From: Thiobacillus sp. 65-1402
GTDB taxonomy: Bacteria; Pseudomonadota; Gammaproteobacteria; Burkholderiales; Thiobacillaceae
Assembly: GCF_001897685.1 (NCBI RefSeq)
Contig: NZ_MKUG01000012.1
Location: 1 to 33,324 of the forward strand
Reading direction: 5' to 3'
Length of the DNA: 33,324 nt
Numbering within the stretch: position 1 is the stretch's first letter; each line of letters opens with the position of its first letter. Shown here piece after piece: positions 1 through 33,324 of this stretch. A program made the translations under genes and the position numbers. A model generated the notes under the pieces. The model did no database searches. It saw only the letters and a list, made by a program, of their open reading frames with translations, and was not told the origin of the DNA.

Positions 1-253
1 TTTCGGGATGGGCGGCGGCAATTTCAGCCAAGCCTTCACCCATGCCGAAGCCGATTTCGAGAATGCGCGGCGCCGGGCTTGAATCAGAGGCGGCGCGGCC
101 GAAGGCGGCGTCGAGATCGAGTACGGCAGGCCGGTACGGCAGCATGAACTGCGGCCCGATCTCGGCCAGCGCACGCGCCTGGCCGGAACCGACGCGGCCG
201 GCGCGCAGCACGTAGGATCGGATGCGCGGATGCGCGCCGGAGTCGGTCGTCAT
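1..253 (-). CDS. trmB: tRNA (guanine-N7-)-methyltransferase, 5' part (cut by window edge)
   Basis: TrmB uses S-adenosylmethionine to make m7G46 in the variable loop of tRNAs. Only the first ~84 codons are in the window; the rest lies beyond base 1. The reading frame on the minus strand starts [20 protein letters not shown] and reaches [12 protein letters not shown], the SAM-binding motif I typical of TrmB (LEIGFGMG). The start ATG (251-253) lies only 3 nt after the thiG stop, so the gene is probably translated from the thiS-thiG-trmB transcript. This gene order is common in betaproteobacteria. Identification rests on motif I and the conserved N-terminal RSYVLR.GR stretch. Confidence 0.88.
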
Positions 254-256
254 GCT

Positions 257-1060
257 TTATTTGCTGCCTGCGCTTCGGTTTTCAGTAATGAGGCCGCTGG
301 TGGGCGAACTCGGGCTGGCTTTATAGATTTTCTTCGGCATGCGGCCGGCGAGGAAGGCCTCGCGCCCGGCCTCCACCGCCTTCTTCATCGCCGACGCCAT
401 CAGCACCGGATTGCCGGCGCCGGCGATCGCGGTGTTCATCAGCACGGCATCGCAGCCGAGTTCCATCGCGATGGTGGCGTCGCTGGCGGTGCCGACGCCG
501 GCATCGACGATCACCGGCACCGACAGGCGGTCGATGATGATCTGCAGATTCCACGGATTGAGGATGCCCATGCCGGAACCGATCAGGCTCGCCAGCGGCA
601 TCACCGCGACGCAGCCGATGTCTTCCAGCTGTTTCGCGGCGATGGGGTCGTCCGAGGTGTAGACCATCACCTGGAAACCATCCTTCACCAGCACCTCGGC
701 CGCTTTCACCGTTTCCGCCACGTTGGGATACAGCGACTCGGCGTCGCCCAGCACCTCGAGCTTGACCAGGCTGTGGCCGTCGAGCAGTTCGCGCGCCAGG
801 CGCAGGGTGCGGATCGCGTCGTCCGCGGTATAGCAGCCTGCGGTGTTGGGCAGGTAGGTGTATTGCGACGGCGGCAGCGCATCGAGCAGGCTGGGCTGGC
901 CCGCGTCCTGGCCGATGTTGGTGCGGCGGATGGCGACGGTGACGATTTCCGCCCCCGAGGCCTCGACCGCGAGGCGCGTTTGTTCGAAATCCTTGTATTT
1001 GCCGGTGCCCACCAGCAGGCGCGAGGCATAGGATTTTCCGGCGATGACGAGAGGTTCCAT
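257..1060 (-). CDS. thiG: thiazole synthase ThiG
   Basis: ThiG condenses 1-deoxy-D-xylulose 5-phosphate, dehydroglycine and the sulfur carried by ThiS-thiocarboxylate to form the thiazole phosphate moiety of thiamine. The 267-residue protein has the usual length. It starts [20 protein letters not shown], the normal ThiG N terminus. The Schiff-base lysine is in [10 protein letters not shown] (about K100), and the glycine-rich phosphate-binding part of the TIM barrel ([14 protein letters not shown], then MNTAIAGAG) is intact. It lies 36 nt downstream of thiS and 3 nt upstream of trmB on the same strand, which indicates an operon. Confidence 0.97.
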
Positions 1061-1096
1061 ATTCAGAGGAGTGCGGATCTAGGGGCTAGGGGTGGA

Positions 1097-1300
1097 TCAG
1101 CCGCCGCCGACCGCGACGACGATTTCCAGGCGGTCGCCGTCGGCGAGCCGGGTGTCGGCATGCTGGCTGCGCGGGACGATTTCGCCATTTTTTTCGATGG
1201 CGATGCGTTTCCCGAGCAGATCCAGCGACGCGATCAGCTGGCTCAGGGTGAGCGGGGCGGGGAAGGTACGGGGTTCGCCGTTGATGAGCAGTTCAATCAC
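1097..1300 (-). CDS. thiS: sulfur carrier protein ThiS
   Basis: ThiS is a ubiquitin-like sulfur carrier. Its C-terminal glycine is adenylated and converted to a thiocarboxylate that donates sulfur to ThiG. The 67-residue protein has the expected size and a beta-grasp pattern (IELLINGEPRTFPAPLTLSQL, then RIAIEKNGEIVPRS). It ends in VAVGGG, so the obligatory C-terminal Gly-Gly is present. It is the first gene of the thiS-thiG-trmB group. About 90 nt separate it from the divergent tRNA-Gly gene, too little for a typical TPP riboswitch. Confidence 0.95.
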   Translation of the reverse strand: MIELLINGEPRTFPAPLTLSQLIASLDLLGKRIAIEKNGEIVPRSQHADTRLADGDRLEIVVAVGGG

Positions 1301-1392
1301 GAATCAGTTCTTCTATCCGGGGGACGCGAGTTTCAGTATCATGCCGAATTCTACCCTGAAGCACCCTACAGGGCATGAAGGCACAGCACCGC

Positions 1393-1466
1393 GCGGGCGT
1401 CGTATAGTGGCATTACCTGAGCTTCCCAAGCTCATGAGGAGGGTTCGATTCCCTTCGCCCGCTCCA
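1393..1466 (+). tRNA. tRNA-Gly (anticodon CCC)
   Basis: The sequence folds as a complete tRNA: acceptor arms GCGGGCG (1393-1399) and CGCCCGC (1456-1462) pair fully. The anticodon stem TGAGC/GCTCA encloses the loop TTCCCAA with anticodon CCC at 1425-1427. The T arm has the GGTTCGATTCC consensus. A discriminator T and CCA are encoded at 1463-1466. It is the integration target of the island that follows, as in ICEclc/PAGI-2-type elements. The 3' half here may be supplied by the element rather than the original chromosome. Confidence 0.97.
1449..1466 (+). other. probable island attachment site (tRNA-Gly 3' end)
   Basis: ICEclc-family elements integrate into the last ~18 nt of a tRNA-Gly gene and rebuild the tRNA. 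Here the tRNA-Gly 3' end lies directly upstream of a P4/ICEclc-type integrase gene that reads away from the tRNA. The core boundaries are inferred by analogy. I searched the rest of the window by eye on both strands for a second copy of CGCCCGCTCCA and did not find one, so the partner site is missing or outside the window. Confidence 0.6.
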
Positions 1467-1477
1467 CTGTATCAATC

Positions 1478-1610
1478 TGCGGACTTCCGCAGAAGTCCAA
1501 GAGAGTCTGCAAGTCGTTGCCGCACAAAGACTTTTCCTCTCTTTGACGGTCTGCAGTAGTCCACTGCGATCCGCCTACAGCCGGGACTTTTAAGTCCACA
1601 AACAAGTCCA
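1478..1610. repeat. GGACTT/AAGTCC repeat cluster next to the attachment site
   Basis: The 238 nt between the tRNA and the integrase contain no convincing gene but repeated copies of one hexamer in both orientations: GGACTT at 1481 and 1584, AAGTCC at 1493, 1592 and 1605. Two pairs form perfect hairpins: GGACTTC-CGCA-GAAGTCC (1481-1498) and GGACTT-TT-AAGTCC (1584-1597). An overlapping alternative hairpin, CTGCGG-ACTT-CCGCAG, spans 1478-1493. Spaced repeats flanking a core site are what arm-type binding sites of tyrosine recombinases look like. The role is inference. Confidence 0.5.
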
Positions 1611-1704
1611 TTTTTGCGGGCGCGGCTGATTCCGGATTGTTGATGGAGGGGCGAGGTCGACGTGACCAGCATCTGGTTCCTGACTCATGTTCAGGAGCAA
1701 GAGC

Positions 1705-3558
1705 ATGGCACTCTCAGACCTGGCCGTTCGACAGGCCAAGGCAACTGGCAAGGCATACACCCTCCCTGACTTGGATGGCCTCTCCCTGGCCGTCACGGCT
1801 GCAGGGGGCAGGACTTGGCACTTCCGCTACTACTGGGCGGGCAAGCAGAAGCGGATGTCGCTCGGCACCTACCCGGAGGTGACGCTTCGCGAGGCCCGCA
1901 GCCTGCGCGACGAAGCGCGCGCCCTGCTGGCCAAAGGCACCAATCCTCGCGTTCACCGCAAGCAGAAGCGCACCGCTGTCCGGCTCGCCGACGAAAACAC
2001 CTTCGAGGCGGTGTATCGCAAGTGGCTCAAGCATCGCGGGCTCAGCCTCAAGGAAGGCCGGCAGACGACCCTCTCGATACTTCCGCGCATCTTCGACAAG
2101 GATGTGCTGCCCGCCTTGGGCAAGCGGTCGGTCTATGAGATCAAGCGTCCCGACCTCTTGGAGGTGATCGCCAAGATCGAGAAGCGCAAGGCGCTCTCCG
2201 TCGCCGAGAAAGTCAGGACGTGGTTCAACCAACTGTTCCGCTACGCGCTGGTGATCGTGCCGGGCCTGGAACAGAACCCCGCCTCCGATCTCGATGTGGT
2301 GGCGCTGCCGCTGCCACCCGTCAACCACAACCCGTTCCTGCGCATGGCCGAACTGCCGAAGCTGTTGCAGCGGCTACGCAGCTATCGCGGCAGGCGGCAG
2401 ACCCAGCTCGGGCTGCGGCTATTGCTGCTGACCGGCGTGCGAACCGGAGAGCTGCGACAGGCGACGCCGGATCAATTCGATCTGGACCGTGGGCTGTGGA
2501 TCATCCCGCCCGACGTCGTGAAGCAACTCCAATTGGATATGCGCAAGAAGCGGCAGCAGCCAAAGGACATCCCGCCCTACATCGTGCCGCTGTCGATTCA
2601 GGCCATGGAGATCGTCCGGCACCTGCTGGATGAGTTCAAGCCGGCCCAGCGCCACCTGTTCCGGCACGACAGCGACTTGAAGAAGCGCATCAGCGAGAAC
2701 ACGCTCAATGGTGCGCTCAAGCGCATGGGCTATCAGGAACGCCTGACCGGACACGGCATCCGCGGCACGATGTCCACTGCGCTCAACGAGATCGGCTACC
2801 CGAAGGTCTGGGTGGATGCACAGCTCTCGCATGTCGATCCCAACAAGGTCAGCGCGACCTACAACCATGCCGAGTACGTGGAGCAGCGTCGCCGCATGAT
2901 GCAGGACTGGGCCGATCGGCTCGACCTCTTCGAGCAGAACCAGGTCGAGGCAGCCAGCATGCCGCTCACCGTGCATCTGGAAGGCGTGCCCGCGTTCCCG
3001 AGTGAGCAAACCGCAAGCGCGCCCTCCACGCCGGTTGCCGCTTCGCCAATCCTGCTGGTGACGAAGCCGGGTGACGCCATGCCGTTGGTTTCTGCCGCCG
3101 CACATCGGCTGCCGGCGGTTCCGCCCCCTCGATCGGCCGCGCCGCTGGTGCCTTCGGACATTCAGCGCGAGAGGATGGAACTGTTCGATGTCTTCGAGGC
3201 GCCGCACAACCTTCCCGTCGCTGCGTTTGCCAAGATGGCAGGCAAATCCCGCAGGTGGATCAGCTACGAGATCAAGGCGGGCAACTTGCTGGCGTTGAAC
3301 GTAGGCAACCGCGGCCAGCGCGTGCCGGACTGGCACCTCGACCCACTCAAGCACGAGCTGATCCAGTCCGTCCTGAAGCTGACCAGGGGTGCGGACCCTT
3401 GGCAGATCTACCATGCACTGCTGCAGCCGCGCTCGATGCTGCGGGGGCGTTCGGCACTGGAGGGCGTGACGGCCAGCAATCTCGACAAGCTCGTCATGGC
3501 CGTGAGCACAGCCGTGAAGGAAAGCGAATGGACCCTGCCGCGAGTCGTGGTTGCCTAG
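1705..3558 (+). CDS. int: site-specific tyrosine recombinase (ICE integrase) with C-terminal extension
   Basis: This is a phage-P4/ICEclc-type integrase of 617 residues that would catalyse recombination between the tRNA-Gly attachment sites. The N-terminal DUF4102-type arm-binding domain covers about residues 1-95 (LSLAVTAAGGRTWHFRYYW). The catalytic domain carries Arg246 (GVRTGEL), His350 and Arg353 (GHGIRG), His376 (LSHVD) and the nucleophile Tyr386 in TYNHAEY. The ATG at 1705 is chosen over an in-frame one 18 nt upstream because AGGAG (1693-1697) sits at good spacing before it. A Pro/Ala-rich linker (about 415-485) leads to a further ~130 residues that P4-type integrases of ~400 aa lack. 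This part has a possible helix-turn-helix (AKMAGKSRRWISYEIKAG) and an end (RGRSALEGV) resembling the MbcA/ParS/Xre toxin-binding fold. Confidence 0.93.
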   Translation: MALSDLAVRQAKATGKAYTLPDLDGLSLAVTAAGGRTWHFRYYWAGKQKRMSLGTYPEVTLREARSLRDEARALLAKGTNPRVHRKQKRTAVRLADENTFEAVYRKWLKHRGLSLKEGRQTTLSILPRIFDKDVLPALGKRSVYEIKRPDLLEVIAKIEKRKALSVAEKVRTWFNQLFRYALVIVPGLEQNPASDLDVVALPLPPVNHNPFLRMAELPKLLQRLRSYRGRRQTQLGLRLLLLTGVRTGELRQATPDQFDLDRGLWIIPPDVVKQLQLDMRKKRQQPKDIPPYIVPLSIQAMEIVRHLLDEFKPAQRHLFRHDSDLKKRISENTLNGALKRMGYQERLTGHGIRGTMSTALNEIGYPKVWVDAQLSHVDPNKVSATYNHAEYVEQRRRMMQDWADRLDLFEQNQVEAASMPLTVHLEGVPAFPSEQTASAPSTPVAASPILLVTKPGDAMPLVSAAAHRLPAVPPPRSAAPLVPSDIQRERMELFDVFEAPHNLPVAAFAKMAGKSRRWISYEIKAGNLLALNVGNRGQRVPDWHLDPLKHELIQSVLKLTRGADPWQIYHALLQPRSMLRGRSALEGVTASNLDKLVMAVSTAVKESEWTLPRVVVA

Positions 3559-3570
3559 CAGCAGGAATGC

Positions 3571-3595
3571 GGGATCGTGGCGAAACCGCGATCCC
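3571..3595. terminator. strong hairpin between convergent int and LysR-like genes
   Basis: GGGATCGTGG (3571-3580), loop CGAAA, CCGCGATCCC (3586-3595) give a 10-bp stem with one T-G wobble. It lies 12 nt after the int stop and 10 nt from the stop of the convergent downstream gene. The position suggests a shared bidirectional terminator. No clear T-run follows, so intrinsic termination is not certain. Confidence 0.5.
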
Positions 3596-3605
3596 GGCGT
3601 ATCTG

Positions 3606-4232
3606 TCAGGACACCAAGCGCGCGCGGCGGGCGAATCTTGCCTGGGTGTCCGACAAGGAAGCGTTGCGGCGCAGCAGGTAAGCCATCACGATCGTTGGTG
3701 CGCCGGCCAGCGGCCGCATGGCGATGCCTCGGCGTAGGTAGCTCGCCAGTCTCGCGGCAGGCGCAATGGCGATCCCGTACCCGGCGGCAACCAGCGTCAT
3801 CGCCACATCGAATGTCTCCACCGTTTGCTCCCGCTCCTGCAGCGCGTTCTCGAACACGCGCTGCACGGTCATGCGCCATGGTTCATCGGCCGTGGACTGC
3901 GAGCAGATCAAGGGCTGCTTGAGCACTTCCCCGCACGGCACTTCACGGTAGGCCAGCAGGTGGGAGCGCTTGGCCACGGCGACCGCCAGCGTGTCATGCC
4001 ACAGCGGCTCGCATACCCAGCCAGGCCACTGCCGGGCAACCGCAGACAAGGCGAAGTCGAAGCCGTCGCCCGGCAGCTCCGCGCCTCGAACGGGATCTGT
4101 CCATCCGGCCAGGACGGCATGAGTCTCCGGCTCTTCGGCACGCTGCAGGGCGAGCACGTCGGCGAGCTGGGGAGGCACCCATTCGCCGAGGACGGCCATG
4201 CGAATTTCGGCGGTGATGTCACTCGATTCCAC
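3606..4232 (-). CDS. LysR-type effector-binding domain protein lacking the DNA-binding domain
   Basis: The product matches the periplasmic-binding-protein-like effector domain of LysR regulators: an opening strand (EIRMAVLGEWVPPQLADVLALQ), a middle hinge strand (PLICSQSTADEPWRMTVQRVFE) and the typical late segment VAAGYGIAIAPAARLASYLRRG. The N-terminal winged HTH and linker helix (~90 residues) expected of a LysR protein are absent. The frame continues upstream to 4382 but shows no HTH there and would run into the divergent XRE gene. The GTG at 4232 is preferred because GGGGGGAG precedes it; an ATG at 4199 is the alternative. It may be a truncated regulator, or an effector-domain partner of the XRE protein. 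Start and function are uncertain. Confidence 0.6.
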   Translation of the reverse strand: MESSDITAEIRMAVLGEWVPPQLADVLALQRAEEPETHAVLAGWTDPVRGAELPGDGFDFALSAVARQWPGWVCEPLWHDTLAVAVAKRSHLLAYREVPCGEVLKQPLICSQSTADEPWRMTVQRVFENALQEREQTVETFDVAMTLVAAGYGIAIAPAARLASYLRRGIAMRPLAGAPTIVMAYLLRRNASLSDTQARFARRARLVS

Positions 4233-4294
4233 GTCCAGCTCCCCCCAGGCGGTGAACTCGTGGCAACTGATCTCGAAGCCGTTGAATGAGTTAA

Positions 4295-4310
4295 GTTTAA
4301 CGTGGTTTAA
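4295..4310. promoter_or_regulatory. direct repeat GTTTAA with 10-bp period upstream of the XRE gene
   Basis: The hexamer GTTTAA occurs at 4295-4300 and 4305-4310, exactly one helical turn apart, in an AT-rich patch between the divergent LysR-like gene and the XRE gene start at 4339. Such same-face repeats suit an autoregulatory operator. The binding protein is unproven. Confidence 0.35.
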
Positions 4311-4338
4311 ATCGTGACCGTGTTCGACGCTCTTGGCA

Positions 4339-4638
4339 ATGCCAAAGCGTTCGATCCAAAGGGGCCGCCCCACCGGCACCACTACCTACGAAGCGGAACC
4401 AGCCATCGCGTTTGGGGCTGCCGTGCGGGAAGAGAGAACCAACCAGGGTATCGCTCAGGAAACGCTGGCTCACATGGCCGGCATCGAGCGGTCTCACATG
4501 GGCAAGATCGAGCGCGGCGAGCATGTCCCCACGCTCCCCCTCATCCTCAAGATCGCCCGTGCGCTGAAATGCAGTTCCGCCCACTTGATGACTCTGACCG
4601 AAGCCAAGCTGGCAGAGTCGGCCCCATCCGCGGATTGA
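4339..4638 (+). CDS. XRE-family helix-turn-helix regulator
   Basis: The protein is a 99-residue single-domain Cro/CI-like DNA-binding protein. The HTH spans about residues 24-83, with the pattern FGAAVREERTNQGIAQETLA, HMAGIERSHMGKIERGEHVP and ILKIARALKCS. The residues SHMGKIERG form the recognition region typical of XRE proteins. The ATG at 4339 is used although an in-frame TTG lies two codons upstream. It is divergent from the LysR-like gene and convergent with the relaxase gene (26 nt between stops). Position and family suggest control of ICE excision or transfer; that role is inference. Confidence 0.85.
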   Translation: MPKRSIQRGRPTGTTTYEAEPAIAFGAAVREERTNQGIAQETLAHMAGIERSHMGKIERGEHVPTLPLILKIARALKCSSAHLMTLTEAKLAESAPSAD

Positions 4639-4664
4639 AGCCGGCCTGCGCAGCGGCCGCACGC

Positions 4665-6518
4665 CTACCCCTGATCGTCGTTGTCCTTGCCCCCAAGGGC
4701 TGAATCTTCGCGCTTTGCGGCCTCGTTGAGGAGCCGCAGGTATGGGTTGTCTGGCGGCGTCTCCTGGAACAGCGCATCCGGGCTGACGAGCAGGTAGCCG
4801 TGCAGCCGGCGCGACTTGCGCGGCCCCGTGACTTCGCAGGTCCAGATGTTCAGCCCGCTCGGCTGCTTGCGGTGCTGTCCCAGCTTCTCGAAGCGCTTCT
4901 GTACCCACTGCCACCCCTCCAGCTTCTCCTGCTTGGCCAGCGCGGCGACTTGAAGGTACTCCTGCGCGTAGCGCTGGAACACGCCGGGGCTGACGAGGTA
5001 GGTCGTACCGGCGACGGTATGCACCAGGGCCTTGGCGTCGTTGATGATGAGCTTGCGCGTCTGGATGCTCTGGCGCAGCCAGGCCATGAAGTGCGCCCCG
5101 GAGGGCTCCGCGCGATCCTGGGAAGGCGCGAGGCTCATTCCTGGCGTGGGCACGGTCGAAGGGGCCGGCTCGGCCTCGGCAACAGGGCAAGTCGGGGTCT
5201 CCGATGCTGTGGGTGGAGCGGTGTCGCCCAGCAGATCGAGCAGCGCGGCCACGCCGGTGTCTGTGGCTATGGATGCGATCGGCGCCGTGCTCGCGGGTGC
5301 AGCTTCGGTGCCTTCCACGCGCGGCCCATCGGCCACCGCCGGCGCTAGCGGCGGCGGCTCCGCCTGTTCCTCTTCGACCTGCACACGGCCTGCGAACGGC
5401 GCCGGCCGGTCGGCGGCATCCCAGATCATGGCCGGCGAGAGTTTCAGGAACGTGAAGGCGTGCGACCAGCCGGCGTCGCTGGTGACGGTAGCCTTCCAGA
5501 TCGCCTTGCCATCCGGCGTCGGTTGCACGATGCCGTGATCCTGCAGCACGTTGAACACCGCCGTATTGCTCGCCGGGATGCCGTCGATGCCCTGCGACAG
5601 CAGATGTGCGCGCAGCTTGTCGGAGACGGTCTTGCTCACCAGCCACAGGGCGTCTTGGGTCAGCCAGCCGTCCGCCGGGCCGGCCTGGTTCAACTTGAAT
5701 TCCTCCTTGAGCAGGTAGCGCAAGCCGTCGAGCAATTTGCGTTGCAGCGCATGCTTGGGCGCCGCCAGCGCCTTACTGGGATCGCCGCCGAGTTCCTGGG
5801 CGACCGATGCCTGGTCGGCCTGCACGACCAGTTCGCCGAGCGTGCCAGCGTGCTCGTACTGGCCGGCCAGCACGTACAGCAGCGCGGCCCAGACGTCGGG
5901 ATAGCCGCTGAGCCAGTCGAAGATGTCCCGATCGAGAAGGCGCGCGTAGAGCAGCCCGGTGGCGGCGCTGTGCAGGCGGTACTCGCGCTCCTTTCGGTAA
6001 CGGAAGCGGTAGGGCTTTCGCAGCGGGCCGTGCCAGGGATGCCAGACGCTGCCGTCGGCATGTTCGACGTGCAGATCGACGGCAATCTTGCCGATGTCGT
6101 GCAGCAGGGCCGCGTAGGCCGTGCCTGCGGTCCAGGCTTCGGCCTGGGCCGCCTGTGCCTCCGGCGTGACGCCCGCAGGCAGCAGGTATGACTGCCGCAG
6201 CTTCAGCGCATAGGCGACGATCTCCAGGCCGTGGTCCAGCATGCCGCCCGGATAGGCGTGGTGGTGGTTCTCGGAAGCCGGGAACTGCTGGACCAGCTCG
6301 GCGTAGCGCTCCAGTGGGGCGAGGTAGAGCGTGGCGAACTGCCGGCGCGAGAGCGATGTGCGCTGCCAGATGTGTTCCAGCAGTTTCTGCCGGCGCGGCG
6401 TGGCCAGCAGCGATGCGGCCGACTCCGGCCGCATCGACCCTTTCGGAGTTTCGATGGCGGAGGTGGGCGGCGTGCCGGCGGTGGGTGGCACCCTTTTGCG
6501 CTGGAACAGCGAGAGCAT
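4665..6518 (-). CDS. traI: MOBH-family relaxase (TraI-like, TIGR03760)
   Basis: Relaxases nick the ICE at oriT and pilot the single strand during conjugation. This 617-residue protein shows the TraI_2 relaxase domain: a three-histidine motif in ENHHHAYPGGMLDHGLE (about residues 83-99) and the HD-type metal site in ALLHDIGK (HD at 140-141), which are hallmarks of the MOBH family. The middle part (about 380-470) is Pro/Ala-rich and probably disordered. The C-terminal conserved domain begins near HFMAWLRQSIQTRKLIINDAKALVH. Length is normal for ICEclc-like TraI. It is the last gene of the minus-strand transfer series, separated from the TraG gene by AbiE and DUF3742. Confidence 0.93.
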   Translation of the reverse strand: MLSLFQRKRVPPTAGTPPTSAIETPKGSMRPESAASLLATPRRQKLLEHIWQRTSLSRRQFATLYLAPLERYAELVQQFPASENHHHAYPGGMLDHGLEIVAYALKLRQSYLLPAGVTPEAQAAQAEAWTAGTAYAALLHDIGKIAVDLHVEHADGSVWHPWHGPLRKPYRFRYRKEREYRLHSAATGLLYARLLDRDIFDWLSGYPDVWAALLYVLAGQYEHAGTLGELVVQADQASVAQELGGDPSKALAAPKHALQRKLLDGLRYLLKEEFKLNQAGPADGWLTQDALWLVSKTVSDKLRAHLLSQGIDGIPASNTAVFNVLQDHGIVQPTPDGKAIWKATVTSDAGWSHAFTFLKLSPAMIWDAADRPAPFAGRVQVEEEQAEPPPLAPAVADGPRVEGTEAAPASTAPIASIATDTGVAALLDLLGDTAPPTASETPTCPVAEAEPAPSTVPTPGMSLAPSQDRAEPSGAHFMAWLRQSIQTRKLIINDAKALVHTVAGTTYLVSPGVFQRYAQEYLQVAALAKQEKLEGWQWVQKRFEKLGQHRKQPSGLNIWTCEVTGPRKSRRLHGYLLVSPDALFQETPPDNPYLRLLNEAAKREDSALGGKDNDDQG

Positions 6519-6544
6519 GGCGAACCCCGGATGACGGGCTGCTC

Positions 6545-6664
6545 GGGGCGCCTTTTGGCCTTTTCAGGATAGGGCCTTTCCCCTTGGCGCCCTTCCTTTG
6601 CCCCTTCCCAGCCCTTTGGCCTTTATCGGAAGCCTTTGGGTATAGGGCCGCTGCTGCGCGGGGC
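6545..6664. other. repeat-rich spacer upstream of the relaxase gene (candidate oriT)
   Basis: The 203 nt between abiEii and traI carry no plausible gene but dense short repeats. GGCCTTT-type units occur at 6557, 6573 and 6618. ATAGGGCC occurs at 6569-6576 and 6642-6649. GGGGCGCC occurs at 6545-6552 and again near 6658-6666. One strand is strongly pyrimidine-rich. A repeat-dense region directly upstream of a relaxase gene is a usual place for oriT. No known MOBH nick sequence could be matched by eye, so this is a positional suggestion. Confidence 0.3.
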
Positions 6665-6721
6665 GCCACGATGAATGCGGCATGGGGCAATCCCGGCAAG
6701 TGGGGCGCTGCGGGACGCTCG

Positions 6722-7642
6722 TCAGCTCTGGCCCAAGCCGGTGTCGAGGGCGGCGGATTGCGCTGCGAAGTCGTCGGGACGGCGCTTGCGGAAGGTCTCC
6801 AGATTGGCGAGCTTCCAGCGCAGTGCCGGCAGTTGCGCGGCGTGCTGGCACTGCACCAGCGACCAGTCCGGTTCTGCGCGCGCCAGCCCGCTCAGAAACT
6901 GCTTGTGCGCGGTGCTCAGTCGCTGTGGCAGCTCGCGCCGCATCCTGGCGCGAGCATCGAGCAGTGTCTCCAGGGAGCAGTCCACTTCGGTCATGCCGAC
7001 AAAGGCCCGCTCGTACTCGCCGGCGATGTCCTTGTCGTTGCCGAACAGCACTTCGTGGGGCGGCCGGTTGTGGCCCGCCAGATAGATCACGAAGCACTCG
7101 ACCATGCCGTCGCTGATGTCGCCCGATTCGTAGAGCTGCCACACGTCGAACAGGTCGCGGGGGTGCTGCCGATCCAGCGCGGCCACCAGCTTGCTGGCGT
7201 ACAGCTCGTCCGGTGCCAGAACCGGCAGCTCGAACTCGACGCCGAACAAATCGCTGGTCTTGGCGCTCAGCGGCCGCCGCTCGACGGGCAGCACGCTGCC
7301 TCGGAACACGACGTTGACCTCGATCTTCACCTGGCTGGCATCGTTCTCGACGATCAGCTTGGTGTCCCCCAGGTCCTTGGCGCGAACCAGGCGTGTCTGC
7401 ACGCCCAGCGGTGCAAGGCGCGCGGCGATGGCGGCCAGCTCCTGGTTGATGGCTTGCAGCGCTTCGTCGCGCGGCGTCTGCCACGGGAGGTATACCACGT
7501 CGATGTCCACCGACAGGCGCGGCATGTCCCGCACGAAGAGGTTGATGGCCGTGCCGCCCTTCATGGCGAAGATGTCGTTGGCGAACACGTCGGGCGCGAC
7601 GGCCAGCAGCAGGCGAACGGTGTCCGCGTAGGTCTTATCCAT
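6722..7642 (-). CDS. abiEii: AbiEii nucleotidyltransferase toxin
   Basis: AbiEii-type toxins are nucleotidyltransferase-fold enzymes of type IV toxin-antitoxin pairs that cause abortive infection. The protein has 306 residues. The signature KGGTAINLF (28-36) is followed by MPRLSVDIDVVY with D46 and D48, the metal-binding Asp pair. A conserved downstream segment, LVAALDRQHPRDLFDVWQLYE, is also family-typical. The start overlaps the end of the antitoxin gene by 8 nt, indicating coupled translation. The pair sits between the relaxase gene and DUF3742, inside the transfer module, so it is cargo in a backbone gap. The catalytic residues look intact. Confidence 0.93.
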   Translation of the reverse strand: MDKTYADTVRLLLAVAPDVFANDIFAMKGGTAINLFVRDMPRLSVDIDVVYLPWQTPRDEALQAINQELAAIAARLAPLGVQTRLVRAKDLGDTKLIVENDASQVKIEVNVVFRGSVLPVERRPLSAKTSDLFGVEFELPVLAPDELYASKLVAALDRQHPRDLFDVWQLYESGDISDGMVECFVIYLAGHNRPPHEVLFGNDKDIAGEYERAFVGMTEVDCSLETLLDARARMRRELPQRLSTAHKQFLSGLARAEPDWSLVQCQHAAQLPALRWKLANLETFRKRRPDDFAAQSAALDTGLGQS

Positions 7643-8393
7643 GAGGTCTCAGGCTCAGCAAGGTGCCGTCATCGAGCCGGCTCATCCAGCGCGTGTTGCT
7701 GCCGGTGCGAACCGGGTACTGCTCCAGCAGGGCATCCACATCCACGAGGCTGGTCTCGCGTGCCCAGGTGAGGAACAGGCGCACGGCCTTCACGCTGGCG
7801 CAGCAGGACAGCAGTTGTCCGAGCAAGTCCTTGCGGGGGGAACGCAGTCCATCGAAGATGTTGCGGGCCTCTTCGAGGCTCTGCTTGACGCCGGCTTCGT
7901 ACAGCAGCTCCAGAACGGCACGCTCGGAGGCAGCCACCCGCAGATCCTCGGGCAGGCCAGGCGGCGTGGTCAGGGTCTTGCTGGCCAGCGCCGTGTCCGG
8001 CCAGTCGAACAGGCGGGCGTGGACGTAGCGGGCCGGAAAGCGCGAGGTGAACCAGGCTGGCAACACGAAACGACCGTCGCCCCACAGCACCAGCGCCTCC
8101 CGGCTGCCCAGGTTGTGCCGCACACCCTGCAGGGCCAGGGCGCTCTTGCCGCCGACGTGCAGGCCGGGCACGCGCTGTTGCAGGAACTTCAGCGCACCGT
8201 AGACCCCGAATTCATCGTTCGGGAAGGCATAGACGCCATGGGCCAGGCGCACGAGCCACCCGCCGTCGGCATAGTGGGCGGCGAGCTGGGGCGACACCCC
8301 GAACTGGCTCAGGGTGGCAAGGTCGAACGGCGCCCCGCGGGGAAGTCCCGCCTGCAGCCGCTTGATTACCTGGTGCCTAGAATTTCCATCCAT
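7635..8393 (-). CDS. abiEi: AbiEi antitoxin / autorepressor
   Basis: AbiEi proteins counteract AbiEii and repress their own operon through an N-terminal winged HTH. This 252-residue protein has that layout: a DNA-binding part at about 1-60 (LATLSQFGVSPQLAAHYADGG, then WLVRLAHGVYAFPND) and a C-terminal antitoxin domain (GGKSALALQGVRHNLG, ARYVHARLFDW, SERAVLELLYEAG). The ATG at 8393 is chosen because the frame upstream has no family character. Its 5' region (8394-8616) separates it from the divergent DUF3742 gene and is AT-richer than the surroundings, fitting an operator-promoter region. Confidence 0.9.
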   Translation of the reverse strand: MDGNSRHQVIKRLQAGLPRGAPFDLATLSQFGVSPQLAAHYADGGWLVRLAHGVYAFPNDEFGVYGALKFLQQRVPGLHVGGKSALALQGVRHNLGSREALVLWGDGRFVLPAWFTSRFPARYVHARLFDWPDTALASKTLTTPPGLPEDLRVAASERAVLELLYEAGVKQSLEEARNIFDGLRSPRKDLLGQLLSCCASVKAVRLFLTWARETSLVDVDALLEQYPVRTGSNTRWMSRLDDGTLLSLRPHG

Positions 8394-8616
8394 GGTGTAA
8401 AAATAGCACGGAATCCAATCAGCCCCTAGAGCTATCGCAGGAACGTGCATGGAAAGTAGCATAAGGTTTGATTTGTAGTGCAGAATCTAATCGCCCTGCG
8501 ACCCGAGCCAACCCGGCTCTGCCGGCCGCAACCCGCCCTCCTGATCGCGGTCTATGCTGGAGGGCAGGCCACGACCGGCCGCTCCGCGAGGTGAGGCACC
8601 ACTGAAGCCGAGGCAT
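8394..8616. promoter_or_regulatory. divergent intergenic region abiEi / DUF3742
   Basis: This 223-nt gene-free stretch separates two divergent genes and is AT-rich next to abiEi. A weak promoter-like pair for abiEi on the minus strand (TTCTGC, 16 nt, TATGCT) lies around 8461-8490. I see no clear inverted repeat of the kind AbiEi binds. The promoter call is weak. Confidence 0.3.
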
Positions 8617-8988
8617 ATGAGCATGACCACCAACACGCACAACGGGCGCTGGAGCCACCGGCTGGGCCGGGGGGCTGGCCGTGCCTGGCGTGGATACCTG
8701 CGCCGCGAGCAGCGTGTCGCCGGCTGGCTGGTGACGCGCGGGGTGCCCGCGGGCGCGGCGACGGCGGTGCTCTGGATCGTCAAGCTCGCCGTGCTCGGTG
8801 CGCTGCTCTACTCCGCGTTCTGGCTGGCCCTGCTGCTTGCCTTTGCGGTGACTGCTGCATGGCTCGTGCAGCACGACGACTCTGATCAAGAGGAACCGCA
8901 ACCCGAGTGGAGGGAAGGCCCCAACGGCTTCGGGCTTTATGACAAGAGCGACTGGCGCATCGACCCGCATGTGACCGACGACGACTGA
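8617..8988 (+). CDS. DUF3742 family ICE protein
   Basis: A small membrane protein found beside traG in ICEclc-like elements; its role in transfer is not known. The 123-residue product has a basic N terminus (GRWSHRLGRGAGRAWRGYLR), a hydrophobic hairpin (AVLWIVKLAVLGALLYSAFW then LALLLAFAVTAAWLV, about residues 46-84) and the conserved acidic tail with EWREGPNGFGLYDKSDWRID. It is one of few genes on the plus strand in the transfer block, ending 7 nt from the stop of the convergent TraG gene. ATG 8617 is preferred; an in-frame ATG two codons later is equally possible. Confidence 0.85.
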   Translation: MSMTTNTHNGRWSHRLGRGAGRAWRGYLRREQRVAGWLVTRGVPAGAATAVLWIVKLAVLGALLYSAFWLALLLAFAVTAAWLVQHDDSDQEEPQPEWREGPNGFGLYDKSDWRIDPHVTDDD

Positions 8989-8995
8989 ACGGCGG

Positions 8996-10519
8996 TCACT
9001 TCTTCGATACGGCGCTCATTGCCATACCAGCGCCACGCCCTCCAGCGCCCTTGGCGTCCGAGGTGGCGGTGGACAACCCCTGCACGATATTTCCCGTGCG
9101 AACGCCTGCCCAAGCCAATGCCATGACCCAAAACGTCGGCAGCACGATGAACATCATCGCCATGACGAAGTTGAGCAGCATGTCGCCAAAGGCGTTGTTC
9201 AAGCCGATCAGCGGATCGAAGTTCGTGTGCGGCCTGTCGGCGCCAAACCCCCAGCCGTAGAGCACGTCCAGGATCGTGCTGTCGATCCAGCGCGCGAGCT
9301 GGAACCAGAAGTCCACGAAGAACAGCGCGAACTGGACGCAGCTCACCGTCACCACCGTCTTCAGGTCGTAGGTGCCGATCAGCAGCACCAGCGGGATGCA
9401 GATGACGAGCGCCATCTTGAGCATCGTCAGCACCATCGGCAGCGCCTGGCGCACCACGTCCATCGCCGGAAAGAAGCCCAGCGAGCCGACGGTCAGCCCC
9501 AGGTCGCTCGCGCCGCGCGTGACGATGTTCGGCAGCGTCTTGTCGATCTGGCCGCCGTAATCGGTGTAGACGGCGCCCTGGTTCATCTTCTGCTGCCGCG
9601 GTGAGACGACGGCGCGGATCACCGAGTCATTGACCTCGCTCTGCGACAGGAAGCCCACCCAGCGCCCGATGCGGGTCAGCAGGTCCGGGTCGACCTGTGC
9701 CAGCAGCCGGCTGCGCAGTCCCTGGCCGCCATCGGCCCACCACTGCCGGCAGGACGGATAGCCGCCGCCGCTGTCCACCTGTGCCAGCCCCGCATCGCGG
9801 GTCGCGTCGTAGGTCCAGGCCGTGCGTGGGGTCCTGGCGCGATAGGTGTCATAGAAGCCGGGCGTGTCGAGGAAGTAACTCGACCCGATCCAGGTGACGT
9901 CGTTCATCTGCTCGTCGGAGAGCGTCGGCCGGTTCATGAACAGCTTGGCGCGCGACGGCCCGTAGCAGTCGTGCGTGAAGTCGGCGACCTCCTGTGCCAG
10001 CACCGGATCGTCGATGCGCGTGGCATCCACATCCATGCGAATCTGACGCAGGTCCGTGCCGCAGGGAATCGCCGCCACCGCGGAGCCCGTCACGGCTTTC
10101 GACAGCGCGTGTATGAAGAACCACCACACCGGCACCAGCGCGCTCTGGTCGTTGAGCGCCGTGTAGACGTTGGACCAGCCCGTGTCGTTGGGCAGCGGGA
10201 CACTGACCTGGCATTGCGCGGAGCGCGTGGTGTCGAACCTGATCGTGGCGAGATCCACCGGGATGAACGGGATGCCGGCGAACATGATGACCACGATCGC
10301 CACCCACACCCGGTTCTCGATGCGCATCGACGACAGCACGCCCTTGTTGCCTTCGTCCGCACCTTCGCTGCGGGCCTTGAGCCACTCCTGGATCACGATG
10401 GCCACGAACGGCAGCGCGAACACGCCGCTGGCCACGAGAATGCTCCAGATGCCGTTGTTGACCACCCAAGCTACCAGGGTCAGGTAATACTCCAGGTAGT
10501 CCGTGGTGTAGAGCGTCAT
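8996..10519 (-). CDS. traG: TraG N-terminal domain-like conjugal transfer membrane protein
   Basis: Inner-membrane component of mating-pair formation and stabilisation, related to the N-terminal domain of F-plasmid TraG. The 507-residue protein starts MTLYTTDYLEYYLTLVAWVV. It has hydrophobic segments near residues 12-45, 70-90, 330-390 and 425-460, with a large probably periplasmic loop between about 90 and 330 containing several Cys (CGTDL, DCYGPS, PSCRQWW). A GGGAGG ribosome site precedes the ATG at 10519. It is the last gene of the operon that starts with the TIGR03757 gene; the 15-nt gap to the preceding small gene supports co-transcription. It lacks the long soluble C-terminal half of F TraG, which is normal in this ICE family. 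Confidence 0.9.
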   Translation of the reverse strand: MTLYTTDYLEYYLTLVAWVVNNGIWSILVASGVFALPFVAIVIQEWLKARSEGADEGNKGVLSSMRIENRVWVAIVVIMFAGIPFIPVDLATIRFDTTRSAQCQVSVPLPNDTGWSNVYTALNDQSALVPVWWFFIHALSKAVTGSAVAAIPCGTDLRQIRMDVDATRIDDPVLAQEVADFTHDCYGPSRAKLFMNRPTLSDEQMNDVTWIGSSYFLDTPGFYDTYRARTPRTAWTYDATRDAGLAQVDSGGGYPSCRQWWADGGQGLRSRLLAQVDPDLLTRIGRWVGFLSQSEVNDSVIRAVVSPRQQKMNQGAVYTDYGGQIDKTLPNIVTRGASDLGLTVGSLGFFPAMDVVRQALPMVLTMLKMALVICIPLVLLIGTYDLKTVVTVSCVQFALFFVDFWFQLARWIDSTILDVLYGWGFGADRPHTNFDPLIGLNNAFGDMLLNFVMAMMFIVLPTFWVMALAWAGVRTGNIVQGLSTATSDAKGAGGRGAGMAMSAVSKK

Positions 10520-10534
10520 GCCTGCCTCCCGGTC

Positions 10535-10888
10535 TCAGCCGTGCCGCAGCAGTTGGCTGGCTTCCAGCGCGACCACGGAGATCACGGCCGCGATCTCCGT
10601 GCGCAGCAGGCGCTGATGCGTCTCGCGGGACGGCTCCCGCCGCAACAGGCGCCGACGCATCCACCACCAGCCGTAAGCCGTCGCTCCGTAGAGGCACAGC
10701 CGCCACACGAAGAAGTGGCCGGCGTGCGCCTGCAGCCAGTGCTGCCAGCCCTCGACGCCGCCGACCACGTGGATGCCGGCGATGTTCACCGCCACCGCGG
10801 CGGCGACCACGAGCAAGGTCCACAGCAGCGCCACACCGACGCGGCGGTTGAACAGCCATGGCAGCCGCAGCCAGGCCAGCCGGCTCAT
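10535..10888 (-). CDS. small ICE membrane protein of unknown function
   Basis: A 117-residue protein with two hydrophobic stretches, around residues 18-40 (VALLWTLLVVAAAVAVNIAG) and 60-76 (FVWRLCLYGATAYGWWW), followed by a cluster of arginines (MRRRLLRREPSRE) and a C-terminal amphipathic segment. No catalytic motif is visible. It overlaps the TIGR03755 gene by 4 nt upstream and lies 15 nt before traG, so it is part of the transfer operon. I recognise it only as a conserved companion of traG in such elements and cannot assign a function. Confidence 0.8.
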   Translation of the reverse strand: MSRLAWLRLPWLFNRRVGVALLWTLLVVAAAVAVNIAGIHVVGGVEGWQHWLQAHAGHFFVWRLCLYGATAYGWWWMRRRLLRREPSRETHQRLLRTEIAAVISVVALEASQLLRHG

Positions 10889-12291
10889 GGCGTACCGCTC
10901 CGCGGCCTCTGGACTTCCCGCAGACGGTCGCGCGTGGTGTCGCCCTCGAAGACGCCGCGCGAACCGGCAGCGCGGGTGCTGTGGCGCTGGATGATCGCCA
11001 TCGCCGAGTTGCCGGCCAGCGTGCGCCGCAGCTCCAGCTCAGTCTTGAGGTTGTTGATCTCCTGCTCCAGCGCGCTGTTCTCCTGGTCTACCGCCTGCAC
11101 GGCCAGTTCGTTGGCGGCGACGTTCGGCTCCTTCTTGCCAGTGAGCAACGTGCGTTGCAGCAGCAGGGCCTTCTCCAGCACGCTGGACAGCGCCGCCTCC
11201 GACGCCAGGCGCTTGCCCAGCACGTCCTGGTCGGGTTCGTCACGCAGGGCCTCGATCACGCCGCGGGTGATCGGCAGCGAGCTGCTGCCGGCCGCGTCGA
11301 GATTGGCCAGCGTCGTCGGCCGGGTGCCCGTCACCAGTTCCTGCAGCGCCTGCAGCTTGGTCTCGTACTCTTCCTGGATCATTGGCGTCAGCCCGACGCC
11401 AGGCGTGGTCTGGGTCTTCGTGCAGTTTTCGCAGGTGCGCTGCTCGCGTTCGCCCAACACGCGGGTCGCCCAGTCCGCGGCCGCCTGGGGCGAGGACCAA
11501 GTTTGGCAGGTCAGGCGGTTGCCGCAGGCGCTGCGCGCGATCGACGAGGTATCGGTGGCGCTGCGCCCGTTGAGCAGGTTGTAGCCCGCGCGCGTCACAT
11601 CGCCGACCACCTTGATCGAACTCTGACCGGAGCCGCCCGCGTTGCCGCCGCCGACCCATGGCACGCCGTTGTTCCCTTTGTTGGACTCGGCCTGCTCGAT
11701 GGCGGAGACGGCATCGGTGCTGCTGACCGCATCCCGCAGCGCCATCCCTTCGGCGAGCTGGTCCCAGCCGGCCTGGCCTCCGGCCATGTCCGCCATGCGA
11801 TTGGCGATGGCCCGGCAGGTCATCTTCGAGCGGTCGAAATCCAGGCGCGCCTGGAGGATGCCGTTGGTGAGCAGGTTGTACAGCCCCGGGTCGGCGCGCT
11901 GGATGATCAGGGCCGGCAGCGAGGCCACGGCGCTGGTGGCGTTCTGGATCACGTTGCTCATGATCGTCTGGAAGCCGTTGGTGATGCCGTTGAGCTGGTT
12001 CTGCAGCGTCGTGGTGATGCTCATGTCGCCGCAGATCAGGTTGCTGTTCCAGCCGACGCCGACGCCGATGCTCTGCATGTTGCCGGCACCACCCATCGAC
12101 ACGGCCCGGCCGCCGCCGATGCTGTAGAGCACGTCGTCGCCGATCACGCTGCCGCTGACGTTCACGCCATTGGGATCGATGCGGGTCTGCGCCCAGGCGA
12201 CGCCGACGACCAGCGTGATGGCCGCCACGAGCAGCGTGGCCCGCAGGGGCGACTTCGCGCGGCGCAGGAAGTGACGGAGGGAGGCGGTCAT
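10885..12291 (-). CDS. TIGR03755 family integrating conjugative element protein
   Basis: An exported structural or assembly component of the GI-type mating apparatus. The start ATG at 12291 gives 468 residues with an N-terminal signal peptide (RRAKSPLRATLLVAAITLVV, cleaved after VAWA). The mature protein begins QTRIDPNGVNVSGSVIGDDVLYSIGGG, the conserved family opening. A Cys-containing central part (CGDMS, MTCRA, ACGNRLTCQTW, CENCTKTQ) suggests disulfides, which fits the Dsb-like protein encoded in the same module. The C-terminal third is a predicted coiled coil (ENSALEQEINNLKTELELRR). It lies 10 nt after the TIGR03756 gene and overlaps the next gene by 4 nt. Confidence 0.9.
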   Translation of the reverse strand: MTASLRHFLRRAKSPLRATLLVAAITLVVGVAWAQTRIDPNGVNVSGSVIGDDVLYSIGGGRAVSMGGAGNMQSIGVGVGWNSNLICGDMSITTTLQNQLNGITNGFQTIMSNVIQNATSAVASLPALIIQRADPGLYNLLTNGILQARLDFDRSKMTCRAIANRMADMAGGQAGWDQLAEGMALRDAVSSTDAVSAIEQAESNKGNNGVPWVGGGNAGGSGQSSIKVVGDVTRAGYNLLNGRSATDTSSIARSACGNRLTCQTWSSPQAAADWATRVLGEREQRTCENCTKTQTTPGVGLTPMIQEEYETKLQALQELVTGTRPTTLANLDAAGSSSLPITRGVIEALRDEPDQDVLGKRLASEAALSSVLEKALLLQRTLLTGKKEPNVAANELAVQAVDQENSALEQEINNLKTELELRRTLAGNSAMAIIQRHSTRAAGSRGVFEGDTTRDRLREVQRPRSGTP

Positions 12292-12301
12292 CGTGGGTTC
12301 C

Positions 12302-13246
12302 TCACATGAAATCGACGCTGCCGAGGAAGACCTGGCCACGGCGCCGGCAGCAGGAGTACGGCCGCCACAAGGCCCAGGCGTAGTCGCCTTGCTGGGCCTG
12401 CACGCGGGTGCGGCTGTGCGGGAAAACCACGCAACTGTTCGAGAGCGTGGGCGTCAGCTCCTGCCACTTGCCCGTCGAGGCGTCGGTCTCCATCAGCGCG
12501 CCGGCCGGCCAGTAGCCGTCGCGGGCGTTGGCCAGCAGAGGCTGGTACACGTGAATCTGGTTGCGGCGCGTCACGATGTCGCCCGCGCGCTGCGCGACCA
12601 CGGCGCCGCTCTTGTGGTCGTCGGTCTGGTGCAGGAAGCCACCGCGGGGATACACGTTGCCCCAGAGGTTCAGGCCGGTGCGCGTACCGATTTCGCGCCG
12701 GCCGGGGATGAGCGCTTCGGGGTAGAACGCTTCCGGGATGTTGTAGCGCCAGGCGATCGTGTCGAGCGTGCTCAGCAGATACGGCATGAAGGCCGTGCCA
12801 GCGCCTTCGCAGGTGTAGCCGGAGGCGCTGGCGAACTGGCTGAACACCATCCCGGCCGGATGGCCGATGACATCGGCGTTCTTGAACTTGGCGAGGTTGT
12901 TCTCGTTGTCGTGATTGGTCGTGCCGTCACCGCCAGCCTTGGCGGTCGGGTTGGGCATGCTCATCGCCCTGACTTCCTGCCACGGGTTTTCGCCGGTGTT
13001 CGAGTAGCTCGACACCACCGCATCGGGGACGTAGTGGCGCACCTTGACGGAGGTGCGAACCGAGCAGCCGAAGGGCGTGCAGTACAGCCAGTAGCAGATT
13101 CCGACCACGCGGTATTCGAGGCAGTCGGGGGACAGCGCCGACGAGACGATGGTGGCGGTGTCCAGGGCGAACGTCGACGTGGCCGCGCTCAGCAGCAGCG
13201 AGGCGGCGGTGGCGCGCAGGCGCCGGCGTGCCAGCAGGAGGCTCAT
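12302..13246 (-). CDS. TIGR03756 family (TraU-like) integrating conjugative element protein
   Basis: A periplasmic mating-pair-formation protein, comparable in context to F TraU. It has 314 residues from the ATG at 13246. The signal peptide (RRRLRATAASLLLSAATSTF) ends before ALDTATIVSS. Cysteines are frequent in the first 60 mature residues (SPDCLEYRVVGICYWLYCTPFGC) and near the end (SNSCVVF, SCCRRRG), typical of disulfide-rich conjugation proteins. The start overlaps the end of the TIGR03757 gene by 4 nt, so translation is probably coupled. Confidence 0.9.
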   Translation of the reverse strand: MSLLLARRRLRATAASLLLSAATSTFALDTATIVSSALSPDCLEYRVVGICYWLYCTPFGCSVRTSVKVRHYVPDAVVSSYSNTGENPWQEVRAMSMPNPTAKAGGDGTTNHDNENNLAKFKNADVIGHPAGMVFSQFASASGYTCEGAGTAFMPYLLSTLDTIAWRYNIPEAFYPEALIPGRREIGTRTGLNLWGNVYPRGGFLHQTDDHKSGAVVAQRAGDIVTRRNQIHVYQPLLANARDGYWPAGALMETDASTGKWQELTPTLSNSCVVFPHSRTRVQAQQGDYAWALWRPYSCCRRRGQVFLGSVDFM

Positions 13247-13686
13247 GGCTGCGCGCTCCGGTAGGCGTTGATGCGTGCGACGGCGCGGGGCACGTCGGGC
13301 TCGCCGTAGACCACGTAGCGTCGATCGACCACCACGGCGGGAATCTTGGCGATGCCCAGTCCCCAGGCATCCGCGACACCTTGGTAGGCGTGGCCGATGC
13401 GGCGTTGAAGGGCCTCGCCACCGTCCTGCAACCGCTGCCGCACCAGGGCTGCAGCCCGTTGCGGGTCGGCCGGTAGGTGCGCGGCGAGTTCGACCTCGAT
13501 GCGCGTGGCCTGGTCCAGCTCGATGATCCGCACGCCGGCTGGAGCCTGCACCGGATGACGGCTGTCGGTGACGACGAGCACGTCGGCTGCTGCAGTCTGG
13601 GTAAACATGAACAGCACTGCCCACAGTCCGGGCGCAATGCTGATGGTCGGCAGCCGGGGCGAAGCCTTGAAGACGGGGGCCGGCAT
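13243..13686 (-). CDS. TIGR03757 family integrating conjugative element protein
   Basis: A small exported protein of the transfer apparatus, with a thioredoxin-like pattern but no CXXC. The 147-residue product has a signal segment (LWAVLFMFTQTAAA) and then ADVLVVTDSRHPVQAPAGVRIIELDQA. The C-terminal half has IAKIPAVVVDRRYVVYGEPDV, the cis-Pro strand region of a thioredoxin-like fold as in TrbC/TraW-type proteins. AAGGA lies 8 nt before the ATG. It is now the first gene of its operon, because the methylase-nuclease cassette separates it from radC upstream. Confidence 0.85.
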   Translation of the reverse strand: MPAPVFKASPRLPTISIAPGLWAVLFMFTQTAAADVLVVTDSRHPVQAPAGVRIIELDQATRIEVELAAHLPADPQRAAALVRQRLQDGGEALQRRIGHAYQGVADAWGLGIAKIPAVVVDRRYVVYGEPDVPRAVARINAYRSAQP

Positions 13687-13749
13687 ATCGGGCGTCCTTG
13701 GAGTCGATCAAAGTCACAGTCGACTTCAAGTGCCGATCTAGCGCGACAA

Positions 13750-13775
13750 AGAAACCGCATCCGGCCCCTGCCGGT
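13750..13775 (-). terminator. possible terminator downstream of the methylase-nuclease cassette
   Basis: On the minus strand AAACCG pairs with CGGTTT across a 14-nt loop that contains a nested CCGG/CCGG pairing. It is followed by TTTCTTTG, a short T-rich tail. It lies 55 nt after the stop of the nuclease gene (13830) and before the TIGR03757 gene, where a terminator for the cassette would be expected. Confidence 0.4.
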
Positions 13776-13829
13776 TTCATACCCTATGCCGTTGTGAGCG
13801 TTGTGATTGCCTCCTGTCGGAGGCGGAGA

Positions 13830-14501
13830 TCAGGTGCGGGACGCTGAGGTGCCCGCGAACCCAAGAAACGCATGCTGTAAGCGAATCGGCATCGACGGCT
13901 TGGAGCGTGCATGTAGGCTCTGCCAAGTCCCGTCACTGATGTCGCTCGGGGCGAGGCGATCTACCGAGCGCGAAACTCTTCTCAAGTAAGCGTTGACGCC
14001 ATCCGCGGATTCCGAAGGAGCGCCGGCAAGAACGTACCCCACCATGAAGCCGATAGCATGGTTCTCGCCGTACTTCTCCTGGATGAATCGATCCATGCCC
14101 TCGACGACGTACTCTCGACACAAGTGAGTGTCCGACCCGGCGATTCGTTTGCATTCGATGATCGCGTGCGGATCATGCTCCTGCGTGCGCAAGAAAATTT
14201 CGACGAACGCCAGCGGGATGTCGGTACGTCCGTCTGGCAGCATCACGTTGCTTTTGGATCGCGATTCCGTGCCAGGCAGCACCATGATCTGCTTCCACGG
14301 GGAGTTCTTCAGCGCAATGCGCATCCCGTCCCGCAGGCGCTCGGTCATGATTACCTCTCCAGCGTTGGCATTCACGTCCTCGGCTGCGCATGCTCGCTGC
14401 CAACCTGCGGCCAGTGTCAGCAGAATGACCGCCACAACCTCGGGCTCAAGTTCAATGAACTCTCTGCCCAGTGCAGGAGGTGCCTCATAGGGGATCCTCA
14501 A
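13830..14501 (-). CDS. putative PD-(D/E)XK nuclease of the methylase cassette
   Basis: A 223-residue protein of unknown family. The central part reads as a PD-(D/E)XK nuclease core: GRTDIPLAFVEIF supplies Asp94, then HAIIECKRI supplies Glu116 and Lys118 at the correct spacing, followed by a helix with CREYVVEGMDRFIQEKYGE. The last ~45 residues are Arg/Ser-rich. It starts within the methylase stop codon (4-nt overlap), so it is the third gene of a translationally coupled operon. By context it could be the cutting or effector subunit that recognises unmodified DNA. It could alternatively be a nickase or a degenerate nuclease-fold protein. The motif is seen; nuclease activity is inferred. Confidence 0.65.
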   Translation of the reverse strand: MRIPYEAPPALGREFIELEPEVVAVILLTLAAGWQRACAAEDVNANAGEVIMTERLRDGMRIALKNSPWKQIMVLPGTESRSKSNVMLPDGRTDIPLAFVEIFLRTQEHDPHAIIECKRIAGSDTHLCREYVVEGMDRFIQEKYGENHAIGFMVGYVLAGAPSESADGVNAYLRRVSRSVDRLAPSDISDGTWQSLHARSKPSMPIRLQHAFLGFAGTSASRT

Positions 14502-17461
14502 ACTTTGCCCCCTGAAAAGCTCTCCGCGACCACTGCATCGGCATCTTCCAGTGCCGCTATGCCCATCCAGTAGCGCCGCGCTGCTGGCTTGATGATCACG
14601 ACTTCGTTGCGTCCGTGTACTCGCAATTCCCGCTCTGCACTGAGCGCGGTCGCAATCTTGACTTTCAGGCGCCTGCCGATACGTGCCAGTACTTCACCCA
14701 ATTCGCCTTGTGGTGCCACGACGCTCACGCTCGCATTACCCGGCCCTTCTTCCAAGACAAAGCGCACGACGCGCAAGGCCGAACTGCTTGGCAAGTCGAG
14801 CACTTCGGCGCGCATGTGCCGCTTATTGCGAACGGAAAGCCAATCCTCGATAACGGACAGGAACGTCTTGGCATACGCCGTGACCTCAGTACGACTGTCC
14901 GATGGCTCCACGGATGATTCGCGGCCGGTTTCCCATTGCCACCCGGCGCGAAGGAGGCCGTCTCGAATGACAGTTCGGTCGGCATCGTTCAGTTCGTACA
15001 GATCGAAGACAGCTTCGTCCAGTTCAGCCCATCCCCTCTCGTCGGTGCCGTTGGCGCGCAGATTCTTCTCAATCTGCAGCAGGCGCTGGCCAGCCTCAGA
15101 TTTCACTGCGCTCGTGAAATTAGGCACCGGTAGGAAGCTGAGGTCGCGAGCCAGCAGCTTCCTCTTGTAGATTCCAAACTCTGCAGCGGTCAGATAGAAG
15201 AACCATGTCGCAAAAGCAGAACTCAACACGGTGGCAAGCAAATGTGCCGTCCGCGTGTGCCCTCTCGGAAGAGACACTGCGAAGTATGAGTTCGTGAAGA
15301 CGAGATCCCGCTCGGAGACGGCCGCCAAGACGCGTGGACTCCCCAGAAGCATTTCCTTCACGATGAGAAGCGGGGCTTGATATATCTCCCGCGATCGTGG
15401 CCATTGTGCCTTCGATTGGCTGAAAGTCGGCAAATCATCGGGAATGTTGAAGTGCTGCATGTCTTTGACTTGCAGTACATCCAATCCTTTTAGCGGGCGA
15501 GCATCGCGCGTCTGATTCTCTGGGGCCCCGCGAATCAATCCAACCTGGAAGGTAGTGTCGAGTAATGAGAGTTGCTCGCCCAGATTTCTGTGGGCCGAAG
15601 TCAAGTCATCCAGCAATAGGAGGTCACGGCGCCGGCCAACGGCTGCTGCCTTGAGCTTCAACGGCTGTTCTTGGATTTCGTCGAGTGTCAAAGTGATGAC
15701 GTCACTCGGCGCCACCTCGAACGAATGAGTCCTTGCACCGCTGGGCGTCCACGGGATCTGAACGACCGTGACCTGATCCGTTCGCTGCTTCGGTCGATGA
15801 CGGGCAAAGAGAACCACTGCGGGCATGGCCGCTGTCGCGAAGAGCCAACTGCACAAATTGGACAGATTTACCAAGGTGATCGGAGCCACGGCTCGCATCA
15901 CATGCTGAGCTGCTGCCATGCCGGTGCCGCTGCGGCTGAAGAACGGCATCGCGCTAAGAATGATGCCGAAACGGGTCTTCTCATGTGAGAACTCCGCCGC
16001 TCGCAACACGAAATCCAAGCCTTCACCGCGCGGTTGCGCAGGTACGCCCGCAACCCTGGTCTTGCGCCGCGCTTCGGTTCCTGTCTGCCCCCTAAAGCTC
16101 CAAGGGGGATTGCCCACGATAAGGTCGAACTGCTTCAGCCCTGTCGGCGTCGCCAGCACGGCCTTGCCATCTCCATCACGTTCGACAGTACGAGCGTCAC
16201 CGACGAGCAATGTCCTGCCGATCAATGGCTGGAACTTCAGGGACTGCGGTGGTTGCGGGTCAGGGTCCAGCTCAAGCGCAGCCAGGTACAGGCTGAACGC
16301 AGCGACGCGAATCGCGGCTTCGCTAATGTCTACGCCATACACCTGCCCGTAGAGCGTCGAGCGGATCAGCTCCCTCGTGGGCGGCTGACCTTGCGAGCGA
16401 AGATGAACCAAGCGCCGCAGCGCTTCGACCAGGAAGACACCGGAGCCGCACGTCAAATCCAGCACCGACTCCCGTCCAGATAGACCATCCATGACCTCAT
16501 CGAGGACCAGCGAGACGACGGACAGTCGCGTGTAGTGCACGCCGTTTCGCAACGCTTCTGTGCGCTTTCCTCCAGTCTGCGGCTCAGCATGTGCAAACTG
16601 CTCGTAGATCGAGCTGATGAGCTCGACCGGAATCACGTCGAACTGGTACGGGAAGAAGCTGAGTTGCCCGCTTTCAGGATCGACAGCCTCCAGGAACTCC
16701 GCAACCCGCGTCAAATGGTGAGCTGCTGGTGTCGTTTTCACCGACGAGGGCGGAAACATATCGCCGTTGAAGGTCTGGGCCAGCCATGCGAACAGCTTGC
16801 TGGTCGCTGGCCGGTCGTGCAGGATCGCCGGCAACGCCGTGCGGCCGCATACCCGCTTCAACCGCGCCGCACTGACGATCTCGCGGTCAATCAGGTACTG
16901 GGTGAAGATCACGCGCCCAATCAAGGCCTGCGCCGCATCGCGCGCGAGATTGCCTGCGACCAAATCGCGTTCGAGACATCCAAGGTCAGACAGGAGCTTC
17001 TGATCGACGCTGGTCTTGCGATCGATGGCCGGCACCTGGGCCCAGAATTGGCCCGTCTCGATCGCCAGTCGGCCGGCCAACTCGTCCAGTTCATGAAGCG
17101 AACCTTCGATGTTCTCGAAACGCCGAATCAAATGTCTCTGGGCATCGCCTTCTTTCGCGGGTGTGCCGAAACCGTTGTACAGGTCGATACGCTGCGGCGA
17201 GATCACCCACAGCAACGGCGCGAACCCCTCGTTCCAGACCTCTCGTCGCCACTGGCTGACCAGATCGTCTGCAGGCGCGCTTTGCTCAAACTTGAAGTAG
17301 ACGGTCAACGACGACGCGCTGCGCCACAATGCGTCCGGAACAAAAACGCGGCCGTGGCGCGAGGACTGCGCCTCGGCCCCCAACCGAAGACCGGGCGCGG
17401 GTTGCCCGTCCGGCAGGTAGCCGGTTGCGGCGAGCACCTGTTCCAGCGTGGCAGTGTTCAC
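14498..17461 (-). CDS. N6-adenine DNA methyltransferase, Eco57I/type IIG-like, 987 aa
   Basis: A large gamma-class N6-adenine methylase. SAM motif I is VLDLTCGSGVFLVEAL (about 333-348) and catalytic motif IV is NPPW (451-454). The lead-in GVHYT (308-311) is the usual element before motif I in the Eco57I/PglX/type IIG group. Residues ~600-830 (LLLDDLTSAHRNLGEQLSLL, then PLKGLDVLQVKDMQHF) look like a target-recognition domain. About 150 further residues follow. The N-terminal ~100 residues resemble the nuclease-like module of type IIG enzymes (RVFVPDALWRSASSLTVYFK and LLWVISPQRIDLYNGFG). The place of the ExK motif is taken by YFK, so it is probably not a nuclease. Both neighbours overlap it by 4 nt. 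Base composition is less GC-rich than the transfer genes, consistent with cargo. Confidence 0.88.
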   Translation of the reverse strand: MNTATLEQVLAATGYLPDGQPAPGLRLGAEAQSSRHGRVFVPDALWRSASSLTVYFKFEQSAPADDLVSQWRREVWNEGFAPLLWVISPQRIDLYNGFGTPAKEGDAQRHLIRRFENIEGSLHELDELAGRLAIETGQFWAQVPAIDRKTSVDQKLLSDLGCLERDLVAGNLARDAAQALIGRVIFTQYLIDREIVSAARLKRVCGRTALPAILHDRPATSKLFAWLAQTFNGDMFPPSSVKTTPAAHHLTRVAEFLEAVDPESGQLSFFPYQFDVIPVELISSIYEQFAHAEPQTGGKRTEALRNGVHYTRLSVVSLVLDEVMDGLSGRESVLDLTCGSGVFLVEALRRLVHLRSQGQPPTRELIRSTLYGQVYGVDISEAAIRVAAFSLYLAALELDPDPQPPQSLKFQPLIGRTLLVGDARTVERDGDGKAVLATPTGLKQFDLIVGNPPWSFRGQTGTEARRKTRVAGVPAQPRGEGLDFVLRAAEFSHEKTRFGIILSAMPFFSRSGTGMAAAQHVMRAVAPITLVNLSNLCSWLFATAAMPAVVLFARHRPKQRTDQVTVVQIPWTPSGARTHSFEVAPSDVITLTLDEIQEQPLKLKAAAVGRRRDLLLLDDLTSAHRNLGEQLSLLDTTFQVGLIRGAPENQTRDARPLKGLDVLQVKDMQHFNIPDDLPTFSQSKAQWPRSREIYQAPLLIVKEMLLGSPRVLAAVSERDLVFTNSYFAVSLPRGHTRTAHLLATVLSSAFATWFFYLTAAEFGIYKRKLLARDLSFLPVPNFTSAVKSEAGQRLLQIEKNLRANGTDERGWAELDEAVFDLYELNDADRTVIRDGLLRAGWQWETGRESSVEPSDSRTEVTAYAKTFLSVIEDWLSVRNKRHMRAEVLDLPSSSALRVVRFVLEEGPGNASVSVVAPQGELGEVLARIGRRLKVKIATALSAERELRVHGRNEVVIIKPAARRYWMGIAALEDADAVVAESFSGGKV

Positions 17462-17934
17462 GCCCTACTCCGGATAGCTTCGGGTGGAAACGGCAACGCT
17501 GCCTGGCTCGGCGTCGGGACGATCGGCAGCATGTGCTGCTGAAGCCGCATGATCAACGGATCGAGCGGGATGACGAGAGTCGGTTGCGTCGGCGCCGGTC
17601 CAATCCCCTCGGGGCCGATATCGCACAGGGTCGCCGAAGTGGCCGTCACGAACGCCACGGACCCATTCAGCGCCAATGCGCTACTCGTGCCCAGCAACCG
17701 AAAGAGCGCGTCAACGCCGACGCTGACGGTGGCGATGTGCACTCCCAACGAGCTGACCAACTCATTGGTAACGGCCAAGCCTAGGAGATCCGCGAAGGTG
17801 AATCGGGCAGCCTTCCCGGTCTTGGACGCCAAGTAGGGCACGGTCTTGCGCCAATGCCGCACCGTTTCGACGGACACGCCGGTTAGCGTGCGCATCTGGT
17901 CCTGAGTGTACTGGATGGCGGTGACGGCAGACAT
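17458..17934 (-). CDS. MerR-like helix-turn-helix protein of the methylase cassette
   Basis: A 158-residue protein with an N-terminal MerR-type winged helix: YTQDQMRTLTGVSVETVRHW (helix-turn-helix), then TVPYLASKTGKAARFTFADL, the wing plus following helix. The remainder is hydrophobic and Pro-rich (GPEGIGPAPTQPTLVIPLDP) with no Cys pair for metal binding and no typical long MerR dimerisation coil. It is the first gene of the cassette and overlaps the methylase start by 4 nt. It may autoregulate the operon or act as a DNA-binding subunit. The ATG at 17934 is preferred over an upstream in-frame TTG (17949); neither has a strong ribosome site. Confidence 0.75.
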   Translation of the reverse strand: MSAVTAIQYTQDQMRTLTGVSVETVRHWRKTVPYLASKTGKAARFTFADLLGLAVTNELVSSLGVHIATVSVGVDALFRLLGTSSALALNGSVAFVTATSATLCDIGPEGIGPAPTQPTLVIPLDPLIMRLQQHMLPIVPTPSQAALPFPPEAIRSRA

Positions 17935-17960
17935 TCGCGTTGCTGGCAACTAGAAAATAT

Positions 17961-17971
17961 GCAGATTCTGC
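17961..17971. promoter_or_regulatory. small dyad upstream of the MerR-like gene
   Basis: GCAGATTCTGC is a perfect 5+1+5 palindrome 27 nt upstream of the MerR-like start codon. MerR-type regulators bind dyads in their own promoters, so it may be an operator. No good -35/-10 pair could be fixed around it. Confidence 0.25.
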
Positions 17972-18096
17972 CATGCAAAGGTGTGCTTCTCAACAGGTAA
18001 AGGCCGGTTCAGCCGCCTATCCCACAAGCCTTCCAAGCTTCCGAAAGTCGCGACCATCAGAGCGCATCGCGAACGTGTGGATAGGGGCAAGACGCA

Positions 18097-18119
18097 AGGC
18101 GCCCCCGGAAGGGGCGCCT
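18097..18119 (-). terminator. strong hairpin downstream of radC-like gene
   Basis: AGGCGCCCC (18097-18105), a 5-nt loop, and GGGGCGCCT (18111-18119) make a 9-bp GC-rich stem 6 nt after the radC stop on the minus strand. The following minus-strand sequence is TGCGTCTTGCC, only weakly T-rich. It probably insulates the transfer operon from the cassette further on. Confidence 0.55.
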
Positions 18120-18124
18120 GCGGA

Positions 18125-18619
18125 CTACAACAAGCCGGCTTCGGCGAACGAGTACGGGCTGCCCTTGCCGACGATGAAGTGATCCAGCACCCGGACATCG
18201 ACGGTGGCCAGGGCGCTCTTCAGCCGCTCGGTGATCACACGATCAGCGGCCGAGGGCTCGGTGTTCCCCGAGGGATGCTGATGCGCCAGGATCAGCGCCG
18301 AAGCGTTGAGCGCCAGCGCACGCTGGACCACCACCCTCGGATACACCGAAGTCTGGTCGACCGTGCCCTTGAACAGCGGCTCGTAGGCGAGCACCTGGTG
18401 CTGGTTGTCGAGAAACACGACGGCGAAGATTTCGTTCGGCTCCGCGACCAGTTTCAGGCGCAGGTAGTCGCGCACGGCGGCGGGACTGCCCAGCGCCGGA
18501 CCGGCCTTGAACACGCGGTTCTCCAGCAGGGTGATGGCCTGCTGGATGATCCAGTCTTCGTGCTGGGCGGCGATCAGGGTGAGCGACTCCGGGCGGGAGT
18601 CGGCGATGGCAAGAGACAT
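18125..18619 (-). CDS. radC: RadC-like JAB/MPN-domain protein
   Basis: RadC-type proteins of mobile elements carry a JAMM metal-site fold; a role in recombination or repair is assumed but not proven. This one has 164 residues and shows the complete motif: Glu63 ([11 protein letters not shown]), [15 protein letters not shown] with His113, His115 and Asp126. It lacks the N-terminal HhH region of full-length chromosomal RadC, as usual for element-borne copies. The ATG at 18619 is supported by GGAGG 6 nt upstream. A ~195-nt gap separates it from the Dsb-like gene, so it may have its own promoter. Confidence 0.9.
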
Positions 18620-18717
18620 GGCGAACCTCCAATGGATGAGATCGGAGGGCGCCTGCCCCAGGAGGGCAAACCCTCCGGGGGACGATGGGGATGGAACAGG
18701 TGACGAGCGGGCATCCA

Positions 18718-18735
18718 CCACCGCGGATGCGGTGG
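18718..18735. repeat. hairpin between dsb-like and radC-like genes
   Basis: CCACCGC-GGAT-GCGGTGG is a perfect 7-bp stem with a tetraloop, 80 nt after the stop of the Dsb-like gene and 99 nt before the radC-like start. A second perfect hairpin, GGAGGG-CAAA-CCCTCC, lies at 18662-18677 in the radC leader. Either may stop read-through or structure the radC leader RNA. The 18620-18814 interval holds no gene I can support. Confidence 0.35.
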
Positions 18736-18814
18736 CTGTTCGCGTCAAGGGATGCGATGCGAACGGGTTTCGATCAACGCGGACGAGCCGCGCCGCAGCC
18801 TTGAAGATCGATGG

Positions 18815-19558
18815 CTACCTGGGCATGTCACCGGCGACGCCGGCGGGCATGTCTGGGGAATGGGCGGGTTCGGCCGCGGTCGTGCTGCCGGCGGCGAGCA
18901 GGTCGATGGCCGACAGCAAGGCATCGCCTTCGACGGGACCGTGCAGCAGGAGGGTCTTGCCGGACTCGCGGTCGCGCAGTTGCAGGGCCGGCGTGGCCGC
19001 GATGCCCTGCTGTGCTGCTTCCGCCGCCTGGGCACGGATGACGGCATCGGGGCGCTCGCTGTCGAGACAACCCTGCATGGCCGGCGTGAGGTCGGGATAG
19101 CGCAGGCCCTCCGGCAGGCCCTGGCCGTCGCCACGGGTGTTTGCGTAGAGCCAGGCCACTGCCTGCCAAAGCGCGGCGTGTCCGCCCGTCTCGCCCGCGC
19201 ACTCGGCCAGGCGTGCCCCGGCAGTCGCGGCCGGCTCGTGCATGGACAGCGGCAGGTGGTGCCACTGCCAGTTCACCTCGGGATGGGCGTCGATCCAGCG
19301 CTTGAGTTCGGGGAAGTAGGCCCGGCAGTACGGACACTCCAGGTCGGCGTAGCCGACCACCGTGAAGCGCGCATCGGCACGGCCATACAGCCAGGGCGGG
19401 CCAGCCGGTTTCGGCCCCTCGGACCCGGCGGCGGCCAGGGGCATGGACTCGGTTGCCGGATGCGGCGCGCGCAGCAGCATCCACGAGGCAACCGCAATCG
19501 TCACCACGATCAGCAGACCGATCCAGGGATGACGGCGGGCGAATGAGGGCAGGCGCAT
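18815..19558 (-). CDS. membrane-anchored DsbA/DsbG-like thiol oxidoreductase
   Basis: A periplasmic disulfide oxidoreductase or isomerase that probably folds the Cys-rich transfer proteins encoded nearby (TIGR03755, TIGR03756). The ATG at 19558 gives 247 residues with an N-terminal membrane anchor (WIGLLIVVTIAVASWMLL, about 12-29). The active site is ADLECPYCRAYF (CPYC at 75-78), and the cis-Pro loop GIAATPALQL is also present. It begins 13 nt after the conjugative ATPase gene and belongs to that operon. An in-frame ATG 57 nt upstream exists but would overlap the ATPase gene and put charged residues before the anchor. Confidence 0.9.
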   Translation of the reverse strand: MRLPSFARRHPWIGLLIVVTIAVASWMLLRAPHPATESMPLAAAGSEGPKPAGPPWLYGRADARFTVVGYADLECPYCRAYFPELKRWIDAHPEVNWQWHHLPLSMHEPAATAGARLAECAGETGGHAALWQAVAWLYANTRGDGQGLPEGLRYPDLTPAMQGCLDSERPDAVIRAQAAEAAQQGIAATPALQLRDRESGKTLLLHGPVEGDALLSAIDLLAAGSTTAAEPAHSPDMPAGVAGDMPR

Positions 19559-19571
19559 CGTGTCGCTCCCG

Positions 19572-22460
19572 TCAGGCCAACGTATCCAGCGCCAGCGGTT
19601 CGATGCCCCGCGCACGGTCGATCTTCTCGGCCACGCGGAAGGCGGCGTCCAGCTCGCTGATGCCGTGCTGCTGCATCAACTGGAAGCGTTCGGCCTTCTC
19701 TTCGGGCTCGGTCATCGCCATCGCCAGGTAGAGGCTGGGCGGCACGGCGCGGAACAGCACTTCCATCGACTTGGACAGGATGACGCCCTCGCTGAACTTG
19801 CCGGCCTCCTTGCGGGCCGAGAGCATCAGCGCCTTCTGCGAAGCGTTGAGTTCGCGGAAGCGCGCGATCTTCTCGACTTCATCGGGCGGCATCGACAGGC
19901 AGATCCACCACTCGATCATGTTGAGCATGGGCTCGGCCGCTTTCGGCAGGTCGTCCAGGTTCTGCGTGGCGAGCCAGAACCAGGCGCCGAGCTTGCGCCA
20001 CATCTTGGTGATCTTGACCACGTAGGGCGCGAGCAGCGGGTTCTTCGTGATGATGTGGCCTTCGTCCGTCACGTTGATGATCGGGCGGCCCAGGAACTGG
20101 TCGCGCTCGGCGATGTTGTTGACGGTGTTGATGAGCGAGATGTAGGCAATCGAGAGTTGGGCGTTGTAGCCCTCGCGCGCGAAGGTGGCGAGATCCACGA
20201 TGGTGATGTCCGCCTCGGGCCACGGCGTGCCGGACCGGTCGAACATCTCGCCGTCCACGCCTTGGCAGAACATGTCCATGGCGTCGGCCATCTCCAGCAG
20301 CCGTGCGCGCCGCATCTCAGGCAGCGTGGCGTCGCGGGCGCGCTCGCGCAGCGCCTCGCGCACGTCGCGGGTCAGTACCGTGCGCTTCTCCGCTACGCAG
20401 CGCTGGGCCGCATCGAGGATGCACTGGCGGATCAGGCTGCGGTCGGCGCGCGTCATGCGCGCTTCTTCCTTGTCCTCGCCGCCGGTGATCATCAGCCGTG
20501 CAGTGATCTCCAGTTCGCCGAGCACGTCACGCTGCTCATCGCCTTCCACGGCCATGCCGGCATCGGTCTGGTCTTCGTCGAGCGCATCAGCGTCCAGCGT
20601 CTGTACCTGGCTCGGCGTATCGACCAGGCGCCAGGCGTCGGCGAACGGAGCCAGACTGACGCCCGCGCCGGGCGCGAGCTTCACCCGATGCACGGTGAGA
20701 CCCAGCCGTGCGGCGAAGTCGCCGAACAGGCCGAAGCTGTTGCCCGCCTCGACGATGAACAGGCGCGGCCGATAGATCGCCGTCACCTGATTCAGGATGT
20801 TGTTGAGCGTCGCGCTCTTGCCCGAACCCGTGGGGCCGAACAGGAACAGATGCGCGTTCATCTGCCGGTCGAGGCGGTTCAACGGATCGAAGGTGATCGG
20901 CCCGCCGCCGCGGTTGAAGAACGTGATGCCCGGATGCCCCGTGCCCTGGCTGCGGCCCCAGACCGGCGCCAGGTTCGCCGCATGTTGCGCGAACATGAGC
21001 TGGGTGTACCACTGGCGCTTGTCGGCAGCCGGATCGAACACGCACGGCAGCCAGCGCAGATAGCTGTTCAGCGGCGCCACCTCGTCTTCCTCGCGCACCG
21101 GCTGCAGGCCGGCGTTGAGCATCACGTTGACGAGCTGCAGGCCGCGCGCATCGAGCTGGGCCAGGTCGCGGCCGCGCAGGTAGAACGCCAGCGCGCCGCG
21201 GTAGAGCTTGTGCGCACTGCCGATCAGGCCGCGCGCCTGCTGCACGTCCTGCCGGGTCTGCTCCGAGGCCAGGGTCTCGCCGACGGCCTTCCTGGCGAGG
21301 TGGTTGAGGTGTGCCTCCAGCACGTCCTGGGGCGTGGCGACCAGCGTCAGGCACATCACCGTGTCCTCGGGCATCTGGTCGAACAGCGCGTTCATGGCGT
21401 CGCCGCCCTTGCGCGTCTCGCCCGTCAGATGGCCCGTCACGGGTGGCGTGCGCAGGCGATCCATCACGATCACCCGATGCGGCATGCCGTCGAAGAACCA
21501 CAGGCCGTTCGGCACGTCCGAGCGTGGCTGGCCGAAGAACAGGCGCTGCGCGAAGTCGGTGCCGCTGGCGAGTTCGATCTCGCCCTCCTCCCGCTCTTCC
21601 GGGTAGCGGGTCAGCGCGTAGAAGCGTTCCCGGTCTTCGGCAGTGGCGCCGAGCAAGGTCGGGTTCGGGTTGAACCAGCGCAGCAGCCAGGCGTGGATGT
21701 CCGCCGCGCCGAGACGCCGGGCCTTCACGCCGGCATTCGCCAGCCCGCCGACGAGGCGGTCGCAGATCGTGGTCAGCGCCTGCTCGGGCGACTGGCCGCG
21801 CCGCGAGGCCGGGGCGGCGGACGTGCGGCGGTAGACCACCATGCGCACGCGCCGGACCTGGCCGCGCCACGGCAGGCGCGTCACCGTGGTGTCCTCGAAC
21901 AGGCCACCCGGCTTGGCGATGGCCCGCAGGTGATGGGCGAAGAAGCGCAGGTAGAAGTCGCTGAACGCGCTGCCCTGCGCACGCGGCTGCAGGTAGTTCG
22001 CCAGGGAGCGCAGATAGTTGTCCCAGTCGGCCTCGTCCTGGGCGTAGAGCTGCACCACCCAAGGGTTGTCGTCCAACTCGTCGAAGGAGTCCTGCAGGGC
22101 GTTCTCCAGCGCATCGCGCGCCTGCCATAGCCAGGCCATCTCGCGGCCCTCGGTGCCGACCGGCGCCAGTTCGAAGAAGGCCGCCACCGACTGGCCGTCT
22201 TCCAGCAACATGCACTTGCTGCCGGGCAGGTACTCGACCCAGGGCAGCAAGTCCGCGAACGACGGCGCGACGCCATAGAGCGCATCGTGGTCGGCCTGGG
22301 TGGCCGGTCTGCGCCGGCCCCGGCCGAGCGCGCTGCCCGGCTCGGCGACACCCTGTGCCGCCAAGGCCGTTACGTGCCGTGCCCAGGCATCATCGGTCGC
22401 ATCCGCGGCGTCAGCAGGCGATGCGCCGGGCTTGCGTGACCACGGCAGCGACCAGGCCAT
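19572..22460 (-). CDS. traC: conjugative transfer ATPase, VirB4/TraC family (TIGR03744)
   Basis: The energising ATPase of the type IV secretion apparatus, working at the cytoplasmic face to drive pilus assembly. It has 962 residues, normal for TIGR03744. Walker A is GPTGSGKS (542-549) and Walker B is in PIINVTDEGHII. The sensor region WFWLATQNLDDLPKAAEPML is characteristic of VirB4/TraC proteins. The N-terminal half (PSFADLLPWVEYLPG to AHLNHLARKAVG) is the usual TraC-type domain. Its start shares one nucleotide with the stop of the lipoprotein gene (TGATG arrangement). Confidence 0.96.
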   Translation of the reverse strand: MAWSLPWSRKPGASPADAADATDDAWARHVTALAAQGVAEPGSALGRGRRRPATQADHDALYGVAPSFADLLPWVEYLPGSKCMLLEDGQSVAAFFELAPVGTEGREMAWLWQARDALENALQDSFDELDDNPWVVQLYAQDEADWDNYLRSLANYLQPRAQGSAFSDFYLRFFAHHLRAIAKPGGLFEDTTVTRLPWRGQVRRVRMVVYRRTSAAPASRRGQSPEQALTTICDRLVGGLANAGVKARRLGAADIHAWLLRWFNPNPTLLGATAEDRERFYALTRYPEEREEGEIELASGTDFAQRLFFGQPRSDVPNGLWFFDGMPHRVIVMDRLRTPPVTGHLTGETRKGGDAMNALFDQMPEDTVMCLTLVATPQDVLEAHLNHLARKAVGETLASEQTRQDVQQARGLIGSAHKLYRGALAFYLRGRDLAQLDARGLQLVNVMLNAGLQPVREEDEVAPLNSYLRWLPCVFDPAADKRQWYTQLMFAQHAANLAPVWGRSQGTGHPGITFFNRGGGPITFDPLNRLDRQMNAHLFLFGPTGSGKSATLNNILNQVTAIYRPRLFIVEAGNSFGLFGDFAARLGLTVHRVKLAPGAGVSLAPFADAWRLVDTPSQVQTLDADALDEDQTDAGMAVEGDEQRDVLGELEITARLMITGGEDKEEARMTRADRSLIRQCILDAAQRCVAEKRTVLTRDVREALRERARDATLPEMRRARLLEMADAMDMFCQGVDGEMFDRSGTPWPEADITIVDLATFAREGYNAQLSIAYISLINTVNNIAERDQFLGRPIINVTDEGHIITKNPLLAPYVVKITKMWRKLGAWFWLATQNLDDLPKAAEPMLNMIEWWICLSMPPDEVEKIARFRELNASQKALMLSARKEAGKFSEGVILSKSMEVLFRAVPPSLYLAMAMTEPEEKAERFQLMQQHGISELDAAFRVAEKIDRARGIEPLALDTLA

Positions 22461-22894
22461 CAGTAGTCCTCCACGCGCTCGCCCGGCATCGCGTACTGCA
22501 CGCGCTGGTAGAGCGGGAACACCGTGCTGTAGCCGGGCACCGGCACCGGGTCGGTGCCCGCCAGGTGCGGGAACACGTACATCACCAGGTCGGGGTTCGG
22601 CAGGCGGTGGAACTGGCGGTAGATCTCGTTCTGCGCGGTACGGGTGTAGCGCGCCTGCACGCCGGGCGCCGCCTGCACATCGGCCTCGACCAGCGGCCGG
22701 CGCAGGCCCTGGCGCGCATCGAGCAGTTGCCGCGCGGCCTGGCCGCCGCCCGCGCTGCCGCCGGTCTCCCGATGCCAGATGTCGAGCATGGTGCTGTCGC
22801 CGTGTGGCAGCAGCTTCTCCTTGCTGGTGGCGCAGCCGCCGAGCAGGGTGGCCGCCAGCAGGACGGCGGCCGCGTCAATCCAGATCCGAGGCAT
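22460..22894 (-). CDS. TIGR03751 family conjugative transfer lipoprotein
   Basis: A 144-residue lipoprotein of the mating apparatus, comparable in place to TraV/VirB7. The signal ends in a lipobox LLGGC (Cys21) followed by ATSKEKLLPHGDSTMLDIWH. Conserved features include RQFHRLPNPDLVMYVFPH and the C-terminal GYSTVFPLYQRVQYAMPGE. It overlaps the TIGR03752 gene by 20 nt and abuts the ATPase gene. It is expected in the outer membrane or periplasm. Confidence 0.93.
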   Translation of the reverse strand: MPRIWIDAAAVLLAATLLGGCATSKEKLLPHGDSTMLDIWHRETGGSAGGGQAARQLLDARQGLRRPLVEADVQAAPGVQARYTRTAQNEIYRQFHRLPNPDLVMYVFPHLAGTDPVPVPGYSTVFPLYQRVQYAMPGERVEDY

Positions 22895-24308
22895 GGGCTT
22901 CTCCGGTGCGGTGGTGGACCCGACGCCCTTTGGCGTCGTAGTCGATGTCGAGCGGCTGCTCCAGATGCACGGCCACTTTGGCGCCCGGCTGCACGTAGAC
23001 CGCCGCGAAGGCCTGGCCGTAGAGCTTGTTGACCCAATCGGCCATGTCGCGCACGCCGCCCGCGAGGATGCGGCCCATCGCTTCGTTGCCGCTGATGCCG
23101 ACGGTGCCCAGCGAACCGTTGCTGTTGGCGACCACGGCCACGCTACCGTTGTCGGACTTGATGAGCGAGGCCGCGCCGGCGCCGGCTGCGGTGATGAGCG
23201 CCTGGCTGCCCAGGTACTGCTGGGCGTTGCTGCGCCGCTCGCCGCTGACGCAGGGGATGCCGTAGGGGTCGCTGATCCAGCCCAGGCCGCCTTGGATGCT
23301 GGCGCCGTTGTGCCCCGAGTTGCCGCCGCTGCTACTGCCCTTGCTGCTGTCCTCCGGCACCGTGCGGATGGTGCCGTCCTGGAACACGAACGTGACCGAG
23401 CGGATTTGCCCGCGCACGCACGAGAGGGTCCAGTCGCCCGAGGCCGTGCCGCTGACCACGGCGCCGGCGACGTCGGGGATGTCGATGCCGTTGGCCGTGA
23501 GGTTGTCCGGGCCGATCAGCACCTTGAACGGGTACGGGTCGTTGACGGTTCCATCGATCGGTACGCGCCCGATCAGCGCCGTCATGGCAATCGACCCCAT
23601 GAGCGTGGAGTTCGACGGCACGGTGTACACGGCCCTCGTGGATGCGCCCACCGCGCGGCTGCCAACGTCGGCGACGGATTCCACCGTGGCCGACAGGCTT
23701 TTCTGGGCCGGCCCGAAGCTCGATGGAAAGCCCGGCGCTTTGCTCCCGCTCGTGGCGTCCACTTTGGCATCGTCGGGCTCGACCCACTGCGTGTTACTGG
23801 TGCCGCGGTCGAAGCGCTGGCCGTCACCCTCCTCCAGCCCCAGCCCGACGGGCAGGTCGGACGGGCCGCCCTTGCCCGCAAGGCCGTCCAGTTGCCGCTG
23901 CAGATCCTGCATCAGCCCCTCGGTCTGCTGCCTGTCGCTGGCCACTTGGGCGCGCTCCTGCTCCAGGCGGCTGCGCTCGCCTTCCAGCGCGCTCTGGATG
24001 CGTTGGTCGATCGCGCTTTCCCGCGCGCGCAGGCGCTCGTTCTCGGCCTTGTGCTGCTTGTTGTCGCCCAGCGCGCTCTGCAGCTCGGTGCGCAACTGCT
24101 TCACCTGGGCCACCAGCGTGGCGACGGTATCGCGCGGCGTGTCGCCAGCGATGCCCAGGGCTTTCATCTCCTCGGGCGTGAGCGTACTGGCCGCGCCCTT
24201 GGGAGCGGGCTGGCCGCCGGGCGCGCCGGAGAACAGCTTGATGCCGACGAACACCAGCAGCAGCGCCATCGGGATCAGCAGCCACTTGAGCAACGGATTA
24301 CTTTTCAT
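22875..24308 (-). CDS. TIGR03752 family (TraB/VirB10-like) integrating conjugative element protein
   Basis: A TraB-like scaffold that spans the periplasm from the inner membrane. The 477-residue protein has one N-terminal membrane segment (LLKWLLIPMALLLVFVGIKLF, residues 6-26). A coiled coil follows (about 60-135: VAQVKQLRTELQSALGDNKQ, ERSRLEQERAQVASDRQQTE). The C-terminal VirB10-type beta-barrel domain begins near TRAVYTVPSNSTLMGSIAMT. It overlaps the genes before (11 nt) and after (20 nt), so the operon is tightly coupled. Confidence 0.93.
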   Translation of the reverse strand: MKSNPLLKWLLIPMALLLVFVGIKLFSGAPGGQPAPKGAASTLTPEEMKALGIAGDTPRDTVATLVAQVKQLRTELQSALGDNKQHKAENERLRARESAIDQRIQSALEGERSRLEQERAQVASDRQQTEGLMQDLQRQLDGLAGKGGPSDLPVGLGLEEGDGQRFDRGTSNTQWVEPDDAKVDATSGSKAPGFPSSFGPAQKSLSATVESVADVGSRAVGASTRAVYTVPSNSTLMGSIAMTALIGRVPIDGTVNDPYPFKVLIGPDNLTANGIDIPDVAGAVVSGTASGDWTLSCVRGQIRSVTFVFQDGTIRTVPEDSSKGSSSGGNSGHNGASIQGGLGWISDPYGIPCVSGERRSNAQQYLGSQALITAAGAGAASLIKSDNGSVAVVANSNGSLGTVGISGNEAMGRILAGGVRDMADWVNKLYGQAFAAVYVQPGAKVAVHLEQPLDIDYDAKGRRVHHRTGEAHASDLD

Positions 24309-25212
24309 CGCGCGCTCCTCCGGTCGAGCCGGCCGCGGCGGCCGGCGGCAGGTTCACGCTGGCGTCGATCGGGCTCAGCGCCGGCAGCAGCGACTCGGCC
24401 AGGCCGTGGCCGCGCGTGACCAAATAGAGCACCGTGGTGTCGGACGGGGTGCCGGCCGGCCCCAGGTTCGGATGCTGGAAGGTCGCCGCCACGAAGTTCC
24501 CCTGCAGGGCGCGCGGGTCGAGGTCGAGCCAACGCGCGGCGGTGTTGGTGAGTCGCACGGCCGTCACCCACTGGTCTTCCAGGCGCCACGCGGCCAATGC
24601 CCGCGCGTGCACCGGCAACGTCGGCAGCAAGGTGTCCAGCGCGAGGCCGCGGCGCAGGTTTACGCGCCCGATGCCGGCGACCGGCTCGACGGTGCGCAGC
24701 GGCGCGTACAGGTTCTGTGCGGCATGGCGCATCAGCACGACCGGTACCGGCGTTTCGCGCCGGGGAACGGATTTGCCCGCGGGCGCATCGGCCTGCTCGT
24801 CCGCGCCGCTTGCTGCACCGCCGCCGTAGCGCTTGGCGGGGGCTTCCGCCTCCACGATGCGCACCGGCTCCAGCGGCGCCTGGCCGTCCTTCGCCGGCTC
24901 GGCGGCGATGTCGAGCAGGATAAGCGCGCCGGATTCCACGTCATGCAGTTGCAGCCGCGTGGGCGGAATCGGCTCGCTCGCCCGCAGGTAGATCGCGCCG
25001 CCCGCACTCTGCACGCGCAGGTGATCGCCAACGCTGGCCGGCACGCCGACGCGCACATTGCGGTCGATGAAGACCACGCGCTCCTGGCCGACCACCAGCG
25101 GCACCGGCAGGGGCAGCCGCTCCCAGCGCAGGATTTCCACGGCTTGGCTGGCCGGCACGAAACCGAGGATCAGCAGGACGCCGGCCAGGGCCGACAAGGC
25201 AACGGACTTCAT
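24298..25212 (-). CDS. TIGR03749 family (TraK-like) integrating conjugative element protein
   Basis: A periplasmic protein of the secretion core, in the position of TraK/VirB9. ATG 25212 gives 304 residues with a signal peptide (LSALAGVLLILGFVPASQA) and mature start VEILRWERLPLPVPLVVGQERVV. Later conserved segments include YAPLRTVEPVAGIGRV and AVRLTNTAARWLDLDPRALQ. It overlaps both neighbours. The frame upstream of 25212 lies opposite other coding sense and shows no family similarity. Confidence 0.92.
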   Translation of the reverse strand: MKSVALSALAGVLLILGFVPASQAVEILRWERLPLPVPLVVGQERVVFIDRNVRVGVPASVGDHLRVQSAGGAIYLRASEPIPPTRLQLHDVESGALILLDIAAEPAKDGQAPLEPVRIVEAEAPAKRYGGGAASGADEQADAPAGKSVPRRETPVPVVLMRHAAQNLYAPLRTVEPVAGIGRVNLRRGLALDTLLPTLPVHARALAAWRLEDQWVTAVRLTNTAARWLDLDPRALQGNFVAATFQHPNLGPAGTPSDTTVLYLVTRGHGLAESLLPALSPIDASVNLPPAAAAGSTGGARDEK

Positions 25213-25901
25213 GGAGAGTTTCCCTGCAGGTGGCCGGAGGCGTTGGCGGGCGCGCCGGCCTGGGTCGGCGTCGGCGGCGGTTCGATGCGCTGTGGTGCGC
25301 CGGCGTAGCAGTCCAGCGCCAGGCCGAAGGGGTTGCGCTCGGGGTCGATGTCCAGCCGGACGACCTTGATGGGGTAGCGCACCAGGGCGCGCTTGACTTG
25401 CTCGGAGCCGTAGTACTCGTCCGCGCTCACGTCGAGCATGACGATCCAATCGCGGTCGGAGACCATCTTGACGCGCGAGGCCGGATCATCGCCGTAGCCG
25501 CGGCCGGGAATCTCGTAGATGCCGCGCACGCGCTGACGCAGCTCGCCACTGGCGCGCCGGTACTCGTAGTCCTGTTGCAGGAAGGCGCGGCAGCTCGGCG
25601 TCAGGTAGGCCGACAGCGCGCGTAGGTTGCGCGGATAGTCTTCCTCGCCGTTCGTGGGCCAGCGCTGCACCTGCTGCCAGATGTAGAACGAGAAGGCATA
25701 CACGCTCTCGGGCGGCACGTCCCACCACTTGCGCGTGCTGCCCGAGCGCAAGTCCGGCGGCACATGGATGGTGAGACTCTTCGGCGCACTCCACCAGCCG
25801 AAGCCGAGCAGCAGCGCTACCACGAACAACGCGCCGACCCCCAGGCGCAGCGTCTTCACGTGCGCCTGCAGGTGCGCAACCTCGTTCTTGAAACGGCTCA
25901 T
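25209..25901 (-). CDS. TIGR03746 family (TraE/VirB8-like) integrating conjugative element protein
   Basis: An inner-membrane assembly factor of the mating channel. It has 230 residues: a short cytoplasmic N terminus (MSRFKNEVAHLQAHVKTLRL), one membrane segment (VGALFVVALLLGFGWW) and a periplasmic domain (LTIHVPPDLRSGSTRKWWDV, then ESVYAFSFYIWQQVQRWPTN). The last ~25 residues are Pro-rich. Four-nucleotide overlaps occur on both sides. The N-terminal anchor plus NTF2-like soluble domain resembles TraE/VirB8. Confidence 0.92.
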   Translation of the reverse strand: MSRFKNEVAHLQAHVKTLRLGVGALFVVALLLGFGWWSAPKSLTIHVPPDLRSGSTRKWWDVPPESVYAFSFYIWQQVQRWPTNGEEDYPRNLRALSAYLTPSCRAFLQQDYEYRRASGELRQRVRGIYEIPGRGYGDDPASRVKMVSDRDWIVMLDVSADEYYGSEQVKRALVRYPIKVVRLDIDPERNPFGLALDCYAGAPQRIEPPPTPTQAGAPANASGHLQGNSP

Positions 25902-26308
25902 GGCGCACCTCGATCGGCGTTGCGCCGGGTCGTCCAGTAGCCCGAGCGGGTGATGAGGCGCTGCCCGCCCAGGAGTGCCGCCAGCGCCGGATACCGCAGG
26001 GCCAGCCGCCACTGGAGCTGCCGATACAGCCAGGTGTCGGGCCGGCCGCGCTTCTGCGCGCGCAGGAAGCCGCCGCCGACGAAGACGCCCAGCGCGATAC
26101 CGGCGACGATCAGCGTCGGCACCATGGCGATGCTGTGCGTGAGCCAGGCCAGCGGCAGGCCGAGCGCGAATCCGGCTGCGGCCGACAGGCCAGCGCAGAT
26201 CCACAACTCGTCGGCGGTCAGCCCGCGCACGACCACCGGCTGGCGGTTCAGCCGGTGCGGCAGGAACGTCACCAGCGTGTCTTGCGGGGTCTCCGAAGGG
26301 ACGGCCAT
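25898..26308 (-). CDS. TIGR03750 family (TraL/VirB3-like) conjugal transfer protein
   Basis: A 136-residue inner-membrane protein, counterpart of VirB3/TraL, which works with the VirB4 ATPase. It starts MAVPSETPQDTLVTFLPHRL and has two membrane segments (LWICAGLSAAAGFALGLPLA and MVPTLIVAGIALGVFVGGGF). The conserved RGRPDTWLYRQLQWRLAL follows, as is usual for the family. It overlaps the next gene by 4 nt and follows the pilin-like gene by 12 nt. Confidence 0.92.
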   Translation of the reverse strand: MAVPSETPQDTLVTFLPHRLNRQPVVVRGLTADELWICAGLSAAAGFALGLPLAWLTHSIAMVPTLIVAGIALGVFVGGGFLRAQKRGRPDTWLYRQLQWRLALRYPALAALLGGQRLITRSGYWTTRRNADRGAP

Positions 26309-26320
26309 CGCTTGCCGCCC

Positions 26321-26689
26321 TCACAGCACGCCGGTGGCCTTGGTGAGCAGCCAGATGCCGACCACCAGCAGGATCGCGCCCACGGCGACCGTCAGGCCGA
26401 ACTGGCCCCAGGTGGCGCGGCCGGTGTGGATCTCCGAGTAGCGCGTGTAGGCGTGATAGCAGACACCGACGAACATCGAGGCGACCACGAGCAGCGCGAT
26501 CAGCAGCACGATGTCGTAGCCGTAGTTCTGCAACGTCTGCAGGATGCCGCTGCCCTGGCCGCGCGAAGGGTCCTCCATGGTCGGCAGGCCCTGCGCGAAG
26601 GCCGACAGCGGCAGGCCCGCGAGCGCCAGCGGCAGCAGCGGAGCGGCGATGCGGGACGGAATGCGATGGGGTGTCGGAGGCATGTTCAT
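26321..26689 (-). CDS. TIGR03745 family (pilin/VirB2-like) conjugative element membrane protein
   Basis: A 122-residue small membrane protein in the place of the conjugative pilin. It carries a signal segment (IAAPLLPLALAGLPLSAFA) followed by QGLPTMEDPSRGQGSG. Two hydrophobic helices follow (YDIVLLIALLVVASMFVGVC and FGLTVAVGAILLVVGIWLLT). The arrangement of signal peptide plus two helices is that of VirB2/TraA-type pilins. ATG 26689 or the ATG two codons later could be used. Confidence 0.92.
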   Translation of the reverse strand: MNMPPTPHRIPSRIAAPLLPLALAGLPLSAFAQGLPTMEDPSRGQGSGILQTLQNYGYDIVLLIALLVVASMFVGVCYHAYTRYSEIHTGRATWGQFGLTVAVGAILLVVGIWLLTKATGVL

Positions 26690-26711
26690 GGCGTATGGCC
26701 TTTCGTGACGG

Positions 26712-26951
26712 TCAGGAGAGGAGGAAGAAGGTCAGCACCAGATACATCGCCACGAAGCGCACGACGACGGCGAGGAACTGACGTTCAGTGATGCGGTGTT
26801 CGGCCCAGCCGACGTAGGCGGTGCGCATGGCCCACACGCCCCACAGCAGCAACACGGCGAACACGAAGCCCAGCACCACGGCAGAGACGACCGAAGGCGC
26901 AAAGCCGCCGTTGGCCTGGAAGGCGGCGACCTGATCGGCAGAAGGCGTCAT
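26712..26951 (-). CDS. TIGR03758 family small membrane protein
   Basis: A 79-residue protein with two membrane segments: SVVSAVVLGFVFAVLLLWGV (about 20-39) and FLAVVVRFVAMYLVLTFFLL (about 59-78). An Arg/Glu-containing linker with WAEHRITERQ joins them. This matches the usual short TIGR03758 protein between the RAQPRD and pilin-like genes. It begins inside the stop region of the RAQPRD gene (4-nt overlap). Its function in the mating apparatus is not known. Confidence 0.9.
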   Translation of the reverse strand: MTPSADQVAAFQANGGFAPSVVSAVVLGFVFAVLLLWGVWAMRTAYVGWAEHRITERQFLAVVVRFVAMYLVLTFFLLS

Positions 26952-27313
26952 GGCGACGGCTCCTCGTCGTCGGCGCGGTCGCGGCGGACGTAGTCGCCGG
27001 CCAGCGGGACGGGATCGCGCGGCTGGGCGCGCTGGGGCACGAGGTAGTCCTGCAGGCCGGCGCGAACGCGCTTAAGGTCGGCACGCAGCCGGGCGTAGTC
27101 GAAGTGGTAGCGGGCGCGTTCCTGCGGAGCGGTATGGGCGGCGTGCTCGGCGAGGCGGTCGATCAGGTCGAGCTGGCGGGCGAGCGCGGCGAGCTGCTCG
27201 CGCTCCATGGCGAGGCTGTCGGCGGCGTCGGCAGGTTGCATGACCGAAAGCAACACGGCCAACAGCACGGCCAGCGAAGGCCATGCGGATGTGCGGCGGT
27301 TGGTCTGTCCCAT
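26948..27313 (-). CDS. RAQPRD family integrative conjugative element protein
   Basis: A 121-residue exported protein containing the motif RAQPRD that names the family (after LQDYLVPQ). A signal peptide (WPSLAVLLAVLLSVMQPADA) precedes ADSLAMEREQLAALARQLDL, a helical segment. It is the first gene of the minus-strand transfer operon still present. In complete ICEs of this type the TIGR03747 and TraD genes lie just upstream on the same strand; here a ~130-nt gap and then CBASS genes are found instead. Confidence 0.94.
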   Translation of the reverse strand: MGQTNRRTSAWPSLAVLLAVLLSVMQPADAADSLAMEREQLAALARQLDLIDRLAEHAAHTAPQERARYHFDYARLRADLKRVRAGLQDYLVPQRAQPRDPVPLAGDYVRRDRADDEEPSP

Positions 27314-27442
27314 CGTGCCATTCCCAAGTGAAGCGAATGGCCTTGATGCTGTGTCCCTTGCTCGGCTCGCGCCGCAATCAAACGGAACCGGTGGTCAACC
27401 GTATTTCAGATGTGATGCTTGCCTGTTAAGCCAATCCTTTGA

Positions 27443-28336
27443 CTACCAGTCGTTCCAAAGCTGCACCGCCGCCTCGATGAACGCATCACAGGCTGCCTGT
27501 CGCCAGCACGTGTGGTAACCATCTCGCAGCAGGTAATACTGCTCGTTGGCACACACGAGGTCGGTTTTCGAAGCCTCCTGCCGATACCAATTCAAGGTGT
27601 TGACCACGCAGTCCTGATAGCTAGTGGTGAGCTTCTCGTTCGGCACGTTGTACAGCAAGCCTTCGATGTAGTACGAAGGTGCGATACCGGCCCTAATCAG
27701 GCCGTCTTCGACCATCCGGCTGCGCATGTTCTTGAACACCCGGGCCATAGGTTTGAGCCACTGCGAAGAGGCCTGATGCTTCGCCGTCAGGTTCGCCGAG
27801 TGCTGCTTTGGGTAGTTCGCGATTCGCTCGCCGGCAGAGTTGAAAAAGCAAATGCCTTCGACGTACTCAGAGTCACTCGCTGACCGGAACTTGAAGTAGC
27901 GCCGGAATTGCGTCGCAACAATCACGTCCGACTTGCGCCGCGAGCCACTCGCGTCAATGGCAATCGCCTTGTCGCCGGCTTTCACGGCCGAGCCGTATTG
28001 CCCCTCAAGCACCGACAGTACGTCCCGCCTGAAGTCGGCATGTGTGTAGGTCGCGTCGCTGAATGCCTGCTTGTAGGCCGACTTTTCGTCATCGGACAGA
28101 GATTCGAGATCGCTGTGAAAGCAGTCGTCGAGCCGTATGACGATATCCACGTCGCTCTCGGCGTAGATATTCGTGTCGTTACCGTACGAGCCTTGAAGGA
28201 ACACTTTGAAGTTCCTGCCAGCATACGGCGTGGTGCTGTCCTCCAGGACGCTCTTGATCGTCTTGTAAGTGCTGCTCGACTGGGTAATCGATCCCTGGTG
28301 GGACCACGTTTCGAGCTGCGATTCTGGAATTGGCAT
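27443..28336 (-). CDS. CBASS cyclic oligonucleotide synthase (CD-NTase)
   Basis: A cGAS/DncV-like nucleotidyltransferase that would make a cyclic di- or trinucleotide second messenger on phage infection. The 297-residue protein starts [15 protein letters not shown], with GGGGGA upstream. The catalytic core is [20 protein letters not shown]: Gly49-Ser50, Asp62 and Asp64, with a third acidic residue at Asp137 (RRKSDVIVA). It lies 13 nt after capV on the same strand, forming a two-gene type I CBASS. The nucleotide product and CD-NTase clade cannot be told from reading alone. Base composition is clearly more AT-rich than the transfer genes, indicating separate origin. Confidence 0.9.
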
Positions 28337-28349
28337 CTTCTTCCCCCGG

Positions 28350-29297
28350 CTATAGCAAATACTCGCGAAGCTGCGTCTCCCGCGACGCGAACGACTCCCG
28401 TCCTCGCTGAAACAAGACACCCAGCTTCTTGAGGTCGTGCTCCAGCAGATCGGTCGCCATTTCAGGCGTGACGTAGGAGTCGTTGATCCGGATGGTCGGT
28501 ACGTCATGGAACAGAATCTGCCGCAGCTGGTCCATCGACTGCGTGTTGATCTCTAGGGTCTTCTGCAGCAATTGGACACTGACGAGATATTTTTTCGCCA
28601 GCCACATCAACAGGCTCGGCTTCGGGTCGGGGTACATGCCCACGCCAACGCTCACAAGCCGAATGTCCTTGCGATCTCTCCGAAGCGCCTGGACCGCATC
28701 GGCGATTGCGTACAGCGTCGGGTTGTTTGCGCAGTACCCGCCGTCGATCAGCTCAATGTCCTCACCCATTGCGGTTCTGACGATCGTTCGCTCGAAGAAC
28801 GGGTAGGCCGAGCACGACGCCTTGACAGCGTCTGCGATGCTTACGCCAAAGCCCGGGACGAACGTGCCGACACGTCCATGCGCTTGGGCAACGCTGCCCT
28901 TGAAGATCATCGGGCGCTCGGTCAGCCACTTGGCTGTGACGATCCCTACACCTGTCTTCACGTCATTGAACGTTGCATTGCCGAAGACTTCGCGCGCCAG
29001 ATTTTTCAATGCCTGCGACCTGGCCGGAGCGGTCTTCTGTGACATCACGGTAGGTACGTGCTTGCGGTAAAGCTGCAGGATGGAATCGACGTCGTGACCG
29101 AGCGCAATCAGTGACGCGATGATCGCGCCTGTGCTGGTCCCAAAAACCAGATCGAATTTCTGGTGCAGTGGGCACCCGACCATAGCCTCGATTTCCTTGA
29201 GTACCCCCAGTGTGTAAAAGCCCTTGGCGCCGCCGCCGTCTAGCGTAAGGACGCGCAGCAAGGCAGGTGATGTCGAGTCATCTTTCGATTCCACCAT
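28350..29297 (-). CDS. capV: patatin-like phospholipase, CBASS effector CapV
   Basis: CapV-type phospholipases are activated by the cyclic nucleotide of their partner synthase and degrade the inner membrane, killing the infected cell. The 315-residue protein has the full patatin set: the oxyanion-hole loop DGGGAKG (20-26), the nucleophile elbow GTSTG with Ser55, and the catalytic Asp185 in [11 protein letters not shown]. The ATG at 29297 is preferred over one 33 nt upstream because GGGAGGG precedes it at good spacing. The synthase gene follows after 13 nt. No cap2/cap3 ubiquitin-like genes are present, so this is a minimal CBASS. Active-site residues look intact. Confidence 0.92.
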
Positions 29298-29595
29298 TTT
29301 CAACGCCCTCCCCAAAGATGATGAACACATGCAATGCTGGCGATCATCAGCTCAATCCCGAGACTGAAATCGTGTCGCGCCAGCGTCTCTGGCTTGAGGT
29401 GAAGCTCCGCGAAATCTTGCATGGCGCCCGTACCGATCCTTTTATCGCTGCGCCGCTTGTGGTTATCACAATACGACGCACACACAAATCAAAATAGAGT
29501 CATGGACAGATTCTAGGGCGGACCATATACTTTCCGCAATAACCACTATAAGCATTCGCTAACCCGAACGAGCCAGCTTTCTTGGTAAAAGAGTG
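29298..29595. promoter_or_regulatory. divergent control region between CBASS and WYL regulator
   Basis: This 298-nt gene-free, AT-rich region separates capV (minus) from the WYL-domain gene (plus) and must contain both promoters. It holds a perfect dyad TTGTG-GTTAT-CACAA (29457-29471). The 8-mer GTGGTTAT (29459-29466) recurs inverted as ATAACCAC (29539-29546), about 50 nt before the WYL start. These are reasonable operator candidates for the WYL protein. No consensus -35/-10 pair could be assigned with confidence. Confidence 0.45.
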
Positions 29596-30525
29596 ATGTC
29601 GAACGAACAGCTTGCAGATCTGACCCAGCCACAACGTGATCGGCTCGCGTTCGTGGAGTTGCGCGTGCGCTTCATCGGGGAGATACGCCGCCAGGACCTG
29701 GTGACGCGCTTCGGCATCCAGTCCGCCGCCGCATCCAGGGATCTGGCGCTGTACAAGGAGTTGGCGCCCGGCAACATCGACTACGACCCCAAGGGCAAGT
29801 CCTACGTCCTGGGGCCGGACTTCCGGCCCGTCTTCGACTTCCCGCCGGAGCGGGTGCTGTCGTGGCTGACCCAGGGCTTTGGCGATGGTGAGCCGGTGCG
29901 GCTCAAGGCCTGGTTTGGCAATGAGGTGCTGGCCAGCGAGAGCCCGTCACGGCTCACGCATCCGGATCTGGATGTGCTGGCGAGCGTGACCCGTGCGATT
30001 CACCAGGAGTGTCCGCTCGGCATCGAGTACCACTCCATCTCCAGTGGCCGCACCGAGCGGGAGATCGTCCCGTTCGCGCTGATCGACAACGGTCTGCGCT
30101 GGCACGTCCGCGCCTTCGACCGGAAGTCCCAGGAGTTCCGGGATTTCGTCATCACCCGGATCAAGCGCCCCGTGCTGCTCAAGGGCCAGCCAGTGGCGCC
30201 CCACGAGGCCAGCGATCAGGACATTCAGTGGACCCGAATCGTCGAGTTGGAGCTGGTGCCACACCCAGACCAGCCCCGGCCGGAGATCACCGAGATGGAC
30301 TACAGCATGCAGGGTGGAGTGCTGCGGATGAAGCTGCGGGCTGCCACCGCCGGTTACATCCTTCGCCAATGGAGTGTGGACTGCACGCCCGACCACAGCT
30401 TGCACGGGTATGAGTACCGGTTGTGGCTGAAGGACCACTTGGCCATCTACGGCGTGCGAAATGCCGTGCTGGCGCCGGGCTACCGCTCCCCTGATCAACA
30501 ACGGCTTGAAGCCGAGTCGGACTGA
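29596..30525 (+). CDS. brxR: WYL-domain transcriptional regulator, BrxR/CapW family
   Basis: A 309-residue defence-island regulator: an N-terminal winged HTH (about 12-72: LAFVELRVRFIGEIRRQDLV, then GIQSAAASRDLALYK), a WYL domain (about 140-200, with RWHVRAFDRKSQEFRDFVIT) and a C-terminal WCX domain. BrxR represses BREX operons and CapW represses CBASS operons; both belong to this family. The next gene is a brxF remnant starting 4 nt after the stop, which favours BrxR. The divergent neighbour is a CBASS capV, the position CapW usually takes. An in-frame GTG directly upstream is an alternative start. A ligand-binding role of the WYL domain is known for the family but the signal here is unknown. 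Confidence 0.88.
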   Translation: MSNEQLADLTQPQRDRLAFVELRVRFIGEIRRQDLVTRFGIQSAAASRDLALYKELAPGNIDYDPKGKSYVLGPDFRPVFDFPPERVLSWLTQGFGDGEPVRLKAWFGNEVLASESPSRLTHPDLDVLASVTRAIHQECPLGIEYHSISSGRTEREIVPFALIDNGLRWHVRAFDRKSQEFRDFVITRIKRPVLLKGQPVAPHEASDQDIQWTRIVELELVPHPDQPRPEITEMDYSMQGGVLRMKLRAATAGYILRQWSVDCTPDHSLHGYEYRLWLKDHLAIYGVRNAVLAPGYRSPDQQRLEAESD

Positions 30526-30529
30526 GGGG

Positions 30530-31213
30530 ATGAGCATGCTCGCAAAACTCGAACGACTCATCGGCGAAATCGGCGACCTCAACAGCAAGTTGATCCTGCT
30601 GGTCGGTCCCAGCCGCAGTGGCAAGACCCAACTGCTGCGCCAACTCAGCGCCAAGCTCAACATCGAGCCGCTCAACGTCGGCCTGGAGCTGGGGCGCCGT
30701 TTGGCTGCCACGCCGAACAACAAGCGCGGCTTCTCGGCAGGCGAACTGCTGCGCGACACCGGGGTCTATGCGATTTACATCGGCTTCAACAGTTCGGAAG
30801 TGCGCACCGAATCGGTCTTCAACCCGTTTGCCTATGAGGTGCACGACGCCGAGGATCTGGTGAAACCCGGCTACGCCGCGCGGCATTTCGTGGCCGTGCC
30901 GTACGACGAGAAAGTCCGCGCCATCGCCTGGGTCCGCGCGATGATCCAAGCGGGACCGCTGCGCCATTACCTGCCGGCCCACTGGCTGCAGCTGATGGAC
31001 GCGGAGTCCGCCGGCTGGCAGCCGCTGGCGGCCGGCCGCATCGACGAAATCGTGCACGGTTTCAACGTGCTGCGCGGCATCGAGGGCTACTACCTGCGCA
31101 ATGCCGCGATTTCGCTGTCCGAAGGCATCGTGCGCGCGTCCTACAATTGCGACGGCACCTACATCGTGCGGGCGGATTACTTCCCCGAGTTCGTGCGCAT
31201 CAACACGCCCTGA
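30530..31213 (+). pseudogene. brxF: chimera: N-terminal third of BREX BrxF fused in frame to an unrelated tail
   Basis: Residues 1-~75 match the start of BrxF, the small P-loop protein of type 3 BREX: KLILLVGPSRSGKTQLLRQL (Walker A at 26-33) and PLNVGLELGRRLAATP. A normal BrxF is ~150 residues and has a Walker B region next; here it is missing. From about residue 77 (base ~30760) the sequence becomes YAIYIGFNSSEVRTESVFNP to the end, ~150 residues of a protein I do not recognise. Its high GC3 codon use matches the chromosomal flank. No brxC, pglX, pglZ or brxA follows. The product cannot be a working BrxF. The fusion is probably a deletion scar; an assembly join must also be considered. Confidence 0.75.
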
Positions 31214-31231
31214 TCCCGGCGCACCCGCCCC

Positions 31232-31978
31232 CTAATCCAGCGGCGTATCGACATAGGCCCTGCCTCCCGGACAGCCGGAGTTGTAATGCTTGTGCCCCGC
31301 CCGGGCAAAGGCCAGCGGGCGCCCGGGCTCGCCGCTGGCCGGATTGCGCTCGAAATAGACGCGCACCTCGCGCAGCATCGGGCGGCGCTTGGCGGGCGTT
31401 GGCGTGCGCGGGGTGCGGCAATCGAAAGTGACGGCGTCCTTCAGCGCCGGATCGGCCCTGGCCAGCGACTCGCGCAAATCCGCCAGGCTGATTTCACGGC
31501 CCATGTGGCGTGCGATTTCGCCGCCGATCGCCCGATTGACGCGCTCGGTCAGCGCAGCCGAGGCAGCGAAATAGTCCGCCTCGCGCAGCCCCGAGCAGCT
31601 GCCGTGCTTGGCCCACTGGTAGCGCTCCAGGCAATCCGCCGTCGCCGGCATCGCCCGCCCCAGCCGCGCACGCGTTTCCGCCGGCAGCCGCACTGCCGGC
31701 AGCCGGCAAAACGGGCCCGCCGCCGCCCCGCCGCAATACACCGGATGAGCGCGGCTGACGCGGTTCGGCCACAGCCCGTGCAGCGTCAGCGGCATCGCCC
31801 TGAAGCCGTCCCCCGACAGGACGCGGCATTGCGCAAACCGTTGCTTGCGCTGCGGCTCGTCCTCGCAAAACGCGGGGGCCACGCTCAAGGCCAGCAGGTA
31901 ATAGTCGAAACGCGCAGGCTCGGCGCAGCTTGCCAGCGGCAGCAACGCCAGCGCGCCGGCCATCCATTTCCATTGCAT
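31232..31978 (-). CDS. RNase T2 family ribonuclease, probable lipoprotein
   Basis: T2 RNases cleave RNA with little base specificity through a 2',3'-cyclic phosphate, in the periplasm or outside the cell. The 248-residue protein shows CAS-1 as LTLHGLWPN (His67) and CAS-2 as YQWAKHGSC (Lys124, His125). The Glu that normally precedes the Trp in CAS-2 (EWxKHG) is Gln121 here, which could lower activity. The export signal ends in LASC, a lipobox, so the protein may be lipid-anchored. GGGAG precedes the ATG at 31978. It is divergent from ilvE and convergent with the brxF chimera (18 nt between stops). Confidence 0.88.
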   Translation of the reverse strand: MQWKWMAGALALLPLASCAEPARFDYYLLALSVAPAFCEDEPQRKQRFAQCRVLSGDGFRAMPLTLHGLWPNRVSRAHPVYCGGAAAGPFCRLPAVRLPAETRARLGRAMPATADCLERYQWAKHGSCSGLREADYFAASAALTERVNRAIGGEIARHMGREISLADLRESLARADPALKDAVTFDCRTPRTPTPAKRRPMLREVRVYFERNPASGEPGRPLAFARAGHKHYNSGCPGGRAYVDTPLD

Positions 31979-32042
31979 GTCAGTCTCCCAGGATGGCCGC
32001 ATCGTGCCATAAGAGCGGGGCCTCGCAGCGCCCGGAATCCGG

Positions 32043-32048
32043 TAAAAT
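32043..32048 (+). promoter_or_regulatory. possible -10 element for ilvE
   Basis: TAAAAT lies 35 nt upstream of the ilvE start in the ~100-nt space between divergent RNase T2 and ilvE genes. No matching -35 is visible at 16-18 nt, so the call rests on the -10 alone. Confidence 0.3.
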
Positions 32049-32082
32049 CCAGACTTTCCATTTGTTCAAGAAAGTCACCACC

Positions 32083-33003
32083 ATGTCCATGGCCGACCGC
32101 GACGGCGTCATCTGGTACGACGGCAAACTCGTCCCCTGGCGCGACGCCACCACCCACGTCCTCACCCACACCCTGCACTACGGCATGGGCGTCTTCGAGG
32201 GCGTGCGCGCTTACAAGGCCGAGCAGGGCACGGCGATTTTCCGCCTGCAGGAACACACCGACCGGCTGTTCCGCTCCGCCCACATCCTCGGCATGAAGCT
32301 GCCGTTCGACAAGGCGACGGTTTCCGAAGCGCAGCGCACCGTGGTGCGCGAGAACAAGCTCGAATCCGGCTACCTGCGCCCGATGGCGTTCTTCGGCTCG
32401 GAGGCGATGGGCATCTCGGCGAAGAACCTGTCGGTGCACGTCATCGTCGCCGCCTGGCCGTGGGGCGCGTATCTGGGCCAGGAGGCGCTGGAACGCGGCA
32501 TCCGCGTGAAGACCAGTTCGTTCTCGCGCCACCACGTCAACATCACCATGTGCAAGGCCAAGGCCAACGGCAACTACATGAACTCCATCCTCGCCCACAA
32601 GGAAGCCGAGACGGACGGCTACGACGAGGCGCTGCTGCTGGACGTCGACGGCTTCGTCGCCGAAGGCTCGGGCGAGAACTTCTTCATGATCCGCAACGGC
32701 AAGCTCTACACGCCGGATCTCACCGCCGCACTGGAAGGGATCACCCGCGACACCATCATTCAGCTGGCCGGCGAAATCGGCCTGCCGGTGATCGAGAAAC
32801 GCATCACCCGCGACGAGGTCTACACCGCGGACGAAGCCTTCTTTACCGGCACCGCCGCCGAGGTCACGCCGATCCGCGAGCTCGACAACCGCGCCATCGG
32901 CGAAGGCACGCGCGGCCCCATCACCGCGAAACTGCAGGCGATGTATTTCGACTGCGTGCATGGCCGCGCCGCAGCCCACACCGGCTGGCTCACCGCGGTC
33001 TGA
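32083..33003 (+). CDS. ilvE: branched-chain amino acid aminotransferase
   Basis: A PLP-dependent class IV transaminase catalysing the last step of valine, leucine and isoleucine synthesis and the first of their breakdown. The 306-residue length is normal. It starts MSMADRDGVIWYDGKLVPWR; the conserved LHYGMGVFEGVRAY follows. The PLP lysine is Lys160 in KAKANGNYMNS, and EGSGENFFM and the phosphate-binding FFTGTAAEVTPI are present. It lies 12 nt upstream of the zinc-finger gene, a pairing frequent in betaproteobacteria. Confidence 0.97.
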   Translation: MSMADRDGVIWYDGKLVPWRDATTHVLTHTLHYGMGVFEGVRAYKAEQGTAIFRLQEHTDRLFRSAHILGMKLPFDKATVSEAQRTVVRENKLESGYLRPMAFFGSEAMGISAKNLSVHVIVAAWPWGAYLGQEALERGIRVKTSSFSRHHVNITMCKAKANGNYMNSILAHKEAETDGYDEALLLDVDGFVAEGSGENFFMIRNGKLYTPDLTAALEGITRDTIIQLAGEIGLPVIEKRITRDEVYTADEAFFTGTAAEVTPIRELDNRAIGEGTRGPITAKLQAMYFDCVHGRAAAHTGWLTAV

Positions 33004-33015
33004 AGCGAGATCGGC

Positions 33016-33219
33016 ATGAGCGAGCGGCACGACAATACCCAGCGCGTCATCGAAGTCACCGAAACCGACCTGCCCCTGCACTGTCCGATGCCGCAGCACG
33101 TCGACTGGAATGCCCACCCGCGCGTCTACCTGCCGATCGAATCGCGCGGCGATGCGCTCTGCCCCTACTGCGGCACGCTTTATCGCCTGAAAGGCAGGCC
33201 CAGCGGCGGCCATCGCTAG
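33016..33219 (+). CDS. CHCC-type zinc-finger domain protein
   Basis: A 67-residue protein with the zf-CHCC pattern, also found in the mitochondrial complex I subunit NDUFS6: Cys23 (LHCPMP), His34 (NAHPRVYLPIE), Cys49 and Cys52 (LCPYCGTLYRL). It probably binds one zinc ion; its role in bacteria is not established. It is expressed with ilvE by position. In many betaproteobacteria a heptosyltransferase gene (waaF) follows. The remaining ~100 nt of the window show no clear start of one, only a possible hairpin GGCGTCG/CGACGCC at 33241-33265. Confidence 0.9.
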   Translation: MSERHDNTQRVIEVTETDLPLHCPMPQHVDWNAHPRVYLPIESRGDALCPYCGTLYRLKGRPSGGHR

Positions 33220-33324
33220 ACACACTGCCTGCCGCGTGCGGGCGTCGTGCCGGATACTCGACGCCGCCTTCCTGGCGACGCAGTCGAAATCTCAACGTTG
33301 TCGGCGGCCAAATACCCGGCGAAT

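Follow-up and report, generated by a model that had tools for sequence, protein, structure and literature searches.

The cassette described here lies on the minus strand of the window, the whole stretch of 33,324 nucleotides analysed from Thiobacillus sp. 65-1402, and consists of three genes for a small helix-turn-helix (HTH) protein (gene 1), a 987-aa N6-adenine methylase (gene 2) and a 223-aa protein (gene 3), which overlap by 4 nt at both junctions (Table 1). A preliminary description, made from the sequence alone, had reported this one-strand arrangement with its overlaps, a MerR-type HTH in the first gene, the methylase motifs DLTCGSG and NPPW, and the residues D94 and E116-x-K118 of gene 3, and all of these were confirmed. 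It placed the cassette at positions 13830-17934; the three ORFs are present there, but gene 1 may start at TTG 17949 (163 aa) instead of the in-frame ATG 17934 (158 aa), and the choice between the two is uncertain. The hairpins reported after the last gene and after radC are real by folding energy, and a scan for the terminator consensus reported neither of them (the region has 4 terminator-like sites, with 4.1 expected). As had also been noted, the cassette is less GC-rich than its neighbours (0.60 versus 0.67 and 0.69 in the flanks).

Table 1. Features of the three-gene cassette and its surroundings, in window coordinates
Feature	Position	Strand	Description
Insertion extent	13779..18124		About 4.35 kb between radC and TIGR03757, from alignment to plasmid loci L088 and L089
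Hairpin directly 3' of last stop codon	13809..13824	-	6-bp stem, -12.7 kcal/mol, z -3.2
Gene 3	13830..14501	-	PD-(D/E)XK nuclease-like protein, 223 aa, TTG start
E116-C-K118 of gene 3	14148..14156	-	D94 at 14220-14222, E49 at 14355-14357
Gene 2	14498..17461	-	Putative N6-adenine methyltransferase, 987 aa, GTG start; specificity-like C-terminal part; Pfam N6_Mtase 2e-13
Overlap gene 2/gene 3	14498-14501	-	TTGA
Target-recognition-like region of gene 2	14852..15664	-	About residues 600-870; inferred assignment
Motif NPPW of gene 2	16100..16111	-	Catalytic motif, residues 451-454; N451 and P453 unchanged across 23 divergent relatives
Motif I DLTCGSG of gene 2	16439..16459	-	Residues 335-341; D335, G339 and G341 unchanged across 23 divergent relatives
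N-terminal part of gene 2	17027..17461	-	Residues 1-145; position of the nuclease in BpuSI-like Type IIG enzymes
Gene 1	17458..17949	-	MerR-like HTH protein, 163 aa from TTG; Pfam MerR_1 PF13411 E 6.1e-6, residues 14-75
Overlap gene 1/gene 2	17458-17461	-	GTGA
QAALPF of gene 1	17488..17505	-	Clamp-binding-like motif, residues 149-154
Promoter-like TTGAGA-17-CAGAAT with TG	17965..17993	-	1 found, 1.2 expected; no excess over chance
Hairpin 3' of radC, upstream of cassette	18093..18122	-	Strong; -25.8 kcal/mol, z -3.7

The surrounding DNA is an integrative conjugative element (ICE), in which a TraC-type ATPase, RadC, TIGR03757, TIGR03756 and TIGR03755 were recognised with Pfam and NCBIfam. The claim that the cassette separates radC from TIGR03757 was borne out by two natural empty sites, in plasmid pKF715A and in a plasmid of Pseudomonas veronii Pvy, where radC is followed directly by TIGR03757; homology to these plasmids breaks off with the stop codon of radC (window 18125) and restarts at window 13778. 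Four of the 44 plasmid records with TIGR03757 were inspected, and the two others have different neighbours and are uninformative on the insertion. Among 151 genomes of the class, the genome of the window itself was the sole match for TIGR03757; in E. coli, 55 of 5426 genomes matched the TIGR03756/03757 region, none covering 80% of the query, and these matches were set aside. The element has a second low-GC stretch at window 27000-30000 (0.57-0.62 per kb), possibly another cargo insertion.

The methylase of the window matched the PADLOC models for Type IIG enzymes PDLC03623 (E = 6.6e-44) and PDLC03603 (5e-36). In the alignment of family members (A3), the former model matched all 23 (best 2.8e-250) and the latter 21, and the complete set of matches to PDLC03623 indicates that the nearest known relative is a Type IIG restriction-modification enzyme, with the cutter apparently in a separate gene. 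HsdM, BsaXI, PglX/BrxX, MmeI and BpuSI were among the matches of the gene 2 profile in the PDB. The motifs, including an NPPY/F/W motif as expected of Type IIG enzymes, identify the catalytic core as that of a gamma-class N6-adenine methylase. Pairwise identity per 30-residue block within the close family is 0.46-0.72 in residues 601-870 versus 0.76-0.91 in residues 301-570, and the variable residues of about 600-870 are consistent with a target-recognition or C-terminal specificity module. In both respects gene 2 would resemble the Type IIG/IIL enzymes BpuSI and MmeI. The nuclease of BpuSI is N-terminal, according to the available part of PMC4081073; in contrast to such enzymes, no family-wide [DE]xK was found in residues 1-200 of the 23 methylases. 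The best column, at residue 147, is occupied in 8 of the 23, including the window, and this DxK may be part of a helix-rich linker. In hhalign comparisons, the N-terminal part of the methylase gained no support for kinship to gene 3 or to PD-(D/E)XK profiles (0.07-0.63%). Gene 2 appears to have no cleavage domain in its own chain, and another gene seems to encode the cutter. The AlphaFold2 model of gene 2 had a mean pLDDT of 39.9, too poor for judging the fold, with an alignment of 15 rows (69-90% identity to the window protein).

The alignment of gene 3 comprised 31 proteins, the 30 others being 16-90% identical to that of the window; L032 was excluded because of a stop within its translated coordinates. 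Residues E49, T53, D94, E116, K118, F139, M153 and H210 are invariant in all 31, and E49, D94, E116 and K118 correspond to the D...(D/E)xK pattern, preceded by an acidic residue, of PD-(D/E)XK nucleases. When gene 3 was compared by hhalign with HSDR_N_2 (all 9 rows), a value of 39% was obtained and D94 and E116-K118 fell on the D and E-x-K of HSDR_N_2. This is close to the positive control (38% for HSDR_N_2 against Mrr, with 22 of 30 Mrr loci used); gene 3 gave 6% against Mrr and 0.2% against an HTH alignment, the single negative control. The comparison modestly supports membership of the PD-(D/E)XK superfamily. The window protein had no family match in Pfam, PADLOC or NCBIfam at E <= 1, and nothing credible was matched by the members of alignment A4 (best E 0.0028 in Pfam, for one member, and 0.041 in NCBIfam); among PDB sequences the profile found no more than two weak matches (E 0.65 and 0.66). 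The AlphaFold2 model was poor (mean pLDDT 43.8) because the alignment was too shallow (16 rows, 52-90% identity to the window protein). We consider that gene 3 is very probably a PD-(D/E)XK nuclease, a separate protein as the preliminary description had proposed. None of the 31 proteins matched the PADLOC models of 2023, so annotation with that library would show a Type IIG-like enzyme only.

The association of the genes was examined across genomes, plasmids and viruses. The methylase profile matched 7 of 398 Pseudomonadota genomes in an even draw, and the nuclease profile matched the same 7, each time at most 45 bp from the methylase match or overlapping it; one of them (G421) has an in-frame stop in gene 3. 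In the class of genome G115, gene 2 was matched in 9 of 385 genomes. By tblastn, all three genes were found in order in 32 of 36 loci, a number that includes the window's own locus and some loci that are copies of one another. The exceptions were two distant loci (L005 and L006), one locus with no HTH match (L027) and one at a contig end (L036); the two distant loci have the trio when their whole sequence is considered (as L037 and L038). Gene 3 was matched in part only at L023. No other gene family recurred beyond 4 of the 40 loci compared, considering ORFs of at least 90 aa in the fetched flanks. Four of the 40 (L024, L029, L030 and L038) encode, close to the cassette, a 633-aa protein that looks recombinase-like by eye and may be the vehicle there.

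Copies in ICEs of Stutzerimonas, Thauera, Rhodanobacter, Dyella and others have genes 2 and 3 that are 99-100% identical to those of the window, with 95-100% identity in gene 1 and 86-100% in the flanking Dsb protein; one ICE copy (L017) is at 90%. Relatives in Cupriavidus, Thiobacillus, Salinisphaera, Luteimonas and others (69-81%) occupy sites without transfer-gene neighbours. The methylase was matched in 53 plasmid records, of which 19 were inspected; a gene 3-like ORF lies downstream in 18 of them and a small regulator-like ORF upstream in 16, three of these being unannotated. Gene 3 alone as the query gave 2 plasmid records, and the methylase of L050 gave 9. The viral collection contained no methylase relative and one nuclease relative, at a contig edge with the upstream part cut off (L045 1-660, IMG/VR; 50% identity), and the phage records searched gave no match. 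On an Agrobacterium plasmid (L046 4980-7869), the annotated methylase is shorter (739 aa, the N-terminal part being absent), a nuclease-like gene is present and no HTH partner was seen, and on the uncultured plasmid pRSB223 (L057 24-6536) the methylase is split into two frames near resistance genes. Some plasmid copies have defence-type neighbours, namely an AAA ATPase and SIR2 (L047 9325-12841), AbiEi/AbiEii and a restriction endonuclease (L048 1200-4032), an Eco57I-like methylase (L056 6841-8775), and TIR and SIR2 (L064 6667-7287). The linkage of the trio is far above chance, and the trio is found in many different contexts; the earlier view of a self-contained three-gene unit holds.

Two features of gene 1 had been missed in the preliminary description, namely that the fold of this partner is exchangeable and that it has a clamp-binding-like tail. 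The partner is MerR-like in the window, L043 and L054 (above the Pfam cut-off) and in L037, L056 and L059 (below it), XRE-like in L048, L050, L053 and L047 (weak matches to HTH_3/HTH_31), ribbon-helix-helix-like in L061-L064, L070, L073 and L076, and winged-helix-like in L071, the labels of L070, L073, L076 and L071 having been given by eye. The partners of L038 and L051 matched no HTH family and were labelled MerR-like by eye. On a tree of 30 methylases, with long-branch warnings for L038, L047, L071, L037 and L051, the six partner labels require 7 changes, and motif-bearing XRE-type partners sit in two separated methylase clades, by exchange or by separate recruitment. At L078, an HTH of the window type (tail QSALPF) is paired with a methylase of the L048 type, interrupted by a stop, which represents partner exchange between subfamilies.

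Most partners end in forms such as QLDLF, QLPLF, QLTLF, QFDLF, QAALPF, QRELPL, QATLEL and similar. The motif that binds the bacterial beta sliding clamp is given as QLxLF (PMC4549789) or QL(S/D)LF, with a variable bacterial consensus that is hard to call (PMC9690074), and is often C-terminal in the available parts of both sources. We scored the last 50 residues of each partner for a strict pattern, Q[LFMIV]xLF, or a loose one, QxxLx[FL]. The longer, loose form also serves as a clamp motif, and the QAALPF of the window is of this six-residue type. Ten of the 16 partner clusters have a short motif of the QLxLF/QxxLxF type near the C-terminus, as do 51 of the 61 sequences. Many of the sequences are near-copies, and the clusters, made at 50% identity, retain some homology to one another and are not independent. 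These counts omit repeats of genes already counted (L005, L006, L039, L040, L065, L067 and L068) and loci with no partner or at a contig end (L027, L042, L045, L046, L052, L057, L066, L072, L077 and L079). As the patterns were fixed after the first examples had been seen, shuffled sequences, other ORFs and a set of MerR proteins were used as controls for this. In 5000 shuffles, the mean was 0.57 clusters and the maximum 5. Among the other ORFs of the fetched loci, 10 of 519 had the motif, one of them in its strict form (Fisher p 3e-12 for partner clusters versus other ORFs), and the count for ORFs similar in size was 8 of 279. Of the MerR_1 control proteins, 2 of 30 had it, neither of them strict (p 9e-5). 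The strict form was present in 7 of 61 partners and in none of the 54 proteins encoded by genes 2 and 3; the loose form occurs by chance somewhere in the chain in 8 of the 23 methylases and in 3 of the 31 nucleases.

Within the subfamily of the window, Q149, L152, P153 and F154 are identical in all 18 unique sequences (window included) and residues 150-151 vary. The motif is carried on two HTH types, MerR-like and XRE-like. It is absent from six clusters, comprising the ribbon-helix-helix-like partners (L061-L064, L070, L073 and L076), L071, the MerR-like L075, and L047, whose tail is a near-miss (QGRLGV). No conserved substitute clamp motif was found in the methylases or nucleases of the members without the tail, and, given these six clusters, clamp docking would be dispensable for part of the family unless the clamp is reached there in another way. 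From the enrichment of the motif, the tail probably binds the beta clamp.

We regard it as quite likely that the trio is restriction-modification-like, and we lean towards a split Type IIG-like system that an adaptor links to the replication clamp. As its family and motifs suggest, gene 2 would recognise a DNA sequence and methylate an adenine in it. Gene 3 would be a separate PD-(D/E)XK cutter working together with gene 2 at unmethylated sites, an activity and a partnership predicted because the genes are genetically linked; the tight linkage of separate R and M genes is that of Type II systems, the identification of the nuclease coming from its motif and profile. Gene 1 would be an HTH adaptor, possibly also an autoregulator, whose C-terminal tail may dock on the clamp. 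Through the clamp, the methylase would be recruited to freshly copied DNA and would re-mark the daughter sites ahead of the nuclease, and incoming unmarked DNA would be cut. That the clamp serves post-replicative methylation is a tentative suggestion, and so is the full scheme of clamp-guided restriction-modification, in which the HTH protein is a dedicated adaptor that holds the methylase on the beta clamp and the daughter strands are methylated at the fork; we would more readily doubt than assert either. The link of the clamp to methylation was drawn because modifiers of one strand of an asymmetric site leave one daughter duplex wholly unmarked, and this logic assumes that the recognition site here is asymmetric. 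How one-strand modifiers escape self-cleavage after replication is described as unclear for Type IIL enzymes and likewise for BREX in the available text of PMC7261183, and for the MmeI family in that of PMC4081073.

Several known proteins share part of this scheme. M.EcoGIX and M.BceJIII are plasmid replication-associated adenine methyltransferases with single-strand specificity, and M.EcoGIX partners DNA polymerase I, the sliding clamp being named as a possible intermediary (PMC7736820). These are also mobile-element adenine methylases tied to replication, but the available part of that paper describes no nuclease partner and shows no clamp-binding adaptor. Beta-clamp-binding transposases of insertion sequences are likewise mobile-element proteins with a short C-terminal tail of the QLxLF type, as far as the accessible text of PMC4549789 goes, but the proteins are unrelated and have no modification or nuclease partner. 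DNMT1 with PCNA (PMC9690074) and the T4 alpha-glucosyltransferase with gp45 (PMC13216743, 2026) are DNA-modifying enzymes linked to a sliding clamp, in the parts of these sources at hand. There the modifying enzyme itself binds the clamp, whereas here an HTH adaptor would do so, and for the T4 enzyme clamp binding is stated in that text not to be the main cause of the modification balance.

An ordinary Type II operon, in which gene 1 is a transcriptional controller like the C proteins, gene 2 the methylase and gene 3 the restriction enzyme, would account for the order of regulator, methylase and nuclease with 4-nt overlaps, for exchangeable regulator folds such as a controller would have, and for the 6 of 16 partner clusters without the tail motif; the motif would have no clamp role and might bind gene 2 instead. 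The cassette does resemble orthodox C-M-R operons in its three genes, but its methylase is Type IIG-like with about 1000 aa. The C proteins of Type II systems are small XRE proteins, and the partner here is often MerR-like with a clamp-binding-like tail. A generic controller would have no need of such a tail on both MerR-like and XRE-like partners. Moreover, the tail in the subfamily of the window keeps Q, L, P and F with the positions between Q and L free, and across subfamilies it alternates between the published pentapeptide and the longer form. We judge this explanation rather unlikely. The preferred reading, a clamp-tethered split Type IIG-like system, differs in turn from the known Type IIG/IIL enzymes in the third gene, an HTH protein with a clamp-motif-like tail.

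Two further explanations appear improbable to us. Methylase-based recognition might block the replication of unmarked DNA in the manner of BREX, with gene 1 taking the complex to the clamp of the invader and no simple cutting. The methylase core is related to PglX of BREX and Mad2 of MADS (matches to BREX-2 PglX in 22 of 23 family methylases and to Mad2 in 17 of 23, at E <= 0.001, in the catalytic core), gene 1 weakly matches the HTH of Mad1 (E 0.0012), and SocB is a known clamp-binding toxin that stops replication, in the available text of PMC9690074. However, gene 3 retains an apparently catalytic nuclease pattern, and no further gene family recurs beyond 4 of the 40 loci in the fetched flanks (ORFs of at least 90 aa), where BREX would require PglZ/BrxZ with BrxC and MADS further mad genes; genes 2 and 3 are also below the NCBIfam cut-off for Mad2. 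The cassette might instead be mainly an addiction module of conjugative elements and plasmids, its loss leaving undermethylated host DNA open to the nuclease. Such a role leaves the clamp motif unexplained, and the cassette also occurs at sites without ICE neighbours and beside defence-type genes; its presence on ICEs and many plasmids speaks for it, as does the post-segregational killing by which plasmid restriction-modification systems can act (PMC12707154, available part). The addiction reading is compatible with a restriction-modification function and does not exclude it.

The preliminary description did not recognise the combination of genes as BREX, DISARM, Hma or a standard type I, IIG or III system. 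For the trio this stands, with no match in PADLOC 2023, Pfam or NCBIfam; it does not stand for the methylase, which by itself is known and Type IIG-like. The methylase family is already in databases; no model searched matched the nuclease as a separate gene, the constant trio or the adaptor with the clamp motif. Among the matches listed in a literature search (titles and the start of abstracts, with preprints and most subscription papers outside its scope), there was no paper on clamp-linked restriction-modification, and a search on MADS returned unrelated Mad1/Mad2 papers. To our knowledge, no clamp-guided restriction-modification system has been known before.

The cassette adds a family, that of gene 3, which is missing from the PADLOC models of 2023. 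Because a Type IIG-like methylase regularly has a partner with a conserved, clamp-docking-like tail, one answer to the problem of self-cleavage is directly testable. If the scheme is true, it would explain how an enzyme that marks one strand of an asymmetric site spares its own freshly replicated daughter duplex, and the cassette would be a bacterial counterpart of the PCNA-linked maintenance methylation by DNMT1; its HTH fold would have been exchanged during evolution and its clamp tail retained.
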